From Granulicoccus phenolivorans DSM 17626 = NBRC 107789 = JCM 15570 (GTDB lineage: Bacteria; Actinomycetota; Actinomycetes; Propionibacteriales; Propionibacteriaceae), in the NCBI RefSeq assembly GCF_000423085.1, contig NZ_AUHH01000022.1:1-64000 (forward strand): DNA of 64,000 bases, written 5' to 3'. The translations under genes were made by a program, and so were the position numbers. The notes beneath the pieces were generated by a model, which ran no database searches, was not told where the DNA came from, and was given only the letters and a program-made list of their open reading frames with translations. This document shows, in pieces, positions 1 through 64,000 of this stretch (its first letter is position 1; each line of letters opens with the position of its first letter).

Positions 1-943
1 CTCGTCCGGTTCGCGGGCACTCCTGGCTGCTCGCTGGTCCGGATCCGGCTCGCGGCCCCTGCAGGGCCCGCGGCCCCGAACCCAGCCCGCGCGACCGAAC
101 TTGCCCCGCGGACCCGAGTCGGCCGGTCGCCGTCCGGGGGCCGGCTCGTACGTGCGCGGGCCCCGGTGACGTTGCGCGGGTCCTCCCCCCCCTGGTTCGA
201 GGGCGCTGGTGACGTTGCGCGGGTCCAGGTCGGATTTGCGGGCGTGCATGGCTCGTGGCTGGTGGCTTCGCGCGGGTCCTCGTCCGGTTCGCGGGCGCTC
301 GTGGCTGCTCGCTGGTGCGGATCCGGCTTGCGGCCCCTGCAGGACCCGCGGACCCGAACCCAGCCCGCACGACCGAACTTGCCCCGCACATCCGAGTCGG
401 CAGGTCGCCGTCCGGGGGCCGGCTCGCACGGGCGCGGGCCCCGGTGACGTTGCACGGGTCCCCCCCCTGGTTCGCGGGCGCTGCTGGCTGCTCGCTGGTC
501 CGGATCCGGTTCGCGGGCGTGCATGGCTCGTGACTGGTGGCTTCGCGCGGGTCCTCGTCCGGTTCGCGGGTGCTGATGGCTGCTCGCTGGTCCGGATCCG
601 GCTTGCTGCCCCTGCAGGACCCGCACACCCGAACCCAGCCCGCACGACCGAACTTTCCCCCGCGTACCCGAGTCGGCAGGCCGGCTCGCACGGGCGCGGG
701 CCCCGGTGACGTTGCGCGGGTCGTCCCCCGGTTCGCGGGCGCTGATGGCTCGTGGCTGGTGGCTTCGCGCGGGTCCTGGCCGGGTTCGCGGGCGCTCGTG
801 GCTGTTCCCAGGTCCGGATCCGGCTCGCGGCCCCTGCAGGGCCCGCGGACCCGAACCCAGCCCGCGCGACCGGACTTCCCCCGCGGCTCCACCGGTCCGC
901 CACTGCGGGGCTTGCGTTGCCCAATCCCCCGGACCAGAGCTGA
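1..943. repeat. Array of ~275-bp imperfect tandem repeats, non-coding
   Basis: About three and a half imperfect copies of a GC-rich unit fill this stretch. The octamer CCTGCAGG marks each copy at 58-65, 336-343, 611-618 and 833-840, giving periods of 278, 275 and 222 bp. Each copy repeats blocks such as GGCCCCGGTGACGTTGC (near 155, 436 and 698) and a GGATCCGG block just before the octamer. The last copy lacks about 55 bp. The two full-length periods are not multiples of three, so no reading frame survives from copy to copy and I regard the open frames here as accidental. There is internal sub-duplication of a GGTTCGCGGGCGCT-like segment. The array abuts the 3' end of the DNA ligase gene. Its function is unknown and it may continue left of the window. 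Confidence 0.8.
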
Positions 944-2038
944 CTAGGACAGGTCGAGCATCTCGCGCAGGTCGAACTCCGGAACCAGCTCGAGTTGGTC
1001 CCAGTGGCAGGACTCCGGCGTACGCTCCGGCCGCCAGCGGCGGAAGTCGGCGGTGGAGCGGAACCGGGTGCCCTGGGGGTCCCCCGGAACGGCGTGCACA
1101 TAGTCGTAGTCGACCTCGCACACCAGCATCGGGGAGATCAGATGCACCTGTTCGCGTGGCTGCGACCACCGGGTCAGGCCCTCGGGTACCCGGGCGCCGG
1201 TCCGCCCGGCCTGCTCCGGACTCCAGGGATGCGCCGCCCACTGCGGGTCGCTGTCGGTGATCTCCAGCGCGGACAGCGTCCGGGCGAGGTCACCGCGGGC
1301 ACTGCCCGGGAACCCGGCGCACACCCCCAGGAATTGCAGCGCCCCGGAATCGTCGAACAAGCCCAGCAGCAACGAGCCCAGTTGGGGGTGCTCCGGAGTC
1401 GAGGTGCGGTCGTAGCGGAATCCCCCGACCACGACATCGGTGGTCCGCCGGTGCTTGATCTTCAGGTGTCCCCGGCGGCCCGGTTGGTAGCTCAGCTCGG
1501 GCCCCTTGGCGACCACCCCGTCCAGGCCGGCCCCCTCGAAGGCCTCGAACCAGCCCTGCGCGACCTCGAAACTGCGGGTGACCGGGGAGAGCAGCAGCGG
1601 CGGCTGCCAGTCCTCGGCCAGGGTCTCCAACAGTTCCCGGCGGACCCGCCACGGCTCATCCAGCAGCGAGGTTTCCCCGAAAGCGAGCAGATCGAAGGCG
1701 ACCAGACTTGCCGGAATCTCCCGGGCCAGCCGAGCCGCCCGGGAGCGGGAGGAATGCCGCGCGGCCAGCAGTGTGTAGTCCAGGGTGTTTCCCCGGATGA
1801 TGACGATCTCGCCGTCCAGGACGCATTGCTCGGGCAGGTACGCCAGGGCGGCCTGCTCCAGTTCGGGGAAGAACCCGGAGAGGTCGGTGCCGTGCCGGCT
1901 CCACACCTCGACCCGGTCCCCGTCCCGGGCGAGCAGGGCGCGCCAACCGTCCCACTTCGGCTCGTAGACCAGGCCGGGCGGGATCGTCGCCACGCTGCGG
2001 GCCAGCATCGGCTCCAGCGGCAGCCGGATCGGCAGCAT
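944..2038 (-). CDS. ligC: ATP-dependent DNA ligase, LigC type
   Basis: The 364-aa protein joins DNA nicks using ATP through a lysyl-AMP intermediate. The nucleotidyltransferase motif EPKWDGWR (about residues 26-33) carries the adenylated lysine K28. A DGE motif follows near 75-77, then DGVVAKG and LKIKHR motifs, and the C-terminal half looks like the OB-fold domain. Length matches stand-alone mycobacterial LigC (about 358 aa, from memory), without the polymerase or nuclease domains of LigD. No Ku gene is in the window, so an end-joining role cannot be claimed; base-excision or backup repair is as likely. The ATG is preceded by a GAGAGGGGG purine run. It lies 30 bp downstream of nusB on the same strand and ends against the repeat array. 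Confidence 0.9.
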   Translation of the reverse strand: MLPIRLPLEPMLARSVATIPPGLVYEPKWDGWRALLARDGDRVEVWSRHGTDLSGFFPELEQAALAYLPEQCVLDGEIVIIRGNTLDYTLLAARHSSRSRAARLAREIPASLVAFDLLAFGETSLLDEPWRVRRELLETLAEDWQPPLLLSPVTRSFEVAQGWFEAFEGAGLDGVVAKGPELSYQPGRRGHLKIKHRRTTDVVVGGFRYDRTSTPEHPQLGSLLLGLFDDSGALQFLGVCAGFPGSARGDLARTLSALEITDSDPQWAAHPWSPEQAGRTGARVPEGLTRWSQPREQVHLISPMLVCEVDYDYVHAVPGDPQGTRFRSTADFRRWRPERTPESCHWDQLELVPEFDLREMLDLS

Positions 2039-2051
2039 CGCTGCGCCCCCT

Positions 2052-2085
2052 CTCAGTCCCGCGCCGGCTCAGTCCTCCGCGCCGG
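2052..2085. repeat. Tandem duplication spanning the nusB stop codon
   Basis: The sequence CTCAGTCC(TC)CGCGCCGG occurs at 2068-2085, covering the nusB stop, and again at 2052-2067 just downstream, differing by a 2-bp indel. The second copy carries another TGA in a different frame. Two other genes in this window show similar stop-spanning duplications. Confidence 0.6.
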
Positions 2086-2680
2086 TTGCCCCGGTGTCGG
2101 CGGTCGGAACCTCGGCCGCCGGGACCTCGGCCGCCGGGACCTCGGCCGCGGGGACCTCGGCCGCGGGAACCTCGGCAGTCGGGGCCTCGGGCACCTTGCC
2201 GAGCAGGCCGTTGAGGAAGGCCGGCGAGTCATCGGTGGACAGTTCCTGGGCCAGGAAGACCGCCTCGGAGATCACGATCCGTCGGTCGGTATCGGTGTAG
2301 TGCAGCTCATAGACCGCGAGCCGGGCCAGGTTGCGATCCACCCGCGGCATCCGATCCAGGCTCCACTGTTCGGCCAACACGCTGCGGATCACCCGGTCGA
2401 TTTCCGGGGCGTGGGCGGCGTACCCGCGCACCAACTCGTCGGTGAACACCCGCACCGGGATCGAATCCCGATCGAGTTCCCGCTCGGTGAGCAGCTCGAC
2501 CGGATCGAGCCGGCGCAGTTCGGCCTCGAACAACAGGTCCAGGGCCCGGCGCCGGGCCTTGGTCTGGGTACGCATCGGCCGGCCCGTCGTCTGATCCTTC
2601 GACGGGCCGACCAGCTTGATCTCGCCGTCGGGCATCCGGGGACGCCGCGGCGGACGAGGGTCGGTGGTGTCTGCAGGCAT
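2069..2680 (-). CDS. nusB: Transcription antitermination factor NusB
   Basis: NusB binds boxA RNA with ribosomal protein S10 and supports rRNA transcription antitermination. The core begins at about residue 36 with RTQTKARRRALDLLFEAE, a typical NusB N-terminus, and runs to about residue 170. Two features are unusual. First, an N-terminal extension of about 35 residues is predicted if the ATG at 2680, 5 bp after efp, is used; an ATG at 2575 would give the classical start. No strong ribosome binding site decides this. Second, the C-terminus carries five tandem PAAEV/PTAEV-type pentapeptides encoded by a 15-bp DNA repeat. The gene is coupled to efp upstream, a common actinobacterial order. Confidence 0.93.
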   Translation of the reverse strand: MPADTTDPRPPRRPRMPDGEIKLVGPSKDQTTGRPMRTQTKARRRALDLLFEAELRRLDPVELLTERELDRDSIPVRVFTDELVRGYAAHAPEIDRVIRSVLAEQWSLDRMPRVDRNLARLAVYELHYTDTDRRIVISEAVFLAQELSTDDSPAFLNGLLGKVPEAPTAEVPAAEVPAAEVPAAEVPAAEVPTADTGATGAED

Positions 2681-2685
2681 TCGGG

Positions 2686-3246
2686 TCAGCTGATCCGGCC
2701 GAGGTAGTCCCCGGTACGGGTGTCGACCTTGACCTTCTCGCCCTGGGTGATGAACAGCGGCACCTGGATCTCCTTGCCGGTCTCCAGCGTGGCGGGCTTG
2801 GTGCCGCCGGTGGAGCGGTCGCCCTGCAGGCCGGGCTCGGTGTAGGTGATCTCGAGCTCGACCGAGGTCGGCAGCTCGATGAACAGCGGGTTGCCGTCGT
2901 GGGTGGCGACGGTGGCCATCATCTCCTCGAGCAGGAAGTCCTTGCCGTCCCCGACGATGTCCTCGCCCAGGCTCAGCTGCTCGAAGCTGGCGGTGTCCAT
3001 GAACACGTACCCGTCACCGTCGTGGTAGAGGTACTGCATCTCGCGCCGGTCGACGGTGGCGGTGTCCACCTTGGAGTCGGAGTTGAACGTCTTGTCCACG
3101 ATCTTGCCGCTGAGGACGTTCTTGATCTTGGTGCGGACGACGGAGTTGCCCTTGCCAGGCTTGTGATGCTGGAACCACATCACCTGCCACAGCTGACCGT
3201 CGAGGTCGAGGACCATCCCGTTCTTGATGTCGTTGGTGTTTGCCAC
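2686..3246 (-). CDS. efp: Translation elongation factor P
   Basis: EF-P binds between the P and E sites and relieves ribosome stalling at polyproline. The 186-aa protein shows the full three-beta-barrel layout. The N-terminal KOW-like domain has the loop HHKPGKG near residues 27-33, whose tip lysine is K32, and the C-terminus ends in the conserved [13 protein letters not shown] signature. The GTG start follows an AAAGGG-containing leader, and a TAGAGT -10-like hexamer lies upstream on the minus strand (3281-3286). It heads an efp-nusB-ligC run. In many actinobacteria efp directly follows the aro genes; here a plus-strand cassette (metB plus siderophore uptake) intervenes. No modification enzyme is in the window. 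Confidence 0.97.
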
Positions 3247-3398
3247 CCTGGTGCCCTTTCGTCGTCACACTCGGCGTACCACTCTAGCTGTACCCTGCGC
3301 GGACGTTGGTCTCAAGCGGCCGAGCGGGCGACCGGCTCGCCTCCGAAACCCGCTCACATCTGCACCGAGGTCCCGACCGGAGGCGGCGAGCGGCCACA

Positions 3399-4586
3399 AT
3401 GGTCGACATGCAGGAATTCGATCAGGCCGCAGACCGGTTCAGTGCCCTCACCCGGGCGGTGCGCTCCGGAATCGACACCGACCCGGCGAACGGCGCAGTG
3501 GTGCCGCCGATCAATCTGAGCACCAACTACTCCTTCACCGGGTACGCCGAGCCGCGCGGGTACGACTACTCCCGCGCCGGCAATCCGACCCGGCAGGTGT
3601 TCGCCGACGCGATCACCGCGCTGGAGGGCGGCAGCGGCACGGTGATCACCTCCTCCGGGCTGTCCGCGGTGACCACCGCCGTGCTCTCGGTGGTCACCGC
3701 CGGGGCCCGGGTCGCGATCCCGCACGACGCGTACGGGGGCACCTGGCGGCTGTTCGACAACCTCGCCCGACGCGGCTACTGCGAACTGCACACCGTCGAC
3801 TTCACCGCGGCCGACACCGCGGCCGCCCGGTTGGCCGAGCTGCAGCCCGACCTGGTCTTCCTGGAGACCCCCTCCAACCCGTTGCTGCGGATCACCGACC
3901 TGACCCGGATGTCCGCGGCCGCCCACGCCGCCGGCGCGCTGGTGGTGGCCGACAACACCTTCTGCTCTCCCCTGCTGCAGCAGCCACTCAGCCTGGGGGC
4001 CGACCTGGTGCTGCACTCCACCACCAAGTACATCAACGGGCACTCCGACATGGTCGGTGGTTCGCTGACCGCGGCCACCCCGCAACTGGCCGAGGAGATC
4101 AGCTACTTCGCCAATGTGTACGGCTGCACCGGCGGCGCCTTCGACGCCTATCTGGGGATGCGCGGTCTGCGTACGCTGCACACCCGGATGCGGGCGCACC
4201 AGGAGAACGCCGCGGCGGTGGTCGAGGTACTGCTGGCCCATCCGGCGGTGCGGGCGGTGTACTACCCCGGCCTGCCCGAGCATCCCGGCCATGAGTTGGC
4301 CGCCCGGCAGCAGTCCGGGTTCGGCGCCATGGTCAGCTTCGAGCTGGCGGGGGTGGCCGAGGTCAAGCAACTGCTGCCCGCCCTGCACTGCTTCACCCTG
4401 GCCGAGTCACTGGGCGGAACCGAGTCGCTGATCTCGCACACCGCGACGATGACCCATGCCGGGATGACCGAGGAGGCCCGCAAGGAGGCCGGGATCACCG
4501 ACGGCCTGCTGCGGCTGTCGGTGGGGATCGAGGCCACCGAGGATCTGGTCGACGACCTGCGCACCGCGCTCGATGCTGTGATCTGA
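3399..4586 (+). CDS. metB: Cystathionine gamma-synthase (PLP, Cys/Met metabolism)
   Basis: A fold-type I PLP enzyme of the Cys/Met metabolism family, probably condensing O-succinyl- or O-acetylhomoserine with cysteine to cystathionine. From the ATG at 3399 the protein is 395 aa. The PLP lysine is K210 in HSTTKYINGHSD, D185 (VVADNTF) should contact the pyridine nitrogen, and SRAGNPTR (58-65) is the family's N-terminal signature. Cystathionine gamma-lyase and O-acetylhomoserine sulfhydrylase share these motifs, so the reaction is inferred. GGAGG lies 15 nt upstream of the chosen start; the ATG at 3408 is an alternative, and an open frame back to 3306 lacks support. It is divergent from efp and ends 22 bp before the iron-regulated promoter. 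Confidence 0.85.
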   Translation: MVDMQEFDQAADRFSALTRAVRSGIDTDPANGAVVPPINLSTNYSFTGYAEPRGYDYSRAGNPTRQVFADAITALEGGSGTVITSSGLSAVTTAVLSVVTAGARVAIPHDAYGGTWRLFDNLARRGYCELHTVDFTAADTAAARLAELQPDLVFLETPSNPLLRITDLTRMSAAAHAAGALVVADNTFCSPLLQQPLSLGADLVLHSTTKYINGHSDMVGGSLTAATPQLAEEISYFANVYGCTGGAFDAYLGMRGLRTLHTRMRAHQENAAAVVEVLLAHPAVRAVYYPGLPEHPGHELAARQQSGFGAMVSFELAGVAEVKQLLPALHCFTLAESLGGTESLISHTATMTHAGMTEEARKEAGITDGLLRLSVGIEATEDLVDDLRTALDAVI

Positions 4587-4607
4587 CTCACAGAGTAACC
4601 GCTCGGG

Positions 4608-4669
4608 TTGCCCTCAAACCTGAGGCGAGGTTAGCCTAACTTCATCGTTGTTAGGTTCGCCTTCCCTAA
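4608..4669 (+). promoter_or_regulatory. Promoter with two tandem DtxR/IdeR iron boxes
   Basis: Two 19-bp matches to the DtxR/IdeR consensus TTAGGTTAGGCTAACCTAA lie upstream of the siderophore transporter. Box 1 at 4626-4644 matches 14 of 19 positions and box 2 at 4651-4669 matches 15 of 19. Their starts are 25 bp apart. A plausible promoter overlaps box 1: TTGCCC at 4608-4613, an 18-nt spacer, and TAGCCT at 4632-4637. An Fe(II)-bound DtxR-family repressor would cover the -10 and the early transcribed region, so transcription should rise in iron starvation. The regulator gene is not in this window. Confidence 0.8.
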
Positions 4670-4696
4670 GGCGGCCTCCTGAACCGGAGTTGTTTC

Positions 4697-5656
4697 ATGA
4701 CGCGCATCGCACGCCTGCTCGCCGCCCTGATGGTGGTCGGTCTGCTCACCCTGACCGCCTGCTCGACCGGGTCGTCCCCCACCCAGCCCGAATCCGGCCC
4801 CGGCAACAGTGGCCCGATCACCGTGGCCCACACCCAGGGTGAGACGGTCCTGCCGAACGGTCCCGCCCAGCGGATCGCGGTGACCGACCTCGGCTCGCTG
4901 GACACCATCAAGGCGCTCGGCCTGGCCGACCGCGTGGTGGCGCTGCCCAAGTCCGGGGCGATCCCGGACGCCCTGGCGGAGTTCAAGGCCGACAAGTACA
5001 TCGACCTGGGCACGATGCAGGACATCAACCTGGAGAAGATGAACCAGGCCAACCCCGATCTGGTCATCGTCGGCTTCCGCAGCGCCGCGAAGTACCCGGA
5101 GTTCGCCAAGACCTGGCCCACCATCGACATCACCTACACCGACGTCGACGTGGTGACCGGCACCATCCAGGCCGCCAAGGTCATCGGCACCGCCCTGGGC
5201 GCCACCCAGCAGGCCGAGGCCAAGAGCGCCGAACTGCAGGCCACCGCCGACGGCCTCAAGGGCATCGGCCAGGGCAGGTCCGCACTGATCGTGATGACCT
5301 CCGGCGGCAAGGCCACCCTGCACGGGGAGAACTCCCGCTTCGGCGCAGTGCACCAGCTGTTCGGCTTCTCCCCCGCCGTCCCGGCGATCCAGGCCGATTC
5401 GCACGGCCAGCCGGCCAGCTTCGAAGCGATCGCCCAGGCCAACCCGGATGTCATGTTCATCATCGACCGCGACGTGGCCGTCGGCCAGCAGGGCCAGCCC
5501 GCCGCCGAGGTCCTGAACAACGAACTGATCAACAACACCAACGCGGCCAAGAACGGCAAGCTGGTCTACCTGGACGGGGGCCGGTGGTACGTGATCATCC
5601 ACGGCCTGGACAACGTCCGCACCATGCTCGCCGATGCCGGGGCCCAGGCGAAGTAA
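4697..5656 (+). CDS. Iron-siderophore ABC transporter, substrate-binding lipoprotein
   Basis: A 319-aa periplasmic-binding-protein homologue of the FecB/FepB class, tethered outside the membrane. The N-terminus is a lipoprotein signal: MTRIAR, a hydrophobic core, then a lipobox ending LTAC with C22. A linker rich in Ser, Gly and Pro follows, then the two-lobed fold. The segment with GETVLPNGPAQRIAV and LGSLDTIKALGL is typical of the group including B. subtilis YclQ, so a catecholate-type siderophore is possible but not shown. GGAG lies 7 nt before the ATG. It is the first gene of a four-gene operon ending at 8501 and sits 27 bp after the second iron box. Confidence 0.88.
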   Translation: MTRIARLLAALMVVGLLTLTACSTGSSPTQPESGPGNSGPITVAHTQGETVLPNGPAQRIAVTDLGSLDTIKALGLADRVVALPKSGAIPDALAEFKADKYIDLGTMQDINLEKMNQANPDLVIVGFRSAAKYPEFAKTWPTIDITYTDVDVVTGTIQAAKVIGTALGATQQAEAKSAELQATADGLKGIGQGRSALIVMTSGGKATLHGENSRFGAVHQLFGFSPAVPAIQADSHGQPASFEAIAQANPDVMFIIDRDVAVGQQGQPAAEVLNNELINNTNAAKNGKLVYLDGGRWYVIIHGLDNVRTMLADAGAQAK

Positions 5657-5659
5657 GCC

Positions 5660-6706
5660 ATGACCACCCTGCTCGATCTCGATCGCGACCGTCCGGCCGC
5701 AGCGTCTGCTGCGGCCGGTTCGGCCACTTCCACGCCCACCGCCCGCCGCGGCGCCGCCCGGGACCCGCGCAACTCGCGCCGCAACCTAGCCATCGCCGTC
5801 GGCGGCGGGTTGCTGGTCGCCGGGTCGGTGGTCAGCCTGCTGATCGGTGCCGGCACCCTGACCTGGGACCTGCTGTGGATCTCCCGGGTCCCGCGCACCG
5901 TCGCCGTGCTGCTGGCCGGTGCCGCGATGGCCCTGGCCGGGCTGCTGATGCAGATGCTGGTTCGCAACCGGTTCGTCGAACCCAGCACCGTCGGCACCAC
6001 CGAGTCGGCCGGTCTCGGCCTGCTGCTGGCCAACCTGCTCGCCCCCGGCCTGCCGCTGTCGGGCAAGATGCTCGTGGCCGTGGTCACCGCCCTGCTCGGC
6101 ACCTTCCTGTTCCTACGCATCCTGCGCGCCATTCCGCCGCGCTCCTCGGTGATCGTGGTGCCGCTGGTGGGGATGATGCTGTCCGGGATCATCTCCGCGG
6201 TCGCCACCTACATCGCGTACCGCACCGACCTGCTGCAGGCGATGGGCATCTGGATGACCGGTGACTTCTCCGGCGTGATGCGCGGCCGCTTCGAACTGCT
6301 GTGGGTGCTGGCCCTGGTCGGGGTGATCTGCTGGTTCGCCGCGGACCGGTTCACCGTCGCCAGCCTCGGCGAGAGCACCGCCACCAGCCTGGGGCTGCGC
6401 TACCAGGCGGTGCTCGCCCTCGGTCTCGGCCTGGTCGCGATCACCGCGGCCATCACCGTGGTGGTCGTCGGCGCCCTGCCCTTCCTCGGGCTGGTCGTGC
6501 CGAACCTGGTCTGCTCCGTGCTCGGGGACAACCTGCGCCGCAACCTGCCCGTGGTAGCGATCTCCGGGGCGTTGCTGGTCCTGATCTGCGACATCCTCGC
6601 GCGGACCATCAACCAGCCTTTCGAGGTGCCGGTCGGCGTCGTGGTCGGCGTGGTCGGCGCCGCGATCTTCCTGGTGATGCTGCTGCGCCGGGGACAGCGC
6701 GGATGA
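5660..6706 (+). CDS. Iron-siderophore ABC transporter permease (FecCD family), first
   Basis: A 348-aa inner-membrane permease of the BtuC/FecCD type. After a hydrophilic, Ala-rich N-terminus (about 40 residues) there are some nine hydrophobic segments. The stretch RVPRTVAVLLAGAAMALAGL and the later LPFLGLVVPN loop are family hallmarks, the latter contacting the ATPase. It starts 3 bp after the binding-protein stop and overlaps the next gene by ATGA, so the operon is translationally coupled. Together with the following permease it should form the heterodimeric channel. It resembles YclN in the layout binding protein, permease, permease, ATPase. Confidence 0.9.
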   Translation: MTTLLDLDRDRPAAASAAAGSATSTPTARRGAARDPRNSRRNLAIAVGGGLLVAGSVVSLLIGAGTLTWDLLWISRVPRTVAVLLAGAAMALAGLLMQMLVRNRFVEPSTVGTTESAGLGLLLANLLAPGLPLSGKMLVAVVTALLGTFLFLRILRAIPPRSSVIVVPLVGMMLSGIISAVATYIAYRTDLLQAMGIWMTGDFSGVMRGRFELLWVLALVGVICWFAADRFTVASLGESTATSLGLRYQAVLALGLGLVAITAAITVVVVGALPFLGLVVPNLVCSVLGDNLRRNLPVVAISGALLVLICDILARTINQPFEVPVGVVVGVVGAAIFLVMLLRRGQRG

Positions 6707-7746
6707 GTTCCCCGGCCTCCCGGGCCGGGATGAGCGGGAGGACCACGCAGGATCCGGCCGCCACCGCGCCACCGCGGCGGCTGCTGGCGCTGCTGGGTTC
6801 ACCCCCGGCCCGGCTGGTGCTGTTCGCGCTGCTCGCCCTGGCCTGCGCCGCGGCGTACTACCTGATCAACGCCAACGGCAACATCAACTTCGTGCTCACC
6901 TATCGCAGCCAGAAGGTTGCCGCGATGGTGCTGGTCGGGATCGCGGTGGCGATCTCCACGGTGCTGTTCCAGACCATCACCGCGAACCGGATCCTCACCC
7001 CCTCGATCATGGGCTTCGATTCGTTGTACGCCCTGCTGCAGACGGTGCTGGTATTCGTGACCTCGGCGTTCGGGGTGGGCACCCTGTCCTCGGCGATGAA
7101 CTTCGGGCTGTCCGCGGTGCTGATGGTCATCTCCTCAACGGCGCTGTTCCTGTGGCTGTTCGGGGGCCCGCGCCGCTCGCTGTACCTGATGGTCCTGGTC
7201 GGGATCATCTTCGGGACGCTGCTGCGTTCGCTGGCCACGCTGCTGCAGCGGATCATGGAGCCGAACTCGTTCCTCACCCTGCAGTCGCGGCTGTTCGCTT
7301 CCTTCACCAACGCCGATCCGGCCCTGCTGCCGATCGCCGCCGTGCTGGTCGTGGCGGTCTCGCTGGTGATCTGGCTGCGCAGCGACGAGTTGGACGTGCT
7401 CGCGCTGGGTCGGGAACTGGCCACCATGCTCGGGGTCAACTATCGCCGCACGGTGCTGATCGGGCTGGTGGGCATGGCGGTCCTGGTGTCGGTGTCCACC
7501 GCCCTGGTCGGCCCGATCACCTTCTTCGGTCTGATCGTGGCGAATCTGGCCTACCAACTGGCCGGGACCCACCGGCATCGCTATGTGCTGCCGGTGGCCG
7601 CGCTCCTGTCGATCATCACGCTGGTCGGGGCGCAGGCGGTCCTGGAACATCTGTTCGGGATGGGCACCGTGCTGAGTGTGATCATCGAATTCGTCGGAGG
7701 GATCGTCTTCATCGTGTTGCTGCTGAGAAACGGACGCCAGCGATGA
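6703..7746 (+). CDS. Iron-siderophore ABC transporter permease (FecCD family), second
   Basis: The 347-aa partner permease, YclO-like. The start is taken as the ATG at 6703, which overlaps the preceding TGA (ATGA); an open frame extending further upstream is a frame shadow. A Pro/Ser/Ala-rich leader of about 30 residues is followed by multiple transmembrane segments. The ITANRILTPSIMGFDSLY region and the GPITFFGLIVANLAYQL loop are characteristic of this subfamily and differ from the first permease, which supports a heterodimer. The stop overlaps the ATPase start by ATGA. Confidence 0.9.
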   Translation: MSSPASRAGMSGRTTQDPAATAPPRRLLALLGSPPARLVLFALLALACAAAYYLINANGNINFVLTYRSQKVAAMVLVGIAVAISTVLFQTITANRILTPSIMGFDSLYALLQTVLVFVTSAFGVGTLSSAMNFGLSAVLMVISSTALFLWLFGGPRRSLYLMVLVGIIFGTLLRSLATLLQRIMEPNSFLTLQSRLFASFTNADPALLPIAAVLVVAVSLVIWLRSDELDVLALGRELATMLGVNYRRTVLIGLVGMAVLVSVSTALVGPITFFGLIVANLAYQLAGTHRHRYVLPVAALLSIITLVGAQAVLEHLFGMGTVLSVIIEFVGGIVFIVLLLRNGRQR

Positions 7747-8501
7747 TCCGGGTCGAGAACGCCACCAAGGCGTACGGGACCTCGGTCGTCGTCGACGGGG
7801 TCAGTCTGGAGTTGCCGACCGGTGGGGTCACCTCGATCGTGGGGCCCAATGGGGCGGGCAAGTCCACCCTGCTCTCGACGGTGGCCCGGCTGCTTCCGCT
7901 GGACGGCGGTCGGATCAGTGTGGCCGGGCTGGACGTCTCGACCGCCGACACCCGGGAACTGGCCCGGGTGCTGGCGATGCTCAAGCAGGACAACCCGCTG
8001 ACCGTACGCCTCTCGGTGCAGGATCTGGTCTCCTTCGGCCGCTACCCGCACTCCCGCGGGCGGCTCACCGAGACCGATCGGGCCCTGGTGCGCACCGCGA
8101 TCTCCTACCTCGATCTGGAGGGTCTGGAGGACCGCTTCCTGGACGAGCTGTCCGGCGGGCAGCGGCAGCGCGCCTTCGTGGCGATGGTGCTGGCCCAGGA
8201 CACCGATTATGTGCTGCTGGACGAGCCGCTGAACAACCTGGACATGCCCCATGCGCGCTCGATGATGCGCCGGCTGCGGCGGACCGCCGACGAGTTGAAC
8301 AAGACCGTGGTGATCGTCATTCACGACATCAACTTCGCCGCCGCCTATTCCGATCAGATCGTGGCGATGAAGCACGGCCGGGTCTGCCGCCAGGGGTCAC
8401 CGGAGGAGATCATGACCAGCGAGGCGCTCGCCGACATCTACGACATGGACCTGCAGGTGCACGAGATCGAGGGCCGACGCTTCGCCCAGTATTACTTCTG
8501 A
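7743..8501 (+). CDS. Iron-siderophore ABC transporter ATP-binding protein
   Basis: A 252-aa cytoplasmic ATPase that powers the transporter. Walker A is GPNGAGKST (34-42), the signature is LSGGQ (136-140), Walker B is YVLLDEP (156-162) and the H-loop histidine is H194 in VIHDINFAA. All catalytic elements are intact and the protein has the FecE/FepC length. The ATG at 7743 overlaps the second permease stop. The protein ends in QYYF, and its stop region is tandemly duplicated immediately downstream. The gene is convergent with aroB, 33 bp away. Confidence 0.94.
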   Translation: MIRVENATKAYGTSVVVDGVSLELPTGGVTSIVGPNGAGKSTLLSTVARLLPLDGGRISVAGLDVSTADTRELARVLAMLKQDNPLTVRLSVQDLVSFGRYPHSRGRLTETDRALVRTAISYLDLEGLEDRFLDELSGGQRQRAFVAMVLAQDTDYVLLDEPLNNLDMPHARSMMRRLRRTADELNKTVVIVIHDINFAAAYSDQIVAMKHGRVCRQGSPEEIMTSEALADIYDMDLQVHEIEGRRFAQYYF

Positions 8502-8524
8502 GTTCGGTACTACTTCTGAGTTCC
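8489..8524 (+). repeat. 18-bp tandem duplication spanning the ATPase stop codon
   Basis: The units GTATTACTTCTGAGTTCG (8489-8506) and GTACTACTTCTGAGTTCC (8507-8524) are adjacent and differ at two bases. The first contains the codons for the last residues YYF and the TGA. The second repeats YYF-TGA in the same frame, so readthrough would add only six residues. It looks like a recent slippage or duplication event. Confidence 0.75.
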
Positions 8525-8534
8525 GCGCGCCGGG

Positions 8535-9632
8535 TCAGGCCCGGGGCGTGGTCAGGGCAGCGTACGCCGCGGCCAGATCCGCCTCGGCCGGACCGGCGCA
8601 GATCTCCGGGCGGCCCAGATCGTGCAGCAGCATGAACCGCAGCTGCGACCCGCGGGTCTTCTTGTCCAGGGCCATCGCGTCGCGCAGTTGCGGCCACGCC
8701 TCGGGGCGGTAACGGACCGGCAGTCCGAGTCGGGTCAGGATCCGGCGGTGGCGCTGGGTCAGGTCGGCCGACATCCAGCCGATCCGCTGGGCGAGCTCGG
8801 CGGCGTATACCATGCCGACGCTGATCGCCTCCCCGTGCGGCCAGCGGTACTGCTCCTGGCGCTCGATCGCATGGCCCAGGGTATGGCCGTAGTTCAGCAG
8901 TTCCCGGCCCACCGTGGTGCCCACCGAGGTCGCCTCGCGCAGGTCGCCGGAGACCACCTGGGCCTTGACCGCGATGCCGCGGGCGATCAGCTCGGCGAGC
9001 AGATCCGAGGCCGGGTCCACCGCGGCATCCGGATCGGCCTCGTAGCGGTCCAGGATCTCGGGGTCGGCGATGAAGCCGCACTTGATCACCTCGGCCATTC
9101 CCGCCCGGATCTGCTGCGGCGGCAGGGTGGCCAGCACCGACAGGTCGCACAGCACCCCGCGCGGTTCGTGGAAGGCCCCGACCAGGTTCTTCCCGGCCGG
9201 GATGTTGATCCCGGTCTTGCCGCCGACCGCCGCATCCACCATGCCGAGCACCGTGGTCGGCACCGTGATCAGGCCGACCCCGCGCAACCAGGTCGCCGCG
9301 ATGAAGCCCGCCAGGTCGGTGGTGGCGCCGCCGCCCAGGCCGACCACGACATCGGAGCGGGTGAACCCGGCTGCGGCCAGGGCGTCCCAGCAGCCGACCG
9401 CGACCTGGGCGGTCTTGGCCTGCTCGCCATCGGGCAGCACCAGCGCAGTCACCTCCGCCGGCAGCGAACTGGCCAGTTCCTCGGCCAGCAGGGCCAGCGG
9501 CGGGGCGTACAGGATCGCCACCCGCTGGGCGTCGCCGATCAGCTCCGGGAGGCGGTGTCGCGCCCCGTGGCTGACCAGCACGTCGTACGGTCGCTCGGCC
9601 GAGACCGTGATCGTCCGGCTGAAATCACTCAT
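8535..9632 (-). CDS. aroB: 3-dehydroquinate synthase
   Basis: The second shikimate-pathway enzyme converts DAHP to 3-dehydroquinate using NAD and a divalent metal. The 365-aa protein has the nucleotide-binding run GLGGGATTDLAGF and the TVPTTVLGMVDAAVGGKTGIN segment, and the metal-binding histidines lie in the YGHTLGHAIE region. The ATG at 9632 is chosen because GGTGGAGG sits 5 nt before it; a longer frame from 9644 lacks that spacing. The start overlaps the end of aroK by 8 bp. It is the last gene of the aroE...aroC-aroK-aroB run. Confidence 0.97.
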   Translation of the reverse strand: MSDFSRTITVSAERPYDVLVSHGARHRLPELIGDAQRVAILYAPPLALLAEELASSLPAEVTALVLPDGEQAKTAQVAVGCWDALAAAGFTRSDVVVGLGGGATTDLAGFIAATWLRGVGLITVPTTVLGMVDAAVGGKTGINIPAGKNLVGAFHEPRGVLCDLSVLATLPPQQIRAGMAEVIKCGFIADPEILDRYEADPDAAVDPASDLLAELIARGIAVKAQVVSGDLREATSVGTTVGRELLNYGHTLGHAIERQEQYRWPHGEAISVGMVYAAELAQRIGWMSADLTQRHRRILTRLGLPVRYRPEAWPQLRDAMALDKKTRGSQLRFMLLHDLGRPEICAGPAEADLAAAYAALTTPRA

Positions 9633-10158
9633 CGGGGCCTCCACCCAACTCGGTCAGGATCTGCGTGACGACCGCCTCGGGAGTCCGGTCATCGGTCTCG
9701 AACTGCCAGGTGGCGACCTCGGCGTACAGCGGAAGCCGTTCGGCGAGCAGTTTCGCCAGCCGGCCGCGGACGTTGCCCAGCAGCAGCGGCCGAGCGGTGT
9801 TCAGCCCGACCCGACGCGCGGCCTCGGCGGCGGAGACCTGCAACCAGATCACCTGGTGTCCGGCCAGGGCGCGGCGGGTCTCCTCGGCCAGAATGGCTCC
9901 CCCGCCCAGCGAGAGCACCGCGGCGTCCCCGGCCAGGGCGGCGTCGGTGGCGGCGCGCTCGAGTTCACGGAAGGCGGCCTCACCGTCGACGGCAAAGATG
10001 TCACTGATCTCGCGGCCCTGGGCCGCCTCGATCTCGGCATCGATGTCGCGCACCGGCAGGCCCAGACGTTCGGCGAGCAGGGCGGCGATCGTCGTCTTGC
10101 CCGACCCGGGTGAGCCCACCAGCACCAGTGGCCGGGTGGGGTCGTAGGCCGGGGTCAC
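9625..10158 (-). CDS. aroK: Shikimate kinase
   Basis: Phosphorylates shikimate at the 3-hydroxyl with ATP. The 177-aa protein has Walker A GSPGSGKT (15-22), the shikimate-binding DID motif (RDIDAEI), and the SLGGGA motif of the kinase core. The GTG start at 10158 overlaps the aroC stop as GTGA, giving tight coupling; a much longer open frame upstream runs antisense or out of frame through aroC and is not coding. The 3' end overlaps aroB. Confidence 0.96.
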
Positions 10159-11351
10159 TGGGCGATCTCGAGTCCGCGGCTGCGGACCGACTCCAGGTAG
10201 GACTCCAGGTTGCGCCGGGTCTCGGCGACCGAGTCCCCGCCGAACTTCTCCAGCGCCACCTCGGCGAGCACCAGTGCGACCATGGCCTCGGCGACCACAC
10301 CGGCCGCCGGCACGGCACAGACGTCGGAGCGCTGGTTGTGCGCCACCGCCGGCTCCCCGGTCGCGGTGTCGAGCGTACGCAGGGCCCGCGGCACCGTGGA
10401 GATGGGCTTCATCGCCGCCCGGACCCGGAGCACCTCCCCGGTGGTCATCCCACCCTCGGTCCCGCCGGCGCGGTGACCGGCCCGCTGGATCCCGTGCTCG
10501 GTCGGCAGGATTTCGTCGTGGGCCAGCGACCCGCGGGTGCGGGCCAGCTCGAAGCCGTCGCCGACCTCCACGCCCTTGATCGCCTGGATCCCCATCAGGG
10601 CGCAGGCGAGCTTGGCGTCCAGGCGGCGGTCGCCCATCGTGTGCGAGCCGAGGCCGGGCGGGCAGCCCCAGGCCAGCACCTCGACCACCCCGCCGAGGGT
10701 GTCCCCGGCCTTCTGGCATTCGTCGACCTCGGCCACCATCGCCGCGGAGGTCTCCGGGTCGGCACAACGCAACGGATCGTCGTCGATCCGGGGCAGGTCC
10801 GCCATTGTCGGGAGCAACCCGGCCGGTGCCCGGACCGGGCCGAGTTCCACGACATGGGAGAGGATCCGGATGCCGTACGCCTGCTCCAGGAAGTTCTGCG
10901 CAACCCGGCCCAGCGCCACCCGGGCGGCGGTCTCCCGCGCCGAGGCCCGCTCCAGGATCGGGCGCGATTCGGCCCAGTCGTACTTCTGCATGCCGGTCAG
11001 GTCGGCGTGCCCGGGGCGCGGGCGGGTCAGCGCCTTGCCGCGGGCCTGCGCGGCGAGCACCTCCGGATCCACCGGGTCGGCGGCCATCACGGTCTCCCAC
11101 TTGGGCCACTCGGTGTTGCCCACCTGGATCGCGATCGGCGACCCGAGGGTCTCCCCGTGCCGGACCCCGCCCAGGATGGTCACCTGGTCGGCCTCGAACT
11201 TCATCCGGGCACCGCGGCCGTAGCCGAGCCGCCGGCGGGCCAGCGACTCCTGGATGTCGGCGGTGGTGACGTTGATGTGGGCGGGGAGCCCGTCAATCGT
11301 CGCCACCAGGGCAGGGCCATGGGATTCTCCAGCAGTGAGCCAACGCAGCAT
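10155..11351 (-). CDS. aroC: Chorismate synthase
   Basis: Converts EPSP to chorismate using reduced FMN. At 398 aa it is full length. The N-terminus [17 protein letters not shown] carries the GESHG signature and the conserved histidine. Further family motifs are [15 protein letters not shown] and the [20 protein letters not shown] segment near the C-terminus. It is separated by 63 bp from the glutamate decarboxylase upstream and is coupled to aroK downstream by GTGA. Confidence 0.97.
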
Positions 11352-11414
11352 GGGGCACAGTCTGTCACGATCCGGGGGGTCGGCCCGGCGCCTTCCGCGT
11401 TCTCGTGGTGCGGC

Positions 11415-12791
11415 TCAGTGCGTGAAGGCGTGCGAGGTGGTCCGCTTGGGCAGCGGCGCGGTGAGGTTGTCCAGGTACGCCACCTGCGCAGCGATCACCG
11501 CGAGCAGCTCATTCGCCAGATCCATGGTGAGGCCATTGCGCACCACGATGCGTTGCACGGTGACCTCGGCCAGGTCATCGGGCATCGGGTACGCCGGGAC
11601 CTGCCAGCCGTGCATCCGCAGCCGGTCGGAGAGGTCGTACAGATCCCACTTGTCGGTGTGCCCGGCGACCTGGCGCCAGGCGAAGACCGGAATCGTGGAG
11701 CCGTCGGAGATCAGCTCGAAGGCCGGCATCGCCCCGATTTCGGCGGCCAGATGCTGCGCGACCTGCTGCGATTCGCCCTGGACCGTTTCGTATCCGGAGC
11801 GCCCCAGCCGCAGGAACAGGAAGAACTGCAGCAGGACCTGCGCACCGGGGCGGGAGAAGTTGAGGGCGAGCGTCGGCGTCTCGCCACCCAGGTAGCTGAC
11901 CCGGAAGATCATCGACTCCGGGAGCGCGTCCCGGTCGCGCCAGACCACCCAGCCCAAGCCCGGATAGACCAGCCCGTACTTGTGCCCGGAGGTGTTGATG
12001 GAGGCGACCCGCGGCAGCCGGAAGTCCCACTCCAGCTCCGGTTGCAGGAACGGCGCGATCATCCCGCCCGAGGCGGCGTCGACGTGGATGGGGATGTCGA
12101 GTCCCCGCTGCTGCGCAATCGTGTCCAGGGCCTGCTGCAGGTCGGCGATCGGTTCGTACGCGCCGGTGTAGGTGACCCCGAGAATGCCGACCACACCGAT
12201 CGTGTGCTCGTCGACGTAGTCATTGAGCTGCGAACCGTCCAGGGTCGGGTGTTCCGCGCTGATCGGCACCAGGCGCGGCTCCACCTCGAAGTAGTTGCAG
12301 AACTTCTCCCAACACACCTGCACCGCCGCCGACATCACCAGGTTCGGCTTCGAGGTGTCGGCCCCCTGGGCCTCCCGGCGATGTTGCCACCGGCGCTTCA
12401 GCGCGATGCCGGCGAGCATGCAGGCCTCGCTGGAGCCGATGGTGGAGGTCGTCGGGGCGGCGGCCGGGTCCGGCGCGTGCCACAGGTCGGCGATCATCTC
12501 CTGGCAGTACTGCTCGATCGCGGCGGTCTGCGGGTATTCGTCCTTGTCGATCATGTTCTTGTCGAACGCGTCGGCGTACAGTTCCTTGGCCTCGTCCTCC
12601 ATCCAGGTGGTCACGAAGGTGGCGAGGTTCAGTCGCGCGTTGCCGTCCAGCATCGTCTCATCGCGGACCACGTCACGCGCCGCCGCCGGGCTCATCCCCT
12701 CGGCCGGCAGCCGATGCTTGTCGATCCGGTCGGCGGCACCGGGCCGGCGCCGGAACGGGTTGATCGTGATCTCGTCGGCCGGCTCGGGCAT
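11415..12791 (-). CDS. gadB: Glutamate decarboxylase (PLP)
   Basis: Decarboxylates glutamate to GABA, consuming a proton. The 458-aa protein is close to the length of E. coli GadB (466 aa). The PLP lysine is K271 in NTSGHKYGLVYPG, with the HVDAASGG motif (236-243) supplying the pyridine-contact aspartate D238. The N-terminal motif INPFRRRPG and the stretch ARLNLATFVTTWME are family features. AGGAG precedes the ATG. No glutamate/GABA antiporter is in the window, so an acid-resistance role is open. It lies between aroE (20 bp upstream) and aroC (63 bp downstream) on the same strand, an odd insertion into an otherwise conserved shikimate run. Confidence 0.95.
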   Translation of the reverse strand: MPEPADEITINPFRRRPGAADRIDKHRLPAEGMSPAAARDVVRDETMLDGNARLNLATFVTTWMEDEAKELYADAFDKNMIDKDEYPQTAAIEQYCQEMIADLWHAPDPAAAPTTSTIGSSEACMLAGIALKRRWQHRREAQGADTSKPNLVMSAAVQVCWEKFCNYFEVEPRLVPISAEHPTLDGSQLNDYVDEHTIGVVGILGVTYTGAYEPIADLQQALDTIAQQRGLDIPIHVDAASGGMIAPFLQPELEWDFRLPRVASINTSGHKYGLVYPGLGWVVWRDRDALPESMIFRVSYLGGETPTLALNFSRPGAQVLLQFFLFLRLGRSGYETVQGESQQVAQHLAAEIGAMPAFELISDGSTIPVFAWRQVAGHTDKWDLYDLSDRLRMHGWQVPAYPMPDDLAEVTVQRIVVRNGLTMDLANELLAVIAAQVAYLDNLTAPLPKRTTSHAFTH

Positions 12792-12810
12792 CTCATGTCT
12801 CCTGGGTCGC

Positions 12811-13686
12811 TCAGCGGGCCGCGCGTGCGGCCGCCACCAGTATGTCGGGGTCCACCGAGCGCCCCGTCATCAGCTCCACCTGGCGTACCGCCTGGTGGGC
12901 GAGCAGATCCAGACCGGAGAACACCACCAGGCCCCGCTCCGCGGCGACCTGGGCGGCCCGGGTGGGCCACGGGTGGTAGATCACGTCGAACAGCGCCGCC
13001 TGGGTCTCGGCGATCCGCACCGCGAGCGGGTCGGCGGCGCCGGCAACCGCGGTCTGGATCAGCAGGTCGCTGGGCGGGAAGTCGAGGAAGCCGGTGATCC
13101 GCGGGGTGATCCCGGTCGCCTCGAACACCGGCTGCCAGGCCTCGACCTTGGCCGGGGTCCGGGCCGCCACGGTGATCTCGGTGACCCCCAGTCGGGTCAG
13201 CGCCACGTACGCCGAACGGGCCGTCGCACCACCGCCGAGGATCACCGCCGACCGCAGCACCGACCCCTGCTCGGGGGTCCCGAAGCGCCGCAGCACCGGC
13301 TGGACGAAGCCGTCGACGTCGGTGTTGTCGACCACGATCCGACGCCCGCCGGGAGCAGTCGGGTCCGGCTCGAACAGCAGGGTGTTCGCCACCTGGGCCA
13401 GTTCGGCGGTCGGGCGTACCTCCCCACCGCTGCGCCGGGCCAGCTCGACCGCTTCAATCTTCAACGGCATGGTCAGCGCCAACCCGCGCCACTGCGGGCC
13501 GCAACCGGCGACGAAATCGGCGAGTCCGCCGGCCCCGACCTCGTGTCGCTCGAAGGTCCAGTCCAGGCCGAGCGCCGCGTACGCCGCCCGGTGCAGCACC
13601 GGGGACAACGAGTGCGCGATCGGGGACCCGAGCACCGCGCAGGTCCGCGATCCCGGGACGGCTCCCGGCCCGGACCCGCCCGGCAT
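12811..13686 (-). CDS. aroE: Shikimate dehydrogenase
   Basis: NADPH-dependent reduction of 3-dehydroshikimate. From the ATG at 13686 it is 291 aa. The shikimate-binding motif SPIAHSLSPVLHRAAY is near the N-terminus, LTMPLKIEA corresponds to the catalytic NVTxPxK lysine region, and ILGGGATARSA is the NADP Rossmann loop. A longer frame to 13722 would overlap mltG by 31 bp; the ATG 5 bp after the mltG stop is preferred although its ribosome binding site is weak. The N-terminal Pro/Gly-rich tail is longer than usual. Confidence 0.92.
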   Translation of the reverse strand: MPGGSGPGAVPGSRTCAVLGSPIAHSLSPVLHRAAYAALGLDWTFERHEVGAGGLADFVAGCGPQWRGLALTMPLKIEAVELARRSGGEVRPTAELAQVANTLLFEPDPTAPGGRRIVVDNTDVDGFVQPVLRRFGTPEQGSVLRSAVILGGGATARSAYVALTRLGVTEITVAARTPAKVEAWQPVFEATGITPRITGFLDFPPSDLLIQTAVAGAADPLAVRIAETQAALFDVIYHPWPTRAAQVAAERGLVVFSGLDLLAHQAVRQVELMTGRSVDPDILVAAARAAR

Positions 13687-13691
13687 CGGGG

Positions 13692-14813
13692 TCAGCACCG
13701 GCCCTGGTGCGACTGGCACCACTCCTGGAACTTCTTCACATTCGCCTGATGCTGGTCGAAGGTGTCGGCGAACGCGGTCTCGCCGGTGTCCAGGTTGACC
13801 GCCACGAAGTACATCCAGCCGCCGTTCTCCGGGGCCGCCGCCGCCTCCAGCGCGGCCTTGCCCGGCGCGCTGATCGGCCCCGGGGGCAGACCGGGATGCA
13901 GATAGGTGTTGTACGGGCTGGGGTTGGCCCGCTCCTGGTCGGTGGTGGTGGCGCCCTGACCGCGCGGCTTGTTGTTCGCGTACTCGACGGTGGTGTCCAA
14001 CTGCAGCGGCATGTTCTTGTCCAGCCGGTTGTACAGCACCCGGGCCACCTTCGGGCGGTCCTCGGGCCGGCGTACCTCGGCCTCGATGATGGAGGCGACG
14101 ATGACCACGTCGCGCGGGCTGCGGCCCAGGGCCTTCGCCTTCTCCTCGAGCTTGATGTCGGTGGCCTTCTTGGTGAAGTTCTCCGCCATCATCTTCAGCG
14201 GGGAGATCGGGTCGCTGCCGGTCATCTCGTAGGTGTCGGGGAACAGGAAACCCTCGGGATTGCCCTCGGCCCAGGCCGAGAGTTTGTACTCATCGACCCG
14301 TTTCAGGGCGTCGTTGATCTCTCCCTCGGAGATGCCGGTGTCCTTGGACAGCGCAGCCACCTGTTCGCTCAGCCGCAATCCTTCGAGGATCCGGAATTTC
14401 TTGCCGCCCTTGAGGCCCGCGTCCAGCATCGACTGGATCGCATCGGTCGCCTTCATCTTCGTCTTGAGGTGGTAGGTTCCGGCCTGCAGCGACTGAATGT
14501 CGGGGAACTGGGCGGTCGCCTCGGTGAACGCCTCGATGGAGGCGACCACATCCTTGTCGACCAGCAGTCCGCCGATCTCGCTGACCGAGGTGCCCGGTTC
14601 GACCACCACGGTCACATCCGCCTCCCCGGGCCCCGGGTAGTCCTTGGCGGCGAAGACGCCGCTCACCGATTGGGAGATCTTCTGGTAGGCGAACAGCGAG
14701 CCGCCCACCAGGACCAGCAGCGAAAGCCCCACCGCGAAGATGTTCTTCGCGAGGTGGGAGATGTCGCTCCAGTTGCGTTCGCGCTTCTTGTCCGGACTCA
14801 GCAGGCTACTCAC
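13692..14813 (-). CDS. mltG: Endolytic murein transglycosylase MltG
   Basis: Cleaves nascent glycan strands and is thought to set peptidoglycan strand length. The 373-aa type II membrane protein has a cytoplasmic N-terminus, one TM helix at about 24-43, a LysM-like region, and the YceG catalytic domain. The predicted catalytic glutamate is E244 in ASIIEAE, and LQLDTTVEYA and NPSPYNTYLHPGLPPGPI are strong family signatures. The start is GTG, with GAGTGAGG just upstream. It is flanked by ruvX and aroE, the conserved actinobacterial order. Confidence 0.95.
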   Translation of the reverse strand: MSSLLSPDKKRERNWSDISHLAKNIFAVGLSLLVLVGGSLFAYQKISQSVSGVFAAKDYPGPGEADVTVVVEPGTSVSEIGGLLVDKDVVASIEAFTEATAQFPDIQSLQAGTYHLKTKMKATDAIQSMLDAGLKGGKKFRILEGLRLSEQVAALSKDTGISEGEINDALKRVDEYKLSAWAEGNPEGFLFPDTYEMTGSDPISPLKMMAENFTKKATDIKLEEKAKALGRSPRDVVIVASIIEAEVRRPEDRPKVARVLYNRLDKNMPLQLDTTVEYANNKPRGQGATTTDQERANPSPYNTYLHPGLPPGPISAPGKAALEAAAAPENGGWMYFVAVNLDTGETAFADTFDQHQANVKKFQEWCQSHQGRC

Positions 14814-14817
14814 TGCC

Positions 14818-15303
14818 TCACTCCTCTCCGGCGGGCCGGAGCTCCAGCGGCATGCCCGGGGGCTGCCCGGTGCTGCGTTCGGTCTCCAGTGCCTGCTCCA
14901 AAATCGTGACTGCGGCGACCTGATCGATCACGCGCCGCTGCTGGCGGGCCGTACGCCCTTGTTCGGTCAAGGTCCGCGCCGCCTCGACGGTGGTGAACCT
15001 TTCGTCCACGAACCTTACCCGAATCGGGGAAATGCGCCGGGCCAGCGACGCGGCGTTCCGGCGGATCTTCTTTGCCGCGGGTCCCTCTCCGCCGCGCAGC
15101 GAACGGGGCAACCCGATCACCACCTCGATCGGTTCGTACTCGGCGACCAGCGCGGTCAGCCGGGCCAGGGCCTGCGACCCGCCGGCCACGGTCTCGACCG
15201 GGTAGGCGAGGATGCCGGCGGAGTCGCACGCGGCGACTCCGATCCGGGCATCCCCCCAGTCCAGCGCGAGCCGGACCCCGGGTCGCAGGCCGGCGTCGGT
15301 CAC
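14818..15303 (-). CDS. ruvX: RuvX/YqgF family putative Holliday junction resolvase
   Basis: A 161-aa RNase H-fold nuclease-like protein implicated in rRNA 5'-end processing and suggested as a resolvase. The motifs LALDWGDARIGVA (metal-binding aspartate), VIGLPRSLRGGEG and RFVDERFTTVEAA match the family. The GTG start overlaps the alaS stop (GTGA), and mltG begins 5 bp downstream of its stop. The alaS-ruvX-mltG order is widely conserved. Confidence 0.94.
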   Translation of the reverse strand: MTDAGLRPGVRLALDWGDARIGVAACDSAGILAYPVETVAGGSQALARLTALVAEYEPIEVVIGLPRSLRGGEGPAAKKIRRNAASLARRISPIRVRFVDERFTTVEAARTLTEQGRTARQQRRVIDQVAAVTILEQALETERSTGQPPGMPLELRPAGEE

Positions 15304-17990
15304 CGGGTGACCACGCTGCCGACCGCGTGCTCGACGGCCAGCAGCGCATCGTCGATCCCGGTCGCGTCCGAACCGCCGCCCTGGCCCAGGTCGTCCTTGC
15401 CGCCGCCCTTGCCGCCGAGCTTCTCGGTGCCCACGCGGACCAGGTCACCGGCCTTCAGCCCCCGGTCCCGGGCCGCCTGGGTGGTCGCCACGACCAGCGC
15501 CGGTTTGGCGTCGGTCCCGCCGGCGAGTACCACCACGGCGGGCCGGTCCCCGAGCTGACCGCGCACCTCGATCGCCAGGTTGCGCAGGTCGCCCCCGTTC
15601 ACCCCGGCCGCGTGCTGGGCCACGAAACCGACCCCCCACATGTCCTTGACGGTGTCGGCGATCTTCTTCGCGCTGCCCAACGCCTCCTGGGCGCGGTAGC
15701 CCTGCAGTTGCTTCTCGGCATCCTTGAGCTGGACCAGCAGCTTCTCCACCCGTTCGCTCAACTGCTCCGGGCGCACCTTGAGCATGCCGGTGAGGTTGTT
15801 CACCAGGGTCCGTTCGGCCGCGAAGTGCTGGAACGCATCGGTGGAGACCAGCGCCTCGACCCGGCGTACGCCCGAACCGATGGAGGACTCCCCCAGCAGC
15901 GCCAGCATCCCGATCTGGGAGGAGTGCTGGACGTGGGTTCCGCCGCACAGCTCGCGGGAGAACTCCCCGCCCATCTCGATCACCCGGACCCGTTCGGGAT
16001 ACTTCTCCCCGAACATCGCCATCGCACCCATCGCCTTGGCCTCATCCAGCCCCATGATGGCCGAGGTGACCGGCAGGTCGGCGGTGATCGCCTCGTTGGA
16101 CAGGCCCTCGACCTCCTCACGCTGATCCTGGCTGAGCCCGTGCGGGGACTGGAAGTCGAAGCGCAGATAGCCCGGCTTGTTGTACGAGCCGGCCTGCACC
16201 GCGTCCGGCCCGACGGTCCGGCGCAGCACCGCATGGATCACATGGGTCGCCGAGTGGGCCTGGCAGGCGCCCATCCGGTGCAGCGGGTCGACCGCGGCGG
16301 TGACCTGCTGCCCGAGGTGGACCTCCCCGGCGTTCACCTGCACCTTGTGCACGATCAGTCCGGGGACCGGGCTCTGCACGTCGAGCACCTCGAGTTCGGT
16401 ACCCGGGGCGGTGATCGTGCCGGAATCGGCGTCCTGGCCACCGGACTCGGCATAGAAAGGGGTCTCGGCGAGCACGACCTCGACGATCTCCCCTGCGCTG
16501 CCGACCGGAGTCGAGGCCCCGTCGCGCAGGATGCCGAGCACGCTGGTCTCGGTGGTCAGTTCGTCGTAGCCCAGGAAGTGGGATTCGCCGCCCGCGCGCA
16601 GTTCGGCGTACGCCTCGGGGTTCTGCGCCCCGCCCTTCTTGGCCTTGGCGTCCGCCTTGGCCCGCGCCCGCTGTTCGCCCATCAGTTCCACGAACCGGTC
16701 GCGGTCGACCTGCAGGCCGGCCTCCTGGGCCATCTCCAGGGTCAGGTCGATCGGGAAGCCGAAGGTGTCATGGAGCTGGAACGCCTTGTCCCCCGACAGC
16801 ACCTGCTGGTCCTGCGCCCGGGTCTGGCTGACCGCCTGATCGAACAGCTGGGTACCCGCGGTCAGGGTGCGCCGGAACGCCTCCTCCTCCGCGTACGCCG
16901 CCCGCTCCACCCGCGGCCACGCCTCGATGACCTCGGGGTAGGACTCGCCCATCAGGTCCCGGCTGATCGGCAGCAGCGCGGGCAGCACCGGCTCGTCCAC
17001 CCCGAGCAGCCGCATCGAGCGGACACTGCGGCGCAGCAACCGGCGCAACACGTAGCCACGGCCCTCGTTCCCGGGCACCACGCCATCGCTCATCAGCATC
17101 AGCGACGCCCGGACGTGGTCGGCGACCACGCGCATCCGCACGTCGTCGTCGTGGTTCGCCCCGTAGGTGCGCCCCGACAGTTCACACGCCTTCTCGATCA
17201 CCGGGTAGATCTCGTCGATCTCGTACATGTTTTCCTTGCCCTGCAGCAGGAAAGCCACGCGTTCCAGACCCATCCCGGTATCGATGTTCTTGTTGGGCAG
17301 GGTGCCCTTGACATCGAAATCGTCCTTGGCGCGCACCGCGGACAGTTCCTCGGTCTGGAAGACCAGGTTCCAGATCTCCAGGAACCGATCCTCATCGGCC
17401 TCCGGACCACCGTCGGCGCCGTACTCCGGGCCGCGGTCGATGTAGATCTCCGAACAGGGGCCGCCCGGGCCGGGCACGCCCATGTTCCAGTAGTTGTCCT
17501 TCAGGCCGCGGCGCTGGATCCGCTCCTCGGGGACGCCGACCTTGCGCCACAGCTTGTACGCCTTGGTGTCGCCGTCGGGATGATCGGGGTGATGCCCCGG
17601 GCCCAGCACGGTGACCCAGATCTTCTCCGGATCGAAGCCGAAGCCGCCCTTGGACTGCGGGGAGGTGACCAGTTCCCAGGCGTACGCGATCGCATCGGCC
17701 TTGAAGTAGTCACCGAAGGAGAAGTTGCCCGCCATCTGGAAGAACGTGCCGTGCCGGGTGGTCTTGCCGACCTCTTCGATGTCCAGGGTGCGGACACACT
17801 TCTGGACGCTGGCGACGCGGTCCCACTTGGGCTGTTCGGCCCCGGTGAAGTACGGCTTGAACGGCACCATGCCGGCGTTCACGAACAGCAGGGTCGGGTC
17901 CTGGTAGACCAGCGGCGCCGACGGCTCGATGCTGTGGCCGCGCGCGGCAAAGAAGTCCAGGAAGCGACGCCGGATCTCGGCGGTTTTCAT
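15300..17990 (-). CDS. alaS: Alanine--tRNA ligase
   Basis: A full-length 896-aa class II synthetase. The N-terminal catalytic domain begins MKTAEIRRRFLDFFAARGHSIEPSAPLV. The editing domain carries the zinc-type motif AHSATHVIHAVLRR and the CGGTHVQHS motif. The C-Ala region with a Gly-rich tail (GGKGGGKDDLGQGGGSDATG) completes it. AAGGACCTATCG precedes the ATG. It lies downstream of the DUF948 and DUF6167 genes and is coupled to ruvX. Confidence 0.98.
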   Translation of the reverse strand: MKTAEIRRRFLDFFAARGHSIEPSAPLVYQDPTLLFVNAGMVPFKPYFTGAEQPKWDRVASVQKCVRTLDIEEVGKTTRHGTFFQMAGNFSFGDYFKADAIAYAWELVTSPQSKGGFGFDPEKIWVTVLGPGHHPDHPDGDTKAYKLWRKVGVPEERIQRRGLKDNYWNMGVPGPGGPCSEIYIDRGPEYGADGGPEADEDRFLEIWNLVFQTEELSAVRAKDDFDVKGTLPNKNIDTGMGLERVAFLLQGKENMYEIDEIYPVIEKACELSGRTYGANHDDDVRMRVVADHVRASLMLMSDGVVPGNEGRGYVLRRLLRRSVRSMRLLGVDEPVLPALLPISRDLMGESYPEVIEAWPRVERAAYAEEEAFRRTLTAGTQLFDQAVSQTRAQDQQVLSGDKAFQLHDTFGFPIDLTLEMAQEAGLQVDRDRFVELMGEQRARAKADAKAKKGGAQNPEAYAELRAGGESHFLGYDELTTETSVLGILRDGASTPVGSAGEIVEVVLAETPFYAESGGQDADSGTITAPGTELEVLDVQSPVPGLIVHKVQVNAGEVHLGQQVTAAVDPLHRMGACQAHSATHVIHAVLRRTVGPDAVQAGSYNKPGYLRFDFQSPHGLSQDQREEVEGLSNEAITADLPVTSAIMGLDEAKAMGAMAMFGEKYPERVRVIEMGGEFSRELCGGTHVQHSSQIGMLALLGESSIGSGVRRVEALVSTDAFQHFAAERTLVNNLTGMLKVRPEQLSERVEKLLVQLKDAEKQLQGYRAQEALGSAKKIADTVKDMWGVGFVAQHAAGVNGGDLRNLAIEVRGQLGDRPAVVVLAGGTDAKPALVVATTQAARDRGLKAGDLVRVGTEKLGGKGGGKDDLGQGGGSDATGIDDALLAVEHAVGSVVTR

Positions 17991-18021
17991 CGATAGGTCC
18001 TTCAGATCGGATATGGGTGGA

Positions 18022-18345
18022 TCAATGGGTGGCGCGGACCGCGCGGAGGGCCTCGACCTCGTCCTCGTCGGTCATCCCGAGGGCCTCGCGCAATTCGACC
18101 TCGTACTCGTCGGAGGAGTTGCGGACCCGCGACCAGAAGTCGGCCAACTGTCGGCCCCAGTCATCGGTACGCCGGCGGAACTCATCGGCCCGGGTCCGCA
18201 GGTCCTCCGACCCGGCCGCCGGGGCCAGCCCGACACTGCGGCGCAGCCGCTGCCCCACCGAGGCGGGGGTGAGTTCCTTGCGGACCCGCAGGGCGACGTA
18301 GGCCCCGGCGGCCGCGCCGGCGGCGAACCAGAACAGCCGCTTCAC
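18022..18345 (-). CDS. Small membrane protein, DUF6167-like
   Basis: A 107-aa protein of unknown function that recurs upstream of alaS in actinobacteria. It begins with a short hydrophobic anchor (FWFAAGAAAGAYVALRV, about residues 4-20), then a basic segment and an amphipathic helical tail with WGRQLADFWSRVR. The start is the GTG at 18343-18345, overlapping the stop of the DUF948 gene by GTGA; the longer open frame upstream is a shadow. The family name is from memory and is the less certain part; the gene itself is well supported by its conserved position and coupling. Confidence 0.75.
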   Translation of the reverse strand: MKRLFWFAAGAAAGAYVALRVRKELTPASVGQRLRRSVGLAPAAGSEDLRTRADEFRRRTDDWGRQLADFWSRVRNSSDEYEVELREALGMTDEDEVEALRAVRATH

Positions 18346-18728
18346 TTCGCGGCCCGTCGCGCCTTGCCCTGGCGCAACGCGCTGCGCAGGCCGTGGGCGG
18401 TGGCGGCGGTCTTGACCAGCGGGCCGCCGACGGTGGCACTGAACAGGGTGGCCAACTGGGCCGCATTCTCCGAGACGACGGTGGCGTGTCCGGTCACCTT
18501 GGCGGCGTCCTCGGTCACCACCGACAGCTTCTCCAGCTCGGCGTTGGTGGCAGCCACGGTGCCCCGCAGCTCGTGCAGGATCGGCACCGAGTTGTGGCCG
18601 ATATCGCGGACGCTGAGCCGCAGTTCCTCCAGTACGCGGCCCAGCTTGTGCAGCGGGACAGCACACAGTGCGACAAAGATCACCGCGGCGACGGCCGCGA
18701 TCATCCCGGCGATTTCACCCAGGGTCAT
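18342..18728 (-). CDS. DUF948 membrane protein
   Basis: A 128-aa protein with one N-terminal TM helix (about residues 7-24) followed by a long helical, probably coiled-coil region (LGRVLEELRLSVRDIGHN onward) and a basic tail. DUF948 proteins are often encoded just upstream of alaS in actinobacteria; their role is unknown. The start chosen is the second of two nearby ATGs (18728), because GAGG lies 6 nt before it. It is the promoter-proximal gene of the DUF948-DUF6167-alaS-ruvX-mltG run. Confidence 0.8.
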   Translation of the reverse strand: MTLGEIAGMIAAVAAVIFVALCAVPLHKLGRVLEELRLSVRDIGHNSVPILHELRGTVAATNAELEKLSVVTEDAAKVTGHATVVSENAAQLATLFSATVGGPLVKTAATAHGLRSALRQGKARRAAK

Positions 18729-18866
18729 CGTCATCCTCGAAGTCGTTGATGTGTGGGCCACCTTCGGCGCAGCCCAACGTACCCGGGTCAGCCTAGTGCA
18801 GGGGCGGCAGCCACTCCGCGGGGTGAACGTTTCCGGGTCGGGGATATTCCCGTCCCGGGACCGGGG

Positions 18867-19583
18867 TCACAGGGCGCGCATCTTCAGCGGTTCGGCCACC
18901 ACACCGCTGGTCACCGGGGAGAAGTTGGCGCTGACCCGCCACGCCCCCGCCCCGCGTCGCTCGGCCAGCGCTCGGGTCAGCTTGCCGTCCACGAAGTGCA
19001 GGGCCGCCCCGTCGTCGACGCCGTACCCGTCGGGCAACAGGCCCGCGCCCACGGCATTGGTGTAGAAGGGGGCGCGGTCCTCCTCGCCGTCGTAGTGCGG
19101 GCAGAACGATCCCGTCAGCATCCCCAGGCCACCGCGCCAGGGCTCGATCTCGGCCCCGAAGGAGTCGGTGGTGCAGGCCTCGAAGAACACCGAGGCCCCC
19201 GCGGCGATCCCGCCGAAGACCACGTCGCGCTCGGCGGCGATCTCGGCGAACATGGTGTCCACCCGGTGGGCCCGGAGCAGGGCGTCCAGGTTGACCGTCG
19301 AGCCGCCCCCGATCACGAACACATCAGCCTCCCGCGCCTGCCGGACCGAGGCCCGCGCCCCCTCCCACAGGGTCAGCACGGTGGTGCGCAGCCCCATCGG
19401 GCCGAACGCGGTGAGGAACCGGTTGATGTAGCGGGGATCGTCGGCCGAGCCGGTCGGCACGAAGCAGACCAGCGGGTTGGGCCGGGTGGCCAGCCCGACG
19501 AGGTAGCGGTCCAGTTGGGTTACCGTCGCGTTCGGCGACATCGAGAAGCCGCCGCCGCCCAGGGTCACGATGTGGGTGGTCAT
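18867..19583 (-). CDS. Peptidase S51 (peptidase E-like) homologue lacking the catalytic Ser
   Basis: A 238-aa member of the S51/class I amidotransferase-like fold that includes dipeptidase E and cyanophycinase. Recognisable features are the N-terminal VTLGGGGF, the FVIGGGSTVNLD turn (about 89-100) and the nucleophile-elbow region. The elbow normally reads GxSAG. Here it is GGIAAGA (124-130), so the expected serine is A127; the DNA codon is GCC and the frame is continuous. The candidate catalytic histidine H163 (CPHYDGE) remains. It may be a non-catalytic homologue or use another residue such as S131. The ATG at 19583 has GGGAG upstream. Divergent from the large membrane protein. Confidence 0.82.
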   Translation of the reverse strand: MTTHIVTLGGGGFSMSPNATVTQLDRYLVGLATRPNPLVCFVPTGSADDPRYINRFLTAFGPMGLRTTVLTLWEGARASVRQAREADVFVIGGGSTVNLDALLRAHRVDTMFAEIAAERDVVFGGIAAGASVFFEACTTDSFGAEIEPWRGGLGMLTGSFCPHYDGEEDRAPFYTNAVGAGLLPDGYGVDDGAALHFVDGKLTRALAERRGAGAWRVSANFSPVTSGVVAEPLKMRAL

Positions 19584-19654
19584 GGCGCCATGCTCCCACG
19601 CGGTCGACCCCGCCATGGCCGGGACGAAAGATTCGGCGCGTGAGCTTGATCGCC

Positions 19655-19660
19655 TACCCT
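19655..19660 (+). promoter_or_regulatory. -10 element placed for a leaderless transcript
   Basis: TACCCT ends 6 nt before the ATG at 19667, and no Shine-Dalgarno sequence precedes that ATG. A start of transcription at the A of the ATG would make the mRNA leaderless, as is common in actinobacteria. The -35 is weak (TTCGGC, 17-nt spacer). Confidence 0.45.
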
Positions 19661-19666
19661 GAGCCC

Positions 19667-21502
19667 ATGAGCCAGCAGCCCGCGCCCGGCCCGATCGCCC
19701 CGGAAGGCCCCGCGGCGCAGGTCCCCGCCGGTGCCGCGGGGAACGGGCCCGCCGGTGCCGCGGCGGGAGTGAGCGCGCACCGGGCGCTGGGATCGATCCT
19801 GGGCACCACCCTGCGAGAGGTGTTCGTGGTGCCGATCCAGGACGGCCGGATCCGGACCCGGGGCTGGAGTCGAGGGCTGGCGGTCGTGGCCGCGGTGGCC
19901 CTGCTCGCCTACCTGGGCGCGATGCTGACCGTGCTCGGTGCGCGACTGCTGGGTGACGTGGCCCCGATCGGGACCGGGGGGCTGCGGATGGGGCTGGCCG
20001 GTGGGCTCGCCCTGCTGACGATGTTGCCGGTGTTGCTGACCCTGGGCTACCTCGCCGCCCTGCAGCTGCGCTGGTACCTCCGGCTGCCGCTGCAGGCGAT
20101 CGTGTTCGCCATCGCGGGGTCGCCGACGGTGCTGACCCTAGTCGCGATCGTCCCGTACGCCCGGGGCGTACTGCTGGGGTTCGTGCTGAGCGTCCCGGCG
20201 GTGCTGGTGGTATTGCTGGTGGGCGCGTTCGCGCTGGTCGGGCGGCCGTTGCGGGTGTGGGTGGGGCTGGCGGCGCTGGCTGCGATGGGTTGGATCGTCC
20301 TGGTGCCGATCTTGTTGGTGAGTGTGCTGTTCGCCGGGGACGTCGGCGCGGTCAGCATGTCGGTGGCGCTGACCTCGGTGCTGATCTTCGTGCTGGCGGT
20401 CCTGGCGGTGCCGACCGCGTACGCCGCCGGGGCGTCGTTCATCCAGATCTCGGTGAACACCGCGACGTGGACCCTGTCGGAGATCCGGCACTGGGTCCGG
20501 CCGGGGATCTGGCCGCTGCTGGCGATCCTGCTGCTCGCCGGGAATCTGGCCCTCCTGGCCGCCGACGGCTTCGCGGGGCCGACCTACCTGAAAGCGGTGC
20601 TGTGGACCGCGGCCACCCTGCTGGTCGCCCGGGTCTGGTTGGTGCGGGCTCGGCGGTTCGGGCCCTGGGACGTGCCGCGACCCACCACGATGGCGGAGTC
20701 CCTGATGAAGGCCTCGGGCGCGCTCGGCCTGGCGATGTCGGTGTGGTTGGTGGTCGCCCTGCTGCCGGTCCCGGGCCGGTTGCGCAATCCGGTGGCCATG
20801 GGGTTCGCCGCGGTCCTCGCCCTGGTGCTCGCCGAACGGGCGGCTCGGCGGGGCAGTACGGCCGCCGCGACGGTGCTGGCCCCGGTCGCGGTCAGCCTGG
20901 CCGGGATGGGGCTGATGTTCGGGCTGGGGGTCACCGGGACCCCGCATCGACAGATCTCCGGGTTGCTGACCCTGGTGCTGCTCGCGCTGGGCCTGTGGTG
21001 GCGCCGGCGGGGACCGCTGACCGCGCAGCAATGGTTCCTGCTGGCGATCGGGGCGGGGATCCTGCTGATCTTCCCGGAGCGGGAACTGCTCGCCGAGCCG
21101 CTGTCGGCGCTGCTCGGCTTCTCCACCCTGGGCGTCCTGATCGCCGGTCTGCTCTGGCGCCTGCTGACCGAGGGCGAGTGGGCCAATGTGGACGGGCGCC
21201 GGTTCAACCGGACCGCCCGGGTGCTGGTCTTCTGCGGCTACGCCCTGGTCACGGCCTGCGCGGCGGTGCTGATGGCCTACGCGCCCGATTTCGGCTGGGA
21301 CCTGGACAGCTTCGCCTCCATCGGCAGCCAGATTCTCGGGGTCGGGGTCGCGGCGGCCATCGTGGTCGGGATCGCCGAGATGGGCCGGTTCGGGTTGGAT
21401 CCCGCGCCGCCGCCGCAGCGGATCGCCACCGGGGCCGGCGTACCGCCGATGAGCGGGATTCCCGCGGACGCCCCGGCGCCGCGGCGCGCCCTGGTGGACT
21501 GA
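19667..21502 (+). CDS. Large polytopic membrane protein, unknown function
   Basis: I do not recognise this 611-aa protein. After a cytoplasmic Pro/Ala/Gly-rich tail of about 45 residues there are roughly twelve to fourteen hydrophobic segments, separated by short Arg-rich loops such as ARRFGPWDVPRPTTMAES. It ends in a short Pro/Ala-rich tail. There are no transporter signature motifs, ATPase or protease motifs that I can see. The ATG at 19667 is preferred to the GTG at 19640 because of the well-placed -10 element. It is convergent with rarA and divergent from the peptidase E homologue. Confidence 0.75.
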   Translation: MSQQPAPGPIAPEGPAAQVPAGAAGNGPAGAAAGVSAHRALGSILGTTLREVFVVPIQDGRIRTRGWSRGLAVVAAVALLAYLGAMLTVLGARLLGDVAPIGTGGLRMGLAGGLALLTMLPVLLTLGYLAALQLRWYLRLPLQAIVFAIAGSPTVLTLVAIVPYARGVLLGFVLSVPAVLVVLLVGAFALVGRPLRVWVGLAALAAMGWIVLVPILLVSVLFAGDVGAVSMSVALTSVLIFVLAVLAVPTAYAAGASFIQISVNTATWTLSEIRHWVRPGIWPLLAILLLAGNLALLAADGFAGPTYLKAVLWTAATLLVARVWLVRARRFGPWDVPRPTTMAESLMKASGALGLAMSVWLVVALLPVPGRLRNPVAMGFAAVLALVLAERAARRGSTAAATVLAPVAVSLAGMGLMFGLGVTGTPHRQISGLLTLVLLALGLWWRRRGPLTAQQWFLLAIGAGILLIFPERELLAEPLSALLGFSTLGVLIAGLLWRLLTEGEWANVDGRRFNRTARVLVFCGYALVTACAAVLMAYAPDFGWDLDSFASIGSQILGVGVAAAIVVGIAEMGRFGLDPAPPPQRIATGAGVPPMSGIPADAPAPRRALVD

Positions 21503-21561
21503 CCTCGGGGCGGTGGCTCAGTCGCGCGTCGGTGGCTCAGTCCTCGGGGCGGTGGCTCAGT
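21501..21561. repeat. ~20-bp repeats spanning the rarA stop codon
   Basis: The element GGTGGCTCAGTC occurs three times between the convergent genes, with its TCA (the rarA stop on the minus strand) at 21518-21520, 21537-21539 and 21557-21559, so the units are 19 and 20 bp. The longer form CCTCGGGGCGGTGGCTCAGT appears twice. Extra copies lie just downstream of the real rarA stop. Confidence 0.75.
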
Positions 21562-22927
21562 CCTCGTTGCGGCCGAGCAGGCGCTGCAGGCTGGTCAGCC
21601 GCTGCTGCAGGGCCGCCTCCTGCCCGTGATCGGTCGGTTCGTAGTAGCGGGCCCCGGCCAGGGAATCGGGCAGGTACTGCTGCCGGGCCACGCCGTGCGG
21701 ATGATCGTGGGCATAGCGGTAGCCCTTGCCGTGGCCCAGCCCCTTCGCTCCCGGATAGTGCGCATCGCGCAGATGCGGCGGTACCACGCCGGATTTTCCG
21801 GCCGCCACATCGGCGGTGGCCCGGTCGAGCGCCAGGTAGGCCGCATTGGATTTCGGCGCCATGGCGCAGGCGACGGTGGCGTGGGCCAGGTTGATCCGGG
21901 CCTCGGGCATTCCGATGAGTTGCACGGCCTGGGCGGTGGCCACGCACAGCGGCAGGATCGAGGAGTCGGCGGTGCCGATGTCCTCGCTGGCCAGGATGAT
22001 CAACCGCCGCGCGATGAACCGGGGGTCCTCCCCCGCGCTGATCATCCGGGCCAGATAGTGCAGCGCCGCATCGACATCGGAGCCCCGCACGGACTTGATG
22101 AAGGCGCTGGTCACGTCGTAGTGCTCGTCGCCGCCCTTGTCGTAGCGGACCGCGGCGCGGTCGACGGCCTGTTCGACCACGGCGGTGTCGATCGTGTCGG
22201 AGCCGATGGCCTCGGCCCCGGCGGCGGCCTCCTCGAGGTAGGTGAGCACGCGGCGGGCATCGCCGCCGGCCAGTTGCCGGATGGTGCTGCGGGCATCCTC
22301 GGTCAGCGTGAAGTCCCCACCCGCGCTCGGATGCACGCCGCGGGCATCGCTGAGCGCCCGATCGATCAGCACGTCGATGTCGGCGGCGCTCAGCGGCTTG
22401 AGCGTCAGCAGCAGGGACCGGGACAGCAGCGGGGAGATCACCGAGAAGCTCGGATTCTCCGTGGTGGCCGCGATCAGGGTGACGATCCGGTTCTCCACCG
22501 CCGGCAGCAGCACATCCTGCTGGGCCTTGGAGAAGCGGTGCACCTCGTCGACGAACAGCACGGTCTTCTGCCCGCGGGCCAGATCGCGGCGGGCCGTCTC
22601 GAGCACCGCCCGGACCTCCTTGACCCCGGCGGTGACCGCGGAGATCTCGACGAACTTGGCCGCATTGGATCGCGACACCACCGACGCGATGGTCGTCTTC
22701 CCGACCCCCGGCGGCCCCCACAGGAACACCGACATCGCCGCCTCACCGCTGGCCAGCCGGCGCAGCGGTGCGCCGGCGCCCAGCAGGTGCTGCTGACCGA
22801 CGATCTCGTCAATGGTGCGCGGGCGCAGCCGGACCGCCAGCGGAGCATCCGGCCGGTCCACATCGGCCAGGGACCCGCCGAGGGCGGGCTCGGGGCGGGG
22901 CACCATGCCGAACAGGTCCTCAGTCAC
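21557..22927 (-). CDS. rarA: Replication-associated recombination protein A (AAA+ ATPase)
   Basis: RarA/MgsA is an AAA+ clamp-loader-like ATPase acting at stalled forks. From the GTG at 22927 it is 456 aa. Walker A is GPPGVGKT (71-78), Walker B is LFVDEVHRFSKAQQD, and AATTENPSFSVISPLLSRS is the sensor region typical of the family. The C-terminal part ends with the KGYRYAHDHPHG region. A longer frame to 22972 exists, but a TACCCT -10 element 6 nt before the GTG suggests a leaderless start there. rarA near alaS is a known actinobacterial arrangement. Confidence 0.95.
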   Translation of the reverse strand: MTEDLFGMVPRPEPALGGSLADVDRPDAPLAVRLRPRTIDEIVGQQHLLGAGAPLRRLASGEAAMSVFLWGPPGVGKTTIASVVSRSNAAKFVEISAVTAGVKEVRAVLETARRDLARGQKTVLFVDEVHRFSKAQQDVLLPAVENRIVTLIAATTENPSFSVISPLLSRSLLLTLKPLSAADIDVLIDRALSDARGVHPSAGGDFTLTEDARSTIRQLAGGDARRVLTYLEEAAAGAEAIGSDTIDTAVVEQAVDRAAVRYDKGGDEHYDVTSAFIKSVRGSDVDAALHYLARMISAGEDPRFIARRLIILASEDIGTADSSILPLCVATAQAVQLIGMPEARINLAHATVACAMAPKSNAAYLALDRATADVAAGKSGVVPPHLRDAHYPGAKGLGHGKGYRYAHDHPHGVARQQYLPDSLAGARYYEPTDHGQEAALQQRLTSLQRLLGRNED

Positions 22928-22933
22928 CGGGAG

Positions 22934-22939
22934 AGGGTA
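22934..22939 (-). promoter_or_regulatory. -10 element of a probable leaderless rarA promoter
   Basis: On the minus strand TACCCT ends 6 nt before the rarA GTG (22927). A GGGACA -35-like hexamer (plus coordinates 22957-22962) lies 17 nt further upstream, inside the left arm of the large inverted repeat. No Shine-Dalgarno sequence is present. Confidence 0.5.
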
Positions 22940-22953
22940 ACTCACCCGGCGAC

Positions 22954-23035
22954 GGTGTCCCGATCCTGCCACCAGGAGGCCCGGAAGGGCCGATTTCGGC
23001 CGATTCGGACCGGCTGGTGGCAGGATCGGGACACC
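22954..23035. repeat. Perfect 22-bp inverted repeat with 38-nt loop
   Basis: The left arm at 22954-22975 (GGTGTCCCGATCC...) is the exact reverse complement of the right arm at 23014-23035. The 38-nt loop contains a smaller GGCCC/GGGCC stem. The structure begins 8 bp beyond the stop of the minus-strand transporter gene and lies upstream of rarA, so it may terminate the transporter transcript. It has no T-run. It could equally be a dispersed REP-like palindrome, and it overlaps the putative -35 of rarA. Confidence 0.85.
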
Positions 23036-23042
23036 TCGAGGC

Positions 23043-24323
23043 TCAACCCTGGCGGGATTCGGCGGGATCGTGGCCGACCTCGGTCAGCTCGCGATCCTTG
23101 GTCTCCGGCAGCCAGAAGAACACGATGATCGCGGCCAGCAGGTAGAACGCCGCGGTGATGGTCAGTGCCCCGCCCACCCCAAACCTCGCCGAGGCGAAGC
23201 CGACGATGGCCGGTGCGGTCGCGCTGATCGCCCGGGCCCCGTTGTAGATGAAGCCCTGGGCGAAGGCGCGCACCTCGGTCGGGAACAGCTCGGCGAAGGT
23301 GGGCCCGAAGCCGGAGTAGAAGCCGGTCCCGAACAGCGCCATGATGACCGCGAAGATCATCACCAGCACCGGGTTCTGCAGGTTGATGAAGATCGGCACG
23401 CAGACCGCTGCGATCACGAAGTAGGCGATGAAGGTCTTGCGCCGGCCGATCCGGTCGGCGACATAGCCGAAACTGATGAAGCCGAACCAGGCCCCCACCT
23501 GCATGATCACGATCCACAGGGTCGACCCGATCAGGTCCATCCCCCGGCCACCCTCGGCGACCGGGGTGCCCAGGTAGTTCGGGATCCAGGTGAACAGACC
23601 CCAGTAGCCGAGCATGGCGGCGGTGGTGAAGGCCAGGCAGATGAAGAACGGCTTGGCATAACCGGTGGCGAACAGTTTCGCGAAGGCCTGCCGCACGGTC
23701 AGCTTCTCCGCCTTCTCCCAGGCCTCGGACTCATCGGTGTGGCGGCGGACCCACAGCGTCAGCAGGGCGGGCAGCACCCCGAAGAAGAAGGCCCAGCGCC
23801 AGCCCAGGGTCGGTGCGAAGATCGCGACCACGATCGCGGCCAGGGCATAGCCGACGGCGAAGGCGCTCTGCACCCAGGCCATCACCCGGCCCCGGACCTT
23901 GGCCGGCCAGGTTTCGGTGACCAGCGCGGCACCGGCTCCCCATTCGCCGCCGACGCCGATCCCGACGACGATCCGGAAGGCCATCAGCATGCCCATACTC
24001 GTGCTGAGGCCGCACAGCACCGTGCCGATCGAGTAGGTCAGGATCGACAGCACCATCGACTTCTTGCGCCCGATCCGGTCGGCCAGCAATCCGAACAGCA
24101 GGCCACCGGCCGCCGAGGCAACCAGCGCGAACGAGGCCGCCAGCCCCGCCATGCCGCGGTCGGAGTTGAACTCCTTGATCACATAGCCGATGACCATCGA
24201 GAAGATGATCAGATCCATCACATCCAGCGCCCAGCCCAGGAAGGCTGCGGCGAAGACGTTCCACTGTTGGCGGGTGCGCCCGCGCCACCACGGCTCGCGG
24301 TCGGTATCCACTGTTCGCGTCAC
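23043..24323 (-). CDS. MFS transporter, SHS (sialate/monocarboxylate:H+ symporter) type
   Basis: A 426-aa 12-TM major facilitator. The N-terminal half has the motif-A-like loop LLADRIGRKKSM, and the segment around GVGGEWGAGAALVTETWP resembles NanT and Jen1-type SHS proteins, as does the ESEAWEKAEK loop between helices 6 and 7. The substrate is not determinable: monocarboxylates, aromatic acids or a sugar acid are all possible. It is divergent from a cupin gene and near an IclR regulator, which suggests an inducible uptake and metabolism module. A large hairpin lies immediately 3'. Confidence 0.85.
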   Translation of the reverse strand: MTRTVDTDREPWWRGRTRQQWNVFAAAFLGWALDVMDLIIFSMVIGYVIKEFNSDRGMAGLAASFALVASAAGGLLFGLLADRIGRKKSMVLSILTYSIGTVLCGLSTSMGMLMAFRIVVGIGVGGEWGAGAALVTETWPAKVRGRVMAWVQSAFAVGYALAAIVVAIFAPTLGWRWAFFFGVLPALLTLWVRRHTDESEAWEKAEKLTVRQAFAKLFATGYAKPFFICLAFTTAAMLGYWGLFTWIPNYLGTPVAEGGRGMDLIGSTLWIVIMQVGAWFGFISFGYVADRIGRRKTFIAYFVIAAVCVPIFINLQNPVLVMIFAVIMALFGTGFYSGFGPTFAELFPTEVRAFAQGFIYNGARAISATAPAIVGFASARFGVGGALTITAAFYLLAAIIVFFWLPETKDRELTEVGHDPAESRQG

Positions 24324-24343
24324 CGGTATCTCCTTTGATTGTT

Positions 24344-24463
24344 CTGTTCATCAGGACATGTGTCATGTCCATCGTGATCCAGAGGGACGGTAGCAAGATT
24401 TCCAGGAAGACTTCAAGCGGTTGTCCTTTTGGTTGATACCTGTGTACTGTTCATTGAGACACG
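24344..24463. promoter_or_regulatory. Divergent promoter region with candidate operators
   Basis: This low-GC gap separates the divergent transporter and cupin genes. A perfect palindrome GGACATG-TGT-CATGTCC lies at 24354-24370. A 17-bp direct repeat CTGTTCATNNNGACANG occurs at 24344-24360 and 24447-24463 (13 of 17 identical), one copy on each side. A weak promoter toward the cupin is TTGTCC (24421-24426), 18 nt, TACTGT (24445-24450). These are plausible binding sites for the IclR-type regulator encoded at 25252-26133, by inference only. Confidence 0.5.
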
Positions 24464-24502
24464 ACCCGTCAGTGGAGTCGCTGCGCCGAAAGGAAGCACC
24501 AG

Positions 24503-25177
24503 ATGACCGTCCGCACCATGAGGCTGTTCGAGGACCGGATCGAAGCCGGGGCCAAGCCGATCTACCTCCCCTACGGCGATCGCGCGATCTTCGTACGCGA
24601 GGGCGCCGCCCACTTCGTCACCCCGAGCACGCACCAGTACCTGAGTGCCGATCTGGCCTACGCCGGCGACGATCAGCTCACCCTCGAGGTGGAGAGCCTG
24701 GCCGCGGTGCTGTGGCGCTTCGAGCTGGCCGACGGCACCGACCTGGCCGACGAGGCGTTCGCGCTGCGGTCGGCCCCGCAGGCCACCAGCGAACTCAAGT
24801 TGGCCGTCGACTTCGACCTGGACGATCGCTACGACTGGCTGCTGCGCTGCGACACCGTCACCTTCCCCGCCGGTGGGGTCGCCTGGACGCACCTGCACCA
24901 GGGCCCCGGCCTGCGGATCACCCGGTACGGCGAGATCACCATCGAGACCGACGGCACCACCCGCACCCACGGCCCCGGGGACCCCTGGGCGGAGTTCGGC
25001 GTCCTGCCGGTCCTGGCGCCGACCACGCCGCACGAGGCCACCAGCTTCACCCGCTGTTTCGCCCTGCCGGCCCAACTGAAGGGGGTCAGCTCCCTGCGCA
25101 CCGTCCATGCCGAGGACCGGGCCAAGCCGAACACCCAGAGCTACCGGGTCCTCGCCGAGTACGCGATGGACGCCTGA
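24503..25177 (+). CDS. Cupin-fold protein, function unknown
   Basis: A 224-aa protein with two cupin-like halves. The second half contains a recognisable cupin metal motif, GGVAWTHLHQGPG, giving two histidines, then YGEITIETDG, and a second-motif-like APTTPHEATSF. The glutamate of the classical first motif is not evident, so metal binding is uncertain. The first half has no clear HxH. AAGGAAGCACCAG precedes the ATG. It lies between the transporter (divergent) and the IclR regulator (75 bp downstream, same strand), suggesting an enzyme or sensor in the same pathway as the transported compound. Confidence 0.75.
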   Translation: MTVRTMRLFEDRIEAGAKPIYLPYGDRAIFVREGAAHFVTPSTHQYLSADLAYAGDDQLTLEVESLAAVLWRFELADGTDLADEAFALRSAPQATSELKLAVDFDLDDRYDWLLRCDTVTFPAGGVAWTHLHQGPGLRITRYGEITIETDGTTRTHGPGDPWAEFGVLPVLAPTTPHEATSFTRCFALPAQLKGVSSLRTVHAEDRAKPNTQSYRVLAEYAMDA

Positions 25178-25251
25178 GCCCGACTACCCTGGACCGGCCA
25201 CCCTTGCCTGTCCCCGCATTCCCCGCATCCGAGACGTCCGAGGAACCAGCT

Positions 25252-26133
25252 GTGACCACCTCCCCCGCCGACACCGGCGGCGCCGCCCCGACCGATCCGG
25301 ACACCCCGGACCCCGGCAGCCCGCCCGCCCCCGACTCCCCCGAGACCGGCGCGTCCAACTCGCCGACCCTGCTGGCCCTGCGCCTGCTGGAGGTGATGCT
25401 GCGCCGCGACGGGGACTGGGGGGTTTCCGAACTGGGGGCCGAACTCGGGCTGGCCCGCGGCCGGGTGCACCGCCATCTGACCCTGCTCACCGAGGCGGGT
25501 TACCTGTCCCGCAACGCCGAGACCCGCCGCTACGGCCTGGGCTGGCGACTGATCCTGATGGGCCGCACCATCGGGCAGCGCTCCCCGGTGGTGACCATTG
25601 CCGCGCCGGTGATGGCGACGCTGAGCGAACAGGTGGGCAACACCATCGTGTTCTCCCAGGTCACCGACTCCGGCATCGTGGTCACCGAGACCCTCAGCAG
25701 CAGTTCCACCCTGGGCGTCAGTTTTCCGCCCGGCACGAACTTCGCGTACAACTCCTCGGCCCAGGGCAAGGTGGCGCTCGCCTTCGCCGATGCCGCTCAG
25801 AAGGCCCGGTGGTCCGGGCTCACCGACGAGCGGCGTACGCCGGCCACGATCACCGATCCGGAGGAACTGTGGGCCCAGGTTGCCGAGGCCCGCTACCGGG
25901 GCTGGGCGACCGCGCCGAACGAGACCTTCGACGGGATGAATGCCCTGGCCGCGCCGGTCCTGGGACACGACGGGCTGATCGCCGGGACGCTGGCGATCGT
26001 CGCCCCCGGCGGGGTGATTCCCGAGCAGCCGCACCCCGAACAGGTGACCGCACTGCTGGCCGCGGCCGTGGAGATCTCGTTGAACCTGGGGTGTCCGCGC
26101 GAAAAGCTGCCGGCCGCCCTGCGACAGGCCTGA
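25252..26133 (+). CDS. IclR-family transcriptional regulator
   Basis: A 293-aa regulator. A disordered Thr/Pro/Ala/Ser-rich N-terminal tail (about 35 residues) precedes a winged helix-turn-helix (LLALRLLEVMLRRDG through RGRVHRHLTLLTEAGYL). The C-terminal IclR effector domain follows, with LSSSSTLGVSFPPG and FAYNSSAQGKVALAF typical of that domain. GTG at 25252 has AGGA 7 nt upstream; the frame is open much further upstream but that region overlaps the cupin gene. It probably controls the divergent transporter/cupin promoter. The effector is likely a small carboxylate, as for many IclR proteins, but this is inferred. Confidence 0.88.
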   Translation: MTTSPADTGGAAPTDPDTPDPGSPPAPDSPETGASNSPTLLALRLLEVMLRRDGDWGVSELGAELGLARGRVHRHLTLLTEAGYLSRNAETRRYGLGWRLILMGRTIGQRSPVVTIAAPVMATLSEQVGNTIVFSQVTDSGIVVTETLSSSSTLGVSFPPGTNFAYNSSAQGKVALAFADAAQKARWSGLTDERRTPATITDPEELWAQVAEARYRGWATAPNETFDGMNALAAPVLGHDGLIAGTLAIVAPGGVIPEQPHPEQVTALLAAAVEISLNLGCPREKLPAALRQA

Positions 26134-26151
26134 GCCGGCGCCGCCGCGGGC

Positions 26152-26607
26152 CTACTCCAGGGAGCCGGTCTCCTCGTAGTGCGCCAGTTTCGCCAGCCGG
26201 CGTACGTGTCGCTCCTCGCCGCTGAACGGGGTCTCCAGGAACGCCTTCACGATCTGCCAGCCCTCGTCGAGAGTCTGCATCCGCCCACCCAGGCTGACGA
26301 CGTTGGCGTCGTTGTGCTGCCGGCCCAACCGGGCCAGTTCGACGTTGTACGCCAAGGCCGCCCGGCACCCCTTGACCTTGTTGGCCGCGATCTGCTCGCC
26401 GTTGCCGGACCCGCCCAGCACGATGCCGAGTTCGCCGCCGGCCGCGACCGCCTCGGCACACGGAATCACCGTGTCGGGGTAGTCGTCGTCGGCGTCATAG
26501 CTGGTCGCACCGTGATCGACGACCTCGTACCCGTGTTCGGTGAGCTGCTCGACCAGGTACTCCTTCAGATCGAAGGCGGCATGATCGGTGGCGATGTGGA
26601 CGCGCAT
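26152..26607 (-). CDS. rpiB: Ribose-5-phosphate isomerase B
   Basis: Interconverts ribose-5-phosphate and ribulose-5-phosphate. The 151-aa protein begins MRVHIATDHAAFDLKEYL, with the conserved DHA motif, and has GIVLGGSGNGEQIAANKVKG. Actinobacterial RpiB proteins, as in mycobacteria, use a glutamate where others have the cysteine; here the residue after GSGNG is E, which fits. It is convergent with the IclR gene (18 bp between stops). No Shine-Dalgarno is visible and a TACGCT -10-like hexamer sits 6 nt upstream of the ATG. Confidence 0.95.
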   Translation of the reverse strand: MRVHIATDHAAFDLKEYLVEQLTEHGYEVVDHGATSYDADDDYPDTVIPCAEAVAAGGELGIVLGGSGNGEQIAANKVKGCRAALAYNVELARLGRQHNDANVVSLGGRMQTLDEGWQIVKAFLETPFSGEERHVRRLAKLAHYEETGSLE

Positions 26608-26613
26608 GGCGTC

Positions 26614-26619
26614 AGCGTA
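26614..26619 (-). promoter_or_regulatory. -10 element of a probable leaderless rpiB promoter
   Basis: On the minus strand TACGCT ends 6 nt before the rpiB ATG (26607) and there is no purine-rich ribosome binding site. No convincing -35 is seen. Confidence 0.35.
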
Positions 26620-26713
26620 CGCCGCCGGGCCGGAGGGTGGCCTGCCGGGCCGACCGCGGGGTTCCTAGACTGACCGGGACCGGCACCCGCCGCCCCACCG
26701 CAGGAGAGGACCC

Positions 26714-27262
26714 ATGGCCCAGTTCACCAACTCCCCCTTCGCCAACCTGAATCAGGTCGAGATCTTCCAGCTGACCAGCTCCGACATCGCCGACGGGCAG
26801 CCGCTGAGCGGGCGTTACCTGTCCGGTCGGATGCAGATCCCCGGCGGCCAGGACGTCTCGCCGCAACTGAGCTGGTGGGGGTTCCCCGCGGAAACGAAGT
26901 CCTTTGCGGTGACCATGTACGACCCCGACGCCCCGACCCAGGGCGGCTGGTGGCACTGGGCGGTCTGCGACATTCCGGCCGCGGTGACCGAACTGCCCAC
27001 CGACGCGGGCAACCCGGAGAAGAACCTGCTGCCCGAACAGGCCCTGGCGCTGAACAATGACGCCGGCTTCCCCGGCTACCTGGGCTGCGCTCCGCCGGCC
27101 GGCCACGGCCCGCACCGATACTTCTTCGTCGTGCATGCGGTGGATGTGGAGTCGCTGGGCCTGCCCGCCTCGGCCACCCCGAACATGCTCGGGTTCAACC
27201 TGTTCTTCCACTCGATCGGCCGCGCCACGCTGCAGGGCACCTTCGAGCTGCCGGCGCAGTAG
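26714..27262 (+). CDS. YbhB/YbcL family (PEBP, Raf kinase inhibitor-like) protein
   Basis: A 182-aa phosphatidylethanolamine-binding-protein fold. The family's ligand-pocket residues are visible in MYDPDAPTQGGWWHWAVCDIP (DPDAP and HW motifs) and in GPHRYFFVVHAVD. Bacterial members have no settled function. AGGAGAGGACCC precedes the ATG, and a TAGACT -10-like hexamer lies about 45 bp upstream. A strong hairpin follows between this gene and the convergent YceI gene. Confidence 0.9.
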   Translation: MAQFTNSPFANLNQVEIFQLTSSDIADGQPLSGRYLSGRMQIPGGQDVSPQLSWWGFPAETKSFAVTMYDPDAPTQGGWWHWAVCDIPAAVTELPTDAGNPEKNLLPEQALALNNDAGFPGYLGCAPPAGHGPHRYFFVVHAVDVESLGLPASATPNMLGFNLFFHSIGRATLQGTFELPAQ

Positions 27263-27308
27263 CCGCGCCGCCGGGCCGGGTCCCGGATCCACCCCGGAAA
27301 CAGCAGAC

Positions 27309-27334
27309 GACCCGGACACCGAGGTGTCCGGGTC
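27309..27334. terminator. Bidirectional hairpin terminator
   Basis: Twelve-base arms GACCCGGACACC (27309-27320) and GGTGTCCGGGTC (27323-27334) are perfectly complementary around a 2-nt centre. It lies between two convergent genes, 46 bp after the PEBP stop and 31 bp beyond the YceI stop. There is no U-tract, as is common for actinobacterial terminators. Confidence 0.8.
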
Positions 27335-27365
27335 GCCCAGTGCTGCCGCCGAGGTGGTCGGTGGG

Positions 27366-27911
27366 TCAGGCCTGCTTGATCGCGGAGATGTCGAAGATCA
27401 GCTTGACCTTCTCCGAGACCAGCACGCCGCCGGTCTCCAGCGCGGCGTTCCAGGTCAGGCCGAAGTCCTTGCGGTTGACGTCGAGCTCGCCCTCGAAGCC
27501 GATCCGCTCGTTGCCGAAGGGATCCTTGGCGCCGCCGGTGAACTCCATCGGCAGGGTCAGCTGGTGGGTCTCACCCTTGATGGTGAAGTCGCCGGTGATC
27601 TCGAAGACGTTGCCGTTGTAGGCCACGTTGGTGGACTTGAAGGTCATGGTCGGGAACTGCTCGGCGTTGAAGAAGTCGCCGGAGACCAGGTGGCCGTCCC
27701 GGCCCTCGTCGCGGGTGTTCACCGAGGAGACCTGGACGGTGACGTCGACCGAGGAGTTCTCCGGGTTCGCGCCGTCGGCCACGATGGTGCCGGTGAAGTC
27801 ATTGAAGCTGCCGCGGACCTTGGTCACCATCGCGTGACGCGTGGTGAAGCTGAGGCTGGAGTGCGACGGGTCGATGGCGTAGGTACCGGTGAGCGACTGC
27901 AGGTCGGTCAT
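27366..27911 (-). CDS. YceI family protein
   Basis: A 181-aa lipocalin-like beta-barrel. The N-terminus LTGTYAIDPSHSSLSFTTRHAMVTKVRGSF... contains the conserved DPxHS motif. YceI proteins bind isoprenoid-type lipids in a hydrophobic pocket; there is no signal peptide here, so this one should be cytoplasmic, as for many actinobacterial members. GGAGCTTCAT precedes the ATG and a good sigma-70-type promoter lies upstream. The role is unassigned; stress association is common in the family. Confidence 0.9.
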   Translation of the reverse strand: MTDLQSLTGTYAIDPSHSSLSFTTRHAMVTKVRGSFNDFTGTIVADGANPENSSVDVTVQVSSVNTRDEGRDGHLVSGDFFNAEQFPTMTFKSTNVAYNGNVFEITGDFTIKGETHQLTLPMEFTGGAKDPFGNERIGFEGELDVNRKDFGLTWNAALETGGVLVSEKVKLIFDISAIKQA

Positions 27912-27947
27912 ATGAAGCTCCTTGTGTGTTGTTCAGCTTTCAACTAG

Positions 27948-27976
27948 ATCTTAGACGGATCAAGTTCAAAGTTCAA
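27948..27976 (-). promoter_or_regulatory. Consensus-like promoter of the yceI gene
   Basis: On the minus strand a -35 TTGAAC (plus coordinates 27971-27976), a 17-nt spacer and a -10 TAAGAT (27948-27953) are present, 36 bp before the ATG. This is unusually AT-rich and close to consensus for this genome. The -35 is part of a directly repeated TTGAAC (also at 27964-27969), which may bind a regulator. Confidence 0.7.
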
Positions 27977-27991
27977 CTATTTACGTCTGAA

Positions 27992-29860
27992 TCAGTTGTC
28001 GCCGGCAGATGAACTTTTGGTGTCCTGCTGCTTCGCGGCCTGCTGCGCCTTCGGGTCCGCCTGTGCCTTCGGGTCCTGCTTGGCGTCCTCCGGCTTCGGC
28101 TTGAAGTCGACGCCGGCCTCCCGGCGCTGCTTGGCCGTGATCGGCGCCGGGGCCGCGGTGAGCGGGTCGTAGCCGCCACCGGACTTCGGGAAGGCGATCG
28201 CGTCACGGATGGAGTCCACGCCGGCCAGCAGGGCCACGATCCGGTCCCAGCCGAACGCGATGCCGCCGTGCGGCGGGGCGCCGAAGGAGAACGCGTCGAG
28301 CAGGAAGCCGAACTTCTCCTCGGCCTCATCCTGGCTGATCCCCATCACCGCGAAGACCCGCTCCTGCACGTCGCGCCGGTGGATACGGATCGAGCCACCG
28401 CCGATCTCGTTGCCGTTGCAGACCAGGTCATAGGCATAGGCCAGCGCGCTGCCCGGATCGGTGTCGAAGGTGTCCAGGCACTCCGGCTTGGGAGAGGTGA
28501 AGGCGTGGTGCACCGCGGTCCAGGCGCCCTCGCCGACGGCGACGTCACCGGCGGCCACGGCCTCGGATGCGGGTTCGAACAGCGGCGCGTCGACCACCCA
28601 CAGGAAGGACCAGGCGGATTCGTCGATCATGCCGGTACGCCGGGCGATCTCGACCCGGGCGGCACCCAGCAGTTCCTGGGCGCCCTTGCGCTTGCCGGCC
28701 CCGAAGAAGATGCAGTCTCCCGGCTTCGCGCCGACGAACTCGGCCAACCCGGCCCGCTCGGTGTCGGAGATGTTCTTGGCGACCGGGCCGCCGAGTTCGC
28801 CCTCGGGGCTCACCGTCACGTACGCCAGGCCCTTCGCCCCGCGCTGCCGGGCCCACTCCTGCCAGGCGTCGAAGGTACGCCGGGGCTGGTCGGCCCCACC
28901 GGGCATCACGATCGCGCCGACGTACTCGTTCTGGAAGACCCGGAACGGGGTGTTCGCGAAGAACTCGGTGACCTCCACGATCGGGTTCTCGAAGCGCAGA
29001 TCGGGCTTGTCCGAGCCGTACTTGTCCATCGCCTCGCGATAGGTGATCCGCGGGAACGGGGTGGTCAGGTCCACCCCCTGAATCGCCCAGACGGCCTTGG
29101 CGATCGCCTCGCCGAGTTCGATCACGTCCTCCTGGTCGACGAAGCTCATCTCGATGTCGAGCTGGGTGAACTCCGGCTGCCGGTCGGCGCGGAAGTCCTC
29201 GTCGCGGTAGCAGCGGGCGATCTGGTAGTAGCGCTCCATGCCGCCGACCATCAGCAACTGCTTGAACAGCTGCGGGGACTGGGGCAGGGCGTACCAGTTG
29301 CCCGGCGAGAGCCGCGCCGGGACCAGGAAGTCGCGCGCCCCCTCCGGGGTGGACCGGGTCAGCGTGGGGGTCTCGATCTCGACGAAGTCGCGCTCGCCGA
29401 GTACCGCGCGGGCGGCCTGGTTGACCTTGGAGCGCAGTCGCAGGACGTTGCCCGACTGCGGACGGCGCAGGTCGAGGTAGCGATACTTCAGCCGGGTCTC
29501 CTCGCCTACCTGGGTGTGCTCGTCGATCTGGAACGGCAGCGGCGCCGACGGGTTCAGCACGATCAGCTCGCGGATCGCGACCTCGATCTCGCCGGTGGGG
29601 ATGTTGGAGTTCACGTTCTCCGGCGTACGCCCGTCGACCACGCCCGTGACGCTGACGCAGAACTCGTTGCGCAGATCGTGGATCCCGGCCGACTCGAGGT
29701 ATTCGTCGCGGACGACCACCTGGCAGGTTCCGGTGGCATCCCGCAGATCGATGAAGGCCACTCCCCCATGGTCGCGTCGCTTGGCCACCCAGCCGGCCAG
29801 GGTCACGGTGCTGCCGATGTCCTGGGTACGCAGGGTCCCGGCATCATGGGTACGGATCAC
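27992..29860 (-). CDS. aspS: Aspartate--tRNA(Asp/Asn) ligase
   Basis: A 622-aa bacterial-type AspRS. The anticodon-binding OB domain begins with [10 protein letters not shown] and contains [23 protein letters not shown]. The class II catalytic core has [29 protein letters not shown] and [14 protein letters not shown] insertion domain lies between. The GTG at 29860 is preceded by GAGAGG; the longer frame to 29899 is not supported. The C-terminus has a Lys/Gln/Ala/Asp-rich low-complexity tail of about 45 residues. Whether it is discriminating depends on gatCAB elsewhere in the genome. Confidence 0.97.
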
Positions 29861-30020
29861 GATATTCCTCTCTGTCTGCCTCGCCCGACCGGTCCGCATA
29901 GACGGTGCGGCCCGGTGCGCCCTACCGGCGCGGCGAAGACTTCCCGAATCTTAGCCAGAAACCGTGCGGGTGCCGTGCGCGCCCGCGGGCGCTAGTCTCA
30001 TCGGGTCGAGAGGACCTTCT

Positions 30021-30815
30021 ATGAGCACCGGCCCGCAGCACTCGGAATCGGCCGACCCGATCGCCCAGTTGGCCGATCCGGACCCCAATGTGCGCTATCG
30101 CGCCGCGATGGAGTTGGGGACCCGCGGGGACGCCGCGATCGGGCCCGCACTGGCCCGGGCCCTGGGCCCGGAGGAGGATGCCCGGGTCCGCGAGATGCTC
30201 ACCTGGGCCACGGTGCAGCACGCCGAGGATGCGATGGACGAGCTGATCGGTCAACTGGGCGACCCGGACCCGGCCGTGCGGGCACAGACCCTGCACGTGC
30301 TGTCCAAGATCGGCGAGCCGCGGGTGGCCCCGTTCGTGGTGCCGCTGATCGCCGATACCGAGCCGATGGTGGCGATCCGGGCGTACCGGGCCGCGGCCGC
30401 GACCGGTCGTGCCGAGGTGATCGAGCCGCTGCTCGCCCGGCTGGGTGACGGCGAGGAGGTTCAGCGCGACCAGTTGGCCCGCAACCTGGTGCTACTGGGA
30501 ACCGCCGCTGTGCCGGGGCTGATCACCGCCACCGCCGATCCCCGTCCCCGGGTACGCCTGCACGCCCTGGAGACCCTCGCCGGACTCGGCGGACCGGCGG
30601 CGGATCCGGCCGCGGCCGCGATCGCGGTGCAGCTGGACGACCCGGACACCGAGATCGCCATCGCCGCGGTGATGGCGCTGGGCGAGCTCACCGACGAGGT
30701 CTCCCTGGCCGCCCTGGCCCGGACCGCCGACGGCGCGGACCGGGAGCTCGCCCTGATCGCGCACCGGCTGCTGCCGATCCGGCATGCCCGGGCCCGCGAC
30801 AGTTCCGACGACTGA
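30021..30815 (+). CDS. HEAT-repeat protein
   Basis: A 264-aa protein built almost entirely of HEAT/PBS-lyase-type helical repeats. Successive units start with forms of LADPDPNVRYRAAMELG, LGDPDPAVRAQTLHVLSKIG, IADTEPMVAIRAYRAAA, TADPRPRVRLHALETLAGLG and LDDPDTEIAIAAVMALGEL. These repeats mediate protein binding; no catalytic motif is present, so a specific role cannot be given. GAGAGGACC precedes the ATG. It sits in the aspS-hisS interval on the opposite strand and is convergent with hisS. Confidence 0.85.
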   Translation: MSTGPQHSESADPIAQLADPDPNVRYRAAMELGTRGDAAIGPALARALGPEEDARVREMLTWATVQHAEDAMDELIGQLGDPDPAVRAQTLHVLSKIGEPRVAPFVVPLIADTEPMVAIRAYRAAAATGRAEVIEPLLARLGDGEEVQRDQLARNLVLLGTAAVPGLITATADPRPRVRLHALETLAGLGGPAADPAAAAIAVQLDDPDTEIAIAAVMALGELTDEVSLAALARTADGADRELALIAHRLLPIRHARARDSSDD

Positions 30816-30839
30816 CCCAGAGCCCCTGCCGGTACCGGT

Positions 30840-32165
30840 TTACTCGCTCGGGCGTACGCCGGGCCGCAGGTCGCTCACCGGCGGCTGCCAGGTGGCGGGA
30901 TCGGCCGCGACCTGGTCCCCGGAGCGAATGTCCTTGACCTGATCGGCCCCGAACCAGACGAACGGGATGCCCCGCCGATCGGCATAGCGGATCTGCTTGC
31001 CGAACTTGTCCGCCTTGGGCGCCACCTCGGTCGGGATCCGCCGGGCCCGCAGCTGTTGGGCGATCGCCACCGCGGCGTCCCGGGTCTCCTCGGAATCCAC
31101 CGCGACCAGCACTGCGCTGGGGACACTGCGATCGGCGGCCAACAGGCCTTTGGAAATCAGCGGGGCCAGGATCCGGGTGACCCCGAAGGAGAAGCCGACC
31201 CCCGGATAGGTCTGTTTGCCGTCGGAGGCCAGCGAGTCGTAGCGGCCGCCGGAGGCCACCGAGCCCATCGATTCGTGGCCGACCAGTTCGGTCTCGTAGA
31301 CGGTGCCGGTGTAGTAGTCCAGGCCGCGGGCGATCTTCAGGTCGGCGACGAGTCGGCCCGGCACCGCGGCGGCGGCCGCCTCGACCAGGTGGGCCAGCTC
31401 GGCCAGGCCCTCCTCGAGCAGGTCGGAGGTCACCCCCAGCGCCCGCACCTGCTCCACGAAGGACGCGTCGGCGCTGCGGATGTCGGCCAGCGCCACGCAC
31501 TGCGCGGCGACCGATTCGGCGAGCCCGAGTTCGGTGACCAGCAGTTCGGTCACCTTGGCCGGGCCGATCTTGTCGTACTTGTCGACCCGCTGGAGCACGG
31601 CCGCGGTGTCGGTGATGCCCAGGCCCTCGTAGAAGCCCTGGGAGAGCTTGCGGTTGTTGACGTGCATCAGCACCGGCGGGATGCCGAGTTCGGTGTGCAG
31701 CCGCTCGAAGGCCTCCAGGGCCACCAGCGGGATCTCCACGTCGTGGTGGGCGGCCAGGGTCTGCGAGCCGACGATGTCGATGTCGGCCTGCCGGAACTCG
31801 CGATAGCGCCCTTCCTGGGGCCGCTCCCCGCGCCAGACCTTCTGGATCTGGTAGCGCCGGAACGGGAAGTCGAGGTGGCCGGAGTTCTCCAGCACGTAGC
31901 GGGCGAAGGGGACGGTCAGGTCGAAGTGCAACGCCATGTCGGCGGCGTCGGTGTCCTCGGCGTGCAGCCGGCGTACGGTGAAGATCTCCTTGTCGATCTC
32001 ACCCTTGCGGCTGAGCACCTCGATCGGTTCGACCGCCCGGGTCTCGATCTCGGCGAAGCCGTGCAGTTCGAAGGTCTCGACCAGCACCTCCAACACCCGC
32101 CGTTCGACCATCCGGCCGCGGGGCAGGAATTCGGGGTAGCCGGAAATCGGCCGGGGTCGGCTCAT
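30840..32165 (-). CDS. hisS: Histidine--tRNA ligase
   Basis: A 441-aa class II synthetase. The N-terminus has SGYPEFLPRGR, motif 2 is KVWRGERPQEGRYREFRQAD, and the histidine-specific signature GLDYYTGTVYE is present. The C-terminal anticodon-binding domain begins near VLVAVDSEETRDAA. The ATG overlaps the stop of the upstream metallo-hydrolase gene (ATGA). hisS downstream of a glyoxalase-II-like gene and near relA is the actinobacterial order. Confidence 0.97.
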   Translation of the reverse strand: MSRPRPISGYPEFLPRGRMVERRVLEVLVETFELHGFAEIETRAVEPIEVLSRKGEIDKEIFTVRRLHAEDTDAADMALHFDLTVPFARYVLENSGHLDFPFRRYQIQKVWRGERPQEGRYREFRQADIDIVGSQTLAAHHDVEIPLVALEAFERLHTELGIPPVLMHVNNRKLSQGFYEGLGITDTAAVLQRVDKYDKIGPAKVTELLVTELGLAESVAAQCVALADIRSADASFVEQVRALGVTSDLLEEGLAELAHLVEAAAAAVPGRLVADLKIARGLDYYTGTVYETELVGHESMGSVASGGRYDSLASDGKQTYPGVGFSFGVTRILAPLISKGLLAADRSVPSAVLVAVDSEETRDAAVAIAQQLRARRIPTEVAPKADKFGKQIRYADRRGIPFVWFGADQVKDIRSGDQVAADPATWQPPVSDLRPGVRPSE

Positions 32166-32896
32166 CGCTCATCCTTCTTCGCATCGTGGTTCGCCGGCAT
32201 CGGGAGCCCGAGGGCCTCCGGACGCAGGTAGGGATTGTGGGCGCGTTCGGCGCCGATCGAGGTCTGCCGGCCGTGTCCGGGCAGGACGGCGGCACTGTCG
32301 GGCAGCGCCAGGACGACCTCGCGCAGGGTACGGGTCATCGCCGCCGGGTCTCCCCCGGCCAGATCGGTGCGCCCGATCGACTGCTGGAACAGCACGTCCC
32401 CGGTGCAGATCACTTCGCTGATCGCCGGGTTGGCCGGGTCGGCGTACGGAAAGCGGAGCAGGGTCGAGCCCGCGGTGTGACCGGGGGCGTGCGCCAGGCC
32501 GATCCGAAAGCCGCCCAGTTCCACCACCTCGCCGGTGAGATCGTGCACCCGAGCCGGTTCGGCGAACGTGGCGCGCCCGGCCAGCGAGGCCAATTGACCG
32601 GCCATCTGCGGTCCCAGGCCGGCGCCGGGGTCACTGAGCAGGTGCCGGTCGGCCGGATGGATCCAGACCGCCAGATCGAACTCGGCGCACAGTTCCTCCA
32701 CCGCGGCGATGTGGTCGACATGGCCGTGGGTGAGCACGATGCCTGCCGGCCGCAGCCGCTGCTCGGCGATGATCCGGCGTACCGGCTCGGCGGCACCCAC
32801 CCCCGGATCGACGATCACACACGCTGTTCCCGCGGCCTCGGCGACCAGATAGCAGTTGGTCTGGAAGGCACCGGCGGGAAAGGAGGCGATCAGCAC
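32162..32896 (-). CDS. MBL-fold metallo-hydrolase (glyoxalase II-like)
   Basis: A 244-aa metallo-beta-lactamase-fold enzyme. The metal motif is THGHVDHIA, with further ligands in LAHAPGHTAGS and CTGDVLF. Homologues beside hisS and relA in actinobacteria are annotated as hydroxyacylglutathione hydrolases, but actinobacteria lack glutathione and the true thioester substrate is unknown. The GTG at 32896 is chosen because sequence similarity starts there (VLIASFPAGAFQTNCYLV) and TAGACT lies 8 nt upstream; the frame is open 53 codons further upstream without support. It is coupled to hisS. Confidence 0.88.
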   Translation of the reverse strand: MLIASFPAGAFQTNCYLVAEAAGTACVIVDPGVGAAEPVRRIIAEQRLRPAGIVLTHGHVDHIAAVEELCAEFDLAVWIHPADRHLLSDPGAGLGPQMAGQLASLAGRATFAEPARVHDLTGEVVELGGFRIGLAHAPGHTAGSTLLRFPYADPANPAISEVICTGDVLFQQSIGRTDLAGGDPAAMTRTLREVVLALPDSAAVLPGHGRQTSIGAERAHNPYLRPEALGLPMPANHDAKKDER

Positions 32897-32904
32897 AGCG
32901 GCTG

Positions 32905-32910
32905 AGTCTA
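32905..32910 (-). promoter_or_regulatory. -10 element near the start of the MBL-hydrolase gene
   Basis: On the minus strand TAGACT ends 8 nt before the GTG at 32896, placing a probable transcription start at or next to the start codon. No Shine-Dalgarno precedes the GTG. Confidence 0.4.
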
Positions 32911-33002
32911 GCGTGCCGATCCCCCGCGCTCGGAGTCGACCGCGGGGTGCCACTCGGTGTTCTCGCCGGTATTGCCGCCGGGAATGGTGCAAGATGGAGC
33001 GC

Positions 33003-34247
33003 ATGAGTGAAAGCCCCAATCCCACTTCGTTCGGTCGGGTGGAGGCTGACGGCACCGTCTATGTGACTGTCGGCGACACCGAGCGCATGGTGGGCCAGGT
33101 CCCCGACGCCACGCCCGATGAGGCCATGGCGTTCTATGTCCGGCGGTTCGAGGCCCTCGAGGTTGAGGTCGGCCTGCTCGAAGCACGGGTACGCGCCGGC
33201 AAACTGTCTCCCGACGAATCACGCAAGTCGATCGCCACCGCCCGCACGGCCGTGGTGGACGCGAACGCCGTCGGTGACCTCAAGGGGTTGGAGGCCAGGT
33301 TGGACGCCCTGGCACCGTTGCTGAGCGAACAGGCCGAGGCCCGCAAGGCGGTCAAGGCCCAGCAGAACGAAGAGACCCGGGCGGCCAAGGAGAAGATGGT
33401 CGCCGAGGCGGAGAAGCTGGCCGCCGGCACCGACTGGCGCAACGGGGTCACCCGGTTCCGGACCCTGCTCGATGAGTGGAAGCAGTTGCCCCGCATCGAC
33501 AAATCCACCGATGACGCCCTGTGGCACCGCTTCTCCTCCGCCCGGACGCAGTACACCCGGCGCCGCAAGGCCCAGTTCGCCGAGCAGGCCACCAAGCGGG
33601 AGGCGGCGAAGACGGTCAAGGAGAAGATCATCGCCGAGGCCGAGGTGCTGGCCTCCTCCACCGAATGGGGCCCCACCGCCGGCGGGTTCCGCGACCTGAT
33701 GCAGCGCTGGAAGGCGGCCGGGCCCGCCCCGCGCGACGTCGATGAGAAGTTGTGGCAGCGCTTCCGGGGCATCCAGGACACCTTCTTCCAGGCCCGGACC
33801 GCGGCGATGGCCGAGCAGGATTCGGAGTTCCGGGGCAACCAGGAGGCGAAGGAGAAGCTGCTGGCCGAGGCCGAGCAGTCCATCCTGCCGGTGCGGGATC
33901 CGAAGGTGGGGCGCGCCCGGTTCCGGGATTTCCTGGCCCAGTTCAACGAGCTCGGCAAGGTCCCCCGCGATGCCATGCGGCCGATCGACAACCGGGTGCG
34001 CGCGTTGGAGCAGGCGGTGAACGAGGCCGAGCAGGAGCAGTGGCGGCGTACCGATCCGGCCGCGCGCGAGCTGGCCGAGGGGACCGCGAACAAGTTCCAG
34101 GCCAAGATCGACGAACTCGAGGCGAAGGCGGCCAAGGCCGAGGGCCGCGGGGACGCGAAGAAGGCCGCCGAGCTGCGTTCCTCCGCCGAGTCCTACCGGG
34201 CGCTGCTGGCGCCGGCGAAGAAGGCGGCCGAGGACTACCGCGGCTGA
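33003..34247 (+). CDS. DUF349 domain protein
   Basis: A 414-aa, highly charged helical protein. After an N-terminal segment (MSESPNPTSFGRVEADGTVYV) several DUF349 repeats follow, each with a tryptophan core, for example TDWRNGVTRFRTLLDEWKQL and TEWGPTAGGFRDLMQRWKAAG. The spacing gives three to four repeats, with Lys/Glu/Ala-rich linkers of coiled-coil character. The family's function is unknown; its place between the MBL-hydrolase and relA is conserved in actinobacteria. GGAG precedes the ATG. A strong terminator follows. Confidence 0.92.
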   Translation: MSESPNPTSFGRVEADGTVYVTVGDTERMVGQVPDATPDEAMAFYVRRFEALEVEVGLLEARVRAGKLSPDESRKSIATARTAVVDANAVGDLKGLEARLDALAPLLSEQAEARKAVKAQQNEETRAAKEKMVAEAEKLAAGTDWRNGVTRFRTLLDEWKQLPRIDKSTDDALWHRFSSARTQYTRRRKAQFAEQATKREAAKTVKEKIIAEAEVLASSTEWGPTAGGFRDLMQRWKAAGPAPRDVDEKLWQRFRGIQDTFFQARTAAMAEQDSEFRGNQEAKEKLLAEAEQSILPVRDPKVGRARFRDFLAQFNELGKVPRDAMRPIDNRVRALEQAVNEAEQEQWRRTDPAARELAEGTANKFQAKIDELEAKAAKAEGRGDAKKAAELRSSAESYRALLAPAKKAAEDYRG

Positions 34248-34275
34248 CTCTCACCACCCACTCCCGAACACCCCC

Positions 34276-34308
34276 GCGGGGCGCCGATCGAGCCGATCGG
34301 CGCCCCGC
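34276..34308. terminator. Strong hairpin terminator between convergent genes
   Basis: Fifteen-base arms GCGGGGCGCCGATCG (34276-34290) and CGATCGGCGCCCCGC (34294-34308) pair perfectly around an AGC loop, followed on the plus strand by GTGTGTTGT. It lies 28 bp after the DUF349 stop and 53 bp beyond the relA stop, so it can serve both strands. Confidence 0.88.
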
Positions 34309-34361
34309 AGTGTGTTGTCCGGCCGTGCGCCCGAGCGGTTCCGCCGTGGCGCCGCGGGCGG

Positions 34362-36713
34362 TTACTGGGTCACCCGGTAGACGTCGTAGATCCCGGGGAT
34401 GGCGCGGATCGACTTGAGCAGCGCCTCCAGATGTTTGGTGCCCGGGGTCTCGAAGCCGAGGCGTGCCTTGAAGATCCGGTCGCGGCTGGTGTTGACCGTG
34501 GCGGAGGTGATGTTCACGTGATGCTCGGTGACCACCCGGGTGACCTCGGTGAGCAGGCCTTTGCGATCCAGGCCCTCCACCTCCACGTTGACCATGAAGG
34601 AGGTCGTCACGTTCGGGATCCAGGAGACCTCGACCAGCCGTTCGGGGTGGGTCATCAGTTCGGCGGCATTGGTGCAGTCGCGCCGGTGTACCGAGACGCC
34701 AGAGCCCCGGGTGACGAAGCCGATGATGTCGTCGCCGGGGACCGGCGTACAGCACTTGGCGAGTTTGACCCACAGGTCGGCATCGCCCTCGATGGCGATC
34801 CCGGCGCTGTCGGCGTTGCCGGACTTGCGGCGCGATCCGCGACTGCTGCGTTCGGCGACCTCGGCGGCGGCCTGTTCCGGTCCGCCCTCGAGCTGGACCA
34901 GCCGCTGCACCACCGCCTGCGCGCTCACCGTGCCCTCGCCGATCGCGGCGTACAGCGACGGGATGTCGGCCAACCGGAAATGGCTGGCCACCTCGGTCAG
35001 GTGCACTCCGGTGAGGATCCGCTGCAGCCCGAGCCCGGCCTTGCGGACGGCCCGGGCGAGTTCCTCGCGGCCGAGTTCGATCGATTCCTCGCGACGCTCC
35101 CGGGTGAAGTAGTGCCGGATCTTGTTCCGCGCCCGCGGGCTCTTGACGAAGTTCAGCCAGTCCCGGCTGGGGCCGGCCCCCTCGGCCTTGGAGGTGAGCA
35201 CATCGACCACATCGCCGTTGTGCAGTTCGGACTCCAGCGGCACCAGCCGCCCGTTCACCCGGGCCCCGACACACCGTTCGCCGACCTCGGTGTGGATGGC
35301 GTACGCGAAGTCGACCGGCGTCGCACCCTGGGGCAACTGCAGCACATCGCCCTTGGGGGTGAACACGTACACCTCACCGGTGTTGATCTCATAGCGCAGG
35401 GTGTCCAGGAACTCGTTCGGATCGACGGTTTCCTGCTGCCATTCGGTCAGCGAGCGGACCCAACTGAGATCGGTTCCGTCGCTGCTCACCGACGAGGTGC
35501 CCTTGGGCCGCTCCTTGTACTTCCAGTGGGCGGCGACACCGTACTCGGCACGCCGATGCATGTCCCAGGTACGGATCTGGAACTCCACCGGCTTGGCCGA
35601 GGGCCCCAGCACCGTGGTGTGCAGCGACTGGTACATGTTGTACTTCGGCATCGCGATGTAATCCTTGAACCGGCCCGGGAGGGGGTTCCAGCGCACGTGC
35701 AGGACGCCGAGTGCGGCGTAGCAGTCGCGAGTGTTCTCGACCAGGATCCGCATCCCGACCAGGTCGTAGATGTCGGTGAAGTCGCGACCGCGCACGACCA
35801 TCTTCTGGTAGATCGAGTAATAGTGCTTGGGTCGCCCGGTCACCGAGGCCTTGATGTGGGCCTCCTTGAGGTCGGCCTCGACCTGTTCGGTCACCTCCCG
35901 CAGCATCTTCTCCCGGCGCGGGGCCCGCTCGGCGACCAGTTGCACGATCTCGTCGTACACCTTGGGCTGCATCGTGGAGAAGGCGAGGTCCTCCAGTTCC
36001 CACTTGATCGCGTTCATGCCCAACCGATGCGCCAGCGGGGCGAAGATCTCCAGGGTTTCCTTGGCGATGCGGACCTGCTTGTCCGGCCGCAGAAAGTGCA
36101 GGGTCCGCATATTGTGCAGCCGGTCGGCGAGCTTGATCACCAGCACCCGGATGTCGCGCGACATCGCCACGATCATCTTCCGGATGGTCTCGGCCTGGGC
36201 GGATTCGCCGTAGGTGATCTTGTCCAGCTTGGTGACCCCGTCGACCATGGTCGCCACCTCGGTGCCGAAGTCGGCGGTGAGCTGTTCCAGGGTGTAGGAG
36301 GTGTCCTCGACGGTGTCGTGCAGCAGCGCCGCCACGATGGTCGGCTCGGTCATGCCCAGTTCGGCCAGGATCGTGGCGACCGCCAGCGGATGGGTGATGT
36401 AGGGGTCCCCGCTCTTGCGGGTCTGGTCGCGGTGATAGTGCTCCGCGGTCCGGTACGCCCGGCCGACCACGGCGGTGTCGGCCTTCGGGTGATTCGATTT
36501 GAGCACCTTGAACAGGGGTTCCAGCACCGCCGCCTGGGGCTGTCGGGGCGCACCCAGGCGCGCCAGCCGGTGCCGCATCGACATCCGGGGCTGTTCGGGT
36601 CCGGTGGAGAAGCGATCCAGCTGGTGCCCGGCGGCCGGCATCGACGGCGTGCTCGCAGCAGGCTCCTCCGGGCGTACCGGAGTCCGGGAACCGGTGTTCG
36701 TGGATTCGCTCAA
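34362..36713 (-). CDS. relA: Bifunctional (p)ppGpp synthetase/hydrolase RelA/SpoT
   Basis: A 783-aa long RSH protein controlling the stringent response. The hydrolase domain has THPLAVA and the HD pair at 132-133 (LLHDTVED), so hydrolysis is likely intact. The synthetase domain contains [13 protein letters not shown] (about 293-305) and [19 protein letters not shown] and C-terminal ACT domains follow ([19 protein letters not shown]; the end resembles an ACT fold). The start is a TTG preceded by GAGGAGCCCG. The long N-terminus is disordered. It usually adjoins apt and secF; here an ion channel intervenes. Confidence 0.97.
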
Positions 36714-36824
36714 CGGGCTCCTCGAGGGTGCGTGCCACTACTGTGGGCTGACTGAAGTGCGCCCAGTGTACTGCCCAGCCAGCGGCTGTGGGAGGGGCTC
36801 GGTGCAGCGGCGAATCCGCCGGAC

Positions 36825-37949
36825 TCAGTCGTCGGTGAGGCTGCCCCGGTCGCGTTCGAAGACGACCCGCTCCTCGATGTCGCGAACCTCCTTGGGCGCA
36901 TCGGCCTTGCGGACCACGACCAGCTTGTCGCCGGCCTCCAGTCGTGCCACGACCGGGTCGTAGTAGCGGCGCAGGGTGCGATTGCGGACCACCGCCACCA
37001 CCCGCTCCGGGGTGATGTCGATCGGTGCCTTGCCGACCTCCTCGGGGGCCACCTGACGCTCGCCCACCTCCAGGCCCACCCCGGAGGTGAGCAGATCCTC
37101 GAAGGTGGATCCGATCGCCGGGCTGACCGCGGCCAGGCCGAGCAGGCGGCCCACCGCGGCCGAGGACGTGATCACCGCGTCGGCCCCGCACTGACGCAAC
37201 AGGGCGACATTGACCCGTTCCCGGACCGCGACCACCAGATGGGCGGTCGGGTTGAGCTGCCGGATCATCAGCGAGGTGAGAATGGTGGTGTCATCGCGGT
37301 CGAGGGTGACCATCACTTCCCTGGCCTTGGAGATCTCGGCGCGTTGCAGGGTCTCCCGGCGCGAGGCGGGGCCCTGGATCGCGGCGATGCCGTCGGCGTT
37401 CGCGTCGGCGATGGCCTGCGCGGCGCTGTCGATGGCCACGATCCGGGTCAGGTCCTTGCCGTGGCGTTCCAGCGTACGCAGGGCCGAGCGCCCCTTGGTG
37501 CCGTAGCCGATGATGACGATGTGATTGCGCATCCGCCTTCTCCAACGGTTGTCCATCATGACGCGACGGCCCTCGGTGGCCAGCACCTCGAGGGTGGTTC
37601 CCACCAGCAGCACCAGGAAGATGATGCGCAGCGGGGTGATCACCACCGCATTGATCAGCCGGGCATGCTCGGCCACCGGAGTGATGTCGCCGTAGCCGGT
37701 GGTGGTGACGGTGACCGTCGCGTAGTAGAACGCGTCCAGCAGCGAGATCCCGTCACCGTTGGTGTTGTCCCGGTAGGAGCCCCGGTCCAGCCACACGATC
37801 AGGGTGGTGATCACCAGCAGCATCAGCCCAATCGCGCCGCGCATCAGCAACTGCTTGGTCGGGGACTGCTTCTGCTGACTGGGCAGCGACACCATCGCTT
37901 CGTCGGTGCTCCCGATGTTGCCCAGCGGATCGGGAATCAGACTGCTCAT
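36825..37949 (-). CDS. Two-TM potassium channel with RCK (TrkA-N) domain
   Basis: A 374-aa channel subunit. TM1 spans about 36-54, the pore loop holds the selectivity filter TTTGYGD (82-88), and TM2 about 98-122. The cytoplasmic part is an RCK domain starting with HIVIIGYGTKGRSALR, a Rossmann motif that normally binds nucleotide, followed by a C-terminal TrkA-C-like lobe (VGLEVGERQVAPEEVGKAP). The layout resembles MthK/Kch channels. The ATG overlaps the apt stop by ATGA, tying it to apt and secF translation. relA starts 111 bp downstream of its stop. Confidence 0.9.
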   Translation of the reverse strand: MSSLIPDPLGNIGSTDEAMVSLPSQQKQSPTKQLLMRGAIGLMLLVITTLIVWLDRGSYRDNTNGDGISLLDAFYYATVTVTTTGYGDITPVAEHARLINAVVITPLRIIFLVLLVGTTLEVLATEGRRVMMDNRWRRRMRNHIVIIGYGTKGRSALRTLERHGKDLTRIVAIDSAAQAIADANADGIAAIQGPASRRETLQRAEISKAREVMVTLDRDDTTILTSLMIRQLNPTAHLVVAVRERVNVALLRQCGADAVITSSAAVGRLLGLAAVSPAIGSTFEDLLTSGVGLEVGERQVAPEEVGKAPIDITPERVVAVVRNRTLRRYYDPVVARLEAGDKLVVVRKADAPKEVRDIEERVVFERDRGSLTDD

Positions 37950-38485
37950 GCGACGGTGAGGATCGCCGAAATGTCGGTGACGCCGGCATCGGCGAGCCGG
38001 GTCCGACCACCGAGGCCGACCAGTTCCAGCAGCACCGAGACGCCGACGAGTTCGGCCGACAGGTCCGCCACCAGGGACGCGACCGCGCCCACCGTGCCGC
38101 CGGTGGCCAGGATGTCGTCGACGACCAGCACCCGGGCGCCGGGGCGTACCGCATCGGCGTGCACCTGGAGGGTGGCCGAGCCGTACTCCAACTGGTAGTC
38201 CTCCGAATGCACCTCCCGCGGCAGCTTGCCCGGCTTGCGGACCGGGACGAAGCCGCAGCCCAGTTCGCGCGCGACCACCGAGCCCAGGATGAACCCGCGG
38301 GCCTCCATCCCGAACACCGCGTCCACCGGACCGGGGAACGCCTCCCCCAGCGCCCTGGTGGCGACCGCGAACCCCTCCGGGTCGGCCAGCAGCGGCGTGA
38401 TGTCCTTGAAGGTGACCCCGGGTTCGGGGAAGTCGGGCACGTCGCGGATCAGGCCGGAGATCAGCTCGGTGGTGGACGCGCTCAT
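37946..38485 (-). CDS. apt: Adenine phosphoribosyltransferase
   Basis: Salvages adenine to AMP with PRPP. The 179-aa protein has FKDITPLLADPEGF and the PRPP-binding motif VLVVDDILATGGT. The ATG at 38485 is chosen because AGGAG lies 7 nt upstream; a TTG two codons earlier is less likely. It begins 2 bp after the secF stop and ends overlapping the channel gene. apt between secF and relA is the usual actinobacterial order. Confidence 0.96.
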   Translation of the reverse strand: MSASTTELISGLIRDVPDFPEPGVTFKDITPLLADPEGFAVATRALGEAFPGPVDAVFGMEARGFILGSVVARELGCGFVPVRKPGKLPREVHSEDYQLEYGSATLQVHADAVRPGARVLVVDDILATGGTVGAVASLVADLSAELVGVSVLLELVGLGGRTRLADAGVTDISAILTVA

Positions 38486-38487
38486 CG

Positions 38488-39855
38488 TCAACTCCTGCGC
38501 TTGCTACGGGGCTGGTTGCGGGGCTGCTGCCGCGGGGACCGCTGCGGTTGGGTGTGCACCTGGCTCACCCGGATCTCGACATTGGGTCTGCCCGCGGACT
38601 CGGCGTCGCCGGGTTCGGACTCGCTGGTGGCCTCCACCGAACCCACGGTATCGGCAGGGTCGGCCGAGTCCGGCGGCGGTGTCGTGGTCTCGGTCGCGTC
38701 CGCCTCGTCGGCGGTCGCCGCGTCCTCGCTCTTCCGCTTCTTCGCGCTGCGGCCCGCGGCCCCGGGGAGGGCGTCGGTCCGCCCGATGGACTTGTGGTAC
38801 GCGATCAGTGCGGGCTCGCGGCGCTTCATGTCGTTGAGCATCGGGGTGGCGATGAACAGCGAGGAGTACGCGCCGGCGATCATGCCGATCAGCAGGACCA
38901 GGCCGAGGTCCTTCAGCGGGCCGGTACCGAGCACGACGATGCCGGCGACGAGCAGCGCGATGACCGGCAGCACGCCGATGATCGTGGTGTTCACCGAGCG
39001 GACCAGGACCTGGTTCAGCGCCATGTTGGCCGCCTCCCCATAGGTCTGGCGACGTTCCCGCATCCGGGCGCCGGTGTTCTCCCGGACCTTGTCGAAGACC
39101 ACCAGGGTGTCGTAGAGCGAGTAGCCGAGGATCGTCAGCATGCCGATCAGCGTCGACGGGGTGAAGGTGAACCCGACGATCGCATAGATCCCGATGGTGA
39201 TCACCAGGTCGTGCAGCAGTGCGGTGATCGCGGCCAGCGACATCTTCAGGTCCCGGAAGTAGACCCAGATCAGCACCATCACCAGGGCCAGGAACACCAC
39301 CAGGGCGATGATCCCCTGCTGGGTGATCTGTTTGCCCCAGGAGGCGCCGATCAGGCTGTAGGCGACCTGGTCGGGTTGGATCCGGGCCTCATTCGCCAGG
39401 GCCTGGCGGACCAGCGGGACCTCGGTGTTGGAATCCAGGGTGCGGGTCTGGATCCGGACGGTGTTGTCGCCCAGCGTGGTCACCTGGGCCTGGTCCAGAT
39501 CCGGTACGCCGGACTCGGTCACCGCGCGGCTGAAGTCGGCGACGGTGGTGCTGGTGACCTTGGTCGGGACCTGGAAGTCGGCGCCGCCGGTGAACTCGAT
39601 GCCGAGGTTCAGCCCGCGGATCGCGATGCCCAGCACGCAGATGATCAGCAGCACCGCGGAGATCTTGTACCAGCGCTTGGAGTTGCCGACGAAGTCGTAG
39701 CTGGTCTTGCCGGTGTACAGCCGGTGGGCCAGGCCGCCCGCGGCCTCGTGGGAGATGTTGTCCTCGCTGGCCTCAGCAGGGCTGGGCGCGGACCCGGGCT
39801 CCTCGGTGCCGCGGACCTTCGCCGGGCCGGATGCCTTGCGGGATTCGCTGGCCAT
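38488..39855 (-). CDS. secF: Protein translocase subunit SecF
   Basis: A 455-aa accessory translocase subunit that uses the proton-motive force with SecD. Six TM helices are expected; TM1 is at about 65-85 and is followed by GIEFTGGADFQV, the family signature. The later TM block includes LGYSLYDTLVVFDKVREN, also diagnostic. The N-terminus is longer than in E. coli, and a C-terminal cytoplasmic extension of about 110 residues is basic at its end (QRSPRQQPRNQPRSKRRS). The ATG overlaps the secD stop (TGATG), and GGAGG lies 4 nt upstream. Confidence 0.96.
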   Translation of the reverse strand: MASESRKASGPAKVRGTEEPGSAPSPAEASEDNISHEAAGGLAHRLYTGKTSYDFVGNSKRWYKISAVLLIICVLGIAIRGLNLGIEFTGGADFQVPTKVTSTTVADFSRAVTESGVPDLDQAQVTTLGDNTVRIQTRTLDSNTEVPLVRQALANEARIQPDQVAYSLIGASWGKQITQQGIIALVVFLALVMVLIWVYFRDLKMSLAAITALLHDLVITIGIYAIVGFTFTPSTLIGMLTILGYSLYDTLVVFDKVRENTGARMRERRQTYGEAANMALNQVLVRSVNTTIIGVLPVIALLVAGIVVLGTGPLKDLGLVLLIGMIAGAYSSLFIATPMLNDMKRREPALIAYHKSIGRTDALPGAAGRSAKKRKSEDAATADEADATETTTPPPDSADPADTVGSVEATSESEPGDAESAGRPNVEIRVSQVHTQPQRSPRQQPRNQPRSKRRS

Positions 39856-41438
39856 CACGCCTCCTTCGGGGTGGTGCGGGTACGGGCGCTGACCGCGCTG
39901 CTGCGCGAGCCGCGCCGGGCGAACCGGCCGGTGAGACTGCGTACGCCCAACCGGTCGGCTTCCAGACCGGAGAACGGGCGGCCCTCGCCGAAGAACTTGG
40001 TACGCACCAGCAGCGACATCAGCGGTTTGGTGAAGCAGAAGATGATCGCGACGTCGATCAGGGTGGTCAGGCCGAGGGTGAACGCGAAGCCCTTGATGCC
40101 GCCCATGGCCAGGATGAACAGCACCGTCGCCGACAGCAGGTTCACCGCGTCGGAGATCAGGATGGTACTGCGACTGCGTTTCCAGCCGGTTTCCACCGCC
40201 GAGCGCAGGGATCTGCCCTCTCTCACCTCATCGCGGATGCGTTCGAAGTAGATGATGAAGGAGTCCGCGGTGGTCCCGATCGCCACGATGGCGCCGGCGA
40301 TGCCGGGCAGGTTCAGCGCGAAGCCCACGTTCTGCCCCAGCAGCACCATGATCGCGTACGTGGCGGCCGCGGCGACGGCCAGCGAGAGCACCACCAGCAG
40401 GGCGAGGCCGCGGTAGTAGAGCACCGCGAAGGCGACGACCAGGATCAGGCCGATGATGCCGGCGATGATGCCGGCCCGCAGTTGGTCCCCACCCAGGGTC
40501 GGCGAGACGTTGTCGACCGAGCTGACATCGAAGGCCAGCGGCAGTGAGCCGTACTTGAGCACGTTGGCGAGTTCATTCGCCGACGCCTCGTTGAACGACC
40601 CCGAGATCTGGGCCTGACCGCCCGGGATCGCCTCGTTCACCGTCGGCGCGGAGATGGTCTTGCCGTCCAGCACGATCGCGAAGGAGTTCGTCGGGGCGTA
40701 CTGGGACTGGGGCACGTTGGCCGACAGGGTGCGGGTGGCGTCCTCGAACAGCTTGGCGCCCTGGTCGTTGAACTGCAGGTTCACCACCCACTGCAGCTGG
40801 CCCTGCGGAATCCCGGCGGTGGCGGTCTTGAGGTCCTGCCCGGAGACGATGGTGGGACCCAGCAGGTATTTCATCGTTCCCTCGCGGTTGCAGGAGAACA
40901 GCGGGGCGTTCGGGGTCTCGACGAACTTGTCGTTGCAGGTCCAGCTGAGGAACTCGGTCTGGATCTGCTGGTCGGCGCTGGGGTCCCAGCTGAGCTTCTG
41001 TTCGGCCGGGATGTCGGCCAGCGGCTTGGCCGGGGCCAGCGGCAGGTTGGTCGCGGGCTCGGGGGTGGTCGGCAGCGCGAACTTGACCGCCCGGAAGCTC
41101 AGCACGGCGGTCTGGCCGACCATGCGCACCAGTTCGTCCTGCTGGACGTTGGGAACGCTGACCTGGATCTCCCGGTCACCGGAGGTGGTGACCTCCGATT
41201 CGCCCACGCCCAGGGAGTCGACGCGGTTCTGAACGATGGTGCGGGCCTGCTCCAGCGATTCCGCGGTCGGTGCGCCACCGTCGGTGGTCCGCGCGGTGAG
41301 GGTGATCGTCGTGCCGCCGCGCAGGTCCAGACCGAGCTTGGGCGACCAGGTGTGCTGGACGGCCATCGTCACGAACAGGCCTGCGAGCACCACCAGGAAA
41401 ATCACCAGGGTGCGGATCGGATGACCGTACTTTGCCAC
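39855..41438 (-). CDS. secD: Protein translocase subunit SecD
   Basis: A 527-aa partner of SecF. TM1 is followed by LGLDLRGGTTITL (the D1 signature), a large periplasmic-type P1 region, and the TM block with AGAIVAIGTTADSFIIYFERIRDE near the C-terminus. The inserted segment around FLSWTCNDKFVETPNAPLFSC has two cysteines that could form an extracytoplasmic disulfide. The start is GTG, 27 bp after the yajC stop. The C-terminus is Arg/Ser-rich. Confidence 0.96.
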   Translation of the reverse strand: MAKYGHPIRTLVIFLVVLAGLFVTMAVQHTWSPKLGLDLRGGTTITLTARTTDGGAPTAESLEQARTIVQNRVDSLGVGESEVTTSGDREIQVSVPNVQQDELVRMVGQTAVLSFRAVKFALPTTPEPATNLPLAPAKPLADIPAEQKLSWDPSADQQIQTEFLSWTCNDKFVETPNAPLFSCNREGTMKYLLGPTIVSGQDLKTATAGIPQGQLQWVVNLQFNDQGAKLFEDATRTLSANVPQSQYAPTNSFAIVLDGKTISAPTVNEAIPGGQAQISGSFNEASANELANVLKYGSLPLAFDVSSVDNVSPTLGGDQLRAGIIAGIIGLILVVAFAVLYYRGLALLVVLSLAVAAAATYAIMVLLGQNVGFALNLPGIAGAIVAIGTTADSFIIYFERIRDEVREGRSLRSAVETGWKRSRSTILISDAVNLLSATVLFILAMGGIKGFAFTLGLTTLIDVAIIFCFTKPLMSLLVRTKFFGEGRPFSGLEADRLGVRSLTGRFARRGSRSSAVSARTRTTPKEA

Positions 41439-41465
41439 TGTCTTCGTGCTCCCCGGGGTGGGTGG

Positions 41466-42035
41466 TCAGTTCTTCTTCGGATCGGCCTTTGGGTCGCCCG
41501 GTTCGTCGGTGCCGGGGGCACCTTCGCCGGGCTTGGCGTCGGGGGCGCTGTCGCCGGGCTTGGTGGCATCGGAGTGCGGGGTGGCCTCGGCCTGCGCGGT
41601 GGGATCGGCGTGGGCGGCCGGATCGGTGTCGGACGCCTCGGCGGCCTCGTTCAGGCGCCGGTCCAGATCGTCCTGCTCGGCGTGGGGGAACTCCCCGATC
41701 CGGTCATCATGCAGCCCGGGGTCGGAATCCAGCACCGGCCATTCGTTCAGGTCGTCGATCTGCTGATGCGGAAGCTTGACATCCGGGGTCGGGCGCGCGA
41801 TCAACTGGTTCAGCACCAGGACCTCTTCGCCCTCGGACAGCTCGACCACGGCGTTCTCGCCCTCGCGCCGGATGAAGGTGGCGTAGAAGCCGTTCTGCAG
41901 CAGCACGGTGGTGCCCTCGGTCAGCTCATTGATGGTCCGCTTCTGCTGTTCCTGCCGCTTCTTGTTCGGCCGCAGGACCATGAAGTAGAAGATTGCCACC
42001 ATGGCCACGATGAGGACAATCGTGAATGCGTCCAC
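41466..42035 (-). CDS. yajC: Preprotein translocase subunit YajC with long acidic tail
   Basis: YajC associates with SecDF. The N-terminal TM helix (about residues 3-20) is followed by RPNKKRQEQQKR and the conserved core LTEGTTVLLQNGFYATFIRR. The 189-aa protein is much longer than the ~110 aa of E. coli YajC. From about residue 90 onward it is a low-complexity acidic tail rich in Asp, Glu, Ala, Pro and Gly. The start is GTG with AAGGGA upstream. It is first in yajC-secD-secF-apt-channel, 141 bp from ruvB. Confidence 0.92.
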   Translation of the reverse strand: MDAFTIVLIVAMVAIFYFMVLRPNKKRQEQQKRTINELTEGTTVLLQNGFYATFIRREGENAVVELSEGEEVLVLNQLIARPTPDVKLPHQQIDDLNEWPVLDSDPGLHDDRIGEFPHAEQDDLDRRLNEAAEASDTDPAAHADPTAQAEATPHSDATKPGDSAPDAKPGEGAPGTDEPGDPKADPKKN

Positions 42036-42176
42036 TGAGTTTCCCTTCGCTCACGGCCCACCGGACCCGTTGTCGGATCCGTCGCATGCGCCGACTGCCG
42101 GAGTCTACCCACGAATCCGGCAAAACCCCGACTCCCGACACCCCCGGCGCCGGCGGTCCCGGTACCCGGTGCCGGC

Positions 42177-43208
42177 TCAGCGGGCCCCGAACAGCCCCGC
42201 CTGGTCCCATCCCTGGGGTGGGGTGAGGCCCAGGTGTGCCCAGGCCGCCGGGGTCGCCACCCGGCCGCGCGGCGTACGCATCAGGAAGCCCTGCCGCACC
42301 AGGAAGGGCTCGGCCACCTCCTCGAGGGTCTCGGCCTCCTCGGCGACCGCCATCGCGAGGGTGCCCAGGCCGACCGGACCACCACCGAAGTTGCGGCACA
42401 GCGCGGTGAGCACGTTGAGATCGAGTCGATCCAGGCCCAGTTCGTCCACCTCGTACAACTCCAGCGCCGCCCGGGCCGTGGCCAGATCGCCCCGGCCGTC
42501 GCCGTGCACCTCGGCGAAATCGCGGACCCGGCGCAGCAGCCGGTTGGCGATCCGGGGGGTGCCGCGGGAGCGGCCGGCGATCTCGGCGGCGGCGTCCTCG
42601 GCCAGCTGGATCCCGAGTACGCCGGCCGAGCGGCGCAGGATGCCGATCAGGTCGGCGGGTCGGTAGTAGTCGAGCTGGGCGGTGAACCCGAAGCGGTCCC
42701 GCAGCGGTCCGGGCAGCAGCCCGGCGCGGGTGGTCGCCCCGACCAGGGTGAAGCGGGGAATCTCCAGCGGAATGGCGGTGGCGCCGGGGCCCTTGCCCAC
42801 CACCACGTCGACGCGGAAGTCCTCCATCGCCAGGTAGAGCATTTCCTCGGCCGGTCGCGACATCCGGTGGATCTCGTCGAGGAAGAAGATCTCCCCCTCG
42901 ACCAGGCCGGACAGGATCGCGGCCAGGTCGCCGGCGTGCTGGATGGCCGGGCCCGAGGAGATCCGCAGCGGTGCCGACATTTCGGCGGCGATGATCATCG
43001 CCAGGGTCGTTTTGCCCAGTCCGGGCGGTCCGGACAGCAGGACATGGTCGGGTACCTGACCGCGGCCCCGGGCGGCGGCAAGCACCAGGCCGAGCTGGTC
43101 GGCGACCCGGGGTTGGCCCCGGAATTCCGCCAGGGTGCCCGGCCGTAGTGCTGCTTCCTCGGCCGATTCGGCCGGGTCCGCGTGCGGGTCCACCGGTGAG
43201 TGTTCCAT
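42177..43208 (-). CDS. ruvB: Holliday junction branch-migration helicase RuvB
   Basis: A 343-aa AAA+ motor of RuvAB. Walker A is GPPGLGKT (60-67), Walker B is [16 protein letters not shown], the sensor region is [19 protein letters not shown], and the C-terminal winged helix contains [24 protein letters not shown] precedes the ATG. It is 78 bp downstream of ruvA in a ruvC-ruvA-ruvB operon. Confidence 0.98.
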
Positions 43209-43286
43209 CCACGATCCTTCCTGACCGGCGAGCGGTCCGCCGGGTCGAGGGTACCCGGGTCCGGGCCGGGCCCCGGGTTCGGCGAG

Positions 43287-43883
43287 CTACTTGGCCAGGG
43301 TCTGCAGGGCCGCGCGCATCAGCACCGCGACGTTGTCCTCGGTCTCGGCCAGCGGCGCCACCCGGTCGCAGGCGGCCTCGGCATCCTTGGTGGACCAGCC
43401 GAGCCCCTGCAGCCCGGTGCTGACCTGCTCGCGCCAGGGTTCGCTCACCGGCGCCGCGACCGCCGCCGGCCCGGTGCCGGCGAAGCCGATCACCTTGCCC
43501 TTGAGTTCCAGCACGATCCGTTGGGCGCCCTTCGGGCCGATGCCGGGGACCCGGGTCAGCGTCTTGTGGTCGCCGGCCTCGACGGTTGCGGCGAGTTCGC
43601 CGGGGCTGAGCACAGACATGATCGCCAGGGCGAGCTTGGGCCCGACCCCGGAGGCGCCCAGGCAGAGCTCGAAGCAGTCCCGCTCCTCGCTGGTGGCGAA
43701 GCCGTAGAGCGTCTGCGAGTCCTCCCGGACCACCAGATGGGTCTGCAGGTGGGTCGCCTCGCCCAGGCGTACGCCGGCGGCCGTGGCGGGCGTACACAGC
43801 ACCCGGAACCCCAACCCCTGCAGATCCAGGTCGACCCAGGTGGCCCCGGCCGCGCAGACGGTGCCGTGCAGATGGGTGATCAT
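43287..43883 (-). CDS. ruvA: Holliday junction DNA helicase subunit RuvA
   Basis: A 198-aa protein forming the tetramer that holds the junction open. Domain I is an OB fold with LHGTV near the start; domain II has two HhH motifs (GVGPKLALAIMSVLS and VPGIGPKGAQRIVLELKGK); domain III is the RuvB-contacting C-terminus. The ATG at 43883 is preceded by GGAGG and overlaps the ruvC stop (TGATG). Confidence 0.97.
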   Translation of the reverse strand: MITHLHGTVCAAGATWVDLDLQGLGFRVLCTPATAAGVRLGEATHLQTHLVVREDSQTLYGFATSEERDCFELCLGASGVGPKLALAIMSVLSPGELAATVEAGDHKTLTRVPGIGPKGAQRIVLELKGKVIGFAGTGPAAVAAPVSEPWREQVSTGLQGLGWSTKDAEAACDRVAPLAETEDNVAVLMRAALQTLAK

Positions 43884-44425
43884 CACTGTCCTCCGGCCCG
43901 GGTGTTCTTGGCCCGCTGTTGCTTGGCGATGGCCTCGGCGTACCGATTGCTGGTGCCCCCGCGCCAGACCTGGCAGATGGCCAGCGCGACCGCATCGGCG
44001 GCGTCGGCCGGTTTCGGGGGTTCACTCAGCCGCAGGATCCGGGCCACCATGCTGCCGACCTGGTCCTTGTCGGCCCGTCCCGAGCCGGTGATGGCGGCCT
44101 TGACCTCACTGGGAGTGTGCTGGGCCACCGGCATCCCCCGCCGGGCGCCGACCAGCATCGCCACGCCGGCCGCCTGGGCGGTGCCCATCACGGTGTTCAC
44201 GTTGTGCTGGGCGAATACCCGCTCGACGGCGACCACGTCGGGCAGCCAGGCGGCGGCGAGTGCGTCGATCTCGGCCTCGATGGTGACCAGCCGGCGCGGG
44301 GTGTCCAGGGTGGCGTCGGTGCGGATGACCCCGACCTGGAGCAGCTGCGGCGGTTGGCCGGGCCGCCCCTCGACGACGGCTACCCCGCATCGGGTCAGGC
44401 CCGGATCGATGCCCAGGACCCGCAT
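43883..44425 (-). CDS. ruvC: Crossover junction endodeoxyribonuclease RuvC
   Basis: A 180-aa resolvase. The acidic active-site set is intact: D7 (MRVLGIDPGLTRCG), E68 (VVAVERVFAQ), D141 and D144 (ADAADAVALAI). The ATG at 44425 is the family's usual start; a longer frame extends to 44479. It heads the ruvCAB operon. Upstream, the segment CGCTCACGTGTTCG (minus strand) is half of a LexA-type box, so SOS control is possible but weakly supported. A 31-bp tandem repeat lies further upstream. Confidence 0.96.
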   Translation of the reverse strand: MRVLGIDPGLTRCGVAVVEGRPGQPPQLLQVGVIRTDATLDTPRRLVTIEAEIDALAAAWLPDVVAVERVFAQHNVNTVMGTAQAAGVAMLVGARRGMPVAQHTPSEVKAAITGSGRADKDQVGSMVARILRLSEPPKPADAADAVALAICQVWRGGTSNRYAEAIAKQQRAKNTRAGGQ

Positions 44426-44525
44426 GACACCGCGCACCGGCGACCACCCCTTACCTCGATCGGCCCCGGCGGGACGCACGCGGCCGGGTCAAGCCGGTTC
44501 AGCCTAGCCCGCGCTCCCGTTCGAA

Positions 44526-44605
44526 CACGTGAGCGACTCGCGCGAGCGACATCAAGCACGTGAGCGACTCGCGCGAGCGACATCAAGCACGTGAGCGACT
44601 CGCGC
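44526..44605. repeat. 31-bp tandem repeat, about 2.6 copies
   Basis: The unit beginning CACGTGAGCGACTCGCG occurs at 44526, 44557 and 44588 with an exact 31-bp period; the third copy breaks off after 18 bp. Each unit contains two palindromes, CACGTG and CTCGCGCGAG. It lies between the yebC stop and ruvC start. There are no unique spacers, so it is not a CRISPR array. Confidence 0.9.
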
Positions 44606-44629
44606 ACGTCCGGGACCCGATCCGGACCG

Positions 44630-45382
44630 TCAGTCCTCCGGCTGGTCGGGGGCGTTGTAGTTGGCGAAGACGTTCTGGACGTCGTCACAGTCCTCGAGGG
44701 CGTCGATGATCCGCTCGACCTTCTCCGCGGTCTCGGCGTCCACGTCGGTGTCGTAGTCCGGGAGGAAGGAGACCTCGGCGGATTCGTAGTCGATCCCGGC
44801 TGCCTGGACGGCCTTGCGCACCTCGACCACATCGGAGGGATCGGACTGGATGGTGAAGCCCTCGCCCTGATCCAGCACTTCTTCGGCGCCGGCTTCCAGG
44901 GTGGCCTCGAGCAGTTCGTCCTCGGTCACCGTCCGGCCGTCCTGCTGCTTGGCGATCTCGACCACACCCTTGCGCTGGTAGATACGGGAGACCGAACCGG
45001 CATCGGCCATCGAGCCGCCGTTGCGGGTGACCGCGACCCGGACCTCGGAGGCCGAGCGGTTGCGGTTGTCGGTGAGGCATTCGATCAGCAGCCCGACCCC
45101 GCCGGGGGCCATCGCCTCGTAGAACAGGGTCTCGTAGTTGACCGCGTCGGCGCCCTCACCGGCTCCGCGCTTGACCGCGCGATCGATGTTGTCGTTGGGT
45201 ACCGAGGACTTCTTGGCCTTCTGGATCGCATCGTAGAGCGTCGGGTTACCGGCCGGATCGCCTCCGCCGAGCCGCGCCGCGACCTCGACGTTCTTCACCA
45301 GCTTGGCAAACAGCTTGCCCCGCTTGGCATCGATGACGGCCTTCTTGTGCTTGGTGGTTGCCCACTTGGAGTGTCCCGACAC
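44630..45382 (-). CDS. YebC/TACO1-family regulator
   Basis: A 250-aa protein of the YebC family, described as a transcriptional or translational regulator that helps ribosomes at proline stretches. The GTG start gives [20 protein letters not shown], the hallmark N-terminus; [20 protein letters not shown] and [21 protein letters not shown] are further signatures. GAGGT precedes the GTG. A much longer open frame upstream overlaps the acetyltransferase gene and is not coding. Its position upstream of ruvC is conserved. Confidence 0.95.
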
Positions 45383-45390
45383 CGGGCACC

Positions 45391-46428
45391 TCACTTTCCC
45401 TTGATCTGCTCGCGGACGTGCTCCAGGCACTCGGTGCGCTGGTACTGCACGATCGTGTCCGTGGCTTCGTATCCGACCGAACGATACAGCGCCAGCTCGG
45501 TCTCCTCGGTGTCCCCCGCAACGTGAGCCGAGGGTCGGGTGTCCACACCGAGGCCGGCGCTGGACATGCCGACCTCGGCGAAGGTCCGCAGCGACTCCAC
45601 CAGCAGGCCGCGGCCGATCCCCCGGTGCCGGTAGTCGGGGCGTACGCCGAGCCGGTCGGTCCAGCCCTCGGGGAAGCGGCTGTCGGGGTCGTTGCAGGAG
45701 TTCAGGGCGTACCCGACCACAGTGTCCTCGGCGTCGACCACGACCCAGGACCAACTCGGGCGGGCGTTCGGCCGCGCCAGCGACTCGGTCCATTCCTGGG
45801 CGCTGATCTCCTCGGCCCCGAACGCGTCGGCGAAGACCGCATTGTGCGCCTGCCGGGTGGCCTCGCTGAGCTCGGGGCCGAACTTCACCAGCCGCAGCCC
45901 CGCGCCGCACGCGCAGCGCTCGGGCAGTTCGTGGACCAGGTCGCGGTGCAGATCGAAGAACCAGCGGTACTCCTGGAAGCCGGCGTGCTCGTACATCCGG
46001 CGCCGGGTGGTCAGGTGCGCGTCCGCGGTGGTGTACATCTCCAGGTCGGTTTCCAGCGGGCCGCGATTCTCCCACCACCAGCGGCGGGTCATCTGCATCT
46101 GCCACTCCAGCAGGTGCCGGCCGATGCCCTTGTGCCGGTACGCGGGGTGGACGCCGCCGCGCAGGTTCACCCGGCCGATCGGGGAGTCCTGACCGGCGTC
46201 CCAGGGGATGTTCCACCCGACCGCCAGGAGGGTGTCCTGGGCCCGTCCGGCGATGACGAGCTCGGGGTGTCCGCTGGGGAAACTTTCGATGATCTCGGTC
46301 TCGCTCATCCGTTCGGCCGAGTTGTCGAAGTAGTAGATCCCGTGAACCAGGCCGATCACATCGGACATATCCGCCTGGGTCGGAGTTGACCAGGTCAACG
46401 GTGTCACGTCATCGAGGACGTGCGTCAT
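45391..46428 (-). CDS. Double-domain GNAT acetyltransferase
   Basis: A 345-aa protein with two GNAT folds. The first has the acetyl-CoA loop [11 protein letters not shown] in its N-terminal half and the second [11 protein letters not shown] near residue 265, each an R/QxxGxG/A motif. Two-domain GNATs include mycothiol synthase MshD, but the overall sequence does not look like MshD, and the acceptor is unknown. AGGAGG precedes the ATG at 46428. It is 8 bp upstream of yebC, so the two are probably cotranscribed. Confidence 0.85.
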
Positions 46429-46524
46429 ACCCACCTCCTGAGGTCACGGCGCCACTGCCAACTTCTCAAGCATAGTCAGGCCCGGACCGGCCGACGCCGT
46501 GTTCCCAGAAGGTGATCTATCGAC

Positions 46525-47178
46525 TTATCGCCATATTCGTCGCGTCGGTGGGGTGTGGCCCAACCGGGGCGCGGCCGTCTGGGCCCAGACCCGGAGCCAG
46601 TTCGCGCCCGATTCCACGGCCTCGGAGGGATCTTCGCCGCGGGCGCGCACCTGTTGCACCTGCCACCAACTGGTGGAGTCCTCGGCCAGCAGATCCATCA
46701 CCGCAGCATGCGCGGCGACGGTGGTGGTGCTCGGCGTCCCGGCCGGAATGGGTTCGCCGAAGCGGATCCGGATGTCGGGGTCGGTGGCCGCGGCGTACGC
46801 CCCCCGGATCCCGACCGGCACCAGCGGGACGCGGGCCCGTTCGGCCAGTTCGGCCGGATATTCGTGGAAGCGGCGCAGCGTCGGCCCGGGCTCCTGCTCG
46901 GGGAAGGTGAGCACCTTCAGGCCGCGTTTCAGCGCGAGCACGATCAGGTCGGCCTGGGCGCCGGGGTGGTCGAAGTCCATCGCTCGCACCCCCCAGGACC
47001 GGCCCACCCGATCCCCGAGTTGGCGGATCACCAGGATCGGCCCGGCAACCGCCCCCGCCAGCAGTCGGGCGTCGTGATCGGTGGGATGGTTCGACACCAG
47101 GACCGCGCCCCCGCGCGGCACCCGCTGGGTGCCGTACCAGGTCACGCCCCGAGCGCCCGCCCGGCAGATGCCGCTCAT
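46525..47178 (-). CDS. PlsC-like lysophospholipid/glycerolipid acyltransferase
   Basis: A 217-aa protein with an acyltransferase block I, SNHPTDHDAR, giving the HX4D pair H31 and D36. A second block, LKVLTFPEQEPGPT, stands where PlsC proteins have FPEGTRS; it is degenerate. VPLVPVGIRGAYAA corresponds to block IV. There is no clear TM anchor, so it may act peripherally. The ATG overlaps the stop of the LarA-like gene (ATGA). Being coupled to a fatty-acyl reductase gene two positions upstream, it may acylate a glycerol, fatty alcohol or ether intermediate (inference). A longer frame upstream is a shadow. Confidence 0.75.
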   Translation of the reverse strand: MSGICRAGARGVTWYGTQRVPRGGAVLVSNHPTDHDARLLAGAVAGPILVIRQLGDRVGRSWGVRAMDFDHPGAQADLIVLALKRGLKVLTFPEQEPGPTLRRFHEYPAELAERARVPLVPVGIRGAYAAATDPDIRIRFGEPIPAGTPSTTTVAAHAAVMDLLAEDSTSWWQVQQVRARGEDPSEAVESGANWLRVWAQTAAPRLGHTPPTRRIWR

Positions 47179-48707
47179 GCCGTGGCCTCGGTGACCTGGA
47201 CGCGTACCGGCGGGGTGTGCAGCAGGCGGATCCGGGGGGTCCGGCCGACCTGGGCCGAGGCGATCTCGAGCGCATCGGCGAGGGTGCTGGCGGCCCGGAA
47301 GCCGAGCCGAGCGGCGGCGGCACGGTCGGCACCGACCCAGATGATGTCGCTGCAGTGCCGGACCGCGGGTTGGATCGCGTACCACAGTTCCAGCGGGTGC
47401 AGGCCGTGGTGGGCGCCCTGGGTGGCGTACTGGTGTCGGTACCACTCGTCGGTGGCGAAGCGGGCCTCGAACCGGTCCCGGATCACGGTGGCGTCGGTGG
47501 TCTCCGGCAGCACTTCGGCGAAGAAGTCGGCGGCGGCGGTGTCGAAGCGCGCGCTGAAGGCCTGGGCCAGCGGCGCGAAGCAGATCATCACCCCGCCGGG
47601 GCGGACCGCCGGGGTGCCGGCGTGGCTGCCGAAGCTGTGGGCCAGGCAGTCCCAGGCGGCGACCAGCGGGTTCATCACCGCGTCCACGTTGTGCTCGGTG
47701 GTCGAGGCGGGCCCGGTGATCAGCACATCGGACTGCCCGACCACCTCGACGCTCTGCTGGGCGCTCAGCAGTTCGGTGGTACGCCCGGTCACCTCGGCGA
47801 TGCCCCCGGCATGGACGGCCAGGACGCCGTAGTCCTGGGTGGCGCCGGCGAACAGGCGGCGCCGGGTCTGCCGCGGCGCGATCGTCAGGGCCCGTTGCAC
47901 CGCGGCGGCCGCGGCCCGATCCTGCAGCTGCCACTCCCATTCGCGCTTGCTCAGGAAGCGCAGCGGACCGGTCCAGACCCCGGGGCTGAGCACCACATCG
48001 ACGGCGAACACCGGCACCGCGCTGGTGATCTCCGCCAGCACCCGGTCCTCGGTGGCCGGATCCGGATCCAGCCCGAGCTGGGCCCAGGCGGTCTGCTGCC
48101 CGGTGATGCCTCGGGTCAGCTGTCGGCCGTTGGTGTGGCCGAGTTCGCCGGTCACATTGAGGTTGATCACCAGGTCGGCCTGGCCGACCGCCTCGTTGAC
48201 GCTGACCCCGTCGGCGAGCGTGGTCAGGCTGCGGGTCTGGGTCGCGTCATGGCTGAACAGCTTGCCGTCGTGGAAGAAGGAACGGTGTACCCGCTCCCCG
48301 GTCAGCTGCTGCAGCTCCGAGCCGCTCATCTTGCGCCGCAGCCCATTGGCCAGCAGCACCGTCACCTCGTCGACGCGGGCGGTGGCGGCGAGTTCCAGGA
48401 TCCGCTCCAGCACGGTGGCGCGGATGTCGGAGCCGGCCATCGCAGGAGCCGGCCGCGCGGAATCGGTGACCACCAGGGCGAGCCGGCGTACCCCGGCCAG
48501 GCGGGTCCGCAGCGGCGCCGAGCCGAGCGGGGTGGCCAGGGCCTTGTCGATGGCCTCGAGGGAATCGGGGACCCGGTCGAGTGCCTCGCTGGGGTACAGC
48601 ACCTCGGTCCCCCGCGGCATCCGTTGCATCCGGACGCCCGGACCGGCGGGGACCAGCAGTTCGGGGGTGCGCTCGTCGGTTTCGAGAAGGAATCCAGGAC
48701 GGGACAT
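47175..48707 (-). CDS. LarA-like (DUF2088, lactate racemase N-domain) protein
   Basis: A 510-aa protein resembling LarA, the nickel-pincer-nucleotide lactate racemase. The DSARPAPAM segment (82-90) stands where LarA has its RPTP motif, and VTVLLANGLRRKMS (about 115-128) where LarA has the ALGTHRPM motif. The catalytic-site histidine of that motif is replaced by arginine here. GVSVNEAVGQADLVINLNVTGELGHTNG corresponds to the mid-region. No larB, larC or larE is in the window. Racemase activity is therefore doubtful. It lies 18 bp after the reductase-HAD gene, with AGGAGA upstream, and is coupled to the PlsC-like gene. Confidence 0.65.
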   Translation of the reverse strand: MSRPGFLLETDERTPELLVPAGPGVRMQRMPRGTEVLYPSEALDRVPDSLEAIDKALATPLGSAPLRTRLAGVRRLALVVTDSARPAPAMAGSDIRATVLERILELAATARVDEVTVLLANGLRRKMSGSELQQLTGERVHRSFFHDGKLFSHDATQTRSLTTLADGVSVNEAVGQADLVINLNVTGELGHTNGRQLTRGITGQQTAWAQLGLDPDPATEDRVLAEITSAVPVFAVDVVLSPGVWTGPLRFLSKREWEWQLQDRAAAAAVQRALTIAPRQTRRRLFAGATQDYGVLAVHAGGIAEVTGRTTELLSAQQSVEVVGQSDVLITGPASTTEHNVDAVMNPLVAAWDCLAHSFGSHAGTPAVRPGGVMICFAPLAQAFSARFDTAAADFFAEVLPETTDATVIRDRFEARFATDEWYRHQYATQGAHHGLHPLELWYAIQPAVRHCSDIIWVGADRAAAARLGFRAASTLADALEIASAQVGRTPRIRLLHTPPVRVQVTEATA

Positions 48708-48725
48708 GTCGGTTCTCCTAGCCGG

Positions 48726-51062
48726 TCAGGACTGGACCGACCAGCGAGGGGTCTGCGCCATGGCGTCCCACTCGACGGTCGTCCACGAATTCGAATTGGC
48801 GGCCCGCATCAGGCCGAGGTCAGGATTCACCGCGACCGGGTTGCCGACCGCGGCCAGCATCGGCAGGTCGGCGTGGGAGTCGGCGTACGCATAGGACTTC
48901 GACAGGTCGATCCCGTGGGTCTCGGCGAACCGCTTCAGCCAGGCCGGCCGGGACTCCCCGACCATCGGCGGTCCGGTGAGGAACCCGGTGCAGCGCCCGT
49001 CGGCGTCGACGTCGAGTTCGCCGGCGACGATGTGGTCGAACAGCGGTGCCAGCGGGCGGGTCAGCGGCCGGATCGCCCCGGTCATCAGGATGGTGGTGTG
49101 CCCGGCGGCCCGGTGCTCGCGGACCCGGCGGATCGCGTCCGGGCTCAGCCGGTCCAGGATCCGACGCCCGACATGGCCGTCGATCGCCGCCTCCAACTGG
49201 GCCAGGTCCGCCCCGGCGTAGCGGCGGTAAATGGCGCGCAGGAAGGTGCCGCGATCGGTCCGCTCCGCGCGCAGGTACGCCGGCAGCGACCCCAGCAGGG
49301 CGGTCACCTCCGACAGCTTCTCCCGGTTCGACAACTCCGGCAGCCGCGCCCACAGGTAGGTCTCCACCACGTTGCCGCTCATCACGGTGCCGTCGAGATC
49401 GAAGACCGCGATCACCGTGCTGGGATCGTCCTTGACCTTCGACAGGTCCCGGAACGTGCTGGCCCGGGTCCCGGCCCGGCGGCGCAGCCGATCCATCCGG
49501 CGGACGGGTTCGGTCACCGAGGGGGTGTGGATCTCCTCGATGTACTCCCGCCAGTCGATCACCGCGGTGTCCATCGCCCAGGTCGCGACATCGTCGGGAT
49601 GCAGCGAACGGTGCAGGGCGAGGGTGTGGTCGTCCATGAAGTGCAGTTCGGAGCGCAGGTATTCCCCGTACAGCGACAGGTAGCGACGCATGAAGACCGT
49701 CCGGCTGGACAGCTTGTCGACCTGCTCGGCCAGGCTGCGGGTCCGCCGGCTGCGCGGGGCAAAATCGAGCAGCCGGTTGGCGACCTTCGAGGCCCGCTCG
49801 GAGGTGGTCAGCAGTTGCTCGACCTTGGCCGATCCCGGCCAGTTCCAGGTCGCCAACGGCGTGGAGCGGGCCCCGGTCGCCATCGGGTGTTCGGTGAAGT
49901 AGTTGCGGATGTGGTGATACACCCGGCGGAAGGTCAGCGGATTCCGCGCGCCGGAACTGGCGTGATAGAACTCCGGCGTCCCGACCTCGGGCTCGGTGGC
50001 GCACACCGCGAGGATGCAGTTCACCACGTGGTCGCAGGGCACGATGTCGATCACCGAGTCCGGGGACGCGGGGAACTCGGGCATCTGGCCCTTGCCGTAG
50101 GCATGGATGATCGGTTCGGCCATCTTGAAGCCCTCGATCCAGCCCGGGTAGGGATGCACCAGGGAGGACTCCACGATCGCCGGCCGGACGATCGACACCT
50201 TGATCTCGCGGCCCAGGTCGGCCACGATCCGCTCCCCCATCGCCTTGGCGAAGGTGTACACGTCGGTCCAGCCCAGGGAGCGCGCACGTTCGGTCCCGGC
50301 CCGGACCAGTTCGTCGTGCACCCACTGCACCCGGCGGCGCTCGATGTCCTTGGCGGTGGTCAGGTACCCGGCCTGGCGATGCACCCGCTCGGCCTCCCGA
50401 CGCAGCTTGCCCAGCCGCTCCGGGGTACGCGAGTCGGTCCGGATCCGCTCGGCGATCGCCAGCGCGGCCTCGGTCTCGACCATGTAGTCGGCCTCGTGCT
50501 CGTGCGGGGCCTCCGGGATGGCACCGCGCCGCCGGCCGGCGGTGTAGGCGGTGGAGACGTGCACGTAGTGCGGGATCTTGGCCAGCTTGCCGTCGACGGT
50601 CATCGCCTCGAGCATCTTGGTCATCAGTGCCCGGGTGCCGATCACATTGGTCGCGAAGGCCTGGTCGATCGGCGGGTCGAAGGACACGTCACCGGCGCAG
50701 TGCACCAGCACGTCCAGGTCGTGCGGCAGGTCCGGGACGTTGGGCAGGTCACCCTCGATCACGTCGATCCGCTGCTCGATCAGGGCCTCCGGGCCGCCGG
50801 CGGCCTCCCGCAGATCCTTGAAGATGCGCTTCTTCAGCAGCTGGATGACCCGGGCCCGGGCGGTGGCCGAACCCTTGCGACGGACCAGAACGCCGGCGCG
50901 AGTGTCGGGCAGGGAGGTCAGCAACTTCCACAACAGCTGTTCGCCGATGAAGCCGGTGACCCCGGTGATGACGATCTTCTTGCCGGCCAGCAGGTCGGCC
51001 ATCCGACCGTCCAGCGTGCGGCCGCCCCGGACCCCGGTGACGACGGGAGTGGTCTCGCTCAT
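48726..51062 (-). CDS. Fatty acyl-CoA reductase-like SDR fused to HAD-IB phosphatase
   Basis: A 778-aa fusion. Residues 28-400 form an extended SDR of the male-sterility/NAD_binding_4 type: ITGVTGFIG (32-40), HVSTAYTAG with S170, and Y269-xxx-K273 (YTFAKAMGE). Residues about 460-515 resemble the fatty acyl-CoA reductase C-domain ([10 protein letters not shown]...[11 protein letters not shown]). Residues about 548-760 are an HAD-IB phosphatase-like domain with FDLDGT (554-559) and [13 protein letters not shown]. It probably reduces an acyl thioester to aldehyde or alcohol; the HAD part may remove a phosphate. The ATG overlaps the hisA stop (ATGA). Confidence 0.82.
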
Positions 51063-51805
51063 GCCGTGGCGTCGGTTTCCTCGCCGGCTGCGATGCGCAG
51101 GGCATCCGACAGCGCGAACCGGCCTTCGTACAGGGCGGTGCCAATGATGGCGCCCTCGACCCCGATCGGGACGAGCCCGGCCAGCTGCCGGATGTCGGCC
51201 AGGGTGGAGATTCCGCCGGAGGCGACCACGGGCTTGTCGGTCCGCGCGCAGATGGCCCCGAGCAGCTCGAAGTTGGGGCCGCTGAGCATCCCGTCGGACT
51301 TCACGTCGGTCACCACGAACCGGGCGCAACCGGCCTCGTCCAGCCGCTGCAGGGTCTCGAACACGTCCCCGCCCTCCCGGGTCCAGCCGCGGGCGGCCAG
51401 TCGATCGCCCTTCACGTCCAGCCCGATCGCGATCCGGTCGCCGTGGCGGGCGATGATCTCGGCGCACCACTGCGGGTTCTCCAGGGCGGCGGTGCCGATA
51501 TTGACCCGGGCGCAGCCGGTGGCCAGGGCCCGCTCCAGGGAGGCGTCGTCGCGGATCCCGCCGGACAGTTCCACCTGCAACTTCATCTGCGAGGTCACTT
51601 CGGCGATCACCTCGGCGTTGGAACCCCGGCCGAACGCGGCGTCCAGATCGACCAGGTGAATCCAGTGCGCACCGGCGTCCTGCCAGCGCTGCGCGGCTTC
51701 CAGAGGGTCACCGAAGACCTTCTCGGAGCCCGCCTCGCCCTGCACCAGTTGCACGGCCTGCCCGCCGCGTACGTCCACTGCCGGAAGCAAAGTCAGAGAA
51801 TCCAC
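51059..51805 (-). CDS. hisA: Phosphoribosyl isomerase A (HisA, possibly bifunctional PriA)
   Basis: A 248-aa TIM barrel converting ProFAR to PRFAR. It begins [20 protein letters not shown] and has [10 protein letters not shown] and [13 protein letters not shown] phosphate-binding loops. In many actinobacteria lacking trpF this enzyme (PriA) also isomerises PRA in tryptophan synthesis; whether trpF exists here is not known. The start is GTG with no Shine-Dalgarno and a TAGGCT -10 element 6 nt upstream, so it appears to have its own leaderless promoter. It is far from hisH (62042) and coupled instead to the reductase-HAD gene. Confidence 0.95.
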
Positions 51806-51811
51806 CCGGCG

Positions 51812-51837
51812 AGCCTACCGTGCCCACAGCTGGGCAC
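51812..51837 (-). promoter_or_regulatory. hisA promoter -10 with adjoining palindrome
   Basis: On the minus strand TAGGCT (plus 51812-51817) ends 6 nt before the hisA GTG. Directly upstream, GTGCCCA-N4-TGGGCAC forms a perfect 7-bp-arm palindrome at 51820-51837. It sits between the -10 and any -35, as an operator would, but is also 15 bp beyond the stop of the preceding gene, so it may instead be a terminator hairpin. Confidence 0.5.
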
Positions 51838-51851
51838 CCCAACCGGTTTCG

Positions 51852-52874
51852 TCAGCCGGTGATGCGGTTCACAAAGTCCCGCTGGTCGGCGGCGGCGGTG
51901 CCGGTGAACCAGGAGTCCGCCACCGACAGGGCCGCGATCTCCACCCCGGTCCCGGCCAGGACCAGCGGTAGGGTGTGCAGCACGGTGGAGGGGAAGCTGA
52001 GCAGGGTGCGCCCGATCGGCCCGATCCGGGCATACAGCTCCATCGGCAGGGCCGGGCGGACCAACTGCGGACCGAGCGCGGCGATCCGGGCCAGCTTCGC
52101 CGCCGACTCCTTGCGGTGCGGCAGATACCGGGCGACGCTGCGGCCGGCGACCAGGCCGGCGATCCCGGCCAGATAGGCATCCTCGGAGATCAGGCCGCTC
52201 TCCACCAGCGAGGTCCCCATCAGGTCGGTGCCGGCCAGGACGCGGGGCGGACCGAAGGTGTCGCGGACCCAGGCGTAGGTGTTCGGGGTCACCGGCGGGG
52301 TGTCGCCGGTGGGTGTGTCGCCGGTCCCGGTGTGGGGGGCGGTCCCGGTGAGCAGGGGCATGGCGGTGAACAGCTCCACCGCCGCGCTGCGGTGGCCGAG
52401 CAGGCGCTGGGCGCGCCGGCGCAGCGGGTGTACCCGGGCGTCGGTCGCCCCCAGGTGCCAGCGGTTCAGCGGTACGCCGGTGGCCCACTGCTCGGCGTAC
52501 CGGATCGTGGCGGTGCCGTCGTCGATCACCACCAGCCGCGGGTCGGTACCCACCAGATTCAGCAGCGTGTGGATGATCCCGGAGTACGGGTCACCGATCA
52601 CCACCGTCCCGGCCGCCCGTACGCCGCGCGCGACCCGGGCCAGCGCGGGCGCCCGGGCACCGGAGCGGACCTCGGCCCACTGCACCGCGACCGGATCGGG
52701 CGCCAACTCCGCGACCCGGTGCAGCTGCCACCGGGTGGTCGGATCGGTGGGTCCGAGCACGACCGCGGTGGTGGGCGTACCGCTGTGGTACGCCCACTCG
52801 ATCGCGTTCAGCAATTGCGCTGGGGACTCGACCAGCGCCAGCGCCGGGCGGGGCTGCGGTCCGGGATCGGGCAC
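51852..52874 (-). CDS. Putative sialyltransferase-like glycosyltransferase
   Basis: A 340-aa protein that I cannot place firmly. The pattern of VESPAQLLNAIEWA at the N-terminus, VIGDPYSGI, VVIDDGTATI (about 115-124) and YLPHRKES recalls the GT52/polysialyltransferase group, in which a HP/HR motif and acidic loop bind CMP-sugar. The segment SFPSTVLHTLPLVL resembles the S/T-containing acceptor motif. GTG start, 11 bp after neuB, same strand, so probably cotranscribed. Role proposed: transfer of a nonulosonic acid to a surface glycan (inference). A duplicated GDTPTGDTPP segment is in the middle. Confidence 0.55.
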   Translation of the reverse strand: MPDPGPQPRPALALVESPAQLLNAIEWAYHSGTPTTAVVLGPTDPTTRWQLHRVAELAPDPVAVQWAEVRSGARAPALARVARGVRAAGTVVIGDPYSGIIHTLLNLVGTDPRLVVIDDGTATIRYAEQWATGVPLNRWHLGATDARVHPLRRRAQRLLGHRSAAVELFTAMPLLTGTAPHTGTGDTPTGDTPPVTPNTYAWVRDTFGPPRVLAGTDLMGTSLVESGLISEDAYLAGIAGLVAGRSVARYLPHRKESAAKLARIAALGPQLVRPALPMELYARIGPIGRTLLSFPSTVLHTLPLVLAGTGVEIAALSVADSWFTGTAAADQRDFVNRITG

Positions 52875-52885
52875 GGGCCGGTGGA

Positions 52886-53788
52886 TCAGGACTGCTGCTC
52901 GCCCTGGAAGCGGCGCAGCTTCTTCATCGGGCCGAGTTCGGAGTCGTAGACCTTCTTGACCCCGTCACCCAGGGCCGCCTCCACCACCCGGATATCGCGG
53001 ACCAGCCGCTCCAGCCCGCCCGGCTCGACCGAGGCGGCCTGGTCGGAGCCCCACATGGCACGGTCCAGGGTGATGTGCCGCTCCAGGAAGGAGGCCCCCA
53101 GCACGACCGCGGCCAGCGAGGTCTGCAGCCCGGTCTCGTGCCCGGAGTAGCCGATCGGCACCTCGGGGTACTTCGCGGCCAGGGTGTTGATCATCCGCAG
53201 GTTGAGTTCCTCGGCCTGCGCCGGGTAGGTGCTGGTGGCATGGGCGAGGATCAGGTTCTGCGTCCCGACGGTTTCCACCGCATGCTCGATCTGCTCCATC
53301 GTCGACATCCCGGTGGACAGGATGATCGTCTTGCCGGTCCCGGCCAGCTTCTTCAGCAGCCCGTCATCGGTCAGCGAGGCCGAGGCGACCTTGTGCGCCG
53401 GGACGTCGAACTTCTCCAGGAAGTCCACCGACGGCTCGTCCCACGGGGAGGCGAACCACTCGATGCCGTGCTCGGCGCAGGTCTTCGCGATCTCGGCGTA
53501 GCCGTCCTCGCCGAACTCGACCTTGTGGCGGTACTCGATGTAGGGCATCCGGCCCCACGGGGTGTCCCGCATGACGTCCCACTGGTCCCGCGGCGTGCAG
53601 ATCTCCGGGGTCCGCTTCTGGAACTTGACCGCGTCGCAGCCGGCTTCGGCGGCGATCTTGATCAGTTTGGTCGCGTTCTCGATGTCGCCGTTGTGGTTGA
53701 TGCCGATTTCACCGGTGATGAAGGCCGGATGGCCCGCCCCGACGGTGCGGCTTCCGATCTGGCGGGTTGGTCCCTGCGCAGCGTTCAT
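52886..53788 (-). CDS. neuB: NeuB-type nonulosonic acid synthase without SAF domain
   Basis: A TIM-barrel enzyme that condenses PEP with a hexose or hexosamine to give a nine-carbon acid (Neu5Ac, Kdn, legionaminate or similar). The signature GEIGINHNGD (26-35) and DAVKFQKRT (52-60) are clear, as are STGMSTMEQIEHAV, GYSGHETG, and ERHITLDRAMWGSDQAAS. The 300-aa protein ends soon after the barrel and lacks the ~70-aa C-terminal antifreeze-like (SAF) domain that in classical NeuB completes the partner active site. NeuA and NeuC are not in the window, so the exact sugar is unknown. AGGGGG precedes the ATG. Confidence 0.88.
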   Translation of the reverse strand: MNAAQGPTRQIGSRTVGAGHPAFITGEIGINHNGDIENATKLIKIAAEAGCDAVKFQKRTPEICTPRDQWDVMRDTPWGRMPYIEYRHKVEFGEDGYAEIAKTCAEHGIEWFASPWDEPSVDFLEKFDVPAHKVASASLTDDGLLKKLAGTGKTIILSTGMSTMEQIEHAVETVGTQNLILAHATSTYPAQAEELNLRMINTLAAKYPEVPIGYSGHETGLQTSLAAVVLGASFLERHITLDRAMWGSDQAASVEPGGLERLVRDIRVVEAALGDGVKKVYDSELGPMKKLRRFQGEQQS

Positions 53789-53838
53789 TCAAACCCCCTA
53801 GGTCGGGCTCAGGCTAGCACCCGATTAGGGTGGCCCCC
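53789..53838. promoter_or_regulatory. Divergent promoters of neuB and the GT2 genes
   Basis: This 50-bp gap holds back-to-back -10 elements: TAGCCT on the minus strand (plus 53811-53816), 22 nt before the neuB ATG, and TAGGGT on the plus strand (53826-53831), 7 nt before the GT2 ATG. Their closeness implies that a single protein could control both operons of the island. -35 elements are not evident. Confidence 0.5.
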
Positions 53839-54909
53839 ATGACCTCGTTCCGCAGCGCAGCCTCGGTGCCGCCCACGGAACGCGCGCACGTCCGCGCCGC
53901 GGCGCTGACCGTCATCGTGAACTTCTACAATCTGGGGACCGATGCGGTGCCGGCGCTGCGCAGCCTGGCCCGCAACACCGACCCGCGGATCCGGTTCGTG
54001 CTGGTCGACGACGCCTCCACCGACGACACCCGCGACCTGCTGGAAACCGCCGCCCGGACCCTGCCGCGTACGCAGGTGCTCGCCCTGCCGGACAATGTCG
54101 GCCTCGGCGAGGCCCGCAACCGTGGGCTGGCACTGCTCGACACGCCGTGGTTCACCTTCCTCGACGGGGACGATCACCTGGCGGCGGGATACCTGCCCGC
54201 CCTGCTCGACGAGGTGCTCGCCGCCGGCGTCCCGTGGGTCCGCACCGATCACGTGGAGACCGAGGGCACCCGGCGTACCCTGATCCGGATCCCCGACCGC
54301 AACCGGGCCGGGCGGATCGGTGTCCCGCGGGACTCGATCACCGGCGCCCGGACCACCTCGGTGGACTTCGCCCATGCCTGGTCCGGGGTGTATCACCGGG
54401 AGCTGGCCGAGGCGGGCATCGTGCACTACCCCGCCGAGCTGCGCACCGCCGAGGACCGGCCGGCGATCTGGAAGCTCCACCTGCAGGTGCCGGCGTTCAC
54501 GATCGCGCGGACGGTGGGGGTGTTCTATCGCCGGGACAATGCCGGTTCGCTGACCCGGACCGGGGACGTGCGGCAGTTGGCGTTCCTGGCGGCGCTGCGG
54601 CAGATCGCCGACATCGTGCACGCCGATCCCGAGGCGGAGCGCTTCGAGCTCAAGCTGGTGCAGAACCAGTGCGGGCTGATCTCCTGGCACTACTCGTTGC
54701 GGGCCCGGTTCTCCCCCGCGCTGCGGGCCCGGTTCTATCGCGAGGCGGCGCAGATCCTGGACGCCGCCGATCCGGCGGTGCTGGCCGAGGCGGTGGCGTC
54801 GATGCCCGAGCCCCGGGCCCAGGCGATCGGGGCGGTACGCCGGGCGGGCCGGCTGCTCGCCGCGCTGCCGGCCGGCCCCGCCGCAGTCCCCGAGGTTCGG
54901 CATGGCTGA
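53839..54909 (+). CDS. Glycosyltransferase family 2, first of a tandem pair
   Basis: A 356-aa GT-A-fold transferase using a nucleotide sugar. Motifs are VIVNFYNLG near the start of the fold, LVDDASTDDTRDLL, and the DXD-bearing FLDGDDHLAAGY. The later blocks WSGVYHRELAEAG, TAEDRPAIWKLHLQVP and GVFYRRDNAGSLT recur in the next gene, so the two are paralogues. The ATG at 53839 has TAGGGT 7 nt upstream, giving a possibly leaderless mRNA. Donor and acceptor are unknown; the neighbours suggest a nonulosonate-containing polymer. Confidence 0.88.
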   Translation: MTSFRSAASVPPTERAHVRAAALTVIVNFYNLGTDAVPALRSLARNTDPRIRFVLVDDASTDDTRDLLETAARTLPRTQVLALPDNVGLGEARNRGLALLDTPWFTFLDGDDHLAAGYLPALLDEVLAAGVPWVRTDHVETEGTRRTLIRIPDRNRAGRIGVPRDSITGARTTSVDFAHAWSGVYHRELAEAGIVHYPAELRTAEDRPAIWKLHLQVPAFTIARTVGVFYRRDNAGSLTRTGDVRQLAFLAALRQIADIVHADPEAERFELKLVQNQCGLISWHYSLRARFSPALRARFYREAAQILDAADPAVLAEAVASMPEPRAQAIGAVRRAGRLLAALPAGPAAVPEVRHG

Positions 54910-55885
54910 CCCCGGCCTCACCGTCATCGTCGGCTTCTACAACCTGGCCGACCTTGCCCCCACGACCCTGGCCTCGATCGGCCGGGCGATCGATGCGCGC
55001 GTCCGGGTGCTGCTGATCGACGACGGCTCCGGCGACCGGACCCCCGACCTGCTGGCCCGCGCCGCGCGGGAGCTGCCCGGGGCCCGGATGATCCGCCACG
55101 ACCATCCGCTGGGTGCCTCCGCGGTCCGCAATCGCGGGGTCGCCGAGACCGAGACGGCGTACCTGACCTTTCTCGACGGGGACGACTACGTCGCGCCCGG
55201 CTATTTCGGCGCCCTGTTGGACGACATCACCGCGAAGGCGGTCCCGATGCTGCGTTGCGACCACGTCGTGGTGACCGGCCGGGACCGGGTGATCCGGCGG
55301 ATCCCGTCGCAGTTGCGGCAGGGCCGTACCGGCAGTCCACGGACCCAGATCCTGCCGGCCGCCCAGCAGACCTCCATCGACCATCCGTACGCCTGGGCCG
55401 GGATCTACCACCGCGAACTCGCCGAGGCGGGCCTGCTGACCTTCGATGAGCACCTGCACACCGCCGAGGACCGGCCGTGGATCTGGCGGCTGCATCTGGC
55501 CGTGCCGCAGATGGCGATCGCCGAGCCGGTGGGCCTGTTCTATCGACGCGATCTCCCGGGATCGCTGTCCCGGGTGGTGGACTCGCGCCAATTCGATTTC
55601 GTCCCCGCGATGGAACAGGCGATCGCGCTGGTGCTCGCCGACCCGGAGGCCGACCGGTTCCTGCCGAAGGTGCTGCGCCGCTACTGCGAGCTGACCCTGC
55701 GGCACCTGAGCCTGCTGTCGCGCTATCCGCGGCCGCTGCGCCGCAGCTTCCTCGGGCTGGTCGGCGGGTCGCTGGCCCGCTGCCCGCAGCCGGCCCTCGA
55801 CGACGTGCTCGCCGAGCTGGCGCCCGAACGCCGGTCCCGACTCACCCGGCTGATCGCCGAACACACGCCCCAGGAGTCCCGATGA
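54902..55885 (+). CDS. Glycosyltransferase family 2, second of a tandem pair
   Basis: A 327-aa paralogue of the preceding protein. It opens with LTVIVGFYNLADLAP and has LLIDDGSGDRTPDLL and FLDGDDYVAPGYF. The AWAGIYHRELAEAG, TAEDRPWIWRLHLAVP and GLFYRRDLPGSLS blocks match those of its neighbour almost position for position. It overlaps the upstream gene by 8 bp and the downstream gene by ATGA, so all three are translationally coupled. The pair may add alternating residues of a repeating unit (inference). Confidence 0.88.
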   Translation: MADPGLTVIVGFYNLADLAPTTLASIGRAIDARVRVLLIDDGSGDRTPDLLARAARELPGARMIRHDHPLGASAVRNRGVAETETAYLTFLDGDDYVAPGYFGALLDDITAKAVPMLRCDHVVVTGRDRVIRRIPSQLRQGRTGSPRTQILPAAQQTSIDHPYAWAGIYHRELAEAGLLTFDEHLHTAEDRPWIWRLHLAVPQMAIAEPVGLFYRRDLPGSLSRVVDSRQFDFVPAMEQAIALVLADPEADRFLPKVLRRYCELTLRHLSLLSRYPRPLRRSFLGLVGGSLARCPQPALDDVLAELAPERRSRLTRLIAEHTPQESR

Positions 55886-57258
55886 ACGCAGCCGTCCCAG
55901 CCGCGCCGGTCCGTACCCAGATCTTCGAGGTGTCCACCCTGTACGGGCTGGCGACCGTGCGGGCCGCCCTCGACCAGGGCCTGTTCGAGCAGGCCGGCGG
56001 GACCGGGCTGCGGGTGCTGCTGCTGACCAACAACTCGGCCGCCCCGGAAAGTGCGGCCCCGCTCACCGAGGCCCCCGGCTTCGCCGAGCTGGCCGCCCCG
56101 TTCGATCGGGTGGTCTCCTACAACGCCGCGATCGCGCCGTTGCACCCCAGCGGCTGGCGCCCCTCCGACGCCGAGGCCCCGCTGTGGGAGCGCTACTTCC
56201 GGCTGCTGTGGGACCTGGGCGACACGCCGGTCCAGCTCATCGTGGAGTCCATTCAGGTCTCCCCCGCGCAGACCCTCGCCCTGGTCTTCCCGCAGGCCGG
56301 GATCGATGTGTACGCCGACGGGCTGATGACCTGGTCGCCGACCCGGACCCGGGTGGTCTCCGAGATCGGCGCCCGGATCGACCGGCTGCTGCATCTGGAT
56401 CTGGTGCCGGGGCTGGATCCGCTGCTGCTGACCGAGTTCGCCACCCCGCGCACCGTCATCGACACCGCCGCGTTCACCGCGGTGATCGACCGGCTGGCGC
56501 AGGGTCAGGCGTTGCCGCAGCCACCGGCCGGCGAGGGCCCGGTCGCCCTGCTGCTGGGCCAGTACCTGTCCCCGCTCGGGCTGGTCAGCGCGGGCGAGGA
56601 GGAACAACTGCACGCCGACCTGTTGGCGGCCGCGGTCGGGGCCGGGGCCCGGCGGATCGTGTTCAAACCCCATCCCAGCGCCCCGGCCGAACTCACCGGG
56701 GCCCTGCTGGAGCGGGCCGCCGCGCTGGGCGCCGAGGTGCGGGTGTTCGCCGAGCCGGTCCTGGCCGAGGTCCTGTACGCCCGGGCCCGTCCCGACCTGG
56801 TGGTCGGCTGCTTCTCCACGGCCCTGGCCACCGCCGCGGAGCTGTACGCCATCCCGGTGATCCGCGTCGGCACCCGACCGCTGATCCGGCGGCTGAAGCC
56901 GTACCCGAACAGCAATCGGATCCCGCTGGTGCTGGTCGACGCCCGGTACCCGGGGCCCGATCGGCGGCCCGGCGCCCCGGCCGGTGAGGTGGCCGGCCTG
57001 GTCGAAGCGGTCGGCTTCTGCATGCAGCCGCTGTTGCTGGCGGCGCGGCGCCCCCGGGTGGCGGCATGGCTGGCCGCGCATGGGGCCGACTACCCCGATT
57101 TCTTCCCCGAGGCGCTGCTCGGCCGCCTGGAACTGCCGGGCGGGCGGCGTACGCTCACCACCCGGGCGATGCCGTTGGTACGCCGGGCGGCCCGGTCGGC
57201 GTACGGGATCTCCAAGCAGGTCGAGGCGCGGTTCGGCGACCGGTTGCGCGGCGCCTGA
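55882..57258 (+). CDS. Alpha-2,8-polysialyltransferase family protein
   Basis: A 458-aa protein of the bacterial polysialyltransferase-like family. It has GLATVRAALDQG near the N-terminus, then FKPHPSAPAELTG, carrying the HP motif that binds CMP-sialic acid in bacterial sialyltransferases, and VGCFSTALATAAELY, carrying the S/T motif. VESIQVSPAQTLALVFP lies between. The ATG at 55882 overlaps the GT2 stop. Such genes sit beside NeuB homologues in actinobacterial cell-wall loci, for example those making Kdn teichulosonic acids in Streptomyces (from memory). It converges on the Pro-rich protein gene with only 6 bp between stops. Confidence 0.75.
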   Translation: MNAAVPAAPVRTQIFEVSTLYGLATVRAALDQGLFEQAGGTGLRVLLLTNNSAAPESAAPLTEAPGFAELAAPFDRVVSYNAAIAPLHPSGWRPSDAEAPLWERYFRLLWDLGDTPVQLIVESIQVSPAQTLALVFPQAGIDVYADGLMTWSPTRTRVVSEIGARIDRLLHLDLVPGLDPLLLTEFATPRTVIDTAAFTAVIDRLAQGQALPQPPAGEGPVALLLGQYLSPLGLVSAGEEEQLHADLLAAAVGAGARRIVFKPHPSAPAELTGALLERAAALGAEVRVFAEPVLAEVLYARARPDLVVGCFSTALATAAELYAIPVIRVGTRPLIRRLKPYPNSNRIPLVLVDARYPGPDRRPGAPAGEVAGLVEAVGFCMQPLLLAARRPRVAAWLAAHGADYPDFFPEALLGRLELPGGRRTLTTRAMPLVRRAARSAYGISKQVEARFGDRLRGA

Positions 57259-57264
57259 GCCGGG

Positions 57265-60063
57265 TCAGCCCTTGAGCCCGCCGAGGAGGAACTTGGTGTT
57301 GTCACTGGGGTGGGCGTCCAGCACGATCGCCAGCCGCTGATCGGACATCCCCCAGGGGATCACCGAATCGGCCGGCAGTTCCTGGGGGTCGCCCTGGCCG
57401 GTCCAGACCATCTTCATCCCGTCGCGGGTGCCGTAGATGTTCTTGGCGTCCGCCTTGATCGTGGACCAGCGGTCGACCACCTTCGAGGTCCCGTCGGCGA
57501 GCCGGACCAACAACGGACCCGCGGCGGCGAACTCCCCGCCCGGGGAGACTGTCAGGGGCATCCCGGCGTTCACCTGGTCGGTGGACAGCTTGCCCGAGGC
57601 GAGCAGCCGGCCGTCGTTGACGTCGTAGAGGCCGACGGTGCGGACCGCGTCGTCGGCGGTACGCCCCCAGGCCGCCACCACGCCTCGGGACAGCCACGCG
57701 ATGGTCATCTCGCCGACGGTGTCGGGCGCGTTCTGCGAGACCCGGACCGTGCGCGGCGCATTGCCCGGATGGGCGGGGTTGAACTGCCACGAACTGGTCG
57801 TCGGCGCGGAGACCATCTCCCCGTCGGCGGTCACGCCCAGCGCCTCGTGGTCGCCGGGGATGGTCACCGCGACCAGGTTCAGGTTGGCATCGACCATCCA
57901 GTTCTCCGAGCCGGTGGCCACCATCAGGCCGAACCCGACCTGGTTCATCTTGGCCCCCCGGGACAGGGTGATCTGCTTCGGCTGGGTGCCGCTGGGGGCG
58001 TTCAACGGCCACACCAGCAGGTTCGACCCATCGATGATCCCGGCAACCGGGACGTTCTGGGCCATCGCGATGAACGGCTTCGCATTCGGGGAGAAGGTCG
58101 CGGTGGAGCGGGACACCTCGGCGCCGTTGTCGGCGTTGAGCACCACGAGTTGGTTGCCCTGCAACAGCGCGATCCGGTTCTGATTCACCGCGATCTCGTT
58201 GACCTGCTCGATCGCGGTCGACCAGGCGAACTGGTTGGTCCAGCCCGGCGGCACGGGCCGGGAAACCGCGGCCGCCGAGGTGGCGGTCGACTGGGCACTC
58301 TGGCCGCCGCTCCCCAGCTGATTTACCCCGATCAGGATGGCGCCGGTGACAACCACCGCGATCACCGCGATCAGCGCCACGATCTTGGCGGTGGTGTTCG
58401 GCCCGTTCGGCTGGGGCGCCTGCCCGGTACCGGCCGGCTTCCACTGTTTGGGCGGCGGCGGCGGGGTCGCCTGGCTCCCGGCCGACGGGGTCGGCTGGAA
58501 CGCCGCCGACGGGTGCCCGTCGGGGTAGGCGACGCCGGGCTCGGGAACCGACTCATCGGCGGAGTTGGCCGGTTCGCTCCCGGGGTACCCGGCCGGATCG
58601 CTCCCCGGGTATTGGTCCGGATCGGCCGGTGCGTACGCCTGCGGACCCGGCCGGGGGGCGGGCATGGCGGGTCGAGCGGGCTGGTTGCCGAACGGATCGA
58701 ACCGGCCGGCGGGCTCGGCCGCGGTCAGGCCGGAACTGGGTGAGCCGAACGGATCCGCGTCCGGGGAGGAGATCGACGCCGGCGCCGGGGTGGCGCCGTT
58801 CGACCTGCTCGCTGCGGAGCCGTGGCCCTCGAGGGCGTTGGGGTCCGCGCCGGAGCGGGGGCCTTCCCCGGTGAGGTCGAACGCGTCGAAGTCGAACGCG
58901 TCCGGCACGGCGGACTCCGCCAGTCCGGAGGGTCGGTTCCCGGGGGCGGGGTCGGTCCGCGGGCCCTGGAGGTCGAACCGGGGGGCGGCCGGCGTACCCC
59001 CGGAATCGTTGATCGAGGGGGTGCCCGGGGACGCGGTCGGCCCGACCTGCAGCGGTACGCCGGCCGGCAGCACCGGCGAGTTCGTCGCGGGTGGCGCCGC
59101 GGGGCCGGTGTGCGGCGGGCCCGCAGGGGCGGGCCGGGACGGCGGATAGGCCGTCGGTCCGCTCGGGTGCAGGAATCCGGGCGGATACCCCGGCTGCGCA
59201 GCCGGCGGTGGGATCGGTGTCCCGGGCTGACCGGTGGGTCGCGGGGGGACGGCCCGGGCCGGGGGTGCCCAGAAGGGTGCCGGGTTGGCCGGAGGGGGTG
59301 GCACCGGATTCCCCGCCGGAGGCGGCACCGAATTCCCCGGAGGCGGTAGTGGTCGAGTCGCCGGACCGGTGGCTCGGGGCGGACCCGACACCTGGGGCGG
59401 GACCGAACCCGGCTGCGGGAACGGGCCCGGCTGCCGCGGCTCCGGGACACCGGACGGCCGCATCGGCTGCGGCGCGGGCCGCTGCCAGGCGGACCGGTCC
59501 CCGCCCGTACCGGGGCGCGGAGCGCCGGAGCCCGCCGGCGCGGACCCGTACGAACCGGGCGCAGCCGGAGCGGACCCGTACGAACCGGGCGCAGCCGGCG
59601 CAGAGCCGTACGAACCCGGCGCAGTCGGCGCAGAGCCGGCCGACAGCGGTGCGGAGCCCTGCGAGCCGGGCGCCGCGGCGGGCTGTCCGGGCAGCACCGG
59701 ACCCCGCAGGTGGGCGGCCGGAACTGTGCGGTCATCGGCCTGCGGCGGCATCCCCCGGCGGGGACCGGATGACGGATCGGTCGGCACCGCCGTAGCGTAC
59801 CCGCCCGAGGTACGGGTCGAATCCGGACCCGGTGCGGCGATATGGGTCCGTTCCCCGGCGGCCCGGTCCGATCCCGCCCGATTCGACCCCGCCCGATTCG
59901 ACCCCGGCGCACCCGGTGCGACGTCGGCCTGATCGTTCGCGGCCTCGAGATCGAAGACATTGGGATCCCGCTGTGCCAGCGGGACGAACCCCGGACGCCG
60001 GAACGGGTCAAGGGGCTGCGACGGCTCTTCGTCGGGTTCCCGCGGTGGATCGGGGACCCTCAT
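57265..60063 (-). CDS. Large Pro-rich single-TM protein with extracellular domain
   Basis: A 932-aa protein without recognised family. Residues 1-550 are disordered and dominated by Pro, Gly, Ala and Ser, with tandem decapeptides APGSYGSAPA (30-bp DNA repeat near 59540-59640) and GSNRA repeats. One TM helix follows at about 559-580. The remaining ~350 residues would be outside and show repeated beta-strand units (RIALLQGNQLVVLNADNG, GLYDVNDGRLLASG), suggesting a beta-propeller-like domain. There is no signal peptide, kinase domain or sortase motif. It starts 31 bp after the gene at 60095, so the two are probably cotranscribed. Confidence 0.78.
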   Translation of the reverse strand: MRVPDPPREPDEEPSQPLDPFRRPGFVPLAQRDPNVFDLEAANDQADVAPGAPGSNRAGSNRAGSDRAAGERTHIAAPGPDSTRTSGGYATAVPTDPSSGPRRGMPPQADDRTVPAAHLRGPVLPGQPAAAPGSQGSAPLSAGSAPTAPGSYGSAPAAPGSYGSAPAAPGSYGSAPAGSGAPRPGTGGDRSAWQRPAPQPMRPSGVPEPRQPGPFPQPGSVPPQVSGPPRATGPATRPLPPPGNSVPPPAGNPVPPPPANPAPFWAPPARAVPPRPTGQPGTPIPPPAAQPGYPPGFLHPSGPTAYPPSRPAPAGPPHTGPAAPPATNSPVLPAGVPLQVGPTASPGTPSINDSGGTPAAPRFDLQGPRTDPAPGNRPSGLAESAVPDAFDFDAFDLTGEGPRSGADPNALEGHGSAASRSNGATPAPASISSPDADPFGSPSSGLTAAEPAGRFDPFGNQPARPAMPAPRPGPQAYAPADPDQYPGSDPAGYPGSEPANSADESVPEPGVAYPDGHPSAAFQPTPSAGSQATPPPPPKQWKPAGTGQAPQPNGPNTTAKIVALIAVIAVVVTGAILIGVNQLGSGGQSAQSTATSAAAVSRPVPPGWTNQFAWSTAIEQVNEIAVNQNRIALLQGNQLVVLNADNGAEVSRSTATFSPNAKPFIAMAQNVPVAGIIDGSNLLVWPLNAPSGTQPKQITLSRGAKMNQVGFGLMVATGSENWMVDANLNLVAVTIPGDHEALGVTADGEMVSAPTTSSWQFNPAHPGNAPRTVRVSQNAPDTVGEMTIAWLSRGVVAAWGRTADDAVRTVGLYDVNDGRLLASGKLSTDQVNAGMPLTVSPGGEFAAAGPLLVRLADGTSKVVDRWSTIKADAKNIYGTRDGMKMVWTGQGDPQELPADSVIPWGMSDQRLAIVLDAHPSDNTKFLLGGLKG

Positions 60064-60094
60064 CCGGCGCAGCCTTCCTCAGTACGCTGCATGG

Positions 60095-61873
60095 TCACTT
60101 GCTGCGCTTGGCCACCGAACGCACGGCCCGTCGCGGGGCGCTCTGGAGCATGGCCTTCTGGGACGACGGGGCACTCGGGGCGGGAGTGGTCGGCTGATCC
60201 TGGTGGTCCGGCAGGGCCCGCTTCGGGGTGCCGTCCTCGGCCGCACGTTTGGGTGCGGCGTCCTGGCTGGGGGCCGACGGCTCCGGGGTACGCGCGGTGG
60301 TCGCCGCGGCCGAGGACGTCGTCGGGGCGGCGCTGCGGGACACCTGCGGGCCGGGCGTGGTGACCGCATGCCGGGGGGTGGCGCTGGTCGGGGCAGCCGC
60401 GGTGGAGGGCTGGCTGGTCGCTTCGGCCCGGCGGGGCTGCGCGGTAGCCGTGGTTCCCGCAGTCGCGTCGGCGCTGGGGGTCGCCGGGTCGGTGATGTTC
60501 TTCTCCGCGGTCGCCGACGGGCTCACGCTCACCTGCGGCTGCGTGCTCGGAGTCTCCGCCGGGGCCGGAGCCTGCTCGCCAGCCGGAGCATGCTCGGTGC
60601 TCGGCGCGGACTCGCTCGGGGTGGTCGTAGGGGCGGGGTCCCCGGACGCCTCAGGAGACTGCGTCGGTGTCGGCGTGGGAGGGGGAGTCGTCGCCGGCCC
60701 GTGAGCGTCAGACTGGATCTGCGCCGGAGCGGTGTTTCCGTCGGTCCCCTTGTGCTCCCAGTCACCCGTGATGAGCTCACCGGAACCGAACGCACCCTGG
60801 TGGAACAACTCGTGCGGAATGATCACCCGACCCTGGTCGTCCTTCAAGTCGTCCTTCAAGACGCCGTCAACGTTGATCTGGTACTTCTGGCCCCCGGTCT
60901 CGTCCGCGATCGTGACCTTAACTTCGTGGTCGGTGCCGTTGATCTTCAGTCGGAGGGTGTAGGTGCCCGCACTCGGCGTACCGTCGAAGGAGACGGCCAA
61001 GTTGCCGTCGCCATCGACGGTCAGCCTCGGCGCCGACGCCTTCGGTTCCGGGGTCGTCGTCGGAGAGGCCGACGGGCTCGGGGTGGTCGTGGTCGGCGAC
61101 GTGCTCGGGGTTCCGGTGCCGCCGGTGGGCTCCCCGCCGGGCTGCGTAGCGGTCGGCTGCGTCGTCGGGCTGGTCGGCGGGGGCAGGGTGATGCCGCTGG
61201 TGGGTTGCGGCTGGGTCCCGGTGCCGCCGGTGGGTTCGCCACCCGGCTGGGTGCCGGTGCCCCCGGTGGGTTCGCCACCCGGCTGGGTGCCGGTGGTGGG
61301 TGCGGTGCTGCTGGTCGGCTGGACGCCGGGCTGAGCCCCGCCGACGCCGCCCTGGCCCTGGGGCGCCGGCTGCGGCGCGGTCAGTTGGGCGTCGGTCGAA
61401 CCCTGCGGGGCCTGGTTGGCCTCGGTGGACGGCGCGATGGTCGGGCCCGCCGGAGGCTGCTGCGCCGGAGGTCCGGCAACATCGCCAGGATTACGCCCGG
61501 GGCTGCCGATCGAGGCTCCGGCCTCGGGTCCGGAGGGATCCAGACTCCGCTCACCGGTGGTCGCCGCCTCGGCCGGGTTGCGTCCCGCGGTTCCCGGATC
61601 GGAGGTCGGGTCGGTCTGCGGGCCCTCGGGAGCGGCGGTCGGAGTGGGGTCACCCGGCTGCGGGGCCGGGGTGGTTCCGTTGGCGCTGGGGGCACTCGAC
61701 CGACTCTGCGGGGCCGACGAACTGCTGCGGCCGGACTGCTGGGCACTGGGCGATTCGGCACCCTGTTCGGTGGGACCACCGGTGAAGGCAACGGCACCGG
61801 TGACCAGCAGCGCCAGGGACACGCCCCCGGCGAGCCCCCAGATGATCAGTCCGTTCTTCTTCGCTGTCTCCAC
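60095..61873 (-). CDS. Membrane-anchored Pro/Thr/Ser-rich surface protein
   Basis: A 592-aa protein, unrecognised. A short cytoplasmic N-terminus and one TM or signal-anchor helix (about 8-30) are followed by long Pro/Thr/Ser/Gly-rich stretches. Tandem GTQPGGEPTGGT units are encoded near 61190-61300. In the middle (about residues 286-375) a compact folded segment appears, with LTVDGDGNLAVSFDG, TYTLRLKINGTDHEVKV and KYQINVDGVLKDDLKDDQGRV, which looks like a small Ig-like or Cna-B-like beta domain. The C-terminus is basic, without LPxTG. The start is GTG. It lies 168 bp downstream of hisH. Confidence 0.78.
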   Translation of the reverse strand: METAKKNGLIIWGLAGGVSLALLVTGAVAFTGGPTEQGAESPSAQQSGRSSSSAPQSRSSAPSANGTTPAPQPGDPTPTAAPEGPQTDPTSDPGTAGRNPAEAATTGERSLDPSGPEAGASIGSPGRNPGDVAGPPAQQPPAGPTIAPSTEANQAPQGSTDAQLTAPQPAPQGQGGVGGAQPGVQPTSSTAPTTGTQPGGEPTGGTGTQPGGEPTGGTGTQPQPTSGITLPPPTSPTTQPTATQPGGEPTGGTGTPSTSPTTTTPSPSASPTTTPEPKASAPRLTVDGDGNLAVSFDGTPSAGTYTLRLKINGTDHEVKVTIADETGGQKYQINVDGVLKDDLKDDQGRVIIPHELFHQGAFGSGELITGDWEHKGTDGNTAPAQIQSDAHGPATTPPPTPTPTQSPEASGDPAPTTTPSESAPSTEHAPAGEQAPAPAETPSTQPQVSVSPSATAEKNITDPATPSADATAGTTATAQPRRAEATSQPSTAAAPTSATPRHAVTTPGPQVSRSAAPTTSSAAATTARTPEPSAPSQDAAPKRAAEDGTPKRALPDHQDQPTTPAPSAPSSQKAMLQSAPRRAVRSVAKRSK

Positions 61874-62041
61874 GGTCAGTACCCATATCCTTCCGGATCC
61901 CTATCGCGCTCAGGCGTCGCCCACGCGTACTCTAACCGATCCTCTGGGCAACCGATCGTAGCGGTTTGCCCCAAGAAATCATGCCCCGTGCCGGTAACCC
62001 CGCAGGAGTCACCGGCCCCGTGCGCGGGATCGAAGCCGGGC

Positions 62042-62668
62042 CTAACTCTGCACTGTGGAGACCCAATTCGCCAACACAACGGCGCCTGCATCACCGGATT
62101 TTTCCGGGTGGAACTGGGTGGAGCAGATCGGGCCGCGTTCCACCGCGGCCACGAAGCGATCCGACTCGTGGGTGGCCCAGGTGATGCCGTCGGTCGCCGC
62201 ACCGAAATCGGCCGCGCGGACGGCGTAGGAGTGCACGAAGTAGAAGCGTTGGTCGGCGACTCCGGCGAACAGAATCGACCCGGCCGGCGGATCGACCTCG
62301 TTCCACCCCATGTGCGGCAGCCGTTGCGTCTGCAACTGTTCGACTACCCCGGGCAGGACGCCGACCCCCGCGGCGGCCACCCCGTGCTCGATCCCCGATT
62401 CGAACAGCACCTGGTGTCCCACGCAGATCCCCAGCACCGGCCGTCCGTGGGCCACCCGGTCCCGGATCACCTCGACTCCGCCGACCTGGGCCAACCCCGC
62501 CATGCACGCGGCGTACGCCCCGACCCCGGGCACGACCAGACCGTCGGCCGCGGCGGCGACCGCCGGGTCGCTGGTCAGGGTGACCTCGGCCCCGGTACGC
62601 AGCAGCGCCCGGTAGGCCGAGCGGAGATTGCCCGAACCGTAGTCGAGCAACGCGATCGAAGCGCTCAC
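62042..62668 (-). CDS. hisH: Imidazole glycerol phosphate synthase, glutaminase subunit
   Basis: The class I glutamine amidotransferase that feeds ammonia to HisF. The 208-aa protein has the nucleophile C82 in [12 protein letters not shown], the oxyanion strand [12 protein letters not shown], and the catalytic H/E pair in [10 protein letters not shown]. In most HisH proteins the residue two after the cysteine-glycine pair is Met (GMQ); here it is His (GHQ), as in other amidotransferases. The GTG start overlaps the hisB stop (GTGA); longer frames upstream are shadows. hisF is not in the window and hisA is 10 kb away. Confidence 0.95.
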
Positions 62669-63294
62669 AGGGCTCCCTTCGTGGAGGGGATCCCGGTGAC
62701 CCGCGGGTCGGGCTCCACCGCCACGCGCAGGGCCCGGGCCAGCGCCTTGAACTGGGCCTCGACGATGTGGTGCGGATCCCGGCCGGTGATCAGGGTCAGG
62801 TGAATGCAGATCGACGCGTGGTGGGCCAACGTCTCCACCACGTGCCGGGTCATCGAGCCGGCGTAGGGGGTTCCGGGTCGGCCGTCGGCGGTCGGACCAC
62901 CGCCGATCAGGGCGTAGATCTGCCCGTCCGGTTCCCCGGAGCAGACGGCGTACGGGCGCCCGGAGACGTCCACCACGGCCTGGGCCAGGGTCTCGTCCAG
63001 GGGCACCAGGGCATCGCCGAAGCGACGGATCCCCTTCTTGTCCCCCAGCGCCTGCCGGATCGCATCGCCCAGCGCGATCGCGGTGTCCTCGACCACGTGG
63101 TGTGCGTCGACCCAGACATCGCCGGTGGTCGCGACGGTCAGGTCGATCAGGGAGTGCCGGCTCAACGAGGTGAGCATGTGGTCGTAGAAGCCGACCCCGG
63201 TGGAGATCTCCGAGCGGCCGGTGCCGTCCAGATTCACCTCCACCCGGACCGAGGACTCCGAGGTGCCCCGCTCGATCGTCGCGGTACGTGCCAT
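62665..63294 (-). CDS. hisB: Imidazoleglycerol-phosphate dehydratase
   Basis: A 209-aa monofunctional IGPD with two Mn-binding histidine-rich motifs, [14 protein letters not shown] and [17 protein letters not shown]. The N-terminus reads [23 protein letters not shown]. The ATG overlaps the hisC stop (TGATG). No histidinol-phosphatase domain is fused. Confidence 0.97.
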
Positions 63295-64000
63295 CAGCGC
63301 TGTTCCTTTCCTGCACCGGTGTCGGCGACCCGCTCGGCGCTGGGCAGCACCTCGAGCAGGGCCTGTTTGAAGGCCTTCATTTCCTGCGGGGTGCCGGCGC
63401 TGACCCGCAGCCAGCCGTCCGGGCCGGTCGCGCGAATCAGCACGCCGCGCTCCAGCAGGTCGGCGAAGACCTGCTGCCGGTCGGCGAATCGACCGAAGTA
63501 GGCGAAGTTCGCGTCACTGTCGGCCACGGTCAGGCCCTGGTCCCGCAGCCAGGTGACGATGTCGTCGCGGGCCTCCCGCAGGGCGGCCACCTGGGCCAGC
63601 ATTTCGTCGGCATGCTCCAGCGCCACCACCGCGACGGCCTGGGTGATCGCCGAGAGGTGGTACGGCAGCCGCACGATCCGGCAGGCATCGACCACCGCGG
63701 GGGCAGCGGCCAGGTAGCCCAGGCGGCCCCCGGCGAAGGCGAACGCCTTCGACATGGTCCGACTGACCACCAGTCGCGGCTGGGTCGGCAGCAGTTCCAG
63801 CGCCGAGGGGGTGCCGGGCCGGGCGAACTCCTGGTACGCCTCGTCGACCACCACGATCCCCGGCGCGGCCGCACAGATCGCGGCGATCGTGGCCAGCGGG
63901 GTCGGGGTACCGGTCGGATTGTTCGGGGTGGCGATCAGGATCACGTCCGGGCGGTGTTCGCGCACCGCGGCCACCGCCGCCGCGGGATCGATCGCGAAAT
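63294..64000 (-). CDS. hisC: Histidinol-phosphate aminotransferase, partial
   Basis: The C-terminal 235 residues of a fold-type I aminotransferase; the gene continues past the right edge, so the start is not visible. Reading from the edge, [18 protein letters not shown] leads into [13 protein letters not shown], the DEAYQEFA motif (PLP-contact aspartate) and [18 protein letters not shown], which holds the PLP lysine. It is the promoter-proximal visible gene of hisC-hisB-hisH and overlaps hisB. Confidence 0.95.

Follow-up and report, generated by a model that had tools for sequence, protein, structure and literature searches.

The three genes that follow hisA on the minus strand of the window (the whole 64,000-nucleotide stretch of Granulicoccus phenolivorans DNA analysed here) are probably a reduced, Propionibacteriaceae form of a four-gene cassette found across Actinobacteria, one in which nickel chemistry has been abandoned, a FAR-HAD fusion still does the enzymatic work, and the LarA-like and PlsC-like proteins are kept as partners that no longer catalyse. 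hisA itself (51059..51805; 248 aa; His_biosynth, PF00977, 233 bits) is followed by the gene for the 778-aa fusion (48726..51062), which joins a fatty acyl reductase (FAR; NAD_binding_4 plus FAR_C) to a C-terminal HAD-IB phosphatase, then by genes for a 510-aa LarA-like protein of the LarAH14 lineage (47175..48707) and a 217-aa PlsC-like protein (46525..47178). The sequence-only reading had described this row as joined by two ATGA overlaps and an 18-bp gap, and the coordinates confirm it: hisA overlaps FAR-HAD, the LarA-like gene overlaps the PlsC-like gene, and 18 bp separate FAR-HAD from the LarA-like gene. The row from hisA to the PlsC-like gene is probably co-transcribed. The transcript probably begins upstream of hisA: neuB (53788-52886, minus strand) and a polysialyltransferase-like gene (52874-51852, minus strand) run closely into hisA, with gaps of 11 and 46 bp. 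These two genes, one a NeuB family member (273 bits) and the other 340 aa long without a Pfam match, are a possible surface sialylation pair. Further along the window, a "tRNA-???" called by ARAGORN at 59479-59568 on the plus strand was rejected as spurious; it lacks a proper anticodon, lies in a GC-rich repeat, and no Rfam match was obtained anywhere in the window.

The full cassette encodes FAR-HAD, a Zn-dependent alcohol dehydrogenase (Zn-ADH), a LarAH14-type nickel-pincer (NPN) protein and PlsC, in constant order and on one strand. Among 298 genomes of Propionibacteriales, 136 contain a LarA-like match; FAR-HAD lies just upstream of all the strong LarA matches examined in the order, and a PlsC-like ORF lies downstream of nearly all of them. 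A Zn-dependent medium-chain dehydrogenase is found between FAR-HAD and LarA in the families of Kribbella, Nocardioides and Actinopolymorpha (family labels of the comparison genomes are inferred, the window's family being taken as Propionibacteriaceae and f3 as Nocardioidaceae). A scan of named genomes extended the cassette to Frankia, Actinomadura, Actinoallomurus, Actinocatenispora, Haloactinopolyspora, Nitriliruptorales and Acidimicrobiia; among the 80 loci listed of more than 500, the order FAR-HAD, ADH, LarA, PlsC is found in nearly all that lie on a long enough contig, and loci from other classes with a FAR match have it too. In a sample of 397 genomes from the phylum, cassette-type LarA and FAR-HAD are each present in 92 and together in 87 of the 97 that have either, and many of the genomes with just one of the two are incomplete. 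The recurrence of the gene order throughout the phylum, with FAR-HAD upstream of every strong LarA match, argues that the arrangement is not due to chance. Three loci of family f21 have no adjacent PlsC match. In the same family, seven genomes (G385, G417, G407, G428, G504, G323 and G534) have a FAR-HAD match that in several cases contains in-frame stops, possibly representing split genes or sequencing errors. Stand-alone LarAH14 genes occur in 14 genomes, and FAR-HAD occurs in none of these 14. The stand-alone relatives (L188-L190, L195-L205) belong to a lineage without FAR-HAD and carry a full NPN site together with GGWKS/HHN motifs. No plasmid-borne copies of the cassette were found.

The sequence-only reading had proposed the trio as a candidate new pathway, to be abandoned if the three genes did not occur together elsewhere. 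They do occur together, widely, across Actinomycetota, and the trio is thus a real recurring unit; what has to be revised is its completeness, as a four-gene cassette has here been reduced to a trio without the Zn-ADH. The accompanying statement that no such system had been described agrees with our literature search, which returned only generic matches; the available part of PMC7583248, its Table S1 of gene contexts aside, likewise contains no mention of the cassette.

Both halves of the window's fusion are well supported. The NAD(P)-binding and catalytic domain of FAR (residues 32-350; 50013..50969, minus strand) matches NAD_binding_4 (PF07993) with 162 bits and contains the FAR signature of GxxGxxG, Ser and YxxxK as GVTGFIG, STAY and YTFAK. 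The HAD-IB phosphatase domain (residues 552-736; 48855..49409, minus strand) scores 125 bits with PF12710 and 115 bits with TIGR01490, and displays the motifs DLDGT, LMTGA, GESR and ADSHAD. The FAR_C/"Sterile" domain is weaker, at 27 bits against a Pfam cut-off of 35, with the Kribbella orthologue just above the cut-off at 36 bits. The best solved relative is the fatty acyl-CoA reductase 7eoz, which aligns to residues 21-524 with 171 bits and leaves the HAD domain outside the match; family membership suggests that the substrate would be an acyl thioester. The catalytic motifs of FAR-HAD are intact in all 19 members examined from the window's family. In the FAR tree this family forms one clade nested inside the order, which argues for vertical descent with loss. 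The Zn-ADH is one such loss: it is absent between FAR-HAD and the LarA-like gene in the window, no close copy was found elsewhere in the genome, and of 14 family genomes tested G276 alone has it. The dehydrogenase is related to polyol dehydrogenases; its likeness to enzymes that oxidise or form secondary alcohols on polyols fits a role in work on a backbone.

Where the cassette is intact, its LarA most likely uses the NPN cofactor, judging from conserved residues and genome content. The protein scores 907-915 bits (915 in Kribbella) with the LarAH14/15/16 equivalog NF052592, whose cut-off is 740. Alignment to solved LarA shows that the equivalents of His108, Lys184 (NPN attachment) and His200 (nickel) are kept, each in 132 of 132 cassette members outside the window's family, and that His174 is absent, a lack that PMC12611868 already describes for group 14. 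All 65 genomes of the order with an intact cassette carry LarC. In 17 of 19 genomes of the Nocardioidaceae type there is no LarA other than the cassette protein, and yet LarC is present, which makes the cassette protein the most likely client of the cofactor; larB, larC and larE, as assigned from sequence, lie beside the cassette in several intact loci, among them L145, L173 and L164. At the position of Arg75, 130 of the 132 cassette members from outside the family have Leu or Ile, suggesting that the ligand of the intact protein may not be a carboxylate. A LarAH14 from Frankia sp. showed no activity in 7 isomerase assays (PMC7583248), whose authors suggested that groups without His174 or Lys298 may carry out a different hydride reaction.

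In the window's family this site has been lost. The window LarA-like protein belongs to a family orthologous to the Frankia LarAH14 (PMC7583248; NF052592) but scores only 399 bits with NF052592 and lacks the NPN residues. It retains the fold, with 63 bits to Lar_N and a LarA fold in its AlphaFold model (pLDDT 80), whose best Foldseek matches are 9q3j (E 1.3e-23) and 9q3k. These are single-histidine LarA-like enzymes whose context points to carbohydrates (PMC12611868). The second catalytic histidine is missing in both cases, but 9q3j and 9q3k keep His115/117, Lys195/197 and the nickel-binding histidine, whereas the window protein has none of these: by alignment, its equivalents of the NPN lysine Lys184, the nickel ligand His200 and the catalytic His108 and His174 are all absent, R124 (codon 48336..48338, minus strand) taking the place of His108. 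Across the family, His108 is found in 2 of 28 sequences and Lys184 and His200 in none. In two distant LarA homologues from another family (L206 and L207, in G617 and G473; 26-27% identical to Kribbella LarAH14), the equivalents of His108 and Lys184 are likewise missing, apparently an independent loss of the nickel site.

In most trio genomes of the family, loss of the site is accompanied by loss of cofactor synthesis. LarC is missing in 35 of 57 family trio genomes and in none of 65 intact-cassette genomes (Fisher p about 8e-16, a value that overstates the significance because related genomes are not independent), and the distribution of LarE agrees except in one fragmented genome. All family LarC-positive genomes checked contain a second LarA, while in 19 of 21 LarC-negative genomes checked the cassette protein is the only one. 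The window genome is of the former type, with LarC (C45), LarE (C1) and a second LarA-type gene (C2:89397-89894). We considered that its NPN might be made for the LarA-like protein and rejected this, since the second LarA explains LarC and LarE and is likely their real user. In one LarC-negative genome (G082:C16:198783-199263), the second LarA lies in two adjacent pieces and is pseudogene-like, consistent with loss of NPN chemistry. Another genome (G202) is an exception, perhaps through an assembly gap, having four Lar_N proteins and neither LarC nor LarE above the cut-off.

The PlsC-like protein has decayed as well. The window copy scores 24 bits with the Pfam Acyltransferase model (cut-off 23), against 82 bits for the intact Kribbella version. 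It keeps the HX4D motif (NHPTDHD), while FPEGTR has become FPEQEPG; its N-terminal third is absent and a W-rich C-terminal tail is retained. The match to the solved PlsC/1-acyl-G3P acyltransferase 5kym is weak (22 bits), the window version having lost motif II and some of the core. HX4D is found in 11 of 23 family proteins and EGTR (motif II) in 2 of 23, compared with 25/25 and 23/25 in intact cassettes. Two family genomes preserve intermediate stages: G276 has kept the ADH (63-64%) and the PlsC motifs, with the LarA site gone, and in G055 the ADH is gone as well and the PlsC motifs remain. These intermediates suggest that the LarA site was lost before the ADH, and the ADH before the PlsC motifs.

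The LarA-like protein has nonetheless been retained. Its dN/dS values range from 0.18 to 0.59, rough estimates given strongly diverged and GC-biased synonymous sites. A REWEW motif (residues 255-259; 47931..47945, minus strand) is invariant in the 28 family sequences except for two Arg changes and one Glu-to-Asp change. It is also nearly invariant in intact cassettes, whereas 0 of 14 stand-alone LarAH14 relatives have it, although their active site is complete. REWEW thus tracks the cassette partners and not catalysis. In what is the most indirect part of our reasoning, we read it as a docking surface for those partners; it could be structural instead. Together with purifying selection, the conservation of the motif leads us to see in the LarA-like protein a partner of FAR-HAD that has no catalytic role. 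The sequence-only reading could assign this protein no obvious role; that puzzle is probably largely explained, on the comparative evidence, by an NPN protein elsewhere and a non-catalytic remnant partner here.

The same observations can be arranged in other ways. The LarA-like protein may still be an enzyme of the same lipid pathway, refunctionalised to a cofactor-free or differently bound activity, as loss of the known NPN residues may be compatible with a new catalytic activity. Its presence in 57 family genomes with the LarA fold, the conservation of REWEW, W442, G459 and DALE, and the retention in some lineages of Asp72 with Arg at the Arg75 position (9/28) all speak for this. However, no conserved replacement catalytic set is found at the His108, Lys184 and His200 positions, where the columns are highly variable (R/N/G/Q, R/A/C/D). 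In addition, all 298 intact pairs show stronger conservation of LarA than of FAR and none of the 293 family pairs does, LarA identity within the family having fallen far below that of FAR, and we regard a refunctionalised enzyme as rather unlikely. Less probable again is neutral decay, with the LarA-like and PlsC-like proteins as passengers kept only by translational coupling with their neighbours. Pairs that include the window have a raised dN/dS (0.46-0.59), a sign of relaxed constraint under which the LarA-like protein could eventually disappear; motifs have been lost, and the trio is often absent in other genera of the family. Passengers would not, however, be expected to remain as full-length ORFs in the family genomes examined at 36-56% identity to the window, nor to preserve conserved positions such as REWEW or the W-rich PlsC tail. 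Slightly harder still to credit is that the trio is a complete, active pathway, in which FAR makes a fatty alcohol, LarA isomerises a hydroxyacid and PlsC acylates. All three genes are conserved together, with FAR-HAD motifs intact and HX4D present in the window's PlsC-like protein, yet the Zn-ADH is missing, the LarA-like cofactor site is lost, most family trio genomes cannot make NPN and most PlsC motifs are gone. For the LarA step this reading is strongly disfavoured, and the earlier idea of the trio as a full pathway is not supported.

The coupling to hisA, which the sequence-only reading had taken as part of the system, proved to be positional. hisA adjoins the cassette only within the order Propionibacteriales; elsewhere the neighbours of the cassette vary, and his genes are absent beside the cassette loci of Frankia, Actinomadura and Acidimicrobiia. 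A functional tie to histidine synthesis, with the HAD domain acting as histidinol phosphatase, would account for the ATGA overlap of FAR-HAD with hisA and for the domain's 78 bits against histidinol-phosphatase models. That score is far below the cut-off of 280, however, the cassette lies away from his genes in most other actinobacteria, the HAD domain is fused to FAR across the whole phylum, and a HisN-like gene (263 bits; cut-off 275) is present elsewhere in the window genome. We have rejected this link and give it almost no credence.

The data have led us to propose a model for the cassette. In the intact form, FAR would turn an acyl thioester into a fatty aldehyde or alcohol by reduction, PlsC would acylate a polyol-type backbone, HAD would take off a phosphate, and the ADH and the NPN enzyme would act by hydride chemistry at hydroxyl carbons, either of the backbone or of the chain. 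The outcome would be a lipid containing a fatty alcohol, possibly an ether lipid. Along the lineage that led to the window, the NPN site of LarA, the ADH gene and the PlsC motifs would have been lost in turn, leaving LarA-like and PlsC-like proteins that may hold or regulate FAR-HAD, the former probably making contact through its REWEW-bearing surface. The closest described system, likened here by domain content, is the elb operon of M. xanthus (ElbB, HAD; ElbD, FAR-ACS-ACP-AGPAT; ElbE), which, like MXAN_1674-1676 (FAR-GNPAT, AGPS), is described in PMC9131029 (citing Lorenzen 2014) as producing alkyl/vinyl ether lipids. The two share FAR1-like, HAD and AGPAT/PlsC-like domains, whereas the actinobacterial cassette adds a Zn-ADH and LarAH14, has its HAD fused to FAR and belongs to a different phylum; no acyl-CoA synthetase, ACP or AGPS is found among the cassette genes. 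Because FAR, HAD and an AGPAT-like protein form part of the elb enzyme set, an alkyl-ether or other fatty-alcohol lipid is, by analogy, the most reasonable suggestion for the product. Long-chain 1,2-diol lipids were also considered, a speculation for which no literature support was found.

More tentatively, the intact cassette could be a new lipid pathway with a single-histidine NPN hydride step on the backbone, whose NPN protein became an obligatory non-catalytic FAR subunit in one family. Hydride transfer on a lipid backbone, if true, would be a kind of reaction that NPN proteins are not known to perform, and the tie between the orphan LarAH14 group and a lipid-gene context guides the choice of substrates to try. 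The natural series from the intact cassette through loss of the LarA site and of the ADH to the decayed PlsC offers a way to separate the NPN protein's job from its catalysis. Within the window's family, proteins annotated as nickel-dependent racemases probably are not.
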